A stretch of 64,000 nucleotides of DNA, from assembly GCA_029561455.1 (NCBI GenBank), contig JAKQIY010000030.1, positions 124,001-188,000 on the forward strand, in the 5' to 3' direction. This stretch comes from a bacterium (GTDB taxonomy: Bacteria > Zhuqueibacterota > Zhuqueibacteria > Residuimicrobiales > Krinioviventaceae). Below, in pieces: positions 1 to 64,000 of the stretch (positions within the stretch are counted from its first letter, which is position 1; the number at the start of each line of letters is the position of its first letter). A program made the position numbers and the translations under genes. The notes under the pieces were generated by a model. That model saw only the letters and a list, made by a program, of their open reading frames with translations. It was not told the origin of the DNA and did no database searches.

Positions 1-823
1 CATCGGCTCGCGGGCTTATACCTATATTAATACCATGGCTTACGCCATACAGGCAGCGCAGGAAAACCACATCCCCATCCTGGTGCTCGACCGGCCGAAT
101 CCCCTGGGCGGGGAACTGGTGGAAGGCCCCATGCTGGAACCGGCATTCAAGTCGTTCATCGGCTTGTATGAAATTCCTTATATTTATGGATTGACTATCG
201 GGGAACTGGCGGCTTTTATCAATACGGAATTCAATATCAATGCCGACCTGACGGTGATACCCATGCAGGGGTGGCGGCGTTCCATGACCTTTGCCGATAC
301 CGGCCTGCCCTGGGCGCCCACCTCGCCGCATGTTCCGCAAGCGCAAACCCCGTTTTTTGTGGCTACCACCGGTTGTCTTGGCGAACTGCAAACCATTCAC
401 GGTGGAGTCGGGTATACTTTGCCGTTTGAATTACTCGGCGGCCCGTGGATCGACGGCCGGCAACTTGCCGATTCATTAAATGCCCTGGCGTTGCCGGGCG
501 TGCATTTCCGGCCGTTGTATTATAGTCCGTTTTATTTTTCTTTTCAGAATCAGCAAATCCAGGGTGTGCAAATTCATATCACCGATACTAAAGCCTACCG
601 TCCCATGCTCACACAAATTCATATCCTGGTCACTTTGCATAAACTTTATCCGCAGCAGGAACTGTTTCCGGCGGAGCATATCGCCATGTTCGACCGCGCA
701 ATGGGTACGGATCGGGTGCGGTTGCAGATTCTTGAAAATGACGATGCCGACGTCATTTATCAAAACCTCACCGAAAAACTGGCAAACTATTTAACGACCA
801 GGGAAAAATATCTGCTCTACTGA
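1..823 (+). CDS. NamZ/DUF1343 family exo-beta-N-acetylmuramidase, 3' part
   Basis: The reading frame is open from the left edge (first full codon at base 2), so the N-terminal half lies outside the window. The visible 273 residues begin with IGSRAYTYINTMA, which matches the conserved D-x-G-x-R-x-Y-T-Y motif of DUF1343. Then come the LDRPNPLGG segment and the GGVGYTLPFELLGGPWIDG segment, also hallmarks of the family. DUF1343 proteins include NamZ, which removes N-acetylmuramic acid from the non-reducing end of peptidoglycan fragments for cell-wall recycling. The secretion signal, if any, would be in the missing part. The family call is firm; the exact substrate is inferred from family knowledge. 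Confidence 0.9.
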   Translation, partial: IGSRAYTYINTMAYAIQAAQENHIPILVLDRPNPLGGELVEGPMLEPAFKSFIGLYEIPYIYGLTIGELAAFINTEFNINADLTVIPMQGWRRSMTFADTGLPWAPTSPHVPQAQTPFFVATTGCLGELQTIHGGVGYTLPFELLGGPWIDGRQLADSLNALALPGVHFRPLYYSPFYFSFQNQQIQGVQIHITDTKAYRPMLTQIHILVTLHKLYPQQELFPAEHIAMFDRAMGTDRVRLQILENDDADVIYQNLTEKLANYLTTREKYLLY

Positions 824-922
824 CCGGGGGCAATAATCGGGGAATAAAAAGATTGTTTTGCAGGGTTGAAGTGTAAAAAAACACGTTATAGGTCTTCAAC
901 TGTTTAAATTACAATTTTTTAC

Positions 923-951
923 TTGGATACAATTTTTTTTGTCGATATAAT
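923..951 (+). promoter_or_regulatory. candidate sigma-70 promoter for the efflux operon
   Basis: A perfect TATAAT (946-951) lies 17 bases after a weak TTGGAT (923-928), about 70 bases upstream of the first adaptor gene in an AT-rich gap. The -10 box is perfect but the -35 box is poor, and AT-rich DNA produces such matches by chance. Confidence 0.35.
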
Positions 952-1021
952 AATTAAAATCGTTTCTATAATTAGTGAATGTTTGACAAGATAATTACAG
1001 ATATACTGGTATTGGTATTTT

Positions 1022-2359
1022 ATGAAGTATTTATATTTTAATATTATTGTGGTAATCATACTATCCCTGCTTTCCTGTCATTCGCCGGGATCAAATGCGA
1101 ATATCACGATACCGTTGTCCCGATCGGATTATCGCGTCAATATAGAGGCGGAAGGAGAACTGGACGCTGTGCGATCGCATGTTTTAGTAACCCCGCGCAT
1201 CAGGTATATCGCAAAACTGACCTGGTTGTTGCCGGAAGGATCGCGGGTCGGCAAAGATGAACTGGTTTACCGGCTGGAGGCGGATGAATTGCAAAATCAG
1301 TATTTAACTGCCATCGACCAGTTGGAAATTGTCAAAGCCGACGCCGTGGCCAAGAATGCCGAGCTGGAACTGCAACAGTTGTTATACGAAACCCAATACC
1401 GTAACGCTATGGCTTCCGTTAAAGCTGCGCAATTGCAATTAGCCAAACTGGAATTCGAACCGCCCAAAATTCAGGAAATAAAAAAGCTGGAAATCGCCCG
1501 CTATGAAGTCGAGGCCAAGCAAAGCAGTCAAAAAATGAGCTCTCTGGAAAAAATTCAGGCGGAAGAACGCGCTCACATGGAACTGTTAATTCGCCAGGCG
1601 GAGAATAAAGTAGCGGTTATTAAAGAGAGTATGGATTTAATGATAGTCAAATCCCCGGTCGATGGTCTGGTCATTTATGAAGAAAACTGGATGACGGATG
1701 AAAAGTTAAAACCCGGCGACCAGGTTTTCCCGGGAATGCCAATAATAAAAATTCCGGATATGTCGGCTATGCAGGTTATTTTGCAACTGGGTGAGAGTGA
1801 CGCCCAACGGGTAAAAAAAGGACACAAAGCCGCTATTACTGTTCCCACTCTGGATAACCTGGTATTACCCGGCCGGGTAACGAGTGTCGATAAAGTTGCC
1901 AAACCGATCCGCAGAGGCTCCAAAGTCCGTAAAGTAGAAGTCATTGTCGCAATCGACAGCCTGGCGCAGGCTCTGTTACCCGGCCTTACCGCCCGGTGCC
2001 GGATCGAAACCGGATTATTAGAGAATGTTATTTCTGTGCCCCTGGATTGTGTATTCGAAAAGGATAGTGTCAAGTTAGTATACATCGGCGCCGGGAAAAA
2101 ATTCATTCCCAGGCCGGTGGCGGTCATCAGTCAGGACGAAGATTATGCAATCATTGAAGGCGATTTTAAAGGCGATGAAATGATCGCTTTGCTGGCGCCG
2201 CCCGCCGCCAGCGTGATATGGCCGGCGCGCTTGACGGCCCGGAAATCGCAAACTAGTCCGGTTGGTGATACTGTAAAAACCGTTCCCGATTCGCTTGCCG
2301 GTGACAAAGATACACCTGGCGTTGCCAATATGCCGGTGATCAGGGAGCGGGCAAGGTAG
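1022..2359 (+). CDS. HlyD/RND-type periplasmic adaptor lipoprotein (first of three)
   Basis: This 445-residue protein starts with a lipoprotein signal (LLSC, Cys19), so it is probably anchored in a membrane facing the periplasm. A half barrel-sandwich domain around residues 35-85 is followed by a Gln/Glu/Lys-rich alpha-helical hairpin (about 85-205), the second lipoyl half with KSPVDGLVIY near residue 212, then beta-barrel and membrane-proximal domains. Such adaptors bridge an inner-membrane transporter and a TolC channel. The last 60 residues are Pro/Ser/Thr-rich and look disordered. It opens a run of adaptor, adaptor, adaptor, permease and TolC genes. The adaptor family is clear; the substrate cannot be told. 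Confidence 0.88.
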   Translation: MKYLYFNIIVVIILSLLSCHSPGSNANITIPLSRSDYRVNIEAEGELDAVRSHVLVTPRIRYIAKLTWLLPEGSRVGKDELVYRLEADELQNQYLTAIDQLEIVKADAVAKNAELELQQLLYETQYRNAMASVKAAQLQLAKLEFEPPKIQEIKKLEIARYEVEAKQSSQKMSSLEKIQAEERAHMELLIRQAENKVAVIKESMDLMIVKSPVDGLVIYEENWMTDEKLKPGDQVFPGMPIIKIPDMSAMQVILQLGESDAQRVKKGHKAAITVPTLDNLVLPGRVTSVDKVAKPIRRGSKVRKVEVIVAIDSLAQALLPGLTARCRIETGLLENVISVPLDCVFEKDSVKLVYIGAGKKFIPRPVAVISQDEDYAIIEGDFKGDEMIALLAPPAASVIWPARLTARKSQTSPVGDTVKTVPDSLAGDKDTPGVANMPVIRERAR

Positions 2360-2437
2360 TGAACAAATGTTTTACAATTTGCGTTACATTATGAAGGATC
2401 AGGTTTAACCGGGTCATTAAATATAAAGGATGATAAA

Positions 2438-3688
2438 GTGATTAAAAAGTTATTCATATTATTTGGAGTTTTGCAATTTGTATTAATATGTTGCAAGCCG
2501 GGACCGGTACAGGAAATTGAAACCTATACCCTGAAAAGAGGAGAGTTCCTGAACAGTGTAACGGAGACCGGTGAACTGGATGCTGTTAATTCAATCACCA
2601 TACTTAGTCCGACGATTACATCGCGGTTCCCCAGTATGAAAATTGCCCGGCTTGTTGAAGACGGCGCCCAGGTTGTAAAAGGGGATACCCTCTGCGAATT
2701 TGATGTTACCGAAGTACAAAAAGGGCTGGATGACGCCATTGCCGAACTGGAAATTGCCCGGGCTGAGCTTCGTAAAGCCAAATCCAGTAATGAATCCACA
2801 ATCCAGGATTTGGAAGCCGAATATGAAAAAACCAGATTGCAGCACGAAATTTCCAAATTAAACCTTGAAAAAGCCAAATACGAATCCGAGATTCGCAAGA
2901 AAGAAATTCAACTGGAACTGGATAGGGCTGCCATTTCACTGGAAAAAGCCCGGCAGGAAATTGAAAATCAGAAAAGTATTAACCGTGAACAGGAAAACAA
3001 ACTGGCGCTGCAAGTTAAACAAGTGGAAACCAGGTTACAGGAAGCCCGCAGCGCTTTAAATATGTTGTGTGTGGTTGCCCCGGCTCCCGGCATTGCTATT
3101 CTGGAACGAAACTGGACAACCGATGAAAAATACCAGGTCAATGATCAGGTGTGGCGGGGTAATCCTTTGATCAAGCTGCCTGATCTAAGCCGAATGCGCG
3201 CCCAGGTCCCTGTCAATGAAGTCGATATTGCAAAAATAGATACCTTGCAGCGGGTTAAAATTCGCCTCGATGCCTACCCGGATTCGGTATTTACAGGTCA
3301 GGTAACCGAAATTGCCACCCTGGCCCGTAACAAGGAACGTGATTCCAAAGTCAAAGTATTTGATGTCTATGTACAATTGGATAGATCAAATCCGAATCTT
3401 ATGCCCGGTATGACGGTGAGTTGTGAAATAATTATCGAAAGTATTGCCGATACTCTGTTTATCCCTGTTGAAGCATTGTTCCATAAAGAAGATCAAGACC
3501 TGGTTTATTTAAAAAAAGGCGGCAGCTTTAAGGAACAACCGGTTAAGATAGGTCCGGAAAATGAAGATTATGTTATTATCACAGCGGGTCTTGAACCCGG
3601 CGATGAAGTGGCGTTGATCAATCCAGAATTTTTGCAAAGCGGAAATGAAGAGAAGGACAAATCTCAGGCGGCAGGAGAAGGCGAATGA
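2438..3688 (+). CDS. HlyD/RND-type periplasmic adaptor lipoprotein (second of three)
   Basis: The GTG start at 2438 sits seven bases after AAAGGA. The 416-residue product has a lipoprotein signal ending in LICC (Cys18/19). It then shows the lipoyl half (TETGELDAVNSITI), a long charged coiled-coil hairpin at about residues 100-205, the second lipoyl half with VVAPAPGIAILERNW, and a beta-barrel with VNEVDIAKI. It resembles its two neighbours in layout, so the three are probably ancient duplicates. Its stop codon overlaps the start of the next gene (ATGA), which suggests translational coupling. Confidence 0.88.
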   Translation: MIKKLFILFGVLQFVLICCKPGPVQEIETYTLKRGEFLNSVTETGELDAVNSITILSPTITSRFPSMKIARLVEDGAQVVKGDTLCEFDVTEVQKGLDDAIAELEIARAELRKAKSSNESTIQDLEAEYEKTRLQHEISKLNLEKAKYESEIRKKEIQLELDRAAISLEKARQEIENQKSINREQENKLALQVKQVETRLQEARSALNMLCVVAPAPGIAILERNWTTDEKYQVNDQVWRGNPLIKLPDLSRMRAQVPVNEVDIAKIDTLQRVKIRLDAYPDSVFTGQVTEIATLARNKERDSKVKVFDVYVQLDRSNPNLMPGMTVSCEIIIESIADTLFIPVEALFHKEDQDLVYLKKGGSFKEQPVKIGPENEDYVIITAGLEPGDEVALINPEFLQSGNEEKDKSQAAGEGE

Positions 3689-4875
3689 AGAATAAAGCGC
3701 TTTTATTTTTACTCTTGCCGGTATTCATGACCTTGCATTGTCAAAGCGGCGGGCTATTTGAAGAAAAGATTCGTAAGGGTAATTTCCAGGTAACAATAAC
3801 AGAAACCGGCGAGTTACGTTCGGTCAATGCCCAGACGGTGACAATGCCCGCTTTTGATTTTGCCTATGGCCGCCCGAAAATTGTCGATCTGGTAAAAGAA
3901 GGCGAGCAAGTCAAAGTCGGTGATTATATTGGTTTGATCGATACGTCTGGAGTTGCCAGGGAGCGCTTGAATAAAAATGCCGATCTCGACATGGCTCTTG
4001 CCGATTTGAATCGTATGCAGGTTGAACAAGCCACCACCATGAAAAAGCTGCAAGCCGATCTGCAATCGGCCGAGACGGCGCTGCGTCAGGCGGTCATCGA
4101 TACCCAGCGCACCCGTTTTGAACCTCTGACCCAGCAAAATATAGCCCGGCTGCGCTACAAGATCAGTAAAATTGATTATGAGAAGGCTCTTGCCAAAATA
4201 GAACATCAAAAGATACTCATCAAAGAAGATCTGTTGATCCAGGAAGAAAAGATCAAACAAATCCGCGCTGCGATAAAAAAAGCGGAACGCACAATTCAGG
4301 AGTTTATTTTACGCGCTCCTGCCGACGGCCTGGTGGTCTATTATCAGGAACGCCGCAGCGGCAAGATCATGATAGGCGATGAACGCTATCCCGGCGACGG
4401 CATTATCAGGCTGCCCGATCTCAGCCGCATGAAAGTTCTCTCCACTGTGAATGAGCGCGATATTAAAAAAATATCTATCGGACAAAAAGTTAATGTCAGG
4501 CTCGATGCTTATCCCAAACAACTGTTCAAAGGCGAAATTACCCATATCAGCCAGGTCTGTCATCCCAAAGAAAGAGGCTCCAAGATCAAGGTTTTCGATG
4601 TGGATATTTTATTGTCTGAATCCTCGCGCCTGCTGCGCCCCGGTATGACGGTGAGCTGTGATTTTTTTGTCTCGGAACTTGATGATGTGTTGTATGTTAA
4701 AAATAGCCGTGTTTATGAGCAGGACGGAGACTATTATATTTACCTCAAGCGTGGGGCAGCGCCGCAAAAAGTAGCGGTTACGCTTGGTCCCCGCAATGCG
4801 GATTATGTAGTTGTTTATGGAAATATCAAAGCAGGAGAAGCTCTTGCCGATGTCTCCACAACAGGAGATAAATAA
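3685..4875 (+). CDS. HlyD/RND-type periplasmic adaptor lipoprotein (third of three)
   Basis: This 396-residue adaptor begins with a hydrophobic signal ending at Cys19. The residue before the cysteine is histidine, so the lipobox is atypical, although relaxed lipoboxes are common in FCB bacteria. It has the same order of lipoyl, coiled-coil hairpin, lipoyl (LRAPADGLVVYYQ), beta-barrel (VNERDIKKI) and membrane-proximal domains as the two upstream genes. It overlaps both neighbours: ATGA with the second adaptor and TAATG with the permease. That tight coupling makes it the likeliest direct partner of the permease. Confidence 0.87.
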   Translation: MKNKALLFLLLPVFMTLHCQSGGLFEEKIRKGNFQVTITETGELRSVNAQTVTMPAFDFAYGRPKIVDLVKEGEQVKVGDYIGLIDTSGVARERLNKNADLDMALADLNRMQVEQATTMKKLQADLQSAETALRQAVIDTQRTRFEPLTQQNIARLRYKISKIDYEKALAKIEHQKILIKEDLLIQEEKIKQIRAAIKKAERTIQEFILRAPADGLVVYYQERRSGKIMIGDERYPGDGIIRLPDLSRMKVLSTVNERDIKKISIGQKVNVRLDAYPKQLFKGEITHISQVCHPKERGSKIKVFDVDILLSESSRLLRPGMTVSCDFFVSELDDVLYVKNSRVYEQDGDYYIYLKRGAAPQKVAVTLGPRNADYVVVYGNIKAGEALADVSTTGDK

Positions 4876-6113
4876 TGGAATTACGAGAACATTTACAAAT
4901 TGGTCTAGAGGGTCTGCGGGTGCACCGCATGCGCTCAATATTGACCATGCTGGGTATCATTTTTGGCGTGGCAGCGGTTATTGCCATGCTTTCCATAGGC
5001 GAGGGCGCCAAACGTGAAGCTCTCGAAAAATATAAAATGCTGGGCGTTAATAATATTATTGTGCGCGATAAAGACCTGAGCGACAAAGAATTGGATGAAG
5101 TACGCGCCAAATTTTCGCGCGGTTTGTCGCTGGCCGATGCCGAAGCAATTAAAAAAATTGTTCCCACGGTTGAGTTGGTCGCCGCCCAGGCGGAAAAGGA
5201 AACCGAAGCCCGTTTTGAGGACAAGTCCACCAAAACCACCGTGGTTGGCGTTACCGACAATTTTAAATCAATATTGAATTATGAAGCCAAAACCGGCAAG
5301 TTTTTAACAATGGATCACCACGAACGCCAGTTGCGGGTCTGCGTACTGGGTGATGAAGTCGCCCGTAACCTGTTCCCGGTGCAGGATCCGATTGGCAAAA
5401 AAGTAAAACTGGAAGATCAGTGGTTTGAAGTTATCGGGGTTATGGGTACAAAATCTTTGTTCACCGAAACAGTTGGCGAATTGGCATCGCGGAATTTGAA
5501 CCAGGATATTTATGTGCCGCTCTCGGCATTTTCCAGCCGGTTTGACAACGCCAACCGGCTCGGCAGTGAAATCAAACAGTTAACCATCAAGATCGGCGAT
5601 TCCGAAAAGCTGGTGGAAAGCGCTTCAATAATCCGGCGGGTGATAGATCGCCGCCATCGCAATAATAATGATTATGACCTGGTTATTCCTTATGAATTGT
5701 TAAAACAGGAAGAAAAAGAAACCAGGATCTATAATATGGTATTGGGCTCAATCGCGGCCATATCCCTGCTGGTGGGCGGCATCGGCATTATGAATATCAT
5801 GCTGGCAACCGTATTGGAACGGACGCGGGAGATCGGCATTCGCCGTTCTCTCGGCGCTCGGCGGCGAGAAATACTCATTCAGTTTTTGATCGAAGCTATT
5901 GGGCTCAGTCTGGTTGGCGGGTTGGTTGGCATTATACTGGGCGTAACCATGTCCCTTGTCATTAACAGCATTGCCGAATTCCATACCGCCATTACCCCGT
6001 TATCTATCATAGTTGCTTTCGGAGTATCCGGCGCGGTGGGAATTATTTTTGGCACCTTTCCAGCCAAAAGCGCCGCTGAAATCAACCCTATAGAAGCATT
6101 ACGTTATGAATAG
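4875..6113 (+). CDS. MacB/FtsX-type ABC transporter permease
   Basis: The 412-residue protein has the MacB permease layout: one N-terminal membrane helix (MRSILTMLGIIFGVAAVIAM), a large periplasmic MacB_PCD domain (about residues 50-280), and three C-terminal helices. The conserved loop TREIGIRRSLGARRREI lies between the last helices. MacB systems use ATP in the cytoplasm to drive shape changes that move substrates from the periplasm through TolC. Unlike E. coli MacB, no nucleotide-binding domain is fused here and none is encoded next to it, so the ATPase must be supplied from elsewhere. The family is certain; the substrate is unknown. Confidence 0.9.
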   Translation: MELREHLQIGLEGLRVHRMRSILTMLGIIFGVAAVIAMLSIGEGAKREALEKYKMLGVNNIIVRDKDLSDKELDEVRAKFSRGLSLADAEAIKKIVPTVELVAAQAEKETEARFEDKSTKTTVVGVTDNFKSILNYEAKTGKFLTMDHHERQLRVCVLGDEVARNLFPVQDPIGKKVKLEDQWFEVIGVMGTKSLFTETVGELASRNLNQDIYVPLSAFSSRFDNANRLGSEIKQLTIKIGDSEKLVESASIIRRVIDRRHRNNNDYDLVIPYELLKQEEKETRIYNMVLGSIAAISLLVGGIGIMNIMLATVLERTREIGIRRSLGARRREILIQFLIEAIGLSLVGGLVGIILGVTMSLVINSIAEFHTAITPLSIIVAFGVSGAVGIIFGTFPAKSAAEINPIEALRYE

Positions 6114-6137
6114 TTTTATATTGGAGGATAGAGTAGA

Positions 6138-7664
6138 ATGATGGTGCAGTTTATAAATAAAATAACCCGGATGCTTTTTATCACTCTGGTGTTTATGATT
6201 TCCGGCGCTCAGGCTATGGAATACACCCTGAACCTCGATCAGGCTATTGCCATTGCCCTTGAGAAAAGCTACGATATGAAAACCCTGCGGTTAAGTTTAA
6301 CAGAGTCGGAAGAACGCCTTGTCGCTGCCAAAGGGCGTTTTAAAACCAATGCGGATATGTCGTTGCAATTACCGGACTGGCGAGAAGCGGTTACCTCCAT
6401 TCCGGTGCAGGATGCATTGCCCGTATATAACACAACCGGGACAATTCAATACTATAGCCGGTTTAATCTGAACCAGCCATTACCGACCAACGGCAGAATT
6501 AGCCTCAGTTCTTCCGCCTATCACCGCTCTGTTTCCACTTACCGCGCTACTTATGATGAAGACCTGAAGCGCAAGGAAATATATACATCGGTGAGCCTGG
6601 ACTTTTCGCAGCCCTTGTTTACTATAAACACGCTCAAGCTGGGATTAAAACAGGCGGATTTGAATTATGAACTGGCCTCGCGCCGCTATAATCGCGGGGA
6701 ACTGGAAATTGTTTATGATGTTACAGCCGCTTTTTTCAATTTGTACCGGGCAATACGCGAACACAAGATCGCTAAGGATAATGTTGACCAGCAGTATGAA
6801 TTGTATGACATTGCCAGCAAAAAATTCAATGCCGGGTTGATACCGGAAACCGAGGCGCTGGAAATGGAAGTGGATTTGGCCCAGAGCCAGAACCAGTTGG
6901 TACAAACCCAATCGGCAATGGAAAGCAGTCGGGATATGTTTAAGCAATTGATCGGCATGCAGTTGGAAGACAGTATCTCGGTTGAAACCGCCTTTGAAAT
7001 CGACAGCTTTGCCGTCGATCTTGATTTTGCCATTAAACAGGCGCTCGAAAACCGCACGGAAATTCGCGAGTCCCAGATTCAGGTGGACCTGGCGCGGATC
7101 AATGTTAAACAAGCCGATGCCCGCAGCGAAATCAGCGGCGAGTTGTGGGCTTCGTATGAACTGGTGGGCGTCAGCGACGGCGGTTTGCCCTATTCCAGCG
7201 AGCCCCGCACATTATGGGATTCCAGTCTCGACGATATGAATCGCCGACCCAATAACCGCAGCGTCGGCTTTACGTTGACAGTGCCTATCTTTGACTGGGG
7301 TGTTAATGGCGCCGAAGTACAGGCGGCAAAAGCCACTCTTAATACCCGCGAACTCGATCTTGCGGAGCAGCAAAAAACCATCGTCCGCCAGATTCGCGAT
7401 GTGGTGCGGCGTTTGGAAGAAAGTATGAACAGTTTACGGGTTTTACAAAAACGGGAATCGGTGGCGCAGCGGAATTTTGATATTACCCTGGAACGGTTTA
7501 ACAATGGCGATATTACCAGTCTGGTGTTAGCCAATAACCGTGACCGCCTTATCAGCGCCAAAACTGCATACCTGAATGCCTATATCGAATACAAACTTGC
7601 AGTGGCAGATTTGAAGCGCCGTACTTTGTGGGATTTTAAAACCAATACAAGCCTGGTGAAATGA
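6138..7664 (+). CDS. TolC-family outer membrane efflux protein
   Basis: The 508-residue protein has a signal peptide ending at AQA (about residue 27). Two repeated outer-membrane efflux (OEP) halves follow, with long alpha-helical stretches typical of TolC (for example LDLAEQQKTIVRQIRDVVRR near the C terminus). A GGAGG site lies about ten bases upstream of the start. It closes the adaptor-permease operon 24 bases after the permease and would form the outer-membrane channel. The length fits TolC homologues of 450-520 residues. Confidence 0.9.
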   Translation: MMVQFINKITRMLFITLVFMISGAQAMEYTLNLDQAIAIALEKSYDMKTLRLSLTESEERLVAAKGRFKTNADMSLQLPDWREAVTSIPVQDALPVYNTTGTIQYYSRFNLNQPLPTNGRISLSSSAYHRSVSTYRATYDEDLKRKEIYTSVSLDFSQPLFTINTLKLGLKQADLNYELASRRYNRGELEIVYDVTAAFFNLYRAIREHKIAKDNVDQQYELYDIASKKFNAGLIPETEALEMEVDLAQSQNQLVQTQSAMESSRDMFKQLIGMQLEDSISVETAFEIDSFAVDLDFAIKQALENRTEIRESQIQVDLARINVKQADARSEISGELWASYELVGVSDGGLPYSSEPRTLWDSSLDDMNRRPNNRSVGFTLTVPIFDWGVNGAEVQAAKATLNTRELDLAEQQKTIVRQIRDVVRRLEESMNSLRVLQKRESVAQRNFDITLERFNNGDITSLVLANNRDRLISAKTAYLNAYIEYKLAVADLKRRTLWDFKTNTSLVK

Positions 7665-7735
7665 TAGCGCCAGGGAGCCGGACTATAGCGACAGGATGCC
7701 TGACGTCCTGGTACAGGACAAAATAGGAGTATTAT

Positions 7736-7790
7736 AAAAAAAGTCCATTATCAATAGCCAACGTTCATTTTAATAATTTTGGTATTATAT
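7736..7790. repeat. dispersed intergenic repeat, partial copy
   Basis: The stretch starting AAAAAGTCCATTATCAA and running through CCAACGTTCATT is matched almost base for base at 34910-34955, and more weakly at 30000-30040. The 200-base gap also has a short perfect hairpin (GTCCTG/CAGGAC, 7705-7719), which is too weak to call a terminator. Confidence 0.55.
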
Positions 7791-7866
7791 AAAAAAGTGT
7801 TTGCAATTATTCTAAAATGTCTTATAATCCGGCACGAGTTGTTTTTGATGTAACAACAGGCAGAGT

Positions 7867-8307
7867 ATGAGTGATACCGAAAGCGGTTTCTATATTAAAT
7901 TACGCGCCAGGATGCTAAAATGGCTGGGGAGCAAAGAGGGTAAGACGAATCAATGGAACCGCTACCTGATCTGGGCTCCTGATTTGTTTTACCTGTTGTG
8001 GAAACTGGCGCTCGATACGGGGGTTCACCGTAAAGATAAGGTAAAGTTATTGGCAGCCCTGGCTTATTTTATATCCCCGGTTGATTTTATTCCTGAAGCC
8101 CTGCTGGGCCCCGTGGCATTTACCGATGATATTGCGCTTACCGCCTGGGTTTTAAACAGTTTCGTCAATGAAACCGACCCGGAGATGATCAAAAAGTATT
8201 GGGCGGGCGAAGAACAAGCCTTGCACGTTATTCAAAAAATTATTGGCGCTGCGGACAAGATGGTGGGCAAGGGATTATGGACCAAGTTGAAAAAACTGGT
8301 CTCCTGA
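7867..8307 (+). CDS. DUF1232 (YkvA-like) membrane-associated protein
   Basis: This 146-residue protein carries the DUF1232 core: a hydrophobic helix LAALAYFISPVDFIPEALLG around residues 62-81, followed by the acidic FTDDIALTAWVLN segment. The function of the family is not established; members are small and often membrane-associated. The gene stands alone on the plus strand and converges on the antiporter gene, whose 3' end is only about 25 bases away. Confidence 0.8.
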   Translation: MSDTESGFYIKLRARMLKWLGSKEGKTNQWNRYLIWAPDLFYLLWKLALDTGVHRKDKVKLLAALAYFISPVDFIPEALLGPVAFTDDIALTAWVLNSFVNETDPEMIKKYWAGEEQALHVIQKIIGAADKMVGKGLWTKLKKLVS

Positions 8308-8332
8308 AAAATTCTTACCTGTTTACGCCGTT

Positions 8333-10294
8333 TTACTTCCCGGTTTCCAGAAAATGAAACGCAGCATCGATCTGGGCGTGGCTGCCCATCATAACAATAA
8401 CATCGTTAACCTGTAATTCCAGTTCCGGAGTGGGATTGGTAAAGGCTTTATCACCGCGCACCACGGCAATAATGGTCGCGCCGGCTTTGTTCCGCAGATC
8501 CAATTGCCGGATGTTTTTACCGGCGGCATGGTGTTCTTCAAATAATAAAAAAGAGGCGGTTGTGCCGGCCGAAAGTACCCGCAAGATTTTTTCGGATACC
8601 TGGTCGGTGGTCTGCACATTTCTCATCATGGAATAGCCGTCTTCACGCAGCAACTTGGACTGGATTTGAATAACATTGCCGGGAAAGTTCAGTTTAGTCA
8701 TTAAATGGATAACAATTTCAATGGAACTTTCAAACTCCTGGGCAATCACCTGGTCGGCGCCGCATTGTTTCAACTCTTCAATTTCGTCGAGCCGCTGGCT
8801 GCGGGCAATGATATAGATATCCGGCTGCATTTGCCGGGCAAGTTTAATGGATTTGCGCAATGCAAAAGCATCGGAAATGACTGGAATAAAAATACTGGCA
8901 GTCTTGATCTGGCATTTCTCCAGTATCTCTTTTTGAACGGCATCGCCAAATATTATCGACACGCCTTGTTTTTTATATTCATTCACAGTGCGGCCATTTA
9001 GTTCCATAATGATATGATCAATATTGGCCGAAGTTAGTACGCGGGAAATATGCTGACCTGTCAAACCAAACCCTGCTATCACCACATGATTATGTAATTG
9101 CACTCCCGGTTTGTCCCGGTCAACATTCTTGAGAGTGTTTTTGTTTTTAAAGAGCAGTGGCGCCCAGTTTATCATATACGGCGTAAGTATCATTGTCATA
9201 ACAATTATGGAGACGCTATACTGGTATAAATTATAATCAAGCAATTTGTAACCAAAACCGACGCTGATCAATACAAAAGAAAATTCACCGATTTGTGACA
9301 AGCTGGCGGAAGCAATAATATTAATACGAGCCGGTACTTGCAGTGATGCGATGGCAATATAATTGGTGATGAATTTTACTAAAACTACCGCGAGTGAAGC
9401 CAGTAAAATATAGTGTAAATTATGCGCGGCAAAATTGAGGTTTATCAGCATACCGATAGAAATGAAAAAAATACTATTGAAAATATCCCGAATTGAAGAT
9501 ATTTCTGTCTGTACCTGATATTGATAATCTGTTTCAGCGATCAGGATGCCGGCAAGAAACGCTCCCAGGGCAAGAGAAAAGCCCAGCGAACCGGTAATAG
9601 CAGCGCCGCTCAGGCATGCAAACAGGGAGCCAAGCACCAGCAGTTCCCTTACACGGGTAAAGACAATAAAATGTAAAAAGTGAGGCAATAAAAAACGCCC
9701 CATAAAGAATATTAAACCAATCAGCGCCAGTCCGCCGCCAAAGCGAATGAGCAGTTGAATGGTGGTAACACCCGACATTCCGCTCAGAATTGGCAATACC
9801 AGTATCGAAGGCACAACCATTAAATCGCCAAAAAGTTGCAAGCTGGTAATGATCTGCCCCTGTGGAGTTTCCAGTTCCTTACGATCCTGGTATAATTTAA
9901 GCACAATGGTAGTACTATTCATGACAATGATAAAACCAAAATACAAGCCCAGATTGACCGTTTTGCCAAACCAGTAACTGATCATTATAACTGCCGCAAT
10001 GGTGGATAAAACCTGAATACTGCCGCCCAGCAGCATTCCTTTACCCATTTTTCTCAAGCGTTTTAAAGACAGCTCAAGCCCGATCGTAAAAAGCAGAAAT
10101 ACTACCCCGTATTCGGCGAATATCTTGACCGCCTGGTCATTATCGATCAATTTCAGCCCGGTAGGGCCAATAAGCATGCCGGTGATCAGGAAGCCGATTG
10201 TATGAGGTATATGCAGGCGATTACAGATTGTTAAAACAAAAAGCGCCGCTCCGAAAAGGATTATAAATTCTTGTAAAAATGCAATATTGGCCAT
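8333..10294 (-). CDS. Kef-type K+(Na+)/H+ antiporter with RCK (TrkA_N and TrkA_C) domains
   Basis: The 653-residue protein has an N-terminal CPA2 antiporter domain of about 12 membrane helices (residues 1-385). A cytoplasmic TrkA_N domain follows, with the nucleotide-binding motif GFGLTG near residue 407, and then a TrkA_C domain at about 565-650. This is the KefB/KefC-like architecture, in which ligand binding to the RCK region gates cation/proton exchange. Family knowledge points to potassium or sodium efflux for pH or stress control. It is transcribed with, or just downstream of, the PPK2 gene on the same strand (31-base gap). Confidence 0.9.
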   Translation of the reverse strand: MANIAFLQEFIILFGAALFVLTICNRLHIPHTIGFLITGMLIGPTGLKLIDNDQAVKIFAEYGVVFLLFTIGLELSLKRLRKMGKGMLLGGSIQVLSTIAAVIMISYWFGKTVNLGLYFGFIIVMNSTTIVLKLYQDRKELETPQGQIITSLQLFGDLMVVPSILVLPILSGMSGVTTIQLLIRFGGGLALIGLIFFMGRFLLPHFLHFIVFTRVRELLVLGSLFACLSGAAITGSLGFSLALGAFLAGILIAETDYQYQVQTEISSIRDIFNSIFFISIGMLINLNFAAHNLHYILLASLAVVLVKFITNYIAIASLQVPARINIIASASLSQIGEFSFVLISVGFGYKLLDYNLYQYSVSIIVMTMILTPYMINWAPLLFKNKNTLKNVDRDKPGVQLHNHVVIAGFGLTGQHISRVLTSANIDHIIMELNGRTVNEYKKQGVSIIFGDAVQKEILEKCQIKTASIFIPVISDAFALRKSIKLARQMQPDIYIIARSQRLDEIEELKQCGADQVIAQEFESSIEIVIHLMTKLNFPGNVIQIQSKLLREDGYSMMRNVQTTDQVSEKILRVLSAGTTASFLLFEEHHAAGKNIRQLDLRNKAGATIIAVVRGDKAFTNPTPELELQVNDVIVMMGSHAQIDAAFHFLETGK

Positions 10295-10325
10295 GAACAG
10301 TTCCTGATTTAATTAAAATTTCAAG

Positions 10326-11171
10326 TTAGTATATTTCCGGAACAAATGTCTGTTCGGAGATCGGCGGACGGATATAGCCGCCTTCAATTTGCCGGGGCGC
10401 CAGTTCTACCGGTTTGGGCGTCAAGTCTTCGTAGCGGACCAGACTCAGCAAGTGGCTGATGCAGTTCAGCCGCGCCCGTTTTTTGTCATCCGCCTCTACA
10501 ACATACCAGGGCACCTGTTTTATATCGGTGTAAGCAAACATGTCATCCTTGGCGCGGGAGTATTCCACCCATTTGCTGCGCGATTTCAGATCGATCGGGC
10601 TGAGTTTCCAGCGTTTGGTGGGATCCTGATTACGTTTTTGAAATCGCCGTTCCTGTTCCTCATCGCTCACCGAAAACCAGTACTTGATCAGTTTTATGCC
10701 GGAACGCACCAGCATGCGCTCAAATTCGGGACAGGAGCGTAAAAACTCCTGGTATTCCGCCTCGGTACAGAATTTCATCACCCGCTCAACTCCGGCGCGG
10801 TTATACCAGCTCCGGTCGAATAACACCATTTCCCCGGCAGCCGGTAAATGCGCCACATAGCGTTGAAAATACCACTGGGTTTTTTCCCGTTCCGTAGGTG
10901 TGGCCAACGCCACCACCCGGCAAATTCTGGGATTGAGGCTCCCGGTAATACATTTTATCGCGCCGCCCTTGCCGGCGGCATCCCGGCCTTCAAAAATAAC
11001 CACCACCTTTAAGCCTTTTTGCTTGATCCATTCCTGCAGTTTCACCAATTCGATTTGCAGTTTTTCCAGTTCTTTGTCAAAAAATTTTTTATCCAGTTTT
11101 GGTTTTTTTTCATTGCTCCTGGTTTTTTCCGGTGTTTGCTCTGCGTCAGGTTCATTTACAAGCGGATTCAT
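10326..11171 (-). CDS. ppk2: polyphosphate kinase 2 family protein (PPK2)
   Basis: The 281-residue protein has the PPK2 Walker A motif GRDAAGKGG (residues 62-70) and the diagnostic FDRSWYNRAGVERV segment. PPK2 enzymes transfer phosphate between polyphosphate and nucleoside mono- or diphosphates. The single domain and length match class I enzymes, which act mainly on nucleoside diphosphates, but the substrate cannot be fixed from sequence alone. A GGAGA site sits just before the start. About 28 residues of charged, probably disordered sequence precede the catalytic domain. Confidence 0.93.
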   Translation of the reverse strand: MNPLVNEPDAEQTPEKTRSNEKKPKLDKKFFDKELEKLQIELVKLQEWIKQKGLKVVVIFEGRDAAGKGGAIKCITGSLNPRICRVVALATPTEREKTQWYFQRYVAHLPAAGEMVLFDRSWYNRAGVERVMKFCTEAEYQEFLRSCPEFERMLVRSGIKLIKYWFSVSDEEQERRFQKRNQDPTKRWKLSPIDLKSRSKWVEYSRAKDDMFAYTDIKQVPWYVVEADDKKRARLNCISHLLSLVRYEDLTPKPVELAPRQIEGGYIRPPISEQTFVPEIY

Positions 11172-12167
11172 CTTTTCTCCCTTACAAAGATTTTCGTTTT
11201 TAAGGTAATATTTTTCTGTTTGACATAAAAATAATAAATACTATATTAATATAATAGTAATTTTACATTAAAATGATATTGTTAGATCTGTTTTACATAT
11301 CAAGAGAAAAAACTTCTTTTTATACCGGTTGATCCATTAAATTTTATTACGCATATAACTCTTACTGATGATATATAATATAACTATTTTTATAATTTAC
11401 AAGTGAAATCCCTGAATTGGGTCTCTGCTGCATTATGGTAATTAATAATTATCATCTAATAGTCATTAATTATGCAAATATATACATATTAAATAGATAT
11501 AACATTTTATTATATGTTTTTTATGTTGATGTTCAGCTTTTGCTAATACAATTTACCAGTCAAATTTATTTCATACATAACGACTTGTTGAATATCGACT
11601 TTATAAATGCCAGGTTTCCTGGTAAACGGTTTTGGATTACAAGTTGTTAACCTTTGATCAAGATAGATGAGCCAGTAAGCCGGTAATGATTGATCATTAA
11701 TTGATTTTGCCAGATCTGTTTCATTTTGGTAATTGTTAATTACATTTTTGTATTTCAATAAATATTTCTCATAATATTTTTGAATTTTTTACAAAAAAAT
11801 CATTAATATTGATTCATTTTGTTAATTAGAATAATTAACTTTTCGGTACAAATTTTGCTCATAGTTTCATTTCTGATATTCAAAATTGTAAGAAAAATTT
11901 ATTCAAAACATGCCTTCAGGCATATAGTCAAATTCAGATAATTGCCTGATTCCTATTGAAAGGAGATACAATTTTGCATCATTTACCACCCTGAAAAACC
12001 TCACTAAAGAAATTTAAAATATATAATAAAAGTTTTGGAATTTATCATTATATTTACTGGTTATAATAACGAATTACTATTCACTTTTATTAACTGTGCG
12101 GGGAAAAGGAAAAAGTAATAAATTAATAATAATGCTAAACTTATCAAACTAATTGGAGGGTTCACTA
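11172..12167. other. long AT-rich intergenic region
   Basis: This gap of nearly 1 kb separates the divergent PPK2 and beta-helix genes and should hold both promoters. It is very AT-rich, so many TATAAT-like words occur and none can be singled out. The two overlapping open frames at 11417-11758 have no recognisable motif and composition like noncoding DNA. No RNA gene or clear repeat was seen. Confidence 0.6.
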
Positions 12168-15100
12168 ATGAGAGCTATTCGTAAATTGACAGGTGTGCTT
12201 GTCCTGCTCATTTTATTGTCATCAAATCTTTTTGCTTTGACCGATGTCGGTGGTCCTATTACCGTTAATACGGTGTGGACTGTTGCAGGAAGTCCATACA
12301 TCATTAAAAATGATGTTTTGATATCCGGTGGAACAACTTTGGCTACCCTGACTATTGAACCGGGAGTTGAGGTAAAATTTTTCCCGGAACGTAAAATATT
12401 AGTCGGTTCCGGTGTGTCCGAAACAATTACCGGCAAACTGGTAGCTGTCGGTACCGAAGCTGCACCGATTGTATTCACCACCTATTATGACGGCACTATA
12501 TTAGCTGAACGTTGGCGGGCTATGTATTTTAACGGTAATGCCGATGACAGTTCCATTTTGGAATATTGTACATTTGAATATTCCAGTTCAGCGTTTCATA
12601 TCTATGATTCAAATCCTACCTTCCGTAATTGTACTTTTCAGAATTTATCCGATTACGGTACTTATTTAACAGATTCAGCGGCGCCCCTAATTGAAAACTG
12701 TACTTTTAATAATGTAAGAACACCAATTTTCATTAAAAGCAAAAGCACGGCCGCCCCTGTAATTGCCGGCAATACTTTTAATGCCTGTACCGGTATTGTA
12801 ATCAAGGTAGAAAGCAATGATGCTTCAATGCAAGTTTATAATAATGTTTTTACAAACAATACCGATTACCTGTTTAATATTTTCCCGAACCAGGCCGGCG
12901 GTATTTGGGGAAACTCGGAATCGAGTAACAATGCGCTGCGTAATTTTATTTGGGTCAATGGCGGGAGTCTGGATAGAGATGCTTCCTGGCAGGAAACCAA
13001 TATCAATTACATAATTGCCAGTGACATTACAGTGGCAGGCGCGGGCAGTAATTTGGTTACTTTGGATGTACAACCCGATGTCCATTTGCTGTTCTACAAT
13101 GGCGCAAGTCTTTTTATTGGTGGCAATGATCTCACCAAACCGGGCAAATTAACCGCAAGCGGCGCAATTTTCAGTTCATTTACCGAAGCTAAAGGCAGGG
13201 CTGCCGGCGACTGGAATTCCATTACCTTTAATGATGCAGCCGATGATGCTTCTGTTGTTGACGGCTGTACTATTGAATATGCCGAAACCGGTTTCAAAGT
13301 GTTTGGCTCTTCGCCGACGATAAGTAATAATACAATTACTAATATCCAAACTCGCGGTATTTTTATTAGAGATGACTCTTCCCCGGTTATCAGTGGCAAC
13401 GTTTTCGATACCATGCTGGGTGCGATTCTGCTCAATAACGTCAGTACCGGTGCAGCGACTATTTCCGGCAATACTTTTTCCAATTGTACTGGTACAGCCA
13501 TCCAGGTCGATAGCCCGACGGCAATGCCGGTACTAACCGATAATAATTTTACCGGTAATGCTACATATTTAATTGATGTATATCCAAACCAGGCCGGCAA
13601 TATTTCCGGCAGCACTGAATCCGGCAATACAGCATTGTTTAACAGAATTTTTGTCCGGGCCGGCAATTTAACCCAGGATGGAACCTGGGCTGAAACTGAA
13701 GTTGGTTACTTTTTGTCCGGCGATGTTACCATCAAAGCCGCCGGCAATACCCCGACATTGACCATTGAACCGGGTGCAGAATTGTTTTTCTTCCAGAATT
13801 CCGGTCTGTGGGTTGGCGATCTCGCATTGCCGTCGACAGGTAAATTGGTTGCCAACGGCGCAACTTTTACATCCTATAAAACTCCCACCCCCGGCGAATG
13901 GCACGGCATTATTTTCAGCCCCACGGCGGATGCTTCATCAGTTGTGGATGGGTGTACTATTGAATATGCCGAATCGGCGTTCAAATTTACCAACAGCAGC
14001 GCTATTATCAGTAATAATACAATAAGCGATGTCTTGAATAACGGTGTGTTTATCCGTGACGCTGGCGCTCCGACGATCAGCGGCAATTCTTTTACTGCCA
14101 TGAAAACCGGTATCCTGATGAATAATGTCAGCACCGGCGCGCCGGTAATTGAAAACAATACTTTTACCGATTTAACCGATTTTGGTATTAAAACGGATAG
14201 CCCCCTGGCGGCCCCGGTTATTACCAATTCAACTTTTGCAAATAGCGGCAATTACCTGATGACTTTGTTCCCCAACCAGGTTGGTAATGTATCGGGCACC
14301 ACGTGTACCGGAACTCTGGAGAGATTTAAAATGATCCATGTCCAGGCTACCGATCTGACTGTTGACGCCACCTGGAGTGAAACCGAGGTTGGCTATTTCC
14401 TGGCCAGTAATTTGAATGTTAAAGGCTCTGCCAGCACAGCAACCCTGACCCTTGAACCCGGCGTTAAATTGTACTTTTTCACCGGCACCGGATTATGGGT
14501 TGGTTCACCCACAGCCGCCAATGCCGGACAATTACTGGCTACCGGCGTTACCTTTACGACTTTTGACCAGGTAGCCCCGGCTGCTGGTCAATGGAATACC
14601 ATCTATTTTTATGACAACGCTGCCGATGCCAGCCTTTTGGATGGGTGTACAATCGAGTATGCACGCATAGGCGCAAGTTTGAATGATTGTTCGGCGAATA
14701 TTACCAATTCTACCTTGCAAATGTTGGGTGAATTCGGTGTATCTGTGAATGGTACCTCTGCTCCTCTCATTCAGGGTAATACCTTTACCGATATGACATC
14801 TTCTGTAGTGCTGGGTACCAGCGCGGTTGGCGCCCCGGTCATCGATACCAATGCTTTTAGCCTGAACCGTGATTTTGTTATATCGGTGAATCGCATTGAA
14901 GCTGACCCGGTCATTACCGGTAACGATTTCCATGATAACGCCAGTTATGTGGCAATATTACATCCGGACCAGGTAAAGAATATGGTCGGTAATACATACG
15001 CCAATAACACCATTAATGAAATCTATGTAAAAAGAGGTTTTATTACCGAAGACGCCTACTGGGGCGAACAGAACGTCGGTTATTTTATTTTTGATGATTT

Positions 15101-17039
15101 GTTCGTCGAAGGCGCTAACGGAATAGCGACTTTAGCTCTGGCTCCCAATACCACATTATTGTTCAATGTAGCAGCCGATCTCATTATCGGTTCGAATTTA
15201 AATGGTGTGTTATTGTCACAAGAGCAGGAAGCCCCGACGGTTGAAGCAGTGGGCGATACAATTTCCGGTAAATTACTGGCGGAAAAAGTATTGTTTACTA
15301 CTTCGAATAAAATCACCCAGGAACCCGGCGCCTGGGGCTCGATCATTTTCAAATCGCAGGCTTCGGATGAATCGGCAATCATTAAAAGTACAATTGAATA
15401 TGCCACTGTCGGTATACAGGTTAATAATAAACACGTAGATATTATACAAAACACCTTCCAGAATAACCTGGCCTCCAATATTTATTGTTATGGCGGCTCT
15501 CCGACGGTTATGTACAACACCCTGACCGGCGCATACAAGAGTATTTATGTTGACCTGGCAGGTAACCCGGTTATCAATTATAATAATATCACTGATACAG
15601 TTGTGCCTTATGGCCCAGCGGCTGCATTAGAGGAAATTGCCGGCTTTTTACCCGGCCCGATCGATCTGCCTTATGGCGTAGAAAATTTCACCAAGACCTT
15701 CTTTATCGATGCCCGCTATAACTGGTGGGGCGATGCTTCCGGTCCCGCCGGTGTTGGTCCCGGCTCCGGTACCCCGGTCTCCGATTTTGTTGATTTCAGC
15801 GAATTCCTGACCCAGGTATTTGTGCCGATTTTCCCGCCGGATGCATTCTCGCTGTTGACTCCGGTTGATGGCACGACTATATACACCAATACCGCTACCT
15901 TTACCTGGGAACCGGCAACGGACCCGGACGAAGGCGATGTGGTTAGCTATGAATTGTACCTTGCCACCGATGCTGCCTTTACAGCTCCGGTTGTTGTTGC
16001 CGATCTCGCTGATACATTCTATGTATGGGAAGGTTTAACAGCAAATCAGCAATACTGGTGGAAGGTAAAAGCTGTGGATACCAATACCGATGGCACCTGG
16101 TCTGATGAAACATTTACATTGACCGTACAGATGCTGCCGCCCGCGGCTTTCTCGCTGCTGACCCCGGCCGATGATGCGGTTTTAAATGTTAACAATGTTA
16201 CCTTTACATGGCAGGCTGCCGTTGACCCGGATCCCGGTGATGCAGTAACCTATTCGATCTATCTCTCCAAAGATGAAGCTTTTACCGATCCGGTGGTTAC
16301 CCGCAGCATTACCGCCACTTCACTTTTATTTACCGATCTCGATCTGAACCAGAATTACTGGTGGAAAGTATTGGCTCAGGATAAAAATACCGCCGGTACC
16401 TGGTCAACCCAGGTGTTCAGTTTCTCGGTTGTCGTATTACCACCGTCCGATTTCTCGCTGTTGACGCCGACGGATAACGATACCCTGACTGCAACCGACG
16501 CCACATTTACCTGGCAAGCTTCCACACCTTCTGCACTGGGCGGCGCATTGACATATACTTTCTATCTTTCTACAGATGCGGCGTTCACCAGTCCGTTAGT
16601 GACGGAAGGATTAACTGTAACGACTGTAACCAAAAGCGGCTTGACCAAAAACCAGAAATACTGGTGGAAGGTAAAAGCTGTTGATGAAAATTCGGATGGT
16701 AAAATGTCCAAAGAAATTTTTAGTTTCTTTGTGAAAGATGTAACCGGTATTGCCGATGAAGGCTCTGCCATACCGACCGAGTTCTCGATCAGCCAGAACT
16801 ATCCAAACCCGTTCAACCCGGTTACCTCGATCCGCTACGGATTACCCAAAAATTCGGATGTGAAAATTACCATTCATAATGCTTTGGGCCAGCAGCTTGA
16901 GGTGCTTGTCGATGGATACCAGACCGCCGGTTATCATACCATTAACTGGAATGCGGTTAATTACGGTTCAGGCGTCTATTTCTACAAAATACAGGCCGGT
17001 TCGTTTACGCAAATCCATAAAGCGATCCTGACCAAATAA
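12168..17039 (+). CDS. secreted parallel beta-helix protein with fibronectin-like repeats and C-terminal sorting tail
   Basis: The start is taken as the ATG at 12168 because the TTG at 12153 is itself part of the TTGGAGGG ribosome-binding site. The 1623-residue protein has a signal peptide (residues 1-23). Five related units of about 230 residues follow, beginning near residues 24, 261, 497, 726 and 955, with the recurring motif ETEVGYFL and later DGCTIEYA. These are right-handed beta-helix (pectin-lyase-like) repeats. Three fibronectin III-like domains (about 1222-1525) share FSLLTP and QYWWKV motifs. The C-terminal 80 residues start NYPNPFNPVTSIRYGLP, a type-IX-like sorting or FlgD-like domain. 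It is likely exported and surface-attached; the ligand is unknown. Confidence 0.9.
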   Translation: MRAIRKLTGVLVLLILLSSNLFALTDVGGPITVNTVWTVAGSPYIIKNDVLISGGTTLATLTIEPGVEVKFFPERKILVGSGVSETITGKLVAVGTEAAPIVFTTYYDGTILAERWRAMYFNGNADDSSILEYCTFEYSSSAFHIYDSNPTFRNCTFQNLSDYGTYLTDSAAPLIENCTFNNVRTPIFIKSKSTAAPVIAGNTFNACTGIVIKVESNDASMQVYNNVFTNNTDYLFNIFPNQAGGIWGNSESSNNALRNFIWVNGGSLDRDASWQETNINYIIASDITVAGAGSNLVTLDVQPDVHLLFYNGASLFIGGNDLTKPGKLTASGAIFSSFTEAKGRAAGDWNSITFNDAADDASVVDGCTIEYAETGFKVFGSSPTISNNTITNIQTRGIFIRDDSSPVISGNVFDTMLGAILLNNVSTGAATISGNTFSNCTGTAIQVDSPTAMPVLTDNNFTGNATYLIDVYPNQAGNISGSTESGNTALFNRIFVRAGNLTQDGTWAETEVGYFLSGDVTIKAAGNTPTLTIEPGAELFFFQNSGLWVGDLALPSTGKLVANGATFTSYKTPTPGEWHGIIFSPTADASSVVDGCTIEYAESAFKFTNSSAIISNNTISDVLNNGVFIRDAGAPTISGNSFTAMKTGILMNNVSTGAPVIENNTFTDLTDFGIKTDSPLAAPVITNSTFANSGNYLMTLFPNQVGNVSGTTCTGTLERFKMIHVQATDLTVDATWSETEVGYFLASNLNVKGSASTATLTLEPGVKLYFFTGTGLWVGSPTAANAGQLLATGVTFTTFDQVAPAAGQWNTIYFYDNAADASLLDGCTIEYARIGASLNDCSANITNSTLQMLGEFGVSVNGTSAPLIQGNTFTDMTSSVVLGTSAVGAPVIDTNAFSLNRDFVISVNRIEADPVITGNDFHDNASYVAILHPDQVKNMVGNTYANNTINEIYVKRGFITEDAYWGEQNVGYFIFDDLFVEGANGIATLALAPNTTLLFNVAADLIIGSNLNGVLLSQEQEAPTVEAVGDTISGKLLAEKVLFTTSNKITQEPGAWGSIIFKSQASDESAIIKSTIEYATVGIQVNNKHVDIIQNTFQNNLASNIYCYGGSPTVMYNTLTGAYKSIYVDLAGNPVINYNNITDTVVPYGPAAALEEIAGFLPGPIDLPYGVENFTKTFFIDARYNWWGDASGPAGVGPGSGTPVSDFVDFSEFLTQVFVPIFPPDAFSLLTPVDGTTIYTNTATFTWEPATDPDEGDVVSYELYLATDAAFTAPVVVADLADTFYVWEGLTANQQYWWKVKAVDTNTDGTWSDETFTLTVQMLPPAAFSLLTPADDAVLNVNNVTFTWQAAVDPDPGDAVTYSIYLSKDEAFTDPVVTRSITATSLLFTDLDLNQNYWWKVLAQDKNTAGTWSTQVFSFSVVVLPPSDFSLLTPTDNDTLTATDATFTWQASTPSALGGALTYTFYLSTDAAFTSPLVTEGLTVTTVTKSGLTKNQKYWWKVKAVDENSDGKMSKEIFSFFVKDVTGIADEGSAIPTEFSISQNYPNPFNPVTSIRYGLPKNSDVKITIHNALGQQLEVLVDGYQTAGYHTINWNAVNYGSGVYFYKIQAGSFTQIHKAILTK

Positions 17040-17064
17040 TTCTAGTTTTAATATATGGTTTTAC

Positions 17065-17101
17065 AAGCGCCCTGTCGCAATTTGCGGCAGGGCGCTTTTT
17101 T
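17065..17101 (+). terminator. intrinsic terminator after the beta-helix gene
   Basis: Arms 17065-17079 and 17083-17097 form a 15-pair GC-rich stem (one G-T pair) with a three-base loop, followed by a run of T. It sits 25 bases after the stop codon at 17039. Confidence 0.93.
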
Positions 17102-17227
17102 GTTTATGCTTTGATTTATAAAATGAATTTTTTACCGGCGGGAAACAAAGCGCCGCACCAGCGGCGCAACGCCTTGTAAGTAAGTGGTTCCGTTAGATAG
17201 CTAATTTACTACCGGTACAAGCTTGTT

Positions 17228-17425
17228 TCAGGCGGATTTGGATTTGGTTTTTTTTAATGTCAGAAACGCACCCACCAGGGTTATTACTGCACCGGCAATA
17301 ATACCCACTGTTTGATTCGGGCCTATCCCTGCCGACCCTCCCAGTTTGTCATAAATCAGGGATAAGATCAACGCTAAAAGACCGATAACAAGGACGACGA
17401 CCCCGATTTTTTTGCCGTTTCCCAT
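17228..17425 (-). CDS. small two-helix membrane protein (DUF3185-like)
   Basis: The 65-residue protein has two predicted membrane helices (about residues 8-25 and 38-56) and a short basic tail (KKTKSKSA). A strong AAAGGAG site precedes the ATG. The pattern resembles small DUF3185-type proteins, but the resemblance is only in layout and I do not assign a function. It reads toward the terminator of the beta-helix gene. Confidence 0.65.
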   Translation of the reverse strand: MGNGKKIGVVVLVIGLLALILSLIYDKLGGSAGIGPNQTVGIIAGAVITLVGAFLTLKKTKSKSA

Positions 17426-17732
17426 GTGTACACACTCCTTTCAATTGTTTGTTTATCCCATATTATCATCTGCTAACCTGCTATTCCAAACAGAATAACC
17501 CGGTTGTCGGATGAGTTTGTAATATGCAGAGATTTCTTTATTGGAATAACCAATAAAGACCTGGATTAATAAAAATGATGGTGTTTCTGCTTCGATCAGC
17601 AGGCGGGGCAGGGAAGCGCGTTCCACGGTATATTAATTTAAAAAGCAATTTTGATATTACAACTTTTTGCCTGGCGGCATTACATAAATCTAAAGACAAA
17701 AACAATGCAAAGCAATATTTTTTCCGGTTTTT
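17426..17732. other. intergenic region without a recognisable gene
   Basis: This stretch between two minus-strand genes is AT-rich in its second half. A 69-codon plus-strand frame (17575-17784) overlaps the 3' end of the DCC-family gene and has no motif, so it is not called. The promoter of the 17228-17425 gene should lie near 17430-17500. Confidence 0.5.
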
Positions 17733-18113
17733 TCATTTAAAAAATGTACAGGATAAAAAATGTCGATTTTCGGCAATCCATTGATAAACATGGGGCGCTA
17801 AAGCCCGGGCGCAGCGGGTGCGCAGCAGTTTTTCCAGCCAGCGCCAGCCCTGCAAGCCGGTCAATATTTCCGGCAGGGCGGCGGCGCCGGCGTATATTCT
17901 ACCGTCCGCTAAAACGATATGCAGGGCCGACTGGCAATCCCGGAGTTGTACGTGAGGAAACCGTTCACTGCGCTCGGAGGTTTGACAGCCAACAAATTCA
18001 AACCGGCCCGGCATTGCCCGGCGTCGTATCCACTGTACGCTTCCCTGGCACATCCGGCATTCATCATCATAAATGACGACTATTTTGGGATATTTTTCAG
18101 CATGATATTTCAT
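17733..18113 (-). CDS. DCC-family (DUF393) thiol-disulfide oxidoreductase-like protein
   Basis: The 126-residue protein has the family-defining DxxCxxC motif near its N terminus (D16, C19, C22 in DDECRMCQGSV). It also has the downstream GRIYAGAAALPEIL segment typical of DUF393/YuxK proteins. The family has a thioredoxin-like fold and is annotated as predicted thiol-disulfide oxidoreductases; few members have been studied. The gene stands alone and is divergent from the next gene. No clear Shine-Dalgarno site is visible. Confidence 0.85.
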   Translation of the reverse strand: MKYHAEKYPKIVVIYDDECRMCQGSVQWIRRRAMPGRFEFVGCQTSERSERFPHVQLRDCQSALHIVLADGRIYAGAAALPEILTGLQGWRWLEKLLRTRCARALAPHVYQWIAENRHFLSCTFFK

Positions 18114-18251
18114 ACCGAATATAACAAATATTTTCTTGAAAATCTTGCAGTCCCTGTCCGAAATTGTTTGTTCGTTCTGCCAAAATTTACTATTTTAGCA
18201 TTACAGAAATTCTGAGAACTCACAAGAATGTTATGCAGAAATGGAGATTGC

Positions 18252-18722
18252 ATGTTAACTTTTGAAAAAGCGATTATAAAAAAGTATTATCCTGCGGAAG
18301 ACAAAGTCGACGAGGAGATCGTCCGGCAACTGGTCATCCAGGTAGAAGCTGAAGTTGATAACTCGTTACAGGTAGGGGAACTGTACAATCACATGGTGCG
18401 GGGTTTGATCAAAGCCTCTCTGCTGGACAGCCTCACCGGCGAAGAGTATGTGCTGCCTCCGGCCAGTATTCGCCCTTTTAACGTCAAACAAAAAAAAGTG
18501 AAAATCGGCAAGGGCATGGATGCCGAAGTGGTGCAAACCGAGTACGCCGCCCTCAACCTGGTGTGCCGGTTAAAAGACAACAAGGCCGCGAAAATTCTGG
18601 AAGACCTGTACAATTTTTTCAATATCCAGATTCAACTGACCATGACTGAACTGCAATTAAAAGATATGCAGGAAAACGCTGTGGAATTGTCAGAGGATGG
18701 GGAAGAGGATGAGTCCTTATAA
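18252..18722 (+). CDS. uncharacterised protein with acidic C-terminal tail
   Basis: The ATG at 18252 is preferred because GGAG lies five bases before it; an upstream ATG at 18228 lacks such a site. The 156-residue product has no signal peptide or membrane helix. It seems to be mostly helical and ends in an acidic tail (EDGEEDES). I recognise no family. It is flanked by a divergent DCC-family gene and, on its 3' side, by a nested palindrome. Confidence 0.7.
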   Translation: MLTFEKAIIKKYYPAEDKVDEEIVRQLVIQVEAEVDNSLQVGELYNHMVRGLIKASLLDSLTGEEYVLPPASIRPFNVKQKKVKIGKGMDAEVVQTEYAALNLVCRLKDNKAAKILEDLYNFFNIQIQLTMTELQLKDMQENAVELSEDGEEDESL

Positions 18723-18758
18723 GTGGAGTTAAACCAGGGATTGGGTTGTAAAATCCAG

Positions 18759-18851
18759 GTAGTGTCCACCTGTGTAACCTGAAGAGATAAGCAAATATGG
18801 AATTTGATTATCTCTTAAATTTTCATGTAATTACAGCGAGGTGGACTCTAC
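18759..18851. repeat. nested inverted repeat, MITE-like or bidirectional terminator
   Basis: The outer arms GTAGTGTCCACCT (18759-18771) and AGGTGGACTCTAC (18839-18851) are inverted copies with one mismatch. Inside lies a perfect nine-base inverted repeat, AAGAGATAA (18782-18790) and TTATCTCTT (18808-18816). It fills the gap between two convergent genes. The outer ends resemble the inverted ends near 29893 and 29976. Confidence 0.6.
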
Positions 18852-18863
18852 TTTGCAAACAGT

Positions 18864-20111
18864 TTATTCTCTAGCCTTTAATTTACCGTTTTGCAGGCGT
18901 TCCGGAACCCAGCCGGCCGGAACCGGTTTGGGCCAGGTGTAGAAATTTTTACTTTCTATGGTCGCGCCGTTATTGGCTGCGCTGGTGTACAGAGCCTCTA
19001 CCTGTCCCAGAATATTGACCGCCTGAATAGCGTTGCGTTGATATTTTTCTCTTTTCACAACGCAGTGCAAAAATTCCACCAGTTCCCGGGCAAACGGGTC
19101 ATGATAGGGCAGGTCGAAATACTGCCAGTGGTCGCGCCATTCGATCTTGCCGCCAACAACCGATTTTTCCCAGCGGTTGGCCGGGGCGGTCTCTTTCCAT
19201 TGCACTTTTAGGCCATAAAGGCCAAATACCATCGAGCCGCCATCGCCGTCTACAGTTATTTCCAGCGGTCCAAATTCGGAATTGACCCGCCGGTACCATG
19301 ACCATACCGAGGTATTGACCACGCCGCTCGTATGCTCGCGCCGCAGCGTCGCATAATCTTCCACATCGCAGTTGATAATGGTTTTGCCGTCGGTACTCAG
19401 TCTTTTGGGTACAATCAGCCGCGCTACCGCGCCCAGGCGTTCCGTTACGCCGAACAGCGCTTGGGACAAATACCCTTCATGGCACATATCCAGAATTATA
19501 CCGCCGCCCGCTTCAGCAAACAGCCAGTTAAAATCCGGACGCTGCCCGGAGAATTCCTTGTTGCCGCCCAGTCCCGGGCCGACTTCATAACCGAACAGCA
19601 TTTGTACGCTGAGCGGTTTAATTTTCGGCATTAATTCCATGGCTTTCAGCAACCCCGGCGTGGAAAGCATGTGGTGAACCACGCCGTGCATAAAGCCTTT
19701 TTTCTCCAGGGCGTCGACAATAGCATAGCCGTCGCCATAATTGGGCGCCAGGGGTTTTTCCATAAATACAAAAGTGGTTTTAGCATCCAGCAGGGCCAGC
19801 GATTCCAGCGCCACCTCACGGCGGATGCCGGTAGAAATGGTACAGTGATAGATTTGCGTTGCCGGGTTTATTTTGCGGGCAAACTCGTACGCTTCCGGAA
19901 GGTCGGCAAAATAATGCTGCAAGCCTTTTTCAGACGCCATTTTGCCAACTTTATCCAGGTTACGGCTGATGCCGATGGGTACCGGGATAATCGTCTCGCC
20001 GCCCACTTGCGCCATCTTGTCTCTGGCTATGAGCTGCAGGGCGGACAAGGCAATTTGTCCCATCCGCCCGGTGATGCCATGAATAATGACGGGTATTTCA
20101 AGATAGGCCAT
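18864..20111 (-). CDS. Gfo/Idh/MocA-family NAD(P)-dependent oxidoreductase
   Basis: The 415-residue protein has an N-terminal Rossmann-like region (IHGITGRMGQIAL near residue 10) and the family's catalytic lysine motif, seen here as FVFMEKPLAP. The C-terminal alpha/beta dimerisation domain includes GGGIILDMCHEGY. Family members oxidise or reduce sugars, inositols and related compounds. The glycine-rich motif is closer to GxTGxMG than the usual GxGxxG, so cofactor preference is unclear. GGAGAA lies just before the ATG. It lies 73 bases downstream of asd on the same strand and may share its transcript; no pathway link is evident. Confidence 0.82.
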   Translation of the reverse strand: MAYLEIPVIIHGITGRMGQIALSALQLIARDKMAQVGGETIIPVPIGISRNLDKVGKMASEKGLQHYFADLPEAYEFARKINPATQIYHCTISTGIRREVALESLALLDAKTTFVFMEKPLAPNYGDGYAIVDALEKKGFMHGVVHHMLSTPGLLKAMELMPKIKPLSVQMLFGYEVGPGLGGNKEFSGQRPDFNWLFAEAGGGIILDMCHEGYLSQALFGVTERLGAVARLIVPKRLSTDGKTIINCDVEDYATLRREHTSGVVNTSVWSWYRRVNSEFGPLEITVDGDGGSMVFGLYGLKVQWKETAPANRWEKSVVGGKIEWRDHWQYFDLPYHDPFARELVEFLHCVVKREKYQRNAIQAVNILGQVEALYTSAANNGATIESKNFYTWPKPVPAGWVPERLQNGKLKARE

Positions 20112-20184
20112 TTCTTCTCCACAGGTTTCTATTCTGTTTACCAGCGCTATTTTGTGTAAAGCATTATTTTCTTGTTAAAACAGA

Positions 20185-21243
20185 TTACAGCATATTTTGC
20201 CGGTAAGCCAGTTCGGCGTTCAAAACTGAACCGCCGGCTGCGCCGCGCACCAGGTTATTGGATATGGTGACAAACCGGATGATGTTTTTATTCACTTCCA
20301 GGCGGCCAATAGCCACAGCCATACCGCGGGTTCTTTTTGGCGTACCCAGGTTTACATCATAACGGGGCTGGGGGCGATCCACATCGGCCAGATAGATGAC
20401 CGGCTTTTCCGGCGTCGTTGGCAAACCGGCTACGGCAGCCGGAGTTTTATAGTTTTTAATCCCGGCAAGCACGCTCTCGTAATCGGCCGGTTTGTCCAGT
20501 TCCGCATGCACCGAGATCAGGTGCCCGATGATGGTAGGCACACGTACACAATGGGCGAAAACTTCCCAGTCCGTGGGGTGAATGGCGTTATTGCTAAAAG
20601 CGCCGCAGATCTTGCGCGTTTCGGCAACCATTTTGGGTTCTTCATTCTTGATATAGGGAATAACATTGCCGTTAATGTCCAACGCGGGAACGCCCGGATA
20701 TCCTGCGCCGGAGATTGCCTGGTAACTGGCGACCACCAGTTTTTTAATGCCGAATGGAATAATAGGCAGTAAGGCCATAGTGAGGCCGGTGGTGGTGCAG
20801 TTGGCATTGGTAACAATAAATCCTTTGCTGCTTTTTTGCTGGGTTTTTACCAATTCCAGGTGCGGATAGTTCACTTCCGGGATCAGGATCGGCACATGCT
20901 CGTCCATACGCCAGGAACTGGCATTGGAAAAGACTTTGATGCCTTTGGCCGCGGCTTCTTTTTCAATATCGGTGGCAATTTCAGTCGGCAGACCGGAAAA
21001 AGCAATTTCCACGCCTTTATCGACCAGCGCCTTTACTTCATTCTGGTCGAAGGTCATCTCTTTGAATTCAGCGGGTATGCCGCCTTTGACATGTTCCTTG
21101 ATCTCGGCCAGTTTTTTGCCGGTGCGCGCATCGCTGGCGCAGATGGCGGTCAATTCAAAGTAGGGATGGCCGCTTAAAAGTTTTAAAAAGTTTTGGCCGA
21201 CCACTCCGGTAGCTCCCAAAACAGCGCATTTTATTTTCTTCAT
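20185..21243 (-). CDS. asd: aspartate-semialdehyde dehydrogenase, archaeal/fungal type
   Basis: The 352-residue enzyme has the NADP-binding motif GATGVVGQNF at residues 10-19 and the catalytic cysteine in NANCTTTGL (about residue 150). Conserved C-terminal segments such as RTRGMAVAIGRL are also present. It reduces aspartyl phosphate to aspartate semialdehyde, the branch point to lysine, diaminopimelate, threonine, methionine and isoleucine. Sequence details (NxNCTT, TRGM) match the archaeal/fungal branch rather than the E. coli-type enzyme. A GAGGGA site precedes the ATG. The upstream leader contains a complete predicted attenuator. Confidence 0.95.
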   Translation of the reverse strand: MKKIKCAVLGATGVVGQNFLKLLSGHPYFELTAICASDARTGKKLAEIKEHVKGGIPAEFKEMTFDQNEVKALVDKGVEIAFSGLPTEIATDIEKEAAAKGIKVFSNASSWRMDEHVPILIPEVNYPHLELVKTQQKSSKGFIVTNANCTTTGLTMALLPIIPFGIKKLVVASYQAISGAGYPGVPALDINGNVIPYIKNEEPKMVAETRKICGAFSNNAIHPTDWEVFAHCVRVPTIIGHLISVHAELDKPADYESVLAGIKNYKTPAAVAGLPTTPEKPVIYLADVDRPQPRYDVNLGTPKRTRGMAVAIGRLEVNKNIIRFVTISNNLVRGAAGGSVLNAELAYRQNML

Positions 21244-21290
21244 TGGTCCCTCGGTTGTTTTTGATCTAATTGTTTATACTGCTTTATACG

Positions 21291-21326
21291 AAAAAAGCCC
21301 ACAGTTAAGGTGATTCTGTGGGCTTT
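21291..21326 (-). terminator. intrinsic terminator in the asd leader (attenuator)
   Basis: Read on the minus strand, AAAGCCCACAG (21326-21316) and CTGTGGGCTTT (21304-21294) form a perfect 11-pair stem with an 11-base loop, ending in six T. It lies about 50 bases upstream of the asd start codon, downstream of a good promoter and a leader peptide. It would therefore stop asd transcription unless prevented. Confidence 0.88.
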
Positions 21327-21373
21327 ATTTTCTCTGATTTTTAAAACAATCAATGTATGATATAATAAAGCCC
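21320..21373 (-). promoter_or_regulatory. antiterminator pairing in the asd leader
   Basis: On the minus strand, GGGCTTTATT (21373-21364) is perfectly complementary over ten bases to AATAAAGCCC (21329-21320). The second segment contains seven bases of the 5' arm of the terminator, so the two pairings exclude each other. The first segment lies inside the leader-peptide reading frame, where a translating ribosome can cover or expose it. Confidence 0.75.
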
Positions 21374-21424
21374 GGAATAACCTCTGGTTTTTTTATTAGT
21401 TTTTATCTGGACAAGAGATTTCAT
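21350..21424 (-). CDS. predicted leader peptide of the asd attenuator (24 residues)
   Basis: An ATG at 21424-21422 opens 24 codons ending in TGA at 21352-21350. Residues 7-13 are IKTNKKT: lysine, threonine and asparagine, all made from aspartate, plus isoleucine made from threonine. In all there are four Lys, two Thr, one Asn and three Ile. The antiterminator segment starts at codon 18, so a ribosome stalled at codons 8-13 leaves it free. A ribosome that reaches the stop codon covers it. No strong Shine-Dalgarno site is visible, which is the weak point. The peptide itself probably has no function beyond sensing charged tRNA. Confidence 0.7.
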   Translation of the reverse strand: MKSLVQIKTNKKTRGYSGLYYIIH

Positions 21425-21471
21425 ATTAATTGTACCGGGTTTTATTAATTTTTTTGGTTATAAATTTATGT

Positions 21472-21500
21472 AATATAATTAATTCACAAGGCAATGTCAA
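21472..21500 (-). promoter_or_regulatory. sigma-70 promoter of the asd leader transcript
   Basis: On the minus strand, a perfect TTGACA (21500-21495) and TATATT (21477-21472) are separated by exactly 17 bases. Transcription should start near 21465, giving about 40 bases before the leader peptide and about 220 before asd. Confidence 0.8.
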
Positions 21501-21654
21501 GAGGGTTTTGGGGAATGATTATCGAAATTAATAAAAGTTTAACAATTATCATAATAAAAGTAATGATCGTAAAAAATAAATTTTGGAAAAATTTATTGAT
21601 TTTTATATATTTATGAATTATTTATTATATCAACTTTCTTAATAAGGATTTTGA

Positions 21655-23451
21655 ATGAAAACACAAAAATATTCGGTTAATCAACATCTTATAGAAACAA
21701 TCTTGGCGTGGGTAAATGCCGAAGAAATTGCCATTCCTGAAATTCAGCGACCTTTCGTATGGGATACAACTAAAGTTCGTGATTTTATGGATTCTTTATA
21801 TCATGGTTATCCGGTTGGATATTTAATAGCATGGAAAAATCCAAATGTCCGTTTAAAGGATGGAACTTTATCAGAAGGAAAAAAAATATTAATTGATGGG
21901 CAACAACGTGTCACTGCCTTAACCGCGGCAATATTGGGAAAGTATATTATCAATAAAGAATATCAAAGAGTTAAAATTTTTATTTCTTTTAATCCTATTG
22001 AGGAAAAATTTGAAGTTTTTAACCCAGCTATTGAAAAAAATATAATGTGGATACCAAATATTGCACCATTAATTAATGGTGAAGTCGGTTTGATCAAAAG
22101 TGTTAATAATTATTGTGCTCTTAATCCTCAAACGAATTCGGATGTGATTGAACGAAATATTACAAAGTTAATGAATATTACAAAAAAGCAAATTGGATTA
22201 ATTGAGCTTGCCTCGGATTTAGATATTGAAATTGTAACAGAAATTTTTATCCGTATTAATTCAAAAGGAGTGGTGTTAAGTCAGGCAGATTTTGCAATGT
22301 CAAAGATAACATCCAATGAAAAGTTTAATGGTCCGATTATTAGAAAATGTATTGATTACTTTTGCCATTTAGCTGTTGCGCCGGAATTTTATCAGACCAT
22401 TGAAGATATAGATAAGGATTTTTGCAAAACGCACTATTTTCAAAAAATGAGCTGGCTAAAGGAAGAGAATGATGATTTGTATGATCCTGATTATAGTGAT
22501 TTATTAAGAGTTGCTTTCACATCCAAATTTGAAAGAGGACGGTTATCTGATTTGGTTGCTCTTTTATCAGGTCGTAATTTCGAAACCAGAGGGTATGAAG
22601 AAGAGATAGCAAAATTATCTTTTGAAAAATTGGAAAATGGGCTTTTGAATTTTATAAATGAAAACAATTTTAAAAAATTTATTATGATTATACGCTCGGC
22701 TGGTTTTATTTCTTCAAGCCTTGTAAGATCACAAAATGCTTTAAACTTTGCATATATTGTTTATTTGAAATTACGCGAGATGAAATATGAATCTGCTGAA
22801 ATCGAGTCTTTTGTAAGAAAATGGTTTGTGATGTCAATTTTGACAGGTCGATATTCTGGTTCCCCTGAAAGTTCTTTTGATTTTGATATTAAACAAATTA
22901 CTAACAAAGGTATGAAAGAATTTCTCCTGGATATTGAAAGTGCAGAATTATCAGATGCCTATTGGAATGCTTCATTACCCCAAAGTCTCAATTCTTCTGT
23001 TGCAAGTAGTCCTTATTTAAATGTCTTTCTTGCAGCCCAGGTCAGGGCAAATGATAAAGGTTTTCTTTCAAAAGATATTTTAATCGCGGATCTTATAACA
23101 TTGAAAGGAGATATTCATCACATTTTTCCCAAAGACTATTTAAAGTCATTTGGCTTAAACCGTAGTGATTATAACCAGATAGCAAATTATGTTTATATGC
23201 AATCAGAAATAAATATTAGGGTAGGCAATAAATCACCTTTAATTTACTTTAATGAAATTTTAAATCAGATACTTAATGGTGGTCTTAAGTATGGTGGTAT
23301 AAATAACAAAGAACAATTAAAAGAAAATTTTCAAATGAACTGTATTCCTGAAACTGTTTTTAATATGGATATAGAAGATTATGAGGAGTTTTTAAAGCAA
23401 AGAAGAATTTTAATGGCAAAAAAAATTAGTAATTATTATTTTTTACTATAA
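21655..23451 (+). CDS. DUF262 and HNH (GmrSD-like) protein, probable defence nuclease
   Basis: The 598-residue protein has an N-terminal DUF262 domain with IPEIQRPFVWD (residues 27-37), FMDSLYHGYPVG and the DGQQR motif (residues 81-85). Its C-terminal part carries GDIHHIFPKDYL near residue 487, the His-rich motif of the DUF1524/HNH nuclease region. GmrS/GmrD and related single-chain proteins restrict phage with modified DNA, using NTP through DUF262. The gene is much richer in A and T than its neighbours and stands alone, which suggests acquisition. No methylase or other defence gene is adjacent. AAGGA lies before the ATG. Confidence 0.82.
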   Translation: MKTQKYSVNQHLIETILAWVNAEEIAIPEIQRPFVWDTTKVRDFMDSLYHGYPVGYLIAWKNPNVRLKDGTLSEGKKILIDGQQRVTALTAAILGKYIINKEYQRVKIFISFNPIEEKFEVFNPAIEKNIMWIPNIAPLINGEVGLIKSVNNYCALNPQTNSDVIERNITKLMNITKKQIGLIELASDLDIEIVTEIFIRINSKGVVLSQADFAMSKITSNEKFNGPIIRKCIDYFCHLAVAPEFYQTIEDIDKDFCKTHYFQKMSWLKEENDDLYDPDYSDLLRVAFTSKFERGRLSDLVALLSGRNFETRGYEEEIAKLSFEKLENGLLNFINENNFKKFIMIIRSAGFISSSLVRSQNALNFAYIVYLKLREMKYESAEIESFVRKWFVMSILTGRYSGSPESSFDFDIKQITNKGMKEFLLDIESAELSDAYWNASLPQSLNSSVASSPYLNVFLAAQVRANDKGFLSKDILIADLITLKGDIHHIFPKDYLKSFGLNRSDYNQIANYVYMQSEINIRVGNKSPLIYFNEILNQILNGGLKYGGINNKEQLKENFQMNCIPETVFNMDIEDYEEFLKQRRILMAKKISNYYFLL

Positions 23452-23604
23452 ATGATTTTTCAAGTGATCCATTTTTTTAGGTAGTATAATCGTATGTGCC
23501 AATAATTTTTAATTCTCAATTTTGAGAGTTATCTTCTTTTAGTTTGCCTTGTAAACATAGTCAGTGCTACCCTAACCTGTTTAATTCATCGCCTTACTTT
23601 TTAC

Positions 23605-25260
23605 CTATTCATTTACCTTTCCTGTAATTCGACGGACTGGTGTTAATTGTCCATCGATGAGGTTATAGTATGTAAAAGCCGGTTCGGAATTATAATTACT
23701 GAAAAACCGGTCAATGTCTTCGCCGGTGATGCCCAATTGTTGCAAGTTTTTACTGGGAATATACTCTGCTAAAAGCGGCGCGTAATATACATGATAACCA
23801 CCTTCCAGGGTGGCGTCGATGCGACGGCGCAGGTATGCAAACGTGTCTTCCGGGTTGTTGCTGCGTCGCAAATAGTTATAGGGGTGAACCGTGTGGCGCC
23901 GGTCGTAATAATAGCGCAAATGCGGCACCATACTGCCCATGGTGATCAACAGGTCATTGCTGCCGGTATTGTTCACCCACTGAGCGATTGCGGCTTGAAA
24001 AGCGGGATTGGGCCTGGTTTGGGGAATAATACCGGTTTGCAGATTGAAAACAAAGATCAAACCTGCCACCGCCAGGTAATAGTACATTGCTATTTTCTTG
24101 ATAACCGGGGAACCGACCACTTTCCACATTGACCCGATGTTGATTATCAGCATCATCAACGGCACGACGGCCAGCAGCCAGAATTTGGGATTTAACGGCT
24201 CCCACCACTGGATCAACGCCGACATTATGATGAGCTGTGCAACGGCGGCCAATACTAAAAGCCACTGTGTTTTATACAGCTTTTTATAAAACAATCCATA
24301 ACCTGCCAGCGGCAACAGCATTAATATGAACAACAGGTTGCGGATGATCTTTCCGGACAGGCTCTCGGTGGAATAGAGAAAAGTAAAAATGATGATCCGA
24401 GCGCTATCGGCCAGATTGTCATAATTGTCCAAACTGCCATATTGGGAATTGCCAAAATAACCCTTGAGCCAGGCGGCGATCAACGGCAGCGACAGCGATC
24501 GGGTGGCAAGAATGCCGAAAACCAGGTAGCCGCAAACCACCGTTACACCGGCAGCAATAATAAACAGCGTCGCCGTCTTGAACGCTTTTAATGTGATACC
24601 GTACATGCCGAGAATCATGATCACAGCTGCAATGCCGAAAACACCGTTCAATTGATGCGCTAAAATTGCCAGTCCCCAGCACAAACCTGTTAATATAAGG
24701 TGTTTGGATGTACCTGAATGAGAAGATTTGAGAACTTTTTTATCGTAGCAAATATAGTGCCAATTGACGGATACCCCCCCCCCCCCATTTTCAAAAAAAT
24801 TCTTTAACATAAGCATCCAGGTCAGCAGAGCAAACAAAAAGGCGATGATGTAAATATCGCCGGTCATAATGTAATGCCAAAAGCTGAAACCAACCCCCGC
24901 CAACAGGGACAAGCCCAGGGCGGCGGCGCTGTGAAAGCCGAATAACCGGCGCAGGGACAGGTACAAAAGCACAATCGTCAGGCTGCCGAACAAGCTGTTG
25001 AGCATTTGAAAAACCGCCAGCGCCCGGCCTGAATATGAAAATACATGGCACACCAGAATATATACGCTGTTGAGTATAACGTGTCCCAGCGGATGGTTAC
25101 CCCAGATGGCTTCTACGCCTTTGGTTTCCGCTTCCCAGCCGTAACAGATCGAGTCCCAGTGCTGTATGGAGATATCGGGTTTAAAAGAGGTGTACAATAC
25201 TAAAAATAAAATAAATAATATTGCCGGTAGAATCTTATCCACAATCTTTAAATTTTTCAT
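23605..25260 (-). CDS. GT-C-like polytopic membrane glycosyltransferase with a poly-G tract
   Basis: The 551-residue protein has about ten membrane helices. An N-terminal loop has HWDSICYGWEAE and NHPLGHV, resembling the acidic first loop of PMT-like GT-C enzymes that use polyprenyl-phosphate sugars. A soluble C-terminal region of about 120 residues follows. Codons near residue 159 contain an uninterrupted run of 13 G (minus strand) in a hydrophilic loop, read as NGGGGV. Length change in this run would shift the frame, as in phase-variable surface-sugar genes. Function is inferred from topology and weak motif similarity only. Confidence 0.65.
   Translation of the reverse strand: MKNLKIVDKILPAILFILFLVLYTSFKPDISIQHWDSICYGWEAETKGVEAIWGNHPLGHVILNSVYILVCHVFSYSGRALAVFQMLNSLFGSLTIVLLYLSLRRLFGFHSAAALGLSLLAGVGFSFWHYIMTGDIYIIAFLFALLTWMLMLKNFFENGGGGVSVNWHYICYDKKVLKSSHSGTSKHLILTGLCWGLAILAHQLNGVFGIAAVIMILGMYGITLKAFKTATLFIIAAGVTVVCGYLVFGILATRSLSLPLIAAWLKGYFGNSQYGSLDNYDNLADSARIIIFTFLYSTESLSGKIIRNLLFILMLLPLAGYGLFYKKLYKTQWLLVLAAVAQLIIMSALIQWWEPLNPKFWLLAVVPLMMLIINIGSMWKVVGSPVIKKIAMYYYLAVAGLIFVFNLQTGIIPQTRPNPAFQAAIAQWVNNTGSNDLLITMGSMVPHLRYYYDRRHTVHPYNYLRRSNNPEDTFAYLRRRIDATLEGGYHVYYAPLLAEYIPSKNLQQLGITGEDIDRFFSNYNSEPAFTYYNLIDGQLTPVRRITGKVNE
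24774..24786 (-). repeat. 13-base homopolymeric G tract inside a coding region
   Basis: Thirteen consecutive C on the plus strand, so G in the coding strand, fall inside the GT-C-like gene. This is by far the longest G or C run in the window. Homopolymers of this length are prone to slipped-strand mutation. Confidence 0.95.
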
Positions 25261-25930
25261 TATTTTTCCCCAACACCCAAGTTGTTACCTGAAAATAGTA
25301 AACTTGCCCATTTAAAAAAGAAATAATATATATCCGGTTGCTTTTTATGGAAATTCCCAACGGGAAATAGTTACTAAATATAGAAACAGGAATCAAGGAA
25401 TGCAAGAAGTATTTTGGTGTAAAATTTAGCTGGAAATGGAAAAATTTAATATAGCAGCTTTTCACCCGGACGCTCTTGTTTTTAGCGGATTATTTTTGAT
25501 CTGCCTGATATTGCCCCGGTTTTGTGTTCCCCCTGAATTTCTAAAATGAACGATTGTTATTTAATATCGAACTTTTAATAAATATCAAGTCTTGATTGTT
25601 TCTCTGCGTTTTTTGCGGCCTCTGCGGTTAAAATAAAAAAAATGAAACCGCAGAGAACGCGGGGGCGCAGAGGAAGAAAAAGAATATAATTGTTTTCTGT
25701 CTTATTTATGTGTAATAATTTTGAGTAATATTATATACTGGTCAATTTTATACCTTGTAAAATCACCGGGTAATCGGCAAAATTCCCCCCCCAAAAAAAC
25801 CATATAAAGACAAGATTATTTCCAAAAAGACGCTTTGAAATATCAAATAAAATCACGAGATTTTATTTAGTAATTTAATCTGCTTTAAAAGGGTGTGTTT
25901 GCCGGATTTGGTTTTAAAAATGAGGTGTTT
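25261..25930. other. intergenic region with palindromic repeat and C8 tract
   Basis: This 670-base gap separates the divergent GT-C-like and GH127-like genes. It contains a nested palindrome (25599-25675) and a run of eight C followed by seven A (25785-25799). No gene was recognised. The promoters for both flanking genes must lie here but cannot be identified with confidence. Confidence 0.6.
25599..25675. repeat. palindromic repeat built on CGCAGAG
   Basis: The inner arms, within CCTCTGCGGTT (25619-25629) and at AACCGCAGAG (25646-25655), pair over ten bases. The outer arms TTTCTCTGCG (25599-25608) and CGCAGAGGAA (25666-25675) pair with one mismatch. The unit CGCAGAG or its complement occurs four times. 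Similar CGCAGAG-rich palindromes are known as dispersed intergenic repeats in several bacterial groups. Confidence 0.65.
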
Positions 25931-27835
25931 ATGAAGCAGCTTACCAGCAAGTTTATCCAGTTCATCATCTGTATGTTTGCTGTTTTATGCGCCGGATGCG
26001 GAAGAAATGAACCGCAGCGCCATACGCCAGTTCAGCCGGTTATTACAGCCCTGGCGCCCGGCAGCGTCCAAATCGACGGTGCTATTGGTGAAAAGATCGA
26101 TTTGTGCATCCGCAACCGCATTGCTTCCCAGGACCCGGAATACCTGGCGGCGCCGTTCCGGCAGCGCACCGAGACCCGCTTTTGGCAAAGCGAGTTCTGG
26201 GGCAAGTGGTTTCTCTCCGCCGCTGCTGCTTATTTATATACCGGCGATCCGGCATTGAAAGCCAAGCTGGATCAGGCCGTAACCGGATTGTTAAACACCC
26301 AGACGGAGGACGGTTATATCGGCAATTATGCCCCGGACGCACATTTACAGAACTGGGATATTTGGGGCCGCAAGTATTGTCTGCTTGGTTTACTGTGCTA
26401 TTATGATATTACAAATGATGAAAATACTCTTACCGCCGCGCGCCGCCTGGCCGATCACCTGCTCACCGAAGTGGGGCCTGGCAAAACCAATATCGTTAAA
26501 ACCGGCAATTTCCGCGGCATGGCCAGCAGTTCCATTTTAGAGCCGATCATGTTATTGTACACCCGCACCCGGGAGCAAAAGTACCTGGATTTTGCCTTGT
26601 ACATAGTAGAACAGTGGGAAACCCCCGATGGCCCGCAACTCATCAGCAAAGCGCTGGCCGACGTGCCGGTGGCGCAACGATTCCCTCACCCGCAGGAGTG
26701 GTGGTCGTGGGAGAACGGCGGTAAAGCCTATGAAATGATGTCTTGCTACGACGGTTTGCTGGAATTGTATAAAGTGACGGGCAACCCGGATTACCTGCAG
26801 GCGGTGCAGAAAACCGTGCAGAATATCATCGATACCGAAATAACCATAATCGGTTCCGGCTCGGCGGTGGAGTGCTGGTATCATGGGGCGGCGCGACAGG
26901 CGCAGCCGGCCAAACACGGCAACGAAACCTGCGTTACCCAGACCTGGATGAAATTACTGTTGAAACTCTATCAACTGACCGGCGATCCATTGCTTATCGA
27001 TCAGTTTGAAATGTCCATGTATAACGCCCTGTTTGCCGCCATGACGCCCGATGGTTCTTCGTTTGCAAAATACTCTTCGCTTGGCGGTGAACGCCGCCTG
27101 GGTGAAATGCAATGCGGCATGACCCTGAATTGCTGCACGGCCAACGGGCCGCGCGCCCTGCTGCATATCCCCGATATGGCCATTGTGCAGGATGCCGCCG
27201 GCCTGGTGATGAATTTTTATGGCGAGATGCTGGCCGAATCCCGGCTGCCTTCCGGCAATACAGTACGCCTGCAACAACACAGCGATTATCCGCAATCCGG
27301 CAAGGTGGACATTTCGGTAACTGTGGAGCGGGAGGAGCGATTCAACCTGAAATTACGCATACCCGCCTGGTGCGACAGCGCCCTGGTTTATATCAACGAC
27401 GAACCGGCGCAGGAGGGCGTGAGCGGCGCGTATTTTAATATTGAGCGACTGTGGCGGAACCATGACCGGGTGCGACTGGAATTATCGCTGCCGGTCATCA
27501 TTCATACCCTGCCGCAGGATAACCCGGCGTTTATCGCTTTGACGCGCGGGCCCATTACGCTGGCGCGCGATGAGCGGTTGGATGAGGTGGATGTGGATGA
27601 CCTTGCGGAAGCGGTATTGACAGGCGGTCAATTGCTGTTAAACCCGGTTAAGATAGATGCGCGGGTAAACATGGCATTTGCCGGGCAATTTATAACCGGC
27701 GATTGCCGCGAAGAAGAGTTTGGCAAGCCGCGTAACCTGGTATTTTGCGATTATGCCTCGGCCGGCAATACCTGGAATGGGCAATCGCGGTTTCGCGTTT
27801 GGCTGCCGCAAATGCTCGATCCTGCCGGACAATGA
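25931..27835 (+). CDS. GH127-family (beta-L-arabinofuranosidase-like) lipoprotein
   Basis: The ATG at 25931 is preferred because GAGGTG lies just before it and the product then starts with a lipoprotein signal ending in CAGC (Cys22). The 634-residue protein has an (alpha/alpha)6-barrel-like region. The GH127 cysteine pattern is present: ETCVTQTWMKL and later LNCCTANGPRAL, whose three Cys with a Glu match the zinc-thiolate site of HypBA1. A C-terminal beta-sandwich follows. GH127 enzymes release beta-L-arabinofuranose or similar sugars. No other polysaccharide-utilisation gene is adjacent, so the substrate remains open. Confidence 0.85.
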   Translation: MKQLTSKFIQFIICMFAVLCAGCGRNEPQRHTPVQPVITALAPGSVQIDGAIGEKIDLCIRNRIASQDPEYLAAPFRQRTETRFWQSEFWGKWFLSAAAAYLYTGDPALKAKLDQAVTGLLNTQTEDGYIGNYAPDAHLQNWDIWGRKYCLLGLLCYYDITNDENTLTAARRLADHLLTEVGPGKTNIVKTGNFRGMASSSILEPIMLLYTRTREQKYLDFALYIVEQWETPDGPQLISKALADVPVAQRFPHPQEWWSWENGGKAYEMMSCYDGLLELYKVTGNPDYLQAVQKTVQNIIDTEITIIGSGSAVECWYHGAARQAQPAKHGNETCVTQTWMKLLLKLYQLTGDPLLIDQFEMSMYNALFAAMTPDGSSFAKYSSLGGERRLGEMQCGMTLNCCTANGPRALLHIPDMAIVQDAAGLVMNFYGEMLAESRLPSGNTVRLQQHSDYPQSGKVDISVTVEREERFNLKLRIPAWCDSALVYINDEPAQEGVSGAYFNIERLWRNHDRVRLELSLPVIIHTLPQDNPAFIALTRGPITLARDERLDEVDVDDLAEAVLTGGQLLLNPVKIDARVNMAFAGQFITGDCREEEFGKPRNLVFCDYASAGNTWNGQSRFRVWLPQMLDPAGQ

Positions 27836-27907
27836 CCAGATGCTGATGTTTAACCCCCAAAATCAATTTCAGAACCATAATTGAATACTCAAACAGGAGT
27901 GGTGATA

Positions 27908-28240
27908 ATGACTTTATTATATCTCAATTCCAACATGATGGGCGCCGGCGAACCGGAACTGGGCAAGCTATTATTGAACCTGTTCCTCAAAAAACTGGCT
28001 GCCTCCGATGTGCGGGTTGACCTGGTTGGCTGCGTCAATTCAGGCATATTTTTAACTACCGAACCCGGCGAGGCGCTGGAATCGTTAAAAGCGCTGCAAG
28101 CCAAAGGCGCGCGCATCGCCACCTGCGGCACCTGCCTGGATCATTACGGCTTGCGGGCAAAGCTGCTGATCGGCGAGGTCGGCGCTATGGATCAAACTGT
28201 GGCGGTTATGGCCATGGCGGACAAGATCATCCGCCCGTAA
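27908..28240 (+). CDS. DsrE/YedF-like family protein
   Basis: The ATG at 27908 follows AGGAGTGGTGATA; the earlier TTG at 27881 is less likely. The 110-residue protein fits the DsrE/F fold: LYLNSNMMGAGEPELG at the N terminus, a central VNSGIFLTTEPGEALESL, and ATCGTCLDHYGL with a CGTC pair near residues 70-73. It most resembles the C-terminal domain of YedF-like selenium-metabolism or sulfurtransferase proteins, but lacks the TusA-like N-terminal half. A role in sulfur or selenium handling is family-based inference. Its start lies about 70 bases after the GH127-like gene. Confidence 0.78.
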   Translation: MTLLYLNSNMMGAGEPELGKLLLNLFLKKLAASDVRVDLVGCVNSGIFLTTEPGEALESLKALQAKGARIATCGTCLDHYGLRAKLLIGEVGAMDQTVAVMAMADKIIRP

Positions 28241-28308
28241 CCAGGATTTACCGGGGATAACCGGATCTCTAGATTATTCGAATCAGCAATAAAAAGTAAA
28301 GGAACATT

Positions 28309-29709
28309 ATGAAAACCGGACGAAATGACCTTTGCCCGTGCGGCAGCGGCAAAAAGTATAAAAAGTGCTGTTATGAAAAAGACCTTGAAGCTGAGCGGCA
28401 AGAGATGGATAACTTGTCCGAACTTGAGTATGCCGGTTTGCTGCCCCGGCAATCCGGGCAGGAGCAACATGCACACGATCACTACCATGAACATGATGAC
28501 CATTATGATGAAGATGAGGCGGAGTGGATGCACGATCCGGAAAACCAGCAAACCTGGCAGCATTATGTAAGCATTCCGTTTCATGGTAAAATTGATGTGA
28601 TTGAGAAATTATTAACCGGCGAACTGATCGAAAAAAATATCCCGGTGATTGACATGTTACAGGAACTGGCGGGTTGTGCACATTCCGAAACCGAGATAAC
28701 GGATTATTTTTCCCTGCTGGACAAGATTCGGCATGACCACGCTGCATTTTACCGGCAATACGAATTTGTTATATTGAATGATTGTATTCAGATCTGTATT
28801 GACTATAATCTCCCCGCCCAGCTTGAGCGGTATTTTGTACAGTTATCCGCTATAGCCAATGAAAACTATACTGATTATGAAGGCTTGTGCATACAACTGG
28901 CCCTGCTCGACCGGCTGCCATTACTGGTTAAAGGGTATAAAATCGCTTGCGAACAATTGTATAAAAAGCGTTTTTCCCTGTCCATTCAAGAAGAGTTGAT
29001 TTTAATGAACCATGATGATTATTGTGTTCTGGATTTCATTGACAAAAACCCGGATGCAACATTTAACAGCCAGGCTTTTCAGCAATTTCTGACCAACATG
29101 GAATTACCCTATGATTGTGAAGAATATGCCGGTTTTTTCCCGGAATTTGCACAGACGATCAAATGGACAACAACTGGCTTCAACATTCGTAATAATAAAG
29201 ATTTATATGACGGGAAATTCTGGAAGGGTCTAAGTCAACTGGGCAGCAGTTTTGTACCCTGGCTGCATAGCAATTATAATATTGGCCTGGCAAAAGCAAA
29301 TAATTTTAATGTTTTTTGTGTGTCTTTTATACTGAACCGGCTGGCCGGCAAAATAGAGCCGGATTTTACCTGGCGAAATATTCCTGCTATGACCAGGGAT
29401 AAAAAAGCGGATTATAATTATATTGCCAATACATTATGCCCGGATGAAACTTTATTTGTACAAGAGTGTGAAAATTTGATCGAAGGCTCTTTTTTTGATA
29501 CCTATCGCCTGGCCGCCACTCTCGAAAGTATACCATACTGGCTATTGTATCTGAAATCTGTCGGTTTGCTGGACGATATGACTTTGCAGCGTAAAATTCA
29601 GCAGTTAAAGCAGGTGTTTACAGAAAAATTGCCTGATGTATGTCTGAATATTCTGGAAAGCGAGATATCGATTGACACAATAAACCACGCCTGGCATTTG
29701 CTAGACTAA
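28309..29709 (+). CDS. SEC-C motif protein of unknown function
   Basis: The 466-residue protein begins with a SEC-C zinc motif (C9, C11, C20, C21 in DLCPCGSGKKYKKCC), as found at the C terminus of SecA. A His/Asp-rich stretch follows (HAHDHYHEHDDHYDED, around residues 56-71) that could bind metal, then about 390 residues of helical sequence I cannot assign. SEC-C domains bind zinc and often mediate contacts with SecB or ribosomes. Here the motif is N-terminal and attached to an unrecognised body, so function is open. Confidence 0.75.
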   Translation: MKTGRNDLCPCGSGKKYKKCCYEKDLEAERQEMDNLSELEYAGLLPRQSGQEQHAHDHYHEHDDHYDEDEAEWMHDPENQQTWQHYVSIPFHGKIDVIEKLLTGELIEKNIPVIDMLQELAGCAHSETEITDYFSLLDKIRHDHAAFYRQYEFVILNDCIQICIDYNLPAQLERYFVQLSAIANENYTDYEGLCIQLALLDRLPLLVKGYKIACEQLYKKRFSLSIQEELILMNHDDYCVLDFIDKNPDATFNSQAFQQFLTNMELPYDCEEYAGFFPEFAQTIKWTTTGFNIRNNKDLYDGKFWKGLSQLGSSFVPWLHSNYNIGLAKANNFNVFCVSFILNRLAGKIEPDFTWRNIPAMTRDKKADYNYIANTLCPDETLFVQECENLIEGSFFDTYRLAATLESIPYWLLYLKSVGLLDDMTLQRKIQQLKQVFTEKLPDVCLNILESEISIDTINHAWHLLD

Positions 29710-29892
29710 CCCTGGTATAAAACAGATTTGTAAAAAACGATAAACCTGTATATTTGCAGAGTGATGACTGTAAACATGAAACCCGGTAATAATTTTTACG
29801 TATACTATATGTTATGGTTATCAATTTTTATCACCTTAATTTCTTGATTGAGGTTAAAGAAATTGAAATTTAATAATTATTTAGCGATGAGC

Positions 29893-30040
29893 AGTGTCCC
29901 ACTTTTCTTTCTCAGTTATTTTTGTAATGGTTAATATTATATTATTCAACAAGTTATCGCTGTAGGGTGGGACACTACCCATTCTACAGGTTTATTATTA
30001 TAAAGTCAAAAGTTCATTTTAAATTCAGGTATTAATAAAT
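29893..30040. repeat. dispersed intergenic repeat with inverted GTGTCCCAC ends
   Basis: AGTGTCCCAC (29893-29902) and GTGGGACACT (29967-29976) are perfect inverted copies 64 bases apart. The segment 29926-29980 is closely repeated at 34841-34896. The following bases to 30040 resemble a shortened form of 34905-34955. Together they fill most of the 412-base gap before the M16 operon. Confidence 0.7.
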
Positions 30041-30121
30041 TGTTATCCGGTTATAACGCATGTTCCCTGCCACAATATTAAATAAATATCCACCACTAAT
30101 TTTTAAAAGAAAGGACAGGCT

Positions 30122-31492
30122 ATGAAACGCAGGTATCTGTTCCCGGTTCTTGTAACGGTAGCGCTTTCCCTGGTTCTGGCGTGCAGCGCCCCGCAGACGT
30201 CAAGTTATCGTGTACCGGTAGAGTATTTTAAACTTGATAATGGGTTAAAGGTAGTGCTCTCTACCGATCCTACGGCTCCCATCGTTACGGTTGCCGTTTA
30301 TTATAACATTGGCTTTCGCATTGAACCGCAGGATCGCACCGGATTTGCACATCTTTTTGAACACATGATGTTCCAGGGCTCACAAAACCTGGGTAAAATG
30401 GAGTTTATCCGCCTGGTGCAGCGCAATGGCGGTGTACTCAACGGCTCGACCCGTTTCGATTTTACCAATTATTTTGAAATTATTCCGGCCCATAAACTGG
30501 AAACTGCCCTGTGGGCTGAAGCCGACCGGATGCGCGGGTTGGATATTACCCAGGAAAATCTGACCAACCAGCAGGGAGTAGTGGTTAATGAAATCAACCA
30601 GGCTCTGCATAATGAACCTTATGGCGGTTTTCCCTGGCTCGATATGCCGCAGTACGCCAATGTGAACTGGTACAACGCTCATAATTTTTATGGCGACATT
30701 GATGATGTTAAAGCGGCGAACCTGCAGGATGTGAAAGATTTCTTTAAAACTTTTTATGCGCCTAATAATACCGTATTGGTTATAACCGGTGATTTTGTTC
30801 CGTCTGAAGCGCGGGTAATGGTGCAAAAATATTTTGGCGATATACCGGCGGTGGAACAACCTAAACCGGCGGACCTGACCGAACCCCGCCAGGAAACCGA
30901 AAAGATATTCAGTAAAGACGACCGGTTGGCTACCAAGCCGGCGCTGGCGTTTGCCTACCACATGCCGGAACGCAATACCCCGCAATACTATGCCATGGGT
31001 CTACTGGATCAACTGCTGCTGCAAGGCGAAGACAGCCGGTTGTTCCAGGCGCTGGCTAAAAAGAAAGGGTTCACCGATTCGGTCAGCGGCGGTATTAACG
31101 GATTGCTTGGCAATATGTACAATTATAACGGCCCGATGTTGTGGTTTGCCTCGTTGATCTATGATAATAATGTATCATCCGACAGTATTATGGCGGTCAT
31201 CAACGAGGTCATTGAAGAAGTGCGCACCACTCCGGTCGACCAGGCAACCTTGGATCATATTTTAACCAAACTGCAATCCAGTTTATATAGTGAAATTGAC
31301 AGTTTCTTTGGCTTTGGCCGCGCCGATCTGCTGGCCTGTTTTGCCCTGTTCGATGATGACCCGGCGCGCATCAATACCCTTGAAGATAATTTTAAAGCCG
31401 TTACCCCGCAGTTGCTGCTCGAAACCGCGCAGGAATACCTGCGGCCCGGTAACCGCACGGTGTTGACTATAAATCCCAAAGCCGAAATGTAA
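30122..31492 (+). CDS. M16-family zinc metallopeptidase, active subunit (lipoprotein)
   Basis: The 456-residue protein has a lipoprotein signal (VLAC, Cys21). The inverted zinc motif HLFEH lies at residues 77-81 with a downstream glutamate region (VVNEINQAL), both diagnostic for M16 (pitrilysin/insulinase) peptidases. It then has the second M16 half domain. M16B enzymes often act as heterodimers with a catalytically dead partner, and such a partner follows 19 bases downstream. It probably works in the periplasm or at the outer membrane to degrade peptides. AAAGGACAGG precedes the ATG. Confidence 0.92.
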   Translation: MKRRYLFPVLVTVALSLVLACSAPQTSSYRVPVEYFKLDNGLKVVLSTDPTAPIVTVAVYYNIGFRIEPQDRTGFAHLFEHMMFQGSQNLGKMEFIRLVQRNGGVLNGSTRFDFTNYFEIIPAHKLETALWAEADRMRGLDITQENLTNQQGVVVNEINQALHNEPYGGFPWLDMPQYANVNWYNAHNFYGDIDDVKAANLQDVKDFFKTFYAPNNTVLVITGDFVPSEARVMVQKYFGDIPAVEQPKPADLTEPRQETEKIFSKDDRLATKPALAFAYHMPERNTPQYYAMGLLDQLLLQGEDSRLFQALAKKKGFTDSVSGGINGLLGNMYNYNGPMLWFASLIYDNNVSSDSIMAVINEVIEEVRTTPVDQATLDHILTKLQSSLYSEIDSFFGFGRADLLACFALFDDDPARINTLEDNFKAVTPQLLLETAQEYLRPGNRTVLTINPKAEM

Positions 31493-31511
31493 AACAGGAG
31501 GAATTAAAAAG

Positions 31512-32897
31512 ATGCGTAGACTAGAGTTAATGCTTGTATGCGGCCTGATTTTAATTCTGGCCCTGAGTACGTTTGCCCAAAAGCAGGAACCCCCGGCCGG
31601 CGGCGTTCCGAAAGATTTTATACTTCCCAAAACCGAAACCTTTAAACTGAATAACGGCATGGCCGTTACGCTGGTTCCTTATGGAACCTTGCCCAAAGTA
31701 GATGTTCGGGTGGTTGTCCGTACCGGCAATCTTGATGAAGGCAAAAATGAGATCTGGTTGGCGGATTTAACCGGCAACCTGATGAAAGAAGGCACCACAA
31801 CCCGCACCGCCGCACAAATAACCAGCGAAGCTGCGGGCATGGGCGGCGATATTAGCATAAGCGTTGGCGCCGAACAAACCTACATACAGGGTGAAGTTTT
31901 AAGCCGTTTTGCCCCGAACCTGGTTGCATTGCTGGGCGATATTATTCAAAATCCGTTGTTGCCTGAAACAGAGATCGAGCGGTTGAAAAATGACTTGGTA
32001 CGCAGCCTTAGTGTGCAAATGACTCAACCCGATAACCTGGCCCTGGATAAATTCCGACAGGTTTTATACGGAAACCATCCTTTTGGTAATATATTCCCTA
32101 CTGAAGCCATGCTTAAATCCTACACTGTGGCCAGCGCCCGGGCCTATTATGAGAAAAACTTTGGCGCTGTCCGCTCGCATATCTATATTGCGGGAGTGTT
32201 TGATAGTAAAGCCGTTAAAAAGGCCATTCGTGCAACCTTTTCCGGCTGGAATGGCGGCTCGGAACCACTGGTAATGATTCCTGAACCTGTTTCGGAAAGA
32301 AAAATACACATCGTTGACCGCCCCGATGCTCCCCAGTCGACTGTGTTTATCGGCAAACCGGTCATCAATCCAGCCGATTCGGATTATGTTGCCATGATCA
32401 TCACCAATGCCCTGCTGGGTGGAATGTTCTCATCACGCATTACCACCAATATCCGCGAGGACAAGGGGTATACCTATTCTCCAAACGGCGCTCTTTCGTC
32501 ACGTTATCGGGATGCCTATTGGCTGGAAGAAGCTACTGTAGGAACTGAAGTGACGGCGCCAACGCTTAAAGAGATATTTTATGAAATACAAAACTTGTGC
32601 GATAATCCACCTTCGGAAGAAGAATTAAAAGGTGTACAAAATTATATGGCGGGAATTTTTGTATTACAAAATTCGTCCCGCAGCGGAATTATTAATCAGT
32701 TGGCGTTCCTCAATCTGCATGGTCTGGATGCAAGTTATTTGACCAATTATGTCAAGAATGTTCATAGTCTTAAACCGCAAGATATACAAAATACGGCAAA
32801 GCAATATCTTGATCCGGGTAAAATGACTATAGTTATTGCCGGCGACCGTAAAAAAATTGCTAAAGATGTTTCACAATATGGGCCGCTTGCAGAGTAG
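31512..32897 (+). CDS. M16-family peptidase, inactive partner subunit
   Basis: The 461-residue protein has a signal peptide (ending near STFAQ) and both M16 half domains. At the position of the HxxEH zinc motif the sequence reads LADLTGNLMKEG, so catalytic residues are missing. It keeps the C-domain segment NIREDKGYTYSPNG, whose Arg/Tyr help substrate binding in the noncatalytic subunit of M16B pairs. Together with the upstream gene it should form an active/inactive heterodimer. AGGAGG lies in front of the ATG. Confidence 0.9.
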   Translation: MRRLELMLVCGLILILALSTFAQKQEPPAGGVPKDFILPKTETFKLNNGMAVTLVPYGTLPKVDVRVVVRTGNLDEGKNEIWLADLTGNLMKEGTTTRTAAQITSEAAGMGGDISISVGAEQTYIQGEVLSRFAPNLVALLGDIIQNPLLPETEIERLKNDLVRSLSVQMTQPDNLALDKFRQVLYGNHPFGNIFPTEAMLKSYTVASARAYYEKNFGAVRSHIYIAGVFDSKAVKKAIRATFSGWNGGSEPLVMIPEPVSERKIHIVDRPDAPQSTVFIGKPVINPADSDYVAMIITNALLGGMFSSRITTNIREDKGYTYSPNGALSSRYRDAYWLEEATVGTEVTAPTLKEIFYEIQNLCDNPPSEEELKGVQNYMAGIFVLQNSSRSGIINQLAFLNLHGLDASYLTNYVKNVHSLKPQDIQNTAKQYLDPGKMTIVIAGDRKKIAKDVSQYGPLAE

Positions 32898-32959
32898 AAA
32901 TTAACATGGTAAATAGTGCGGCGTTTATGCGCCGCACAAACTTTTATTAGGAACCCACG

Positions 32960-33703
32960 ATGAAAAAGATTGCGGTTCTTGCCGATATTCATGGTAATGT
33001 AGCTGCATTGACTGCGGTTCTGCAGGACCTACAGCGCCGGCATGTTGACACTATTATTAATCTGGGGGATGTTCTCTATGGCCCGCTTGCTCCGCAGGCT
33101 ACCTTTGCGCTGGTGCAATCTATAGATATGATCACTATAAGCGGCAATGAAGACCGGCTGATCACTGCCGGCGGGGAGGAAAACGGGAGCAATAATCCAA
33201 CCATGCAGTTTGTGCGTAATGATCTCGACGCTCAGGCCCGCCGTTGGCTGCAGGAACTGCCGTTTGATAAATATCTTGATGATGAACTGTACCTCTGTCA
33301 TGGCACGCCGCAGAGCGACCGGCAGTATTTGCTGGAAGACGTCTCGGCAGGGTACCCGGCGCTTAGAAGTGAAGCGGAACTGCTCGCCATGCTCAGGAAC
33401 GTGAATGCGCCGGTGATTTTATGCGGGCATTCGCATCTTCAGCATGTGGTTCAGCTTTCCGATAGCCGGTTGGTAGTCAATCCCGGCAGCGTTGGGTTGC
33501 CGGCCTACCGCGACGACAATCCGATAGATCATGCTATGGAGAATTACTCGCCGCACGCCGGGTATGCGCTTTTGGAAAAGGCCGCCGCTGGCTGGCAGGT
33601 AGAGCTACTGCGGATTCCTTATCACTATGGCGGCGCGGCAACTTTGGCAATGCAGCATAATCGGCCGGACTGGGCGGTATCCCTGGTTACCGGCAGAGTA
33701 TAG
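32960..33703 (+). CDS. calcineurin-like metallophosphoesterase (YfcE/MJ0936-like)
   Basis: The 247-residue protein shows the metallophosphoesterase motifs in order: DIHGN (residues 9-13), GDVLYGP, GNED and GHSH, which bind two metal ions. The single domain, with no signal peptide, resembles YfcE/MJ0936-type phosphodiesterases that act in the cytosol on uncertain substrates. It begins 62 bases after the M16 operon and may be read from the same transcript. The substrate cannot be inferred. Confidence 0.85.
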   Translation: MKKIAVLADIHGNVAALTAVLQDLQRRHVDTIINLGDVLYGPLAPQATFALVQSIDMITISGNEDRLITAGGEENGSNNPTMQFVRNDLDAQARRWLQELPFDKYLDDELYLCHGTPQSDRQYLLEDVSAGYPALRSEAELLAMLRNVNAPVILCGHSHLQHVVQLSDSRLVVNPGSVGLPAYRDDNPIDHAMENYSPHAGYALLEKAAAGWQVELLRIPYHYGGAATLAMQHNRPDWAVSLVTGRV

Positions 33704-33799
33704 TGATATTATTACATTTTTCGGGCATTTTTAACTTGAAAATATCGTTGTAGTGTGTGGTAATTTAATTTTGGAAAATTTTCAATTTTGGAGGGTTGT

Positions 33800-34360
33800 A
33801 TGGATTTGTGGGATAAAATAAAAACCGGTCTTGGAGAAGGTCTGGAAACGATCAGTCAAAAAACGTCGGATATGTCCAAACTGGCTAAACTGAAATGGGA
33901 ACGCCGCGATATAGAAAAAGAGATTGGCCGTGAAATGGTAACCCTGGGTGGTGTTGTATATCAGTTACATACAGAAAAAAAACTGAATAAAGTAAATGAG
34001 ACTGTAACCACCAATATTGAAAAACTGAAAAACCTTGAAATAAGGCTTACCGCTAAAGAAAAAGAGATCAAAGACCTGGCGGCAAAAATGGATTCCAGCC
34101 AGATCAAGGGCCTGAAAAAGGATTTGGATATGGGCGACGGCAGAATCGAACAAATACTGGTCGACGAAAGCAGTCCCCTGGCCGACAAGAAACTGGCCGA
34201 GATTAAATTCCCCAAGGCCGTATTGATCGGCACAATTTTACGGCAGGGTGAAGTCATCATTCCGGATGGCCAGACTATTCTGCAAAAAGGCGATAAAGTG
34301 ACCCTGCTGGGCAAAAAAGAAGACGTAGAAGCGGTAGTTGAACAGTTACGAAAAAAGTAA
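33800..34360 (+). CDS. coiled-coil protein with C-terminal RCK_C (TrkA_C) domain
   Basis: The ATG at 33800 is used because the upstream TTG at 33788 is part of TTGGAGGG, the ribosome-binding site. The 186-residue protein has an N-terminal coiled coil (about residues 25-105) and then a TrkA_C/RCK_C-like domain (about 112-185) with VDESSPLADKKLAEI and the closing GDKVTLLGKKEDVEAV. It has no TrkA_N, transmembrane or signal segment. RCK_C domains bind small ligands such as cyclic di-AMP in potassium transport proteins. Here the domain is fused to a coiled coil related to the next gene's product. Its role is unknown. Confidence 0.75.
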   Translation: MDLWDKIKTGLGEGLETISQKTSDMSKLAKLKWERRDIEKEIGREMVTLGGVVYQLHTEKKLNKVNETVTTNIEKLKNLEIRLTAKEKEIKDLAAKMDSSQIKGLKKDLDMGDGRIEQILVDESSPLADKKLAEIKFPKAVLIGTILRQGEVIIPDGQTILQKGDKVTLLGKKEDVEAVVEQLRKK

Positions 34361-34411
34361 TATAACTATTTTTTGTTTTCCATTGTCTTGGATAATATAA
34401 AGGAGTGGTAT

Positions 34412-34831
34412 ATGTCGCCGGTTTGGGAAAATATTAAAAAAACCTTTCGCAGCAGCGCAGCAACGTTGAAAGCTGAAGCGGAAAATGTCGCAAAAACTGT
34501 AGCGGAAAAAGCGCCTGGAGTGACTGAAAAAATGTCCGACAAGGCTAAAGAGATTGCAGCGGTTGTCGCCGATAAAACCGGCGAGGCAATTTCTTTTAGT
34601 AAACTGAAAGTGCAAATTTACAACCTGAATGGGGATATTGATAAAGCCATAACTGCCCTCGGCGCCAGGACCTGGGAATTGTACATGCAAGATCAAAAGC
34701 CAGTGTTTGATGATCCCGATATTATCACCGCCCTGAATACTATAAAAAATTTAAAGCAACAGGTTGCGGATGCTGAATTAAAAATTGCGGAACTGGGCAA
34801 ACAGGAAGAAAAACCGGGTCCCCCAGCATAA
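34412..34831 (+). CDS. amphipathic-helix/coiled-coil protein paired with the RCK_C protein
   Basis: The ATG at 34412 follows AAGGAG; the earlier TTG at 34373 is unlikely. The 139-residue protein starts with an Ala/Lys/Glu-rich amphipathic stretch (KAEAENVAKTVAEKAP and on) like LEA or apolipoprotein-type helices. A coiled-coil module follows (SFSKLKVQIYNLNGDIDKAI, then LGARTWELY). That module lines up with the coiled coil of the upstream protein (SKLAKLKWERRDIEKEIG, then LGGVVYQLH), so the two genes share a common unit. It has no signal or membrane segment. I assign no function. Confidence 0.7.
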   Translation: MSPVWENIKKTFRSSAATLKAEAENVAKTVAEKAPGVTEKMSDKAKEIAAVVADKTGEAISFSKLKVQIYNLNGDIDKAITALGARTWELYMQDQKPVFDDPDIITALNTIKNLKQQVADAELKIAELGKQEEKPGPPA

Positions 34832-34840
34832 AAAATGTTT

Positions 34841-34955
34841 TACAATGATTAATACTATATTATTCAACAAGTTATCGCTATAGTTGGACACTGCCCACCC
34901 GGCATGTCAAAAAGTCCGTTATCAAAAGACCAACGTTCATTGTAGAAATTTAGGT
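34841..34955. repeat. dispersed intergenic repeat, second copy
   Basis: Bases 34841-34896 match 29926-29980 closely, including TATATTATTCAACAAGTTAT and GGACACT. Bases 34910-34955 match 7736-7780 (AAAAAGTCC, TTATCAA, CCAACGTTCATT). This copy therefore joins the two shorter ones. Confidence 0.7.
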
Positions 34956-34984
34956 AATTTCTGATTCTATCTTGTAAATTTCTT

Positions 34985-35020
34985 GCAGGAGCGGTTTATA
35001 TTCTACTCCTGCTTTTTTTT
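34985..35020 (+). terminator. intrinsic terminator of the coiled-coil pair
   Basis: GCAGGAG (34985-34991) pairs with CTCCTGC (35006-35012) around a 14-base loop and is followed by eight T. It lies about 150 bases after the last gene, just past the dispersed repeat. Confidence 0.8.
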
Positions 35021-35220
35021 GCTCAAAAAGGGGAGAGTGATGTTGTATGATCCCTGACCTCTTTTCTATTGAAATTTTGTACGGTAATACTCTGCAGAAG
35101 TGCATGTTATTCATTCACGCGCCGGACGCCGGGAATTTAAATAGCTTGATTTTGATGGATAATTTTAATAAGTTAATTTCTTATAAATATGAGTTAATAC
35201 GGATTTACTGACAGAGATAT

Positions 35221-36186
35221 ATGAACGACGATTCCCCCAAAAATGGCGAAACCGGCGACGCGGCAGACAATCATCAACAGCCCTACGAATATCCCCATGA
35301 GGATGATCAATATACCAATCCCTCGGCCCATGTAGAGCAAACAGCCCGGGAAAATACAGCTGATGAAAACAAAGCTCCGCAAGAGAAACAGGAAAAAAAG
35401 TCTAAAGACGCCGGGGAGAAAAGCGGCTCCAAAACCGATAAAACCCCAAAACCGGATAATAAAGACAAGCGCATGCCGTTTCTGGATCACCTGGAAGAAT
35501 TACGCTGGACGATCATGCGCAGCCTGGTAGCCGTTGTTATATCTTCTATTGTATGTTATATTTTTTCCAAACAGATCGTGGATTTTTTACGCTACCCGGC
35601 CCCGGAAGATTTACAATTGATCTACCTTTCGCCAACCGAAGGGTTTATGATCTATATCAAGGTTTCCATTTGTGCGGGTCTTGTGGTTGCTTTCCCTTAT
35701 ATTGCTTATCAATTGTGGCAGTTTATTGTCCCCGGTTTGCTGGAAAGAGAGCGTAAATATGTTCCGCATATTGCATTTTTTACCACAGTTTGTTTTCTTA
35801 CCGGGGCGGCATTTGCATATTATTTGATAGTGCCCTTTGGCTTGAAATTCTTGCTGGCATTTCAAACCGATTATTTAAGCGCTACAATTGCCATCGGCAA
35901 GTACCTGGGTTTTGTTGTTACTCTCATTCTTGTGTTCGGCGCAGTTTTTGAACTACCGGTGCTGGCTTTCTTTTTATCATATATCGGCTTGCTGACGCCG
36001 GAGTTCTTAACCAAATATCGGCGTTATGGTATTGTAATTATATTTATCATTGCCGCGGTCTTGACGCCGCCCGATGTTTTTACCCAACTGATGCTGGCCG
36101 GCCCGCTGCTGATCTTGTATGAAATTAGTATCTTAATCACCAAACTGGTTCGCAAAAAAAAGCAAGCGGCTGAACTGGAAGGCTAA
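35221..36186 (+). CDS. tatC: Sec-independent protein translocase TatC with a long acidic N-terminal extension
   Basis: The 321-residue protein has the TatC core from about residue 84 onward, with the conserved MPFLDHLEELRWTIMRSL signal-binding N terminus, SPTEGFMIYIKVS and six membrane helices. TatC recognises twin-arginine signal peptides and forms the Tat translocase with TatA/B. The first 83 residues are hydrophilic and rich in Asp, Glu, Lys and Pro, which is unusual for TatC. The alternative start at the MPFLD methionine (35473) has no ribosome-binding site, so the extension is probably real. No tatA gene is adjacent. Confidence 0.93.
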   Translation: MNDDSPKNGETGDAADNHQQPYEYPHEDDQYTNPSAHVEQTARENTADENKAPQEKQEKKSKDAGEKSGSKTDKTPKPDNKDKRMPFLDHLEELRWTIMRSLVAVVISSIVCYIFSKQIVDFLRYPAPEDLQLIYLSPTEGFMIYIKVSICAGLVVAFPYIAYQLWQFIVPGLLERERKYVPHIAFFTTVCFLTGAAFAYYLIVPFGLKFLLAFQTDYLSATIAIGKYLGFVVTLILVFGAVFELPVLAFFLSYIGLLTPEFLTKYRRYGIVIIFIIAAVLTPPDVFTQLMLAGPLLILYEISILITKLVRKKKQAAELEG

Positions 36187-36216
36187 TCCTTTGTACTCAT
36201 TGTTAACAGGTGTTTT

Positions 36217-37077
36217 TTGGAATATATCGATTTACACATTCATTCCTCCCATTCGGATGGAATTAAAAGTCCCGCAGAAATTATCCGTTTTGCCCATGAG
36301 TTTAAATTAAAGGCGATATCGATTACCGATCACGATGCGATTTCGGGCACTATACTCGCCTGTACGTCCGCCGAAAAAAAAGGTATCGAGGTTATTCCCG
36401 GCATAGAATTAAGCACAAGAATGACCGGGTGTACCGTACATTTACTGGGCTATTATTTCGATATGGGGAATGCGGAAATTTTGGACTATGTAGAGCAAAA
36501 TTATTATATTCGTGAAGAGCGGGCCAAAAAAATTGTTTCCCGGCTGCATGAACTGGGTATTAAGATTTCCTTCGAACTGGTCAAGCTGCACGCCAATGGC
36601 GGGGTTATCGGCCGTCCACATATTGCCGATGTTTTACTTGAAGAAGGATATGTCTATTCTTTTCGTGATGCTTTTGAAAAATATTTGGGTGAAAACAGGC
36701 CTGCTTATGTGCAAAAGCCAACGATCACACCCGAAGAAGGAATTCGCCTGATCCATAATGCCGGTGGGCTGGTGTTTATCGCCCATCCCGCGGTGGAAAT
36801 AACGGATGAAAATATTTATCATTTGATCGGTCAGGGGTTGGATGGAATCGAAGTCTACCATCCCAAGCATATGCCCTCAGATGTTGAGCATTATATGCAA
36901 ATAGCACAGGCAAACGATCTGCTGATTTGCGGTGGATCGGATTGTCATGGCCCGCGCAACAATAATGATATGATGATGGGTACTATCCCGGTTCCTTATA
37001 GTCATCTAGAACAAATGAAAAGCCGGCTGGCTGATGTTCAAACCGGGTTTGTTGTCAGTAACCATAGACTTGTTTAA
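36217..37077 (+). CDS. PHP-domain phosphoesterase (RNase AM/TrpH-like)
   Basis: Translation probably begins at the TTG at 36217, behind AACAGGTG. The 286-residue protein has the PHP motifs DLHIHSSHSDG (motif I), ITDHDAISG (II), a central GRPHIA, and SDCHGP near the C terminus. Stand-alone PHP proteins of this length, such as YciV/RNase AM, are 3'-5' or 5'-3' phosphodiesterases acting on RNA ends or phosphorylated nucleotides. It follows tatC by 30 bases, and a tandem-hairpin terminator lies about 120 bases downstream. The exact substrate is not known. Confidence 0.87.
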   Translation: MEYIDLHIHSSHSDGIKSPAEIIRFAHEFKLKAISITDHDAISGTILACTSAEKKGIEVIPGIELSTRMTGCTVHLLGYYFDMGNAEILDYVEQNYYIREERAKKIVSRLHELGIKISFELVKLHANGGVIGRPHIADVLLEEGYVYSFRDAFEKYLGENRPAYVQKPTITPEEGIRLIHNAGGLVFIAHPAVEITDENIYHLIGQGLDGIEVYHPKHMPSDVEHYMQIAQANDLLICGGSDCHGPRNNNDMMMGTIPVPYSHLEQMKSRLADVQTGFVVSNHRLV

Positions 37078-37159
37078 TTCTTGTAATTTCGGGGCAGCCT
37101 TAATTTTTATTACCGGAATAAGTGAAAATATTTTATTGTTAATTATTTTAGAATCCAAA

Positions 37160-37231
37160 GAGGTCGTTACGTAGCCTCCCTCCTGCAACGACCTCAGCAG
37201 GGTGGCAAGCATCAGCTTGCCACCTTTTTTT
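37160..37231 (+). ncRNA. candidate small RNA or 3' UTR with C-rich hairpin loop and terminator
   Basis: Two tandem hairpins lie in a 328-base gap. GAGGTCGTT (37160-37168) pairs perfectly with AACGACCTC (37187-37195) around an 18-base loop containing CCTCCCTCC, the complement of Shine-Dalgarno sequences. Immediately after comes a strong terminator. This layout resembles trans-acting small RNAs with C-rich seed loops. No clear promoter is seen, so processing from the upstream PHP gene's transcript is equally possible. Confidence 0.45.
37201..37231 (+). terminator. strong intrinsic terminator downstream of the PHP gene
   Basis: GGTGGCAAGC (37201-37210) and GCTTGCCACC (37215-37224) form a perfect ten-pair stem with a four-base loop, followed by seven T. 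Confidence 0.93.
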
Positions 37232-37405
37232 ACATATAGAGAGTTTATGTACTATTTTAGTAATTTACAGCTTGAACTATTCCGTTTAAATTATTACATT
37301 AATAGTGGACTAGATAACCGACGGAAGATAACGATGTGACATGATAATTAGTATTTGAAACATCTTTACAGGTCCGGATAAAGCTGATTAACCAGAGGAA
37401 TGGTA

Positions 37406-38029
37406 TTGATTGTTAAAACGGTTCCGGTAGGTCCACTGGAAGTAAATTGTTACATTTTAGGTTGTAAAGACACAGCGCAAGCTGTAATTATTGACCCGGG
37501 TGATGATGAAGAGCAGATACTGGCTGCAATTCAGGAAGACAATTTCAAGATAACCCATATTTTATTAACTCATGGTCATGCCGATCATATCGCTGCGGTT
37601 GCGCAAGTTCAACAAGCAACCGGCGCAAAAATATTTATTCATCAGGGCGACCATTTGCTAGTCGAACATGCCAAAATGCAGGCGGCTATGTTTGACCTGC
37701 GTGTTCCAGCTCCATTTAAAATCGATGCTTATTTGCAAGATGGAGAGAAAATTTCTTTCGGTAAACATGAACTGACAGTGCTCAGCACTCCCGGTCATTC
37801 CCCAGGGTGCGTGTGCTTTTTAAATAACGGATATGTGTTTTCCGGCGATACGTTATTTTGGGATTCGATTGGCAGAACCGATTTGCCGGGTGGCTCGCAT
37901 ACACAGATTTTGGAATCCATACGGAACAAGCTGTTTACCTTGTCTCCGGAAACCCGAGTATACCCCGGGCATGGTTTACCGACAACCATTGCCAGGGAAA
38001 TTAAATGCAATCCGTTTATTAATCAATAG
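37406..38029 (+). CDS. metallo-beta-lactamase-fold hydrolase (glyoxalase II-like, YcbL type)
   Basis: The TTG at 37406 lies six bases after AGAGGA; the ATG at 37400 touches that site and is less likely. The 207-residue protein has the zinc motif THGHADH (HxHxDH), a later STPGHSPGC histidine, FSGDTLFWDSIGRTD and PGHGLPT. These match small glyoxalase II-like hydrolases such as YcbL. Such enzymes hydrolyse thioesters, often S-lactoylglutathione-like compounds; this one lacks the C-terminal glutathione-binding domain of classic GloB. The substrate is uncertain. Confidence 0.87.
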   Translation: MIVKTVPVGPLEVNCYILGCKDTAQAVIIDPGDDEEQILAAIQEDNFKITHILLTHGHADHIAAVAQVQQATGAKIFIHQGDHLLVEHAKMQAAMFDLRVPAPFKIDAYLQDGEKISFGKHELTVLSTPGHSPGCVCFLNNGYVFSGDTLFWDSIGRTDLPGGSHTQILESIRNKLFTLSPETRVYPGHGLPTTIAREIKCNPFINQ

Positions 38030-38140
38030 GTTATAAGGAAAATTCACTTGCAAGTTTTAGGATAAATAGTTATAATCAATAGTGATAAGTAAGCAAAGCA
38101 GCAACTAGTTTTATATAAAAATATGTGACAAGAGGTGTTT

Positions 38141-38389
38141 ATGGCAGAACCATTAAAAGAAGCCAGAGTAGTAGTTCGGGAAGATGAATGCAAGGGGTGT
38201 GGATTGTGTATTGCGGCCTGCCCGGAAGAGGTTTTGTTTGAGCAAAAGCACCTGAACAGAATGGGGTATCATCCGGCCGGTTATAAAGGTTCAGGATGCA
38301 GCGGGTGCGGCTATTGTTTTTATCAATGCCCCGAACCCGGCGCAATAACCGTTTACAAAAAAGGTTATGTTGAAGAGGAGGCGGCCTGA
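38141..38389 (+). CDS. 2-oxoacid:acceptor oxidoreductase delta subunit, ferredoxin-like
   Basis: The ATG at 38141 follows AGAGGTG. The 82-residue protein carries two cysteine clusters, [12 protein letters not shown] and [15 protein letters not shown], giving eight cysteines for two [4Fe-4S] clusters. It is the electron-carrying subunit of the oxidoreductase encoded next: the alpha gene starts one base after its stop codon. It should pass electrons from the thiamine-diphosphate site to free ferredoxin. Confidence 0.92.
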
Positions 38390-38390
38390 T

Positions 38391-39440
38391 ATGGCAAAGC
38401 AATTGATAAAGGGGAATGAAGCAATAGTCAAGGGCGCCATTTTGGCCGGTTGCCGGTTTTATTTTGGTTACCCGATAACGCCGGCTTCAGAGATTGCCGA
38501 AGCAGCCGCTTTTTATTTACCTGTGGTTGGGGGGACCTTTATACAAGCGGAAAGTGAAAGTGCTGCAATAAATATGTTGTATGGCGCAGCTTCCGGGGGC
38601 GTCCGGGCGATGACCGCATCATCCAGCCCGGGGATGAGTTTGAAGCAGGAGGGTATTTCTTATGCGGCGGGCTCCGAATTGCCGATGGTTATTGTCGATG
38701 TTATGCGGGGCGGGCCCGGTTTGGGTAACATTGCCCCGGCTCAGGCCGATTATAATCAAATGGTAAAAGGGGGAGGGCATGGCGGTTACAAAATGGTAGT
38801 GCTGGCGCCCAATAGCGCCCAGGAAATGTGTGATTTAACCATGCTGGCTTTTGATGTGGCGGATAAATATCGTAACCCGGCAGTGATTCTGGCGGATGGC
38901 TTTGTAGGGCAAATGATGGAACCGGTCGAGTTCCCGGAACCGGTCATGGAATTGCCGAAAAAAGAGTGGGCCATTCAAGCCGATGCGCAGGATGAATTCC
39001 GCCTGGTCAGTTCAATTGACCTGGAACCGGAGGAACTGGAAAAACACAATGTGCATTTACAACAAAAATATGCAGCTATGGAAGCCAACCATGTGATGTT
39101 TGAAGACTATCAAACAGAGGATGCCGAACTGGTAGTAATAGGTTACGGGGTAGTCTCCAGAATTTTGCATTCTGTTGTAGATGAATTGCGGGGCAAAGGG
39201 GTTAAAATAGGTTTAATGCGCCCCATATCTTTATGGCCGTTTCCTAAAAACCATATCATTGAACTGGCGGCGCGGATCAAACGGTTTTTTGTGGTGGAAC
39301 TATCGGATGGACAAATGGTGGATGATGTGCGCCTGGCCGTTAACGGCAAAATTCCGGTGCAATTTTATGGACGTTACGGCGGGGTGGTGCCGTCGCCGGA
39401 TGAAATCATTGCGCAAATAATGAAAAAAAACGAGGCATAG
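38391..39440 (+). CDS. 2-oxoacid:ferredoxin oxidoreductase alpha subunit (VorB/KorA-like)
   Basis: The 349-residue protein begins [20 protein letters not shown], matching the alpha subunit that binds and orients the pyrimidine of thiamine diphosphate. It contains [11 protein letters not shown], then [11 protein letters not shown] with the conserved glutamate, and [14 protein letters not shown]. The complex oxidatively decarboxylates 2-oxoacids with CoA and ferredoxin. The sequence is closest in style to VorB/KorA enzymes for branched-chain 2-oxoacids or 2-oxoglutarate; which one cannot be settled here. Confidence 0.92.
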
Positions 39441-39442
39441 TC

Positions 39443-40873
39443 ATGGCTAACGCATTGATAAAGGCAGACAGCTTTTATGAGTTATATGAACGCAAAAGCG
39501 GCATTCAGGATGTAACCCATTATTGCCCCGGCTGCGGGCATGGTGTGTTGCATAAACTCATCGCTGAAGCAATTGATGATTTTGGAATCCGGGAGCGGAC
39601 GATTTTGATCAGCCCTGTGGGGTGCAGTGTGTTTGCTTATTATTATTTCCGGGTTGGAAATATCCAGGCGGCACACGGTCGCGCCCCGGCGGTATCCACC
39701 GGCATTAAACGGGTACATCCCGAAAGTATTGTGATTAGCTACCAGGGCGATGGCGACCTGGCGGCTATCGGCGGCAATCATATTATCCAGGCCGCTAACC
39801 GGGGGGAGAATATCACGGTGTTTTTTGTTAATAATGCTATTTACGGCATGACGGGCGGCCAGATGGCGCCAACCACCCTGGCCGGGCAAAAAACCACAAC
39901 ATCGCCTTACGGGCGGAATGTCAATAGCGAGGGGTATCCGCTCAAAGTTTGCGAGTTGCTTTCCAGCCTCGAAGCCCCGGTTTACATTGAACGCGTTGCC
40001 CTCACAGATCCGAAAAATACCACCAAAGTGCGCAGGGCGGTGCGAAAAGCGTTGCAAAACCAGATTGATAATAAGGGTTTTTCCCTGGTTGAAGTGCTTT
40101 CCGTTTGTCCATCGAACTGGAAGATGACCCCGGTTCAGTCCAAACAGTGGCTGGTGGATAACATGATTCCACAATTCCCCCTGGGTGTGTTTCGGGATAA
40201 AACCGCGGAAATTCCAAACCGGGAAACCATTCGTAATACCTTTGATCAATCCGGGGTGCGGGAAAAACTGGAAATTCCCGCCAACGAAAAACAAGTGCAA
40301 TATTCACTGCAGCCAAAAATGGATTTTGCCAACCCCAAACTGGTCATAGCCGGTTTTGGAGGCCAAGGTGTTTTAATTCTGGGCTTGGGAATAGCGCAGG
40401 CAGCAATGCAGGCCGGGTATAATGTGTCCTGGCTGCCTTCTTATGGTCCGGAAATGCGGGGTGGAACGGCAAATTGCAATGTCAATATCTCGCGGGAACG
40501 GGTCGGTTCACCGCTGGTCACCAAACCGACAGTTTTAATCGCCATGAATTTACCATCCCTGGAAAAATTTGATAGCAAGGTTGAAGCGAACGGATTGATT
40601 ATTTACGACACTTCACTCATTAATAAGCAGCCGACCCGCCAGGATGTGCATGTGCTGGGCATTCCGGCAACACAAATGGCGGATGAACTCGGCAATACGC
40701 GCATTGCCAATATGGTTATTTTAGGCGCTTTTATTGCTTATACGGCTGTTCTGAACAAAGAAGTTGTGTTTGATGCTTTGCCGAATTTTATTAAAAGAAA
40801 GAATTTACTGCCCCTGAACGAAAGCGCTATCATCAGGGGAATGGAATATGTTTTAAATAAAGTAACTAATTGA
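39443..40873 (+). CDS. 2-oxoacid:ferredoxin oxidoreductase, fused beta and gamma subunits
   Basis: The 476-residue protein joins two subunits that are usually separate. Residues 1-270 are the thiamine-diphosphate-binding beta subunit, with HYCPGCGHGVLH, the GDGDLAAIGGNHIIQAANR motif and FVNNAIYGMTGGQ. Residues 295-476 are the gamma subunit, with LVIAGFGGQGVLILGLGIAQ and SYGPEMRGGTANCNV. It starts two bases after the alpha gene. With the ferredoxin-like and alpha subunits it makes a complete delta-alpha-beta/gamma enzyme that links 2-oxoacid oxidation to reduced ferredoxin. Confidence 0.92.
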   Translation: MANALIKADSFYELYERKSGIQDVTHYCPGCGHGVLHKLIAEAIDDFGIRERTILISPVGCSVFAYYYFRVGNIQAAHGRAPAVSTGIKRVHPESIVISYQGDGDLAAIGGNHIIQAANRGENITVFFVNNAIYGMTGGQMAPTTLAGQKTTTSPYGRNVNSEGYPLKVCELLSSLEAPVYIERVALTDPKNTTKVRRAVRKALQNQIDNKGFSLVEVLSVCPSNWKMTPVQSKQWLVDNMIPQFPLGVFRDKTAEIPNRETIRNTFDQSGVREKLEIPANEKQVQYSLQPKMDFANPKLVIAGFGGQGVLILGLGIAQAAMQAGYNVSWLPSYGPEMRGGTANCNVNISRERVGSPLVTKPTVLIAMNLPSLEKFDSKVEANGLIIYDTSLINKQPTRQDVHVLGIPATQMADELGNTRIANMVILGAFIAYTAVLNKEVVFDALPNFIKRKNLLPLNESAIIRGMEYVLNKVTN

Positions 40874-41200
40874 TACAAGAATTTACCGGTCTAACGACTG
40901 ATCCTGGAAAGTTATCATAGATAAAAGTGGCATTTTGGCCGCCGCATTAGCAAGGCGGATAAATCAAAAATTTCCCTGGAACCAGATAGAATTCTGTTCC
41001 ATTATTAATGCCACGGGGTAGAGGGAAATACTATGCCTGGATTGCATTGGTTACCCATGCAATTGCATCCGGTTGAGCTACGCTGAAAAAAGAGCACGGG
41101 TTATAAAATTAGCCCGTTCATTGCATCTTTCTCCCCTGGAGTTTGAGCGAATCGCCGATGCGGAATAAGGAACAGGTACAGGATCTCAGAAAGAGGAATT
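40874..41200 (+). promoter_or_regulatory. structured leader upstream of the RNase E/G gene
   Basis: This 327-base gap holds several strong helices: GTGGCATT/AATGCCAC (40927-40934 with 41007-41014), CCGCC/GGCGG (40939-40943 with 40954-40958), GGAAC/GTTCC (40978-40982 with 40996-41000), ATTGCAT/ATGCAAT (41041-41047 with 41057-41063) and a CGGG/CCCG hairpin near 41097-41116. TTTCCCT (40971-40977), inside the first helix, could pair with AGGGAAA (41022-41028) outside it, as a pseudoknot or alternative fold. RNase E mRNA in E. coli is autoregulated through a structured 5' leader, so a similar role is plausible. Confidence 0.45.
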
Positions 41201-42724
41201 ATGAAGAAATTAATTGTAATTAATGTTTCCATCGGGGAAACGCGCATCGCCATTCTGGAAGACAACAGTCTGGTTGAGTTGTATTTTGAATTGCCTGAAA
41301 ACGAGCGCATGGTTGGCGATATTTATTATGGAAAGGTTGCCAAGATTGTAAATGGAATTCAGGCTGCGTTTGTTAACATTGGCCACAAGCAGGATGCGTT
41401 TTTGCATTTTTCGGATATCAACCGAAACGTACTCGAACTCTTTGCCGAAAAAGCCGAAAACGATACCCAAAAGAACAATAAAAGAAGAAACTATCATGAA
41501 CCGCCCGTTAAAAAAGGGCAGAACCTCATGGTGCAAATAACCAAAGAACCGCTGGCCAACAAAGGCGCGCGGGTGACTACCAGCCTCTCTTTACCGGGCC
41601 GGTTTTTGGTGTTGATGCCGGGGGAAAGCGGCGTCGGCGTTTCACGAAAAATTCAAAACAAACGCGAAAAGTACCGTTTGAAAGGTATAGGGCATGCGAT
41701 CAAACCCGCCGGATTTGGTTTGGTCGTGCGAACCGTTTCCGAAGGCAAGGATGAAGCAACTTTAAAAGCAGATCTCGATTCCCTGTTAAAAGCATGGAAC
41801 AAACTAAAAAAGCAGGCCGGAAAGACCAATCCGCCCAGCTTGATCCACAAAGACATGGGTATGCTGTCCAGTGTCATTCGCGATCTTTTTACCCCGGATA
41901 TTCACCGCCTGCTGGTGGATGACAGTAAAATGTACAAGCATATTGTCAAGTACCTGAAAGAAGTGTCGCCGCAGATGGTACAAAATGTGGAGCATTACCA
42001 GGGGAAAATACCAATTTTTGACCAGCACGGTATTGAAGCGCAGCTTACCAGGAGCTTGTCCCGTAAAGTATCGCTTAAAAAAGGTGGCTACCTGTATATC
42101 GATCATACGGAAGCGTTGACCGCCATCGATGTCAACAGTGGCAGCTTTAGCGGCAAAGCTGATCATGATTCGAACAGTTTAAAGATCAACCTGGATGCAG
42201 CCAACGAAATTGCCCGGCAATTACGCCTGCGCGATATAGGTGGGATCATCATAATCGACTTTATCGATATGGTCGATGAAAATAACAAAAGGAAACTTTA
42301 TGAAGAATTTTATCGGGAAGTGAAAAAAGATCGCGCCCAGGTGAATATGACCCGGCTATCTGAATTCGGCATTATTGAAATGACGCGCGAACGGGTGCGT
42401 CCAGCTCTGCTTTTCTCCATCAGCGAACCCTGCCCGGCATGCAGCGGCACAGGCAGGATCATTTCCAAAACTACCATCGTGGCGCGTATCGAAAGATGGT
42501 TAAAGCGGTATAAAACAGAAGGAAAAGATCATACGGTTGTACTGTTGGCACATCCGGAACTGGCAAAATTCCTGACGGCCGGTTACCGCAGTCGTATTCG
42601 CCGGTTAAGCTGGAAGTACTGGATTCGCGTTAAAGTCCAGGCGGATGAGAATATCAGCATGGAAGAATTCAGATTTTTAAATAAATCTGGCGATGAAGAC
42701 CTTACAGCTAAATTTATGCCTTGA
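41201..42724 (+). CDS. rng: ribonuclease E/G family endoribonuclease
   Basis: The 507-residue protein has an N-terminal S1 RNA-binding domain (YYGKVAKIVNGIQAAFVNIG, then DAFLHFSDI), the catalytic DVNSGSF and IIIIDFIDM aspartates that bind magnesium, and the zinc-link CPACSGTG. It cleaves single-stranded AU-rich RNA and trims rRNA. Its length matches RNase G and lacks the long scaffold tail of E. coli RNase E, hence the symbol. It is followed by rplU and rpmA, a neighbourhood often seen for this gene. AGAGGAATT precedes the ATG. Confidence 0.93.
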   Translation: MKKLIVINVSIGETRIAILEDNSLVELYFELPENERMVGDIYYGKVAKIVNGIQAAFVNIGHKQDAFLHFSDINRNVLELFAEKAENDTQKNNKRRNYHEPPVKKGQNLMVQITKEPLANKGARVTTSLSLPGRFLVLMPGESGVGVSRKIQNKREKYRLKGIGHAIKPAGFGLVVRTVSEGKDEATLKADLDSLLKAWNKLKKQAGKTNPPSLIHKDMGMLSSVIRDLFTPDIHRLLVDDSKMYKHIVKYLKEVSPQMVQNVEHYQGKIPIFDQHGIEAQLTRSLSRKVSLKKGGYLYIDHTEALTAIDVNSGSFSGKADHDSNSLKINLDAANEIARQLRLRDIGGIIIIDFIDMVDENNKRKLYEEFYREVKKDRAQVNMTRLSEFGIIEMTRERVRPALLFSISEPCPACSGTGRIISKTTIVARIERWLKRYKTEGKDHTVVLLAHPELAKFLTAGYRSRIRRLSWKYWIRVKVQADENISMEEFRFLNKSGDEDLTAKFMP

Positions 42725-42792
42725 CATTTTATAATTAATTTATTAAATTGATAAGCTTTGTAATATATTAATCTAAATGGAGATTATCCCTG

Positions 42793-43104
42793 ATGTATGC
42801 CATAGTGGAAATAGGCGGAGAGCAGTTTAAAGTATCTCAAAATGATAAAATAACTGCATTGCGGCAAAAAGGCGAGGTCGGCGCCGTGGTGGATTATGAT
42901 AAAGTGCTTTTGCTTGCCACCGATGCGGGTGTAAAAATTGGCTCGCCGTATATAGAAGGCGCCAAAATTCAGGCTGCTATTCTTGAACACGGTAAAGGCG
43001 ATAAAGTAATTGTGTTTAAAAAACGGAAAAGAAAAAGATACAGAGTGTTAAACGGACATCGTCAGCCGCAGACAACTCTTCAGATCAAAGAGATTATTGC
43101 ATAG
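42793..43104 (+). CDS. rplU: 50S ribosomal protein L21
   Basis: The 103-residue protein begins MYAIVEIGGEQFKVSQ and ends with KKRKRKRYRVLNGHRQPQTT, the conserved L21 signature and RNA-binding tail. Length is typical. It sits between rng and rpmA in the standard order and is probably cotranscribed with them. Confidence 0.97.
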   Translation: MYAIVEIGGEQFKVSQNDKITALRQKGEVGAVVDYDKVLLLATDAGVKIGSPYIEGAKIQAAILEHGKGDKVIVFKKRKRKRYRVLNGHRQPQTTLQIKEIIA

Positions 43105-43136
43105 ATTTTTTTTGCATCAGTTAAAGGAGATTCGTA

Positions 43137-43388
43137 ATGGCTCATAAGAAAGGAATGGGTAGCTCCAAGAATGGCCGCGATAGCCAGCCGCAAATGCTTG
43201 GAGTGAAACGTTTTGATGGCGAAGTGGTTACTGCCGGCAGTATTATTGTTCGTCAACGGGGTACCCGTATTCATCCCGGCGCCAATGTAGGCATCGGTAA
43301 AGACGATACCTTGTTTGCCAAAATTGATGGTAAAGTCAAATTTGGTGTCCGCGGCAAAGAAAAGAAATTCGTTACTATCGTTTCCTGA
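43137..43388 (+). CDS. rpmA: 50S ribosomal protein L27
   Basis: The 83-residue protein begins [18 protein letters not shown] and contains [15 protein letters not shown], both L27 hallmarks. L27 reaches into the peptidyl-transferase centre through its N-terminal tail. This form starts directly with the mature AHKKG end and has no cleavable extension like that of Firmicutes. AAAGGAG precedes the start and a terminator follows the gene. Confidence 0.97.
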
Positions 43389-43420
43389 TTTTGTAATATA
43401 AATCACTTTTTGATTTCAAT

Positions 43421-43456
43421 AACGCAGCTATATTGTATATAGTTGCGTTTTTTTTT
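43421..43456 (+). terminator. intrinsic terminator after rpmA
   Basis: AACGCAGCTATA (43421-43432) pairs with TATAGTTGCGTT (43438-43449) over 12 bases with one G-T pair and a five-base loop, merging into nine T. It ends the rng-rplU-rpmA operon. Confidence 0.92.
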
Positions 43457-43596
43457 GTGTTTTAACACCTCTACCGGTGCAGCGCCAACATACAAAAAGG
43501 GATCAGCAGGTCAGGTCTTTTAGCGGCACAAGTTAATTAACTTTATGATATTATAGAATTTAAATCAAAAAGTGTGCCAGTGATAACAAAATTGAC

Positions 43597-43625
43597 TTGA
43601 CTCTTTAGCCGCTTTATTTTATATT
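43597..43625 (+). promoter_or_regulatory. sigma-70 promoter of the gatC-kds-lpt operon
   Basis: TTGACT (43597-43602) and TATATT (43620-43625) are separated by 17 bases and lie 33 bases before gatC. The -10 box is identical to that of the asd promoter. Confidence 0.7.
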
Positions 43626-43658
43626 ATTCTTTAAATTTTTTTTGTAAAAGGAGCAATC

Positions 43659-43946
43659 ATGTCCGTTACCCTTGCCGATGTGGAAAATATTGCCAGACTT
43701 GCCAAATTATCCTTCAGTAAAGAAGAAATGATTACCTTTACCGGGCAGTTTAATCAAATTCTGCAATATATGGAAAAACTAAATGAACTGGATACCGAAA
43801 ATGTTGAACCGACCTTTCATGTGCTGGATAGCGGTAATCCATTGCGGGACGATGTGCAACAAACCTGGTTGACCCCGGAGCAGGCGCTTGCCAATGCTCC
43901 GAAAGCTAAAAATGGTTTTTTCAGCGTACCGAAAATGATAGGATGA
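43659..43946 (+). CDS. gatC: Asp-tRNA(Asn)/Glu-tRNA(Gln) amidotransferase subunit C
   Basis: The 95-residue protein shows the GatC pattern: VTLADVENIARLAKLSFSKEE at the start, then FNQILQYMEKLNELDTENVEPTFH, and the DDVQQTWLTPEQALANAP segment. GatC stabilises the GatA-GatB complex that amidates mischarged tRNAs. gatA and gatB are not nearby. AAAAGGAG precedes the ATG and a promoter lies just upstream. It is the first gene of the long Kdo/Lpt run. Confidence 0.93.
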   Translation: MSVTLADVENIARLAKLSFSKEEMITFTGQFNQILQYMEKLNELDTENVEPTFHVLDSGNPLRDDVQQTWLTPEQALANAPKAKNGFFSVPKMIG

Positions 43947-43950
43947 GCGT

Positions 43951-47195
<3,245 letters not shown>

Positions 47196-47212
47196 CTATT
47201 TTTGGTACAAAT

Positions 47213-48070
47213 ATGACTGGAATGTATAAAACAAGTCTGCTGTTGTTATGTCTCATTGCTTTACCGGTGTTGGTACGCGGTGAGAATGTAACTATTGCTA
47301 TTTCCGATTTTGAAAATAATACCGGGGCTTTTAGTCATGCCGCCCTGGAAAAAAGTGTGCCGGAAATGCTCAAGACCGAGTTATCCCGCTTTCCCAACAT
47401 TACCGTGCTGGAGCGTTCTAAAATTCAGGCGGTTTTGCAGGAACATGCCCTGGCGCAGAGCGGGGTGATAGAAACCGAGCAAGCGCAAAAAGTGGGCGAA
47501 CTGGTTGGCGCGCAATTGATCCTTACCGGCGAGATTAGTAAAGTTGGCGACCGCTATCGCATCGATACGCATATCGTCGAGGTTGCCAGCGGCAAGGTAT
47601 TTGGCGATAAAGTGACCGGCCCCGATAAAAACGCCATGGATGCCATGGTGCAGCTGCTGGCGCAAAACATAATTGTCAACCTAACCGGCGAGGGCAAGCG
47701 GCAGGAAAAAGTGTATGTGAATAAATTTTATGCGCCCTGGGTTTTGGCCGCCGGGGCTGGAACCGGAATAGCCGCCGCTTTCACCCATTCCAGTTACCGA
47801 TCAAATTATGATAAATATAATGACGCTACCCGGCTGAATGAGTTTGATGGTCATTACGATAAAGCAAACCGCGCCTTTAAAACCCGCAATGTACTCATTG
47901 GCGTTTCCGCCGGCATACTGACTGCCGGCGCGGTAATGTGGATTAAGAGTAAAAGTGAAAGTAACCAGGTTTTGGCCGGACGTACGCACCATGACAATTA
48001 TCAATATGCCCTGCTGCCGTTTTATGATCATCAGCAGCAAGCCGTTGGCATTCAGTTAACTATTTTTTGA
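47213..48070 (+). CDS. CsgG/FlgO-like secreted protein
   Basis: The 285-residue protein has a signal peptide (residues 1-25; an inner ATG at 47222 is also possible). A CsgG-family N domain follows: VTIAISDFENNTG, then LERSKIQAVLQEH and LVGAQLILTGEISKVGDRYRID. After residue 165 a hydrophobic helix pair and charged region follow (YDKANRAFKTRNVLIG). In E. coli CsgG forms the curli secretion pore. Here the N domain is fused to a different C-terminal part, so a pore is not assured. It opens a three-gene block between kdsA and kdsD. Confidence 0.78.
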   Translation: MTGMYKTSLLLLCLIALPVLVRGENVTIAISDFENNTGAFSHAALEKSVPEMLKTELSRFPNITVLERSKIQAVLQEHALAQSGVIETEQAQKVGELVGAQLILTGEISKVGDRYRIDTHIVEVASGKVFGDKVTGPDKNAMDAMVQLLAQNIIVNLTGEGKRQEKVYVNKFYAPWVLAAGAGTGIAAAFTHSSYRSNYDKYNDATRLNEFDGHYDKANRAFKTRNVLIGVSAGILTAGAVMWIKSKSESNQVLAGRTHHDNYQYALLPFYDHQQQAVGIQLTIF

Positions 48071-48077
48071 GAATGCT

Positions 48078-48854
48078 ATGTATACACGAACAATTAAAAT
48101 ATTATTATTGATTCTGTTTGTTGCAGTTCTGGCGTGTGACGACCTGGAGCGCAACAATCCGTTGGATCCGAAAAATCCATCAAGCCAAAGAACTGAAACG
48201 GTTCTGGTAGAGTCGTTTGTCAACCAGTCCGGCGGCGCTTATATAGCCAGTTCATTGACGGCTTTTGACAGGTTATTGCGGGAATATGGCGAGGATGCAT
48301 TTGTTTACCTTGAACATCACATCGCAGAAACACCGGGCACCGATAATAATGCGCTGGATGCCAGCCTGAACCGTTATAAAGTATTTGTTCCGGAAACTGC
48401 CGGGCAGGGTATACCGGATGTGTTTTTTAACGGATTACAGGGGCGGGTGCAGGGCGCTTCCGACGCCGATGCGGCTTACCTGCGTTATAATACCGAGTTG
48501 GAGAAGGAACTGGGCCGGCAGTGTTACTTTACTATCGAAGCCAAAACCACCCGGAAAGGCGATAATTTGACCGTTTCGGCGCAAATCGCCCGGTTAGGCA
48601 GTGAAGAGGCTAAAGATATTGTTATTTACGCCGCTGTATTAAGCAAAGCCCCCGGAAGTAAATACCGCCGGATTGTAAAGGCTTTTGTTACTATGGATGC
48701 TTTTGAAGATTTTAACCATGGCGAAATTAAATCGGTCAAGCGTGATATTGACATCCTGAACGGCTGGGATGTCGATAATCTTCAGGCTGTGATATTTGTT
48801 CAGGATTCCCGTGACCTGTATGTTTATCAAACTGTTAAAATAGACATAAACTAG
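48078..48854 (+). CDS. Omp28-like lipoprotein lacking the usual CxxC
   Basis: The 258-residue protein has a lipoprotein signal ending LACDD (Cys20), followed by ERNNPLDPKNP, a start common in FCB lipoproteins. The segment TVLVESFVNQSGGAYIASSL resembles the Omp28/thioredoxin-like motif V-L-x-E-x-F-T-x-x-x-C-x-x-C, but the cysteines are missing. The match is weak and based on pattern only. Its start lies seven bases after the CsgG-like gene. Confidence 0.6.
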   Translation: MYTRTIKILLLILFVAVLACDDLERNNPLDPKNPSSQRTETVLVESFVNQSGGAYIASSLTAFDRLLREYGEDAFVYLEHHIAETPGTDNNALDASLNRYKVFVPETAGQGIPDVFFNGLQGRVQGASDADAAYLRYNTELEKELGRQCYFTIEAKTTRKGDNLTVSAQIARLGSEEAKDIVIYAAVLSKAPGSKYRRIVKAFVTMDAFEDFNHGEIKSVKRDIDILNGWDVDNLQAVIFVQDSRDLYVYQTVKIDIN

Positions 48855-48863
48855 AGAATTCCA

Positions 48864-49523
48864 ATGTATACCATAAATAAAAAATATGTAATGCTTTGTA
48901 TGCTCATTTTTATATCTGCATTTTCCTGCGGAGTGGTGGAAAAATTGAATAACCGGGAACCGGTTATTAAAGAGCTCAAAGCAGACCGGCAAACCGTCAT
49001 GGTTGGCGATACCGTAACAGTGAATGTGGTTGCTACGGACCCGGACAATGACGAATTAACCTATTCATGGGACGCTGATGGCGGAATTTTCATTAACCGT
49101 GATCAATCCAGTGTGCAGTGGATAGCGCCGACCCGTCAGGATGATTTTTCCATTGATGTTACTGTTCGCGATGAAAACGGCGGCGAAGCGCATGATAACA
49201 TCACTATAACCGTTCTGGCGGATACCCGTCCGGATGTGCGGATCACCAATCCTGCCGACGGGCAATACATTCCGGCATTGAACAATGTGGAAATAACTGT
49301 AGCGGCGGAACCGGTTGCCTATATCGATAAGGTGGAATTTTATATTAACGGACAACTGCTTGGCACAGATTCAACACCGCCGGCTTTTACCTGCACATGG
49401 CCGTTAACTCATTATTCAGGTAATGTCGGCATTACCGCCATTGCCTATCGGTCCCAGCCGCGCCCCTCGCAGGCTTCCGATTCATTAACCGTATCTATAC
49501 AAGGAGTTGTTCCGATACCTTAA
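48864..49523 (+). CDS. lipoprotein with Ig-like (PKD/cadherin-type) domains
   Basis: The 219-residue protein has a lipoprotein signal ending FSCG (Cys22). A PKD-like domain of about 90 residues follows (VATDPDNDELTYSWDADGG, then DVTVRDENGGEAHDN), and then a second Ig-like domain with RITNPADGQYI, VEFYINGQLLGTD and the FTCTWPL motif. Such domains are surface or periplasmic binding modules. The gene is close to its neighbours on both sides (nine bases and one base) and so probably belongs to the same operon. Confidence 0.8.
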   Translation: MYTINKKYVMLCMLIFISAFSCGVVEKLNNREPVIKELKADRQTVMVGDTVTVNVVATDPDNDELTYSWDADGGIFINRDQSSVQWIAPTRQDDFSIDVTVRDENGGEAHDNITITVLADTRPDVRITNPADGQYIPALNNVEITVAAEPVAYIDKVEFYINGQLLGTDSTPPAFTCTWPLTHYSGNVGITAIAYRSQPRPSQASDSLTVSIQGVVPIP

Positions 49524-49524
49524 T

Positions 49525-50538
49525 ATGACCAAAAGTGAAAAGAACAAAAAAAAATATGGGGATATAAAGAGTGAAATTGTAGAAAATGCGCGCAAGGTGT
49601 TGCAAATTGAATGCGCCGCAATCGATGCCATGATCGACCGCATCGGTCAGGACTTTGAGGATGCGGTAAATATTATTCTGGAATGCAAGGGCCGGGTCAT
49701 TGTGACCGGAATGGGCAAGTCCGGCATTGTCGCCAGAAAAATTGCCGCAACACTAACGAGTACCGGTACATCCGCCATTTTTTTGCATCCTGCGGAAGGT
49801 ATGCACGGCGACCTGGGGTTGGTATTAAAAAATGACGTGGTTATATGTATTTCCAAAAGCGGCAATACTGAAGAGCTCAGTTTGTTGTTCCCGGTATTTA
49901 AAAAGATCGGGGTAAAGATCATAACGCTTACCGGAAATATGCGTTCCGCGTTAGCCGAGCGCAGCGATGTTGCGCTGGATGTCAGCGTACAGGAAGAAGC
50001 CTGTCCTAACGACCTGGCGCCCACCGCCAGCACAACGGCGACTATGGCTATGGGTGATGCTCTGGCTGTAGCTCTGCTGCAAAAACGCCATTTTAACCGC
50101 GAGGACTTTGCTTTTTTACACCCCGGCGGTTCGCTTGGTAAAAAATTGATCAAAACCGAAGAAATAATGTTTGGCGGCGATAAAGTGCCCAAGGTGCATT
50201 ATATGGCTTCATTACAGAGCGTTATTCTGGAAATTACCAAAAAGCGTTTTGGAAGTACCTGTGTGATAGATGACGATGGCAAGTTGATCGGCATCATTAC
50301 CGATGGCGACTTGCGGCGATGTATGCAAAATCCCCGCGATTTTGACAGTTTGTGCGCCCGTGATATTATGAATACCAAACCGAAATATGTTCAAGTCGGC
50401 TGTATGGCATGGGAAGCGCGCCAGATTATGGAAAATTTTAATATTATGCAATTAGCGGTGATCGACGAGGAGCATTATCCTGTGGGTATGATTCACCTGC
50501 ACGATCTGTTGGAAGCAGGAATTGAAATAACCAAATGA
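49525..50538 (+). CDS. kdsD: D-arabinose-5-phosphate isomerase (SIS and two CBS domains)
   Basis: The ATG at 49525, one base after the previous stop, is favoured; a TTG at 49507 touches the AAGGAG site and is unlikely. The 337-residue protein has an N-terminal SIS domain with VIVTGMGKSGIVARKIAATL and SKSGNTEELS, then two CBS domains (CVIDDDGKLIGIITDGDLRR and QLAVIDEEHYPVGMIHLHD). It makes arabinose 5-phosphate from ribulose 5-phosphate, the first step to Kdo, and feeds KdsA. Confidence 0.95.
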   Translation: MTKSEKNKKKYGDIKSEIVENARKVLQIECAAIDAMIDRIGQDFEDAVNIILECKGRVIVTGMGKSGIVARKIAATLTSTGTSAIFLHPAEGMHGDLGLVLKNDVVICISKSGNTEELSLLFPVFKKIGVKIITLTGNMRSALAERSDVALDVSVQEEACPNDLAPTASTTATMAMGDALAVALLQKRHFNREDFAFLHPGGSLGKKLIKTEEIMFGGDKVPKVHYMASLQSVILEITKKRFGSTCVIDDDGKLIGIITDGDLRRCMQNPRDFDSLCARDIMNTKPKYVQVGCMAWEARQIMENFNIMQLAVIDEEHYPVGMIHLHDLLEAGIEITK

Positions 50539-51458
50539 ACAAGAAAACCCGTAAAAAAATCAAGAACTGGTTTATTTATATCGCCGTTTTAATTGTAGTG
50601 AAATTACTGCGTAATATGTCGCGGATTTCCGCTATTCAAATGTTGCGTTTTTGCGGCGCCCTGGCTTACCGGTTGGCAAAAAATGAGCGCAATAAAACCC
50701 TTCGTCATTTAACCTGGGCTTTCGGGGATAAACTTTCTCCTCACGAAATAGAAATACTGGCCCAAAATGTGTTCCGGCATTTCAGTACCGTTGCCGCTGA
50801 TGCGATCCGTTTAACGGTATTATTAAAACAAGGCCTGGGCACGGTTGTCGAGGGCGGCAAGCCCGGCATTCTCGATGATCTAAAACAGGCCAAACAAGGG
50901 GCAATTTTATTGACCGGACACTTTGGCAACTGGGAACTGCTGGGCGCTTACCTGGCGCAAAATGGCTACCCGTTAAAAGTGGTCGGCACTTCGGCGTATG
51001 ATAAACGCCTGGATAAAATGATTGTGGATACCCGCAACCTGGCCGGTTACCAGAATATTGCGCGCGGCAAGGGCACCCGCGAGATCGTCCGTCACCTGCG
51101 CGATAACGGTTTTTTAGGAATACTCATCGACCAGGATACCAAAGTTGAAGGTGAATTTGTGAACTTTTTCGGGCGTCCTGCGCATACAGCTACCGGGCCG
51201 GTCATGCTGGCGGAAAAGTTTTCCCTGCCGGTCATTCCCATGTTTATGCCACTGTTTCCGGATTTAAAGTATAGAATTATTACCGGTGAAAAAATTGTTT
51301 TACAAAATACCGGCGATGCCCGCGCCGATGCCATTGCCAATACGCAGAAATGTTCGGATGCCTATCAGGATATTATCAGCCGTTTTCCCGAACAGTGGGT
51401 ATGGATGCATGAACGCTGGAAAAAGCAACCTCAGGATTTTGTGGCAGGTGATGAATGA
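50535..51458 (+). CDS. lpxL: lipid A biosynthesis acyltransferase (LpxL/HtrB family)
   Basis: The 307-residue protein has an N-terminal membrane anchor and the HxxxxE acyltransferase motif in TGHFGNWELLGAYLA (about residues 131-145). A later LIDQDTKVEGEFVNFFG and the terminal WVWMHERWK are also typical of LPLAT enzymes. It adds a secondary acyl chain to Kdo-lipid A at the inner membrane. It overlaps kdsD by an ATGA junction and lptC by another. Confidence 0.92.
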   Translation: MNKKTRKKIKNWFIYIAVLIVVKLLRNMSRISAIQMLRFCGALAYRLAKNERNKTLRHLTWAFGDKLSPHEIEILAQNVFRHFSTVAADAIRLTVLLKQGLGTVVEGGKPGILDDLKQAKQGAILLTGHFGNWELLGAYLAQNGYPLKVVGTSAYDKRLDKMIVDTRNLAGYQNIARGKGTREIVRHLRDNGFLGILIDQDTKVEGEFVNFFGRPAHTATGPVMLAEKFSLPVIPMFMPLFPDLKYRIITGEKIVLQNTGDARADAIANTQKCSDAYQDIISRFPEQWVWMHERWKKQPQDFVAGDE

Positions 51459-52114
51459 AAAAGAGAAACCCGGTTTGTTCTATAATATTTTTCCTGCTGA
51501 TTACATTTCTAACCTGTAATAAAAGGGAAAATACAGTTACCCCGGCTTATAACACCGAAGCGCCGGATCAGGAGATGTGGAACTTTGATGTTAAAGTTAC
51601 CAACAAGGGCAAGCTGGAAGCGCATTTAAAAGCAGGGCACATGCTTTTTTTCTCTACCAAAAATCAATCTGTTTTGAACCAGGGCGTTTTAGTAGATTTT
51701 TATGATAATGAGGGGAATGCGACCTCCACCTTAACATCCGACAGCGGTTTATTCAATGACAAAATGCAGGATGTAAAAGCAATAAAGAATGTTGTGGTCG
51801 AATCGGACAGCGGCGTTACCTTGTATACCGAAGAATTATCTTTTGACCAGAGTGCAGAAAAGATCTTTACGGATAAAGAGGTAAAAATTACCACTACCAG
51901 GGGTGATATTTTTTATGGCATCGGCTTTGAATCCGATCCGCAGTTAAAATTTTGGCAAATAAAAAAATTTCATGGCACCGCGCACCGGGGTTTCGATCTA
52001 TCCACCGATCAACTGAAAAAAACCAGGCAGGACAGCACAATTGACAAGCCTGCAAACCCGGATAGCGCCGCAGCGCCGGATACAATGGCAGTGAAGCATG
52101 ACAGCAAAAAGTAA
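51455..52114 (+). CDS. lptC: LPS export periplasmic protein LptC
   Basis: The 219-residue protein has a hydrophobic N-terminal segment with a possible lipobox (FLTC, Cys21). A beta-jellyroll with repeating beta strands follows (NQGVLVDFYDNEGNATSTLT, VESDSGVTLYTEELSF, VKITTTRGDIFYGIGFES), as in LptC. It bridges the LptBFG transporter and LptA. The C-terminal 40 residues are Pro/Lys/Asp-rich and look disordered. The following gene overlaps it by 17 bases. Confidence 0.88.
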   Translation: MKKRNPVCSIIFFLLITFLTCNKRENTVTPAYNTEAPDQEMWNFDVKVTNKGKLEAHLKAGHMLFFSTKNQSVLNQGVLVDFYDNEGNATSTLTSDSGLFNDKMQDVKAIKNVVVESDSGVTLYTEELSFDQSAEKIFTDKEVKITTTRGDIFYGIGFESDPQLKFWQIKKFHGTAHRGFDLSTDQLKKTRQDSTIDKPANPDSAAAPDTMAVKHDSKK

Positions 52115-53330
52115 AAAGTTCAGGATTGGAACATATTTTGCTATATGTTTTTTAATGTTTTTTGTTTATATTTCAATACCACAGGAAGAGCCGGTTGAAC
52201 GGCTGATCCTGGAGAATGCCGATTTGGCCAGCGGTGAAACCACAGAGCAAAATCAACGGGTATTGATCCTTACCGGAAAAGTGCGTTTTCACCAGGGCGA
52301 AGCGGTATTAAAATGTAATAAAGCTTTACAGTTTGTTGATGAAGAACGTACCCTGTTGACCGGCAATGTGTCGATCATTGACGAAGTGAAACAAATGTAT
52401 GGCGATACAATTGATTATAACGAAAAAACCCAATTTGCTATCGCCCAGGGGCATGTAAAGCTGATAGATTCCACTAAAACCCTGACCGGAGATTTTTTAA
52501 AATATTATCAGGATCAGGAAAAAGTGGTAGTTGATTCGAATGTAACGTTATTTGACAATAAAGAGTCCAGTTCGCTTGCCGGCAGCCATGCCGAATATTA
52601 TCGTAATACCGGTTATGCCCTGGTTACCGGGCAGCCGGTGTTCACGCAAACCGATACATCTTCCAATCTGACGCTGACCATTCGCGGTAAGATTATGGAA
52701 ATGTTCAATGACGGCGATAGTATCAAGGTTACCGATCAGGTGCATATCACCCGCGGTGAAATCAATGCCAAATGCGGCAAGCTGTTGTATGTAAAAAAAG
52801 ATGAGCAGGTTATTCTGAATGATACGCCTTATGCCTTTCAGAAGAACGATCATCTGATGGGCGCCCGGATTGTGCTTGAAATGAAAAACAACGAGGTGAA
52901 ACGCATACTGGTCAATAAAGATGCAATTGTGGTTTCGCGGGTCGATTCGCTCATTCAAACCAGAATCCCGTATGATTTATTGACGGGCGAATCGATACAG
53001 GTAGGCGTTAAAGATGATGAAATAGACACCGTCACTGTGCAGGGCCGCGCAACCAGTTATTATCATCTTGTTGAGAAAAAGCAGGAAAAAGGCATTAATA
53101 AAATTTTGTGCGATGAATTGTTGATGGTTTTCGCAGATGGCAAAGTGATAAATGTAACCGGTTCCAGCGCCCCCGGTTTATCCACTGGTGTTTTTTTCCC
53201 CCCGGAAAGCCGGGAAAAAATTGAAAGTGAGTTGACCGAAGTATTACTAAAAATGCAAAAGACTATAGAAGCTAAACAATTCCCGGCTCTGCAGATCAAT
53301 TTGCCGGCTCCGGAACAACACAACAAATGA
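52098..53330 (+). CDS. lptA: LPS transport protein LptA/OstA-like, large form
   Basis: The 410-residue protein has an N-terminal signal or anchor helix, then OstA/LptA beta-jellyroll repeats over most of its length ([59 protein letters not shown] and others). E. coli LptA is only about 185 residues, so this form is more than twice as long, as is common in FCB OstA-like proteins. It should form part of the periplasmic bridge for LPS. Its product acts with the flanking LptC and LptB. Confidence 0.85.
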
Positions 53331-54064
53331 GCGATAAAAAAGTATTAAAATGCAACGACCTGGAAAAAATTTATGGTAAACGCCGGGTTGTTAACAAAGT
53401 CAGTATAATTATTGAAGAAGGTGAAATCGTCGGCCTGCTTGGACCTAATGGCGCCGGCAAAACCACTACTTTTTATATGCTGGTCGGTATGATCCGCCCC
53501 AAATACGGGCGAATTTATCTTTCGGAGCAGGATATAACGCGCCACCCAATGTACCGGCGCGCTCGCCTGGGTATTTCCTATCTTCCCCAGGAAGCCTCGG
53601 TATTCCGGCAATTGACCGTTGAACAGAACCTGCTGGCAATTTTGGAAACCATGCCCATGACAACAATGGAGCGTAAAAATCGCGCCCTGGAACTGATGAC
53701 CGAACTGGGCGTGGAACGTTTAGCAAAAAACAAGGCTTATACACTGTCCGGCGGTGAACGTCGTCGGGTAGAGATCGCGCGTTCGCTGGTTACCAATCCA
53801 CATTTTATACTGCTGGATGAACCCTTTGCCGGCGTCGACCCAATCGCGGTGCAGGATATTCAAAATATTGTCGCCAGTCTTAAAAAAAAGGGCATAGGCG
53901 TGTTAATAACCGATCATAATGTACATGAAACGCTTTCGATTACGGATCGGGCTTATTTGCTGTTCGAAGGCACGGTTTTGAAATCGGGAACAGCGGATTT
54001 TTTGGCCAATGATGAAGAAGCGAGAAAATTCTATCTTGGCGATAGTTTTAAACTGGATCGTTGA
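53327..54064 (+). CDS. lptB: LPS export ABC transporter ATP-binding protein LptB
   Basis: The 245-residue ATPase shows Walker [10 protein letters not shown] (about residues 37-45), the signature [15 protein letters not shown], Walker [14 protein letters not shown], and the H-loop TDHNVHET. LptB powers extraction of LPS from the inner membrane with LptF and LptG, which are not in this window. It overlaps lptA by ATGA and precedes rpoN, the same order as in many Gram-negative bacteria. Confidence 0.95.
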
Positions 54065-54177
54065 ATTTGTGAAATAATATTTGTAAATTTAATGTACAAG
54101 TAATAGATTTTTAAAAAGCGGTCAAGATAACAAAAAGCAGGTAAGCATTTGAAAAATAAAACCTGGAAACTCGGTTA

Positions 54178-55605
54178 ATGGTACGATTAGGACAACATCT
54201 CAGTCTGCAAATGAAGCAATCCCCTCAGCAGGTTTTGCTTTCATCCTTGTTGCAATTACCGATCATCAGCCTGGAACAGAGAATCCGCACGGAGCTGGAA
54301 CTGAACCCGTTGCTGGAAATTGATATTGATCAGGAAGTAGATCAGGATCTGGATGAAGAAGATGCTGAAATTGAGATTCAACCCGATAAAGAAGAAAGCA
54401 ACGCTGAAGATGAGGTAATGGAAAACTCCCAGGAAGATATTGACTGGGAAGAAATATTGAATGACCAGGAAGGTTATGAAATTCGCGTCCCCAAGGAAAA
54501 GGATACTGAGGAGTTTGAACGTCCCGAAGTGTTCAAGGAAACGCTGACCGATCACCTGCTCAGCCAGTTGAACATGACCAAACTATCACCCGCTGAAATT
54601 TTAATTGGTGAATATATAATCTGGAACATCAACAATGTCGGTTACCTGACAGTTGAAATTGAAACAATTGCCGAAAATCTTGAAGAGGATGAAGAAGCGG
54701 TTGAACTGGTTTTAGCCGAACTCCAGAAATTCGATCCACCCGGCATTGGCGCCAGGAATTTGCAGGAATGTTTGCTAATACAGCTATTCCAGCAAAAACC
54801 GGTAAATGAACTGGCGGTTAGAACGATCCGCGATTATTTTGAAGATTTTAAAAATAAACGTTATGAAAAGCTGGCTAAAGACCTGGAAATATCCCTGGAT
54901 GATATTAAAAAAATCATCGATCAGATCATCAAACTAAACCCCAAGCCCGGCGAAGGTTATCTGAGTTATGATAATAATTATATCGTGCCGGATATTGAAG
55001 TGCGTAAGGAAGATGGCGAGTTTAAAATTTTTATGCATGACTGGAATATTCCGCATTTGCGCATCAATAATGAGTACCGCAAGATGATGCTGGACAGGAA
55101 AAAGTCGAACAAGGAGACGCGTGATTTTATCCGGCAGCGCCTGGAATCGGCCCGCTGGCTGATCAATTCCATTCATCAGCGCCGTGCTACAATTATCCGC
55201 ACTGTGGACGCTATTATAGAAAAACAGCGCGACTTTTTCGAGTTTGGCCCGGAATACCTGAAACCCATGATCCTGAAAGATATTGCCGAAGAGATCACAA
55301 TGGATATTTCCACGATCAGCCGGGTAACTAATGGTAAATATGTGCAAACCGAATGGGGTGTGTTTGAACTGAAATCGTTCTTTAGTGAAAAATATACAAC
55401 GGATGAAGGCGAGGACGTTTCCAATAAAAAGATCAAGGCATTGATCAAAACGATCATAGAAAAAGAACCCGCCAACCGGCCTTATAATGATCAAAAAATA
55501 TCCGTAATGTTAAAGGCCAAGGGGTACCCTGTTGCCAGACGTACCGTTGCCAAATATCGAGAACAGATGTCTATACCGGTTTCAAGATTGAGAAGGAAAA
55601 TATAA
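54178..55605 (+). CDS. rpoN: RNA polymerase sigma-54 factor
   Basis: The 475-residue protein has region I with LSLQMKQSPQQVLLSSLLQL, a very acidic region II (about residues 45-105), the core-binding domain (PGIGARNLQECL) and the C-terminal RpoN box ARRTVAKYRE that reads the -24 element. Sigma-54 directs activator-dependent promoters. It begins 113 bases after lptB, so it may have its own promoter. It is followed after one base by hslV. Confidence 0.97.
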   Translation: MVRLGQHLSLQMKQSPQQVLLSSLLQLPIISLEQRIRTELELNPLLEIDIDQEVDQDLDEEDAEIEIQPDKEESNAEDEVMENSQEDIDWEEILNDQEGYEIRVPKEKDTEEFERPEVFKETLTDHLLSQLNMTKLSPAEILIGEYIIWNINNVGYLTVEIETIAENLEEDEEAVELVLAELQKFDPPGIGARNLQECLLIQLFQQKPVNELAVRTIRDYFEDFKNKRYEKLAKDLEISLDDIKKIIDQIIKLNPKPGEGYLSYDNNYIVPDIEVRKEDGEFKIFMHDWNIPHLRINNEYRKMMLDRKKSNKETRDFIRQRLESARWLINSIHQRRATIIRTVDAIIEKQRDFFEFGPEYLKPMILKDIAEEITMDISTISRVTNGKYVQTEWGVFELKSFFSEKYTTDEGEDVSNKKIKALIKTIIEKEPANRPYNDQKISVMLKAKGYPVARRTVAKYREQMSIPVSRLRRKI

Positions 55606-55606
55606 C

Positions 55607-56173
55607 TTGCAGGAACAACGCCTGGAATATAGCGGAAAAATCCATGCCACTACCGTTTTAGGATTGTTATACAAGGGAAAAGCAGTACTGGCCGGGGATG
55701 GCCAGGTTACCTACGGTGATATGGTCTTGAAAGCCAAAGCGCGCAAGGTGAGAAAGTTATATGATGATAATGTGCTGGCCGGTTTTGCCGGAACCGCTGC
55801 CGATGCTTTTACCCTGTTTGAGCGCTTTGAAAGCAAGCTGGAAGAATTTAATGGCAACCTGGGCCGTTCAGCAGTGGAACTGGCCAAAGACTGGCGACTG
55901 GATCGCTATTTACGCCGCCTGGACGCCCAGTTGACGGTTTTAGACCGTGAACGCATCTTTTTAATTTCCGGAACGGGCGATGTTATTGAACCGGATGATG
56001 ATATTGTGGCTATCGGGTCGGGAGGCCCTTTTGCGCTGGTAGCTGCCCGTGCGTTAATAAGGCATTCCCAACTGGATGCCGTACAGATCGTTAAAGCGGC
56101 TATGCAATTAACCTCCGAAGTCTGCATATTTACAAATGACCACCTGTCTATCGAAGTACTTGATAAAAAATAA
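55607..56173 (+). CDS. hslV: ATP-dependent protease HslVU, peptidase subunit
   Basis: The start is a TTG at 55607, one base after rpoN. The 188-residue protein has the proteasome-like HATTVLGLLYKGKAVLAGDGQVTYG, in which the threonine after HA becomes the catalytic N terminus after a propeptide of about 14 residues is removed. The IGSGGPFALVAARAL segment is also typical. It forms the HslV double ring that degrades proteins fed by HslU. The hslU gene follows 96 bases downstream. Confidence 0.95.
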   Translation: MQEQRLEYSGKIHATTVLGLLYKGKAVLAGDGQVTYGDMVLKAKARKVRKLYDDNVLAGFAGTAADAFTLFERFESKLEEFNGNLGRSAVELAKDWRLDRYLRRLDAQLTVLDRERIFLISGTGDVIEPDDDIVAIGSGGPFALVAARALIRHSQLDAVQIVKAAMQLTSEVCIFTNDHLSIEVLDKK

Positions 56174-56269
56174 TTTTCCCGCTGCCGAAAAGATAATGGA
56201 TATTGGCGCCGGGCAGTGGATATGTACAAGCCCGCCGCAGCTCTGTGATGATTAGTATGGGACGAAAAA

Positions 56270-57622
56270 ATGCAAATGACTCCGCGTGAAATAGTAAAGC
56301 ATCTTGATAAATATATAGTCGGACAAAAAGAAGCTAAAAAATCGGTGGCAATCGCTTTGCGTAATCGCTGGCGCCGGCAACAGGCGCCGGAAGAATTGCG
56401 TGAAGAAATTATGCCAAATAATATTATCCTGATCGGGCCGACCGGCGTCGGTAAAACTGAACTGGCGCGCCGTCTGGCCAAACTCGATAATGCACCGTTC
56501 ATCAAAGTAGAAGCCTCCAAATTTACCGAAGTCGGTTACGTGGGGCGTGATGTCGAATCGATTATCCGCGATCTTGTCGATCAGGCTGTGAACATTGTTC
56601 GCAGTGAAAATATTGGTAAATATCAGAAAAAGGCTTATGAATTGGCCATTGAAAGCCTGCTTGATATTTTATTACCAAAACCTGCAACGCTGGATAACGA
56701 GGAAAACACCGGCAATGGATCGCAAAAGCCGGACGAGAAATGGCAGCGGACCAGGGAAAAATTGCGTAACCAGTTGCTGGATGGTAAAATGGATGAGCGG
56801 CTGGTAGAGATAGATGTGCCGAGTGAACAATCTCCCCTGATGCAAATCATTTCACCGGTGGGCATTGAAGAGATGGGGTTAAATATTCAGGATATTCTAG
56901 GTCCTATGATGCCGCAGAAAATGAAAAAGCGTAAAATGAAAATCGAAGAAGCACTCATTTACCTGCAGCAGGATGAAACCAATAAACTCATCGATATGGA
57001 AGAAGTGATCCGCGAGGCTATTCATCGTGTTGAAGAAACCGGTATAGTCTTTCTGGATGAAATTGATAAAATAGCCGGGGAGGAAAACGGCGCCGGTTTG
57101 GATGTGTCGCGCGAGGGCGTGCAGCGCGATCTGCTGCCGGTTATCGAGGGCACTAATGTAATTACCAAGTACGGCATGGTCAAGTCCGACCATGTATTGT
57201 TCATTGCATCAGGGGCTTTTCATGTCTCCAAACCGTCTGATCTGATCCCGGAATTACAGGGCCGTTTCCCGATAAGAGTGGAATTACACAGTTTAAGCGT
57301 TGAAGATTTTGAACGCATCCTCACCGAACCGAAAAATGCCCTGATCAAACAATACACCGCTCTTATCTCAACCGAGGGCGTTAAAGTAACCTTTACCAAA
57401 GGCGCTATCAAGGAAATTGCCCGGATTGCTTTTGATGTTAACCTGCAAGCAGAAAATATCGGCGCCAGAAGGCTGCACACGGTTATGAGTTTGTTGCTTG
57501 AAGATTATCTTTACGAACTGCCCGATATGGAGATGAAATCCATTCGCATTGATCAAAAAGTTGTATTGAATAAATTAAAAGAAGTTATTCAAAACGAAGA
57601 TCTAAGTCAATATATCCTGTAA
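56270..57622 (+). CDS. hslU: ATP-dependent protease ATPase subunit HslU
   Basis: The 450-residue AAA+ unfoldase starts [17 protein letters not shown] and has Walker A GPTGVGKT (residues 56-63). A charged insertion (I domain, about 110-230) follows, then Walker [12 protein letters not shown] and the C-terminal sensor region [15 protein letters not shown]. It unfolds substrates for HslV. Length and order match the usual hslVU operon. Confidence 0.97.
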
Positions 57623-57635
57623 GAGAGGTACTAGC

Positions 57636-58550
57636 ATGAAAAAAGATTTTTTAATGATCACCGATTTTTCAGCGGATGAAATACATGACCTGTTCAAACT
57701 GGCTGCCGAATTGAAAGAGAAAACCAAAAAAGGCATTGAACACCACCTGTTAAAGGGTAAAACCCTGGCCATGTTGTTTCAAAAACCTTCCACCCGTACG
57801 CGGGTTTCTTTTGAAGTGGGCATGTACCAGTTGGGCGGTCATGCGTTGTATCTCAGTCCTGCAGAAGTAGGCCTGGGAAAACGCGAATTGACCGCCGATG
57901 TTGCGCGGGTGCTGTCGCGTTTTAACGACGGTATCATGGCGCGCGTATTCGGGCATGATATTGTTGAAGGCCTGGCAAAATATGCCAGTGTACCGGTTAT
58001 CAATGGTTTATCCGATCTAACCCATCCCTGCCAGATATTAGGCGATATGTTGACTGTGCAGGAACATAAAGGCAGAATGACGGATCTGAAAATAGCGTAT
58101 GTAGGCGATGGTAACAATGTGGTCAATTCCTGGATCAATATAGCGGCGCGTGTGCCTTTTACCCTGTCGTTAGGCTGCCCCAAAGGTTACGAACCCGACG
58201 CCGGTCTGCTGGCTAACGCCAGAAAACAGGGGCTCAGCTCTATAACTGTTACTCCGGACCCTGTTGACGCTGTAAAAAACGCCGATGTGATCTATACGGA
58301 TGTGTGGGCAAGCATGGGCCAGGAAGAAGAAGCGGAAGCGCGCAAAAAGATTTTCAAACCCTTCCAGATTAACAAGTCCCTGTTAAGCCATGCGAAAAAA
58401 GATTGTATTGTGTTGCATTGTTTGCCGGCGCATCGCGGCGATGAAATTACCGATGAAGTGATGGACGGCCCGCATTCGGTAGTGTTTGACGAAGCGGAAA
58501 ACCGTCTGCATATCCAAAAAGCGATACTGGTGAAACTTTTAGCGCGGTAA
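57636..58550 (+). CDS. argF: ornithine carbamoyltransferase
   Basis: The 304-residue enzyme has the carbamoyl phosphate motif STRTR at residues 52-56, HPCQILGDMLTVQEH, and the ornithine-binding LHCLPAHRGDEI segment. It makes citrulline for arginine synthesis. AGAGAGG precedes the ATG. It follows hslU by 13 bases, and no other arg gene is adjacent. The family includes N-acetylornithine variants; the HCLPAHRG motif favours the classic enzyme. Confidence 0.93.
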   Translation: MKKDFLMITDFSADEIHDLFKLAAELKEKTKKGIEHHLLKGKTLAMLFQKPSTRTRVSFEVGMYQLGGHALYLSPAEVGLGKRELTADVARVLSRFNDGIMARVFGHDIVEGLAKYASVPVINGLSDLTHPCQILGDMLTVQEHKGRMTDLKIAYVGDGNNVVNSWINIAARVPFTLSLGCPKGYEPDAGLLANARKQGLSSITVTPDPVDAVKNADVIYTDVWASMGQEEEAEARKKIFKPFQINKSLLSHAKKDCIVLHCLPAHRGDEITDEVMDGPHSVVFDEAENRLHIQKAILVKLLAR

Positions 58551-58567
58551 CAGGAAAGGAAGAGAAC

Positions 58568-59536
58568 TTGGCTATCGAGATCAAACGTTATACGGAACAG
58601 GATCGCCCCGCGTGGGAAAATTTTGTGATTACAGCCAACAATGGCACCATATTTCACGAACGCAAGTTTTTAGGCTACCATCCACCGGAGCGGTTCCGGG
58701 ATTTTTCTCTAATGTTTTACAAGGAAGGCCGTTTGCTGGCGTTGCTACCTGCGGTCGATTTTGTTGTCGATAATCGCCGTGTATTGCTGTCGCACCGCGG
58801 CGCCTCTTATGGCGGATTTGTCTGCAAAGACGATCTGGCCATCAAGGATGCGTTTGATCTGGTGACCTCGCTGATCCGTTACGCCAAAGATGCAGCTTTT
58901 GACGCCATCGATCTTACGCCGCCGCCCCAGGTTTATTTACGGCGTCCCTGCAATTATATTGATTTTGCCCTGGTGCAAAACGGTTTCGGTTATCGCAAGC
59001 GGGAAATTTCCAGCGTCATTCCGCTGGATTTTACCAGGGATAATATCCTGAATACCTTTAATGAGGGGTCGCGCCGCGCCGTGCGCCGCGCCATGAAACT
59101 GGGCACAGTTGTCCGTGAATCGGAAGATTATGCTGCCTTTTATAAAATTCTGGAAAAAAACCTGCGCCTGCGTCATAACGTATCGCCCACCCACACTCTC
59201 GATGAATTATTGAAACTCAAGGGTATGTACACTGATCGTATAAAATTGTTCGGCGCATTTCATGAACAAACAATGGTCGCCGGTGTGGTGATGTTTATCT
59301 GTAATCCGCGGGTGGTGCTGGCATTTTATATCAGCCATAATGAAGATCATCAGCAATATCGGGGTGTAAATATTCTATTCCATGATATTATCGACTGGGG
59401 TATTGCCGGCGGCTATGGCTTTCTGGACTTTGGCATTTTCACAGTAAATGAAGATCCCAATTGGGGCCTGGCCCGTTTTAAAGAAAGCTTTGGCGCACAG
59501 GGCATTTTCCGCGACAGCCTGAGATTATTTTTATAA
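58568..59536 (+). CDS. FemAB/GNAT-type acyl or aminoacyl transferase
   Basis: The start is a TTG at 58568 after AAGGAAGAGAA. The 322-residue protein has two GNAT-like halves (BioF2/FemAB type). The N-terminal half has GTIFHERKFLGYHPPERFRD; the C-terminal half has SRRAVRRAMKLG and YRGVNILFHDIIDWGIAGGY followed by FLDFGIF. Members transfer amino acids or acyl groups onto peptidoglycan, polysaccharide or lipid carriers. Its place before three glycosyltransferases suggests modification of surface sugar, as inference only. Confidence 0.72.
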   Translation: MAIEIKRYTEQDRPAWENFVITANNGTIFHERKFLGYHPPERFRDFSLMFYKEGRLLALLPAVDFVVDNRRVLLSHRGASYGGFVCKDDLAIKDAFDLVTSLIRYAKDAAFDAIDLTPPPQVYLRRPCNYIDFALVQNGFGYRKREISSVIPLDFTRDNILNTFNEGSRRAVRRAMKLGTVVRESEDYAAFYKILEKNLRLRHNVSPTHTLDELLKLKGMYTDRIKLFGAFHEQTMVAGVVMFICNPRVVLAFYISHNEDHQQYRGVNILFHDIIDWGIAGGYGFLDFGIFTVNEDPNWGLARFKESFGAQGIFRDSLRLFL

Positions 59537-59549
59537 TACGGTTGGCTTG

Positions 59550-60635
59550 ATGGAAATTGAAGATTTAAAAATACTACATATAGCGCCTACAAATACATCC
59601 GGTGTGCCGGGACAATTTGTTGCATCGGAACAGCATTTGGGCTATTACAGCCGGCTGGTTACATTGTTCCGCGATCCGCGTGGTTACCAGGAAGATATCT
59701 GTCTTGGCCTGCCGTTCATTGATTTTTCCGGCACCAAAATGCTGAAAAAACTGGTTTCCGATCCGGCCCGGCTTGCGGTTGATAATATCGGCAAGGCGCC
59801 GGCATCTATACCTGTAACCTGGCAACCCCATTCCGCCGCCGAAAAAATACTGGTGAAATTCCGTGATTGGTTGTGGCAGTTTAAAGTTGAAAAGGCAATT
59901 CGTAAATTCAAACTCGATACTTATGACGTGTATCAACTGGACGGCGGTCTGGACTTTTACCGCCACGCCGGATTTATAAAGAGAATGCACGCCGCCGGTA
60001 AAAAAGTGATCTGTTGTTATACCGGCAGCGATCTGCGCACCCGCGGGGTTATCCCGGCAATTGATCAATTATCCGATCTTAATGTTACTGTCGAATTCGA
60101 TCATATAAAATTACATCCCAATATTCACCATGTTTTTTTTCCGTTCAATGTCAGCCGTTTCCAGGCCATTTCGCAAAACAACAAAAAATTACGCATAGGC
60201 CATGCACCCACCAACCGCAAGGCCAAAGGCAGTGATATCATTATCCCTGTTATTAAAAACCTGGCTCGTGAAAATTCCAACGTTGAAGCAGTGATCATTC
60301 AGAATTTGCCCTATTCACTGGCTATCGATACCAAACAAACCTGTGATATTTTTGTCGATCAGATTGGCGATCTGGGCTATGGCATCAATTCCCTGGAATC
60401 GCTGGCTATGGGCATTCCCACCTGTTCCTGCCTGGCGCCAGGTTTTGCCGAGATGTATCCCGACCATCCTTTTGTAGTTGTTGATGCAGAAAACCTGAAA
60501 AACGAATTACAGAGGTTAATTGACAATCCCGACCTGCGCCGGGAACTAGGCGAAAAAGGCCGGGAATGGGTGAGTAAATACCACGATGCCGGGCAAATAG
60601 TAAAACAGATTCACCAACTCGCCGGTATTGTTTGA
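59550..60635 (+). CDS. glycosyltransferase, GT-B fold (GT4-like)
   Basis: The 361-residue protein (ATG at 59550) has an N-terminal LHIAPTNTSGVPGQFVASEQ and a C-terminal nucleotide-sugar-binding part (RIGHAPTNRKAKGSD, then CDIFVDQIGDLGYGINSLESLAMGIP with the E of the EX7E-like motif). It ends with a typical helix for group 1 glycosyltransferases. It overlaps the next glycosyltransferase by TGATG, so the two are probably coupled. The sugar transferred is unknown; outer-core or surface polysaccharide assembly fits the context. Confidence 0.78.
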   Translation: MEIEDLKILHIAPTNTSGVPGQFVASEQHLGYYSRLVTLFRDPRGYQEDICLGLPFIDFSGTKMLKKLVSDPARLAVDNIGKAPASIPVTWQPHSAAEKILVKFRDWLWQFKVEKAIRKFKLDTYDVYQLDGGLDFYRHAGFIKRMHAAGKKVICCYTGSDLRTRGVIPAIDQLSDLNVTVEFDHIKLHPNIHHVFFPFNVSRFQAISQNNKKLRIGHAPTNRKAKGSDIIIPVIKNLARENSNVEAVIIQNLPYSLAIDTKQTCDIFVDQIGDLGYGINSLESLAMGIPTCSCLAPGFAEMYPDHPFVVVDAENLKNELQRLIDNPDLRRELGEKGREWVSKYHDAGQIVKQIHQLAGIV

Positions 60636-61735
60636 TGCACATTCTCTTTATCAACAGTATACAAATGTTTGCCGGGGGAGAAGTGTGGATGTTGCGCACC
60701 CTGGATGGACTGCGCAAGCGCGGGCACCGGGTGTACCTAATTTGCCGACCCGGCACCGAACTGGAGCAGCGCGCCCGCCGGCAGGGTTTTGCGGTTACCA
60801 CAATAACCATGAAGAATGATTATGACCTGCTGGCAATTTACCGTACCTGGAAGTTTATCCGTAAACACCGTATCCAGGTAATGTTGACTAATATGGATCG
60901 TGAATTACGGTTCGGCAGTATCGCCGCCAGGTTGGCCGGGCATTGCGCTGTCATTCCCCGGCGTGGTATTGATTACCCTTTAAAAAACCGGCTTCAATAC
61001 CGGCTTTCCTGGCAAATTCTAGCCGACCGGGCTATTGCCAATTCCGCCGCTACCCGGCAGGCTTTACTGCGTAATGCGCCCTGGCTCGACCCCGATAAAA
61101 TCCATGTCATATATAACGGCATTGATCCGGCGCCGTTCATGGCTCCTGCCGACCGTGAGCTCCGCTCAGAGTGGACGACCGATCCGGCAGCGAAAATTAT
61201 CGGTTTTGCGGGCCAACTGGATGAACGCAAGGGCATCCATGATTTATTACCGGCTTTTAAACAAGTAGCGGAAAAATGGCCGAATGTCCACCTGGTTTTG
61301 GCAGGCGAAGGCCCTTTGCGGCAGTATATCGTGGATTACTGTCATGAAAACGGACTGGTGGAGCGTGTTCATTTACCCGGTTTTTTATCGCCGATCACTG
61401 ATTTTATGAAAGCTATCGACTACCTGGTATTGCCATCATTATGGGAGGGATTCGGCATTGTGCTGATCGAAGCGATGGCGACGGGCAAACCGGTAATTAC
61501 TACCAATGTGAGTTCCATGCCTGAGATAGTTCAGCATAATAAAACCGGCCTGGTTGTTCCGGTGCAAAATGCAGCGGCGCTGGCTAATGCCTTTACAGCT
61601 TTACTGCTAAATCCCCGGCAAGCCGCACAATGGGGAGAAAATGGCCGGCAAAGAGTATTGAAAATGTTTACAATCGACAGGATGCTCGATAAACTGGAAG
61701 CGTTGTTCAGGCTTGCTGTTAAAAATAGAAATTAA
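60635..61735 (+). CDS. glycosyltransferase family 4 protein
   Basis: The 366-residue protein has the GT4 N-domain (FINSIQMFAGGEVWML) and the C-domain (IIGFAGQLDERKGIHDLLPA, LAGEGPLRQ, LPSLWEGFGIVLIEAMATGKP). The last contains the E-x7-E motif that binds the nucleotide sugar. It probably adds a hexose to LPS core or another glycan at the cytoplasmic face. It is translationally linked to the upstream glycosyltransferase. Confidence 0.9.
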   Translation: MHILFINSIQMFAGGEVWMLRTLDGLRKRGHRVYLICRPGTELEQRARRQGFAVTTITMKNDYDLLAIYRTWKFIRKHRIQVMLTNMDRELRFGSIAARLAGHCAVIPRRGIDYPLKNRLQYRLSWQILADRAIANSAATRQALLRNAPWLDPDKIHVIYNGIDPAPFMAPADRELRSEWTTDPAAKIIGFAGQLDERKGIHDLLPAFKQVAEKWPNVHLVLAGEGPLRQYIVDYCHENGLVERVHLPGFLSPITDFMKAIDYLVLPSLWEGFGIVLIEAMATGKPVITTNVSSMPEIVQHNKTGLVVPVQNAAALANAFTALLLNPRQAAQWGENGRQRVLKMFTIDRMLDKLEALFRLAVKNRN

Positions 61736-61749
61736 CCGACAGGGTTCAT

Positions 61750-62847
61750 GTGATTAACTGGCATTCAATAGAACAATTTTTCAAACAAAAGCTGGTGCGC
61801 TTTTTAGAAAGCGCTCTGGGCAAACGTGAATTGACTCCCACAGATATTGATCACAATTCTATAAAAAAAATACTGATTATCCGCCAGCACGACCAGTTGG
61901 GGGACTTTATATTGTCAACCCCGGCATTCCGGGCGCTGCGAGCCAAATACCCTGATGCGCAAATAACTATAGTCGCCCGCCATTATACGACCGCTGTAGT
62001 TTTGAATAATCGTTATATTAATAAAGTAATCACTTTTTACGAGCATGGTCGGGACTGGAATTTACAACGGCTGCGCACTCTGCTCAGCGAACTACGAGCC
62101 GGGTATGACCTGACGGTTGTCCTGAATACCGTATCGCATTCTTTAACCAGCGATTTACTGGCCTGGCTTTCCGGGGCGCGGTATATTCTCGGTTCGGAAC
62201 ATTTACGTTTCTCAGGTACCCGCCGCAATTTTTTTTATCATTTGACTGCGCCTTATTACGAGGGGGAATGCAACCAGAGCGAGCGTAATGTCGATATTGT
62301 CCGCTACATCGGCGCCGATACGGATGATCTTTCGGAACACATCACCCTGACGCAAGCGGAATACGAGTGGGCGACCGGTCAGTTGCATGAACTTGGCTGG
62401 GATGGCCGGCAAAAAATTCTGGCCATACACCCCGGCGCCGGTAAACTTGGCAACCGCTGGCCCGTGCACTATTTTGTTCAAGCCGCCAATATTCTGACGG
62501 CAAAACATAATCTGCTGGCGGCATTAGCCTGGGGGCCGGCAGAAGCCGATTTGGGCAAAGAGTTATGCGCCGGGCTATCATGTCCATATATTATTATAAA
62601 TAATAAGGATATAAGGAAATTAGCAGCCCTGCTTGCGCATTCGGGTTTGTTTTTATGTAACGATACCGGGGTATTACATGTTGCCGCAGCAGTCGGCGCC
62701 CCGCTGGTTGCCGTATTTGGTCCTACAAATCCTGCGGAATGGAAACCGGTTGGGGAACAATTTGCTGCCGTGCGTGGTTCTACACATAATTGCAGTGATG
62801 TGCAGCCGGAGCAGGTTATAGCCCGGGCAGAAAAATTATTATTTTAA
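61750..62847 (+). CDS. glycosyltransferase family 9 (heptosyltransferase-like)
   Basis: Translation starts at a GTG at 61750. The 365-residue protein has the GT9 N-terminal signature LIIRQHDQLGDFILSTPAFR (about residues 42-61) and the C-terminal IHPGAGKLGNRWPVHYF and CNDTGVLHVAAAVGAPLVAVFGPTNP motifs. These are the ADP-heptose-binding features of WaaC/WaaF/WaaQ. It fits inner-core heptose transfer next to the Kdo and LPS genes. Which heptosyltransferase it is cannot be told. Confidence 0.9.
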   Translation: MINWHSIEQFFKQKLVRFLESALGKRELTPTDIDHNSIKKILIIRQHDQLGDFILSTPAFRALRAKYPDAQITIVARHYTTAVVLNNRYINKVITFYEHGRDWNLQRLRTLLSELRAGYDLTVVLNTVSHSLTSDLLAWLSGARYILGSEHLRFSGTRRNFFYHLTAPYYEGECNQSERNVDIVRYIGADTDDLSEHITLTQAEYEWATGQLHELGWDGRQKILAIHPGAGKLGNRWPVHYFVQAANILTAKHNLLAALAWGPAEADLGKELCAGLSCPYIIINNKDIRKLAALLAHSGLFLCNDTGVLHVAAAVGAPLVAVFGPTNPAEWKPVGEQFAAVRGSTHNCSDVQPEQVIARAEKLLF

Positions 62848-63008
62848 AGGATTGATTTTAAAATTATTTGTTTTAATGGTTTTATGAACAGGAAAATATT
62901 TATTTTTCTGAAAAACATGAAAATAATGCTTGCATATTTAATAACCATTTGGTATTTTTCCGCCGCATAAAACGTGCTGAATGAATAACTGAAACTTGAG
63001 AGGAAAAT

Positions 63009-63314
63009 ATGGGAAATGATTCGAACATTATTGATGATTTTATTGAAGAATCCAATTCCGAACAGGAAAACGACGATGAAGAAACCCTCGATGAAGAAGA
63101 AATAGTCGATGAAGACTGGGAGGATGTCCCAGAAAAGGAAGAAGTCCTGGATGATTTGGAAGAAGTTGAAGATGAAGATGCCGAAGACTGGGATGAAGAA
63201 TACTGGGAAGATGAAGAGGACTGGGAAGATGAAGAAGATGACTGGGACGAAAATGACGACGAAGATTGGATCGATGGAGCGCCTTCCTGGGAGGGTGACA
63301 ATGAGTGGGAATGA
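63009..63314 (+). CDS. highly acidic, tryptophan-rich low-complexity protein
   Basis: GAGAGGAAAAT precedes the ATG. The 101-residue product is dominated by Asp and Glu with only one Lys and no Arg, His or Cys. Eight Trp occur in repeated contexts such as DWED, DWDE and YWED. It has no signal peptide or membrane segment and should be an extended, strongly negative polypeptide. The opposite strand has a long Ser-rich frame that is only the shadow of the GAA/GAT repeats. The function is unknown. It sits 45 bases before the NUDIX gene. Confidence 0.65.
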   Translation: MGNDSNIIDDFIEESNSEQENDDEETLDEEEIVDEDWEDVPEKEEVLDDLEEVEDEDAEDWDEEYWEDEEDWEDEEDDWDENDDEDWIDGAPSWEGDNEWE

Positions 63315-63359
63315 TTTCCCATTTTTCCCCGCTGAGTTGTCCGGTTTGAGTGATTTTCA

Positions 63360-63830
63360 ATGAGCGACCATTTCACGGCCGGTGATCGCCAGTATCCGGT
63401 TACGCCGCGCCTGGGCGTTGGCGTTGTCGTGTTTGACCGGGAAAAGTTTCTTCTCGTCAAACGCAATCAGGAACCTGCCCTGGGTTTATGGACAGTACCC
63501 GGCGGCCTGGTTGAACTTGGAGAAACCCTGGAGACTGCGGCAAAACGTGAAGTCGCTGAAGAATGCGGACTTGATGTAAAATTGATAGATTATATTGATT
63601 ATTTTGAATTTATAGAAGTTAATGATGCCAGTCGGATCAAATATCATTATGTTGTTATTGAATTTTTAGCATTGTATACCGGCGGTCAATTGCAGGCGGC
63701 ATCGGATGCCGGCCAGGCCAACTGGTTTTTACGCGATGAAGTGAGTTCCATTTCTACAACTGAAAAAACAATAGCTTTACTTGATAAGGCAATTGCCAGA
63801 TATGATTCCTTAAAATCCAGGCAGAATTGA
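63360..63830 (+). CDS. NUDIX hydrolase
   Basis: The 156-residue protein has a perfect NUDIX box at residues 49-71 (GLVELGE, then REVAEECGL), the metal-binding Gx5Ex7REUxEExGU motif. The preceding WTVPGG is typical of ADP-ribose pyrophosphatase and MutT-like subgroups. It cleaves a nucleoside diphosphate linked to another moiety. The start at 63360 overlaps no neighbour; a terminator follows at 63858. Confidence 0.9.
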   Translation: MSDHFTAGDRQYPVTPRLGVGVVVFDREKFLLVKRNQEPALGLWTVPGGLVELGETLETAAKREVAEECGLDVKLIDYIDYFEFIEVNDASRIKYHYVVIEFLALYTGGQLQAASDAGQANWFLRDEVSSISTTEKTIALLDKAIARYDSLKSRQN

Positions 63831-63857
63831 TCAATAAATTATATATGATATACTTTT

Positions 63858-63891
63858 AGCCCGGAATTGTAATAATTCTCCGGGCTTTTTT
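63858..63891. terminator. bidirectional intrinsic terminator
   Basis: AGCCCGGA (63858-63865) pairs with TCCGGGCT (63879-63886), with T on the plus-strand side and A-rich sequence on the other. It lies between the NUDIX gene and a minus-strand frame, so it may serve both. Confidence 0.85.
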
Positions 63892-64000
63892 ATAAACCAG
63901 AGTTTTTACCAGATAAATAACTGATAATTCCCTGTACCCAAATTAACCCGGTTACACTCATTGTGAATAGTATTAACAGAATTCTGATCATAAAATTACG
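63890..64000 (-). CDS. possible small hydrophobic membrane protein, cut by the window edge
   Basis: On the minus strand a frame from the right edge ends in TAA at 63892-63890, just before the shared terminator. An ATG at 63991 would give 33 residues beginning MIRILLILFTMSVTGLIWVQ, a membrane helix, and ending SGKNSGL. The frame is also open further upstream, so this may be the tail of a longer gene. It is called because of the hydrophobic pattern and the well-placed terminator; no family is recognised. Confidence 0.4.
   Translation of the reverse strand, partial: RNFMIRILLILFTMSVTGLIWVQGIISYLSGKNSGL

Follow-up and report, generated by a model that had tools for sequence, protein, structure and literature searches.

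A probable ribosome-mediated transcription attenuator in the asd leader of an uncultured FCB-group phylum

Transcription attenuation by way of a translated leader is a mechanism known for decades; what is new is the present case at asd, in an uncultured phylum of the FCB group. The leader of E. coli thrABC (thrL, RF00506) resembles it in having a peptide with Thr codons, an antiterminator and a terminator that exclude each other, and a downstream gene of the aspartate-family pathway, but it reads Thr/Ile codons, precedes thrABC and belongs to the Gammaproteobacteria, whereas here the codons are Thr and Lys (and Met), the gene is asd and the phylum is of the FCB group. The trp and his leaders (Trp_leader, RF00513; His_leader, RF00514) follow the same logic of 1:2, 2:3 and 3:4 pairings with control codons just 5' of arm 2; they serve other amino acids and genes, and in our locus arm 1 lies 5' of the start codon rather than in the peptide-coding stretch. 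The uORF attenuators of ilvB (ilvB-II in Corynebacterium, ilvB-OMG in various phyla; PMC10272879) likewise set an ORF rich in end-product codons before a biosynthetic gene, but they act at ilvB and respond to branched-chain amino acids (and Thr), not to Thr and Lys at asd. As of 2010, leader-peptide systems were considered undemonstrated beyond Proteobacteria and Actinobacteria (PMC2965389). Since then attenuation has been inferred at ilvB in several phyla, evidence that it is widespread (PMC10272879), and before amino-acid operons of Flavobacterium psychrophilum, an FCB-group bacterium of another phylum, in a passage that mentions no asd case (PMC9723704). The earlier note on this DNA, which called such control unexpected for an FCB-type genome, therefore overstated the case. 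The literature searched, with most subscription journals outside its coverage, contained no paper on an asd attenuator.

The candidate leader lies on the minus strand of the window, by which we mean the whole 64-kb stretch of DNA analysed. The window genome shares its order with a 'candidate division KSB1 bacterium', candidate division KSB1 being a name that NCBI now places within Candidatus Zhuqueibacterota, FCB group. The asd product catalyses a step shared by Lys, Met and Thr synthesis. To describe its gene as a single asd gene, as had been done, was an overstatement: asd is followed by a Gfo/Idh/MocA-type gene in the same orientation (also in congener G001), probably co-transcribed with it, and asd-aspartokinase operons elsewhere have leaders of the same kind. 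The divergent GmrSD_N gene on the other side of the leader is missing from the corresponding place in congener G001.

The leader contains what the earlier note had read in it, namely a TTGACA/TATATT promoter with 17-base spacing, a 24-codon ORF with IKTNKKT at residues 7-13, a ten-base pairing of fully complementary arms 2 and 3 (21373-21364 with 21329-21320), the first of which begins 12 bases past the last Thr codon, and an intrinsic terminator between the ORF and asd (21326-21291), likewise present in relatives. Antiterminator and terminator are mutually exclusive (Table 1). The 11-pair terminator hairpin stands, and its T-run ends 47 nt from the asd ATG (about 50 bases had been given), but 'six T' alongside 11 pairs uses three of the T two times over: with 11 pairs only three T stay unpaired, and with 8 pairs six do. 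What had been missed is a 1:2 helix of 12 pairs joining 21448-21434 to 21375-21362, with an inner hairpin, in the MFE fold. Of 74 promoter-like matches in a scan over 20 kb, the promoter at 21500-21472 scores highest (11/12), and transcription would be expected to start near 21465; inspection of the sequence 5' of the window's leader ORF revealed nothing like a Shine-Dalgarno sequence, a point against the attenuator, although purine-rich candidates for one are found at the leader ORFs of G006, G008 and G009.

Table 1. Features of the asd leader and its surroundings in the window
Feature	Position	Strand	Basis or remark
Leader promoter, -35 hexamer TTGACA	21495..21500	-	sequence and promoter scan
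Leader promoter, -10 (TAnnTT) hexamer TATATT	21472..21477	-	17 nt spacing from -35
Arm 1, TTAATAAAACCCGGT	21434..21448	-	5' of leader ORF; forms an anti-antiterminator with arm 2; MFE fold
Leader ORF, 24 codons, MKSLVQIKTNKKTRGYSGLYYIIH and stop	21350..21424	-	translation; counterparts in 9 relatives
Control codons ATA AAA ACT AAT AAA AAA ACC (IKTNKKT, residues 7-13)	21386..21406	-	
Arm 2, GGGCTTTATT, antiterminator 5' arm, within ORF	21364..21373	-	12 nt past last Thr codon
Arm 3, AATAAAGCCC, antiterminator 3' arm	21320..21329	-	overlaps terminator 5' arm
Intrinsic terminator hairpin, AAAGCCCACAG-AATCACCTTAA-CTGTGGGCTTT (arms 3 and 4)	21294..21326	-	
Six-T run at terminator	21291..21296	-	sequence
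asd, aspartate-semialdehyde dehydrogenase, subfamily TIGR00978 (asd_EA)	20185..21243	-	410 bits, cut-off 301
Gfo/Idh/MocA-type oxidoreductase gene, 3' of asd	18864..20111	-	also in congener G001
GmrSD_N domain gene (restriction endonuclease family)	21655..23451	+	divergent from asd

We compared these elements with chance expectation inside the window. Under a strict setting (terminator stem of at least 10, antiterminator of at least 9) the antiterminator/terminator unit occurs once in the 64 kb and in none of 10 dinucleotide shuffles, both strands considered, and the leader fold has a z of -4.45, with 0 of 200 shuffles equally stable. The 3:4 (terminator) helix is worth -18.0 kcal/mol, the 2:3 (antiterminator) helix -15.1 kcal/mol and the 1:2 helix -14.3 kcal/mol, the last two each unequalled in 400 shuffles. 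The seven-codon K/T/N/I run has P = 0.005-0.012 in shuffles. After its start codon the ORF holds two Thr and four Lys; in so A-rich a leader the Thr count by itself is not significant (P = 0.29), and an ATG ORF crossing arm 2 also appears in 11% of shuffled leaders. The window's peptide alone is thus weak evidence, and the decisive evidence is the comparison with relatives.

A TIGR00978-type asd was found in 39 of the 63 genomes of the class. Six asd genes of the window's family (G000, G001, G002, G006, G008, G009) carry the whole unit: a promoter, a leader ORF that runs across arm 2, an arm 3 able to pair with arm 2, and a terminator lying 23-50 nt from asd. Three genomes of a second family in the class (G025, G038, G060) have an aspartokinase gene after asd, and their leader peptides MNLITTSKTTMCTTIITMTCNICFWRGGL (G025), MKIKSTTKTMKMTMMKTMTCTCGFWKGGL (G038) and MIKSIIKTTKTTMMTTTCKCRFRKGGL (G060) are Thr-rich, with 7-8 Thr each. 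Another family supplies a possible but doubtful case, G019, in which the ORF runs through the terminator. Such a leader is absent from most of the other asd upstreams examined in the class; no attenuator turned up before asd in the phylum's more distant genomes, and the thrA/aspartokinase upstreams of the class have few terminators and no convincing Thr-rich leader. When a single mechanical rule taking terminator, antiterminator and ORF together was applied, it returned seven convincing units and one spurious one among the 38 asd loci of the class; 79 asd loci from other bacteria gave a single spurious unit.

The promoter form TTGAC[AT]-N17-TAnnTT, always with a spacing of 17 nt, precedes asd in all six of the family genomes that carry the full unit, and in G007, G019 and G011, the last of which has no attenuator; it occurs in 0.5% of shuffled upstreams. 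Its -35 box is of the sigma-70 kind while its TAnnTT box is Bacteroidota-like, and it may be a main promoter type of the order. In G007, a further member of the window's family, the asd leader (L009:1-160) has promoter and terminator and lacks, relative to its congener G002, the stretch that holds the ORF and arm 2; this leader is at a contig edge, and the loss reflects either a deletion or an assembly error.

Arms 2 and 3 vary together among the relatives (GGGCTTTATT/AATAAAGCCC, GGGCTTTAT/ATAAAGCCC, CAGGCTTGG/CCAAGCCTG, GTGGGCTC/GAGCCCGC, GGGCTTG/CAAGCCC and GGAAAGGT/GCCTTTCC), and arm 4 follows these changes (AGGCTT in G006, GGAAAGGCTT in G038), the co-variation of all three being judged by eye from the arms and not from a formal alignment score. 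The 2:3 helix has no equal among 400 shuffles in either G001 or G006, has P of at most 0.05 in G002, G008, G009 and G038, and is weak in G019 and in G025 and G060 (about -7 kcal/mol in the latter two; P of 0.19 and 0.34, respectively). As for the 1:2 helix, G002, G008 and G009 have it with arm 1 inside the ORF, in G025 and G038 it is suggestive (P about 0.1, with arm 1 lying within the first codons), and it is found neither in congener G001 (P = 0.27) nor in G006 or G019.

This helix bears on a different reading of the locus, one in which it serves as P1 stem to an aptamer whose ligand, be it lysine, threonine or some other metabolite, closes it so that the terminator is favoured, with the ORF incidental. 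Lysine riboswitches are known on genes of the aspartate pathway in other phyla, and the stem with its inner hairpin belongs to the window's MFE fold and is stronger than in any of the shuffles; we nevertheless consider a riboswitch very improbable and dropped this reading, which the helix had prompted, when the stem proved not to be retained in congener G001. It is missing from G006 and G019 also, the relatives share no conserved aptamer-like sequence while keeping the reading frame and the Thr/Lys/Met codons, and no Rfam family, the lysine riboswitch, T-box and other cis-regulatory families included, reached its gathering score in the window or in 12 related loci. A permissive search gave 20.8 bits for Thr_leader (cut-off 55) on the leader, and there is a sub-threshold match of the window's leader to His_leader (23.6 bits, cut-off 49).

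The codon content of the peptides is where attenuation parts from a second reading, in which translation of the leader ORF is itself what matters (for example through coupling or exclusion of Rho) and no amino acid is sensed, the codon bias being that of A-rich DNA. An A-rich leader does raise Lys, Asn and Ile codons, and the window's ORF is weak when taken singly. ORFs were chosen in ten leaders by one set criterion, that they cross arm 2, a start being picked among several in-frame candidates for G001, G002, G006, G008 and G025, which alters only the first codons, and the two other reading frames of the same leaders served as control. Thr makes up 45 of 249 codons in frame compared with 11 of 478 out of frame (P = 2e-13; an odds ratio of about nine), and 45 compared with the 20.1 (sd 3.6) expected from dinucleotide shuffles; within the window's family the Thr counts are 19/138 and 9/264 (P = 2e-4). 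Because this control shares the composition of the leaders, composition is ruled out as the source of the Thr bias, and we hold translation without sensing to be as improbable as the riboswitch. Lys (36/249 in frame against 40/478, P = 0.009) and Met (16/249 against 8/478, P = 0.001) are enriched as well. Asn (10/249 against 36/478) and Ile (16/249 against 33/478) are not above the other frames, and both were dropped as signals; of the aspartate-family signal proposed earlier, Thr and Lys are retained, Met is added and Asn is lost. The comparison with related genomes that had been suggested as a check thus yielded Lys/Thr-rich peptides as well as co-varying arms.

That the hairpin is a plain terminator beside a chance ORF, ending an upstream transcript or insulating asd with no regulation, is hardly credible, even though G004 and G015 have a terminator before asd and no clear leader, for promoter, ORF and antiterminator recur jointly in relatives, no sizeable same-strand gene lies between 21243 and 23605, and the next gene upstream is divergent, which means that the hairpin cannot terminate an adjoining gene of the same orientation as asd. 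The hairpins of G004 (L004) and G015 (L018) are terminator-like, lie 25-48 nt 5' of asd and are accompanied by no convincing leader ORF or antiterminator.

Because promoter, ORF, antiterminator and terminator recur at the asd genes of relatives while their sequence changes, and because Thr, Lys and Met codons are enriched in frame, we conclude from sequence comparison that the asd leader is very probably a ribosome-mediated transcription attenuator that senses charged tRNA-Thr, together with tRNA-Lys (in relatives also tRNA-Met). Transcription would begin near 21465, and a ribosome would set out on the 24 codons of the leader. Under a shortage of Thr or Lys, the ribosome would stall at codons 8-13 with its leading edge short of arm 2, as the spacing between control codons and arm 2 suggests; arm 2 would then pair with arm 3, the terminator would fail to form and asd would be transcribed. 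With Thr and Lys plentiful, the ribosome would cross arm 2 to the stop codon and cover about 7 of its 10 bases (taking its footprint to reach some 15 nt 5' of the P site), and arm 2 being hidden, arm 3 would be free to form the 3:4 terminator and transcription would end about 47 nt 5' of asd.

In the window species arm 2 is probably sequestered by the 12-pair 1:2 helix unless a ribosome has stalled. Arm 1 of this helix is a feature that counts against the attenuation reading, since it lies 5' of the ORF and a stalled ribosome would leave it uncovered, unlike in trp. Arm 1 also overlaps the region 5' of the start codon, so that initiation on the leader would compete with the 1:2 helix; we give this competition less weight because congener G001 does not share it. 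A broader proposal is possible but rather doubtful, namely that at least two families of Candidatus Zhuqueibacterota control the aspartate branch point by a multivalent attenuator, a single leader peptide reading the supply of Thr, Lys and Met together, and that there is also a species-specific variant whose 1:2 helix uses sequence 5' of the leader start and links initiation to antitermination.

With some ten genomes as evidence, attenuation at this locus would extend the classical ribosome-mediated mechanism to asd and to an uncultured phylum of the FCB group. It predicts control of the asd pathway where no genetics exists and implies coupling of transcription and translation in the lineage, and the family of leaders offers material for testing how many amino acids one peptide can read.

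A separate element, CCTCTTGC, was seen upstream of ilvB in 12 of 14 genomes of the order and in none of 7 genomes outside it (loci L191, in G000, about 150-300 nt 5' of ilvB, and L189, L192-L196, L198, L199, L202, L204 and L206). This element had no Rfam match and no T-run was seen with it. It usually ends a short ORF rich in Leu, Ile and Val (for example, one finishing in RLPIAIINLLLRSLR) and can pair with a downstream GCAAGAGG; it is perhaps a second, different leader-peptide control.
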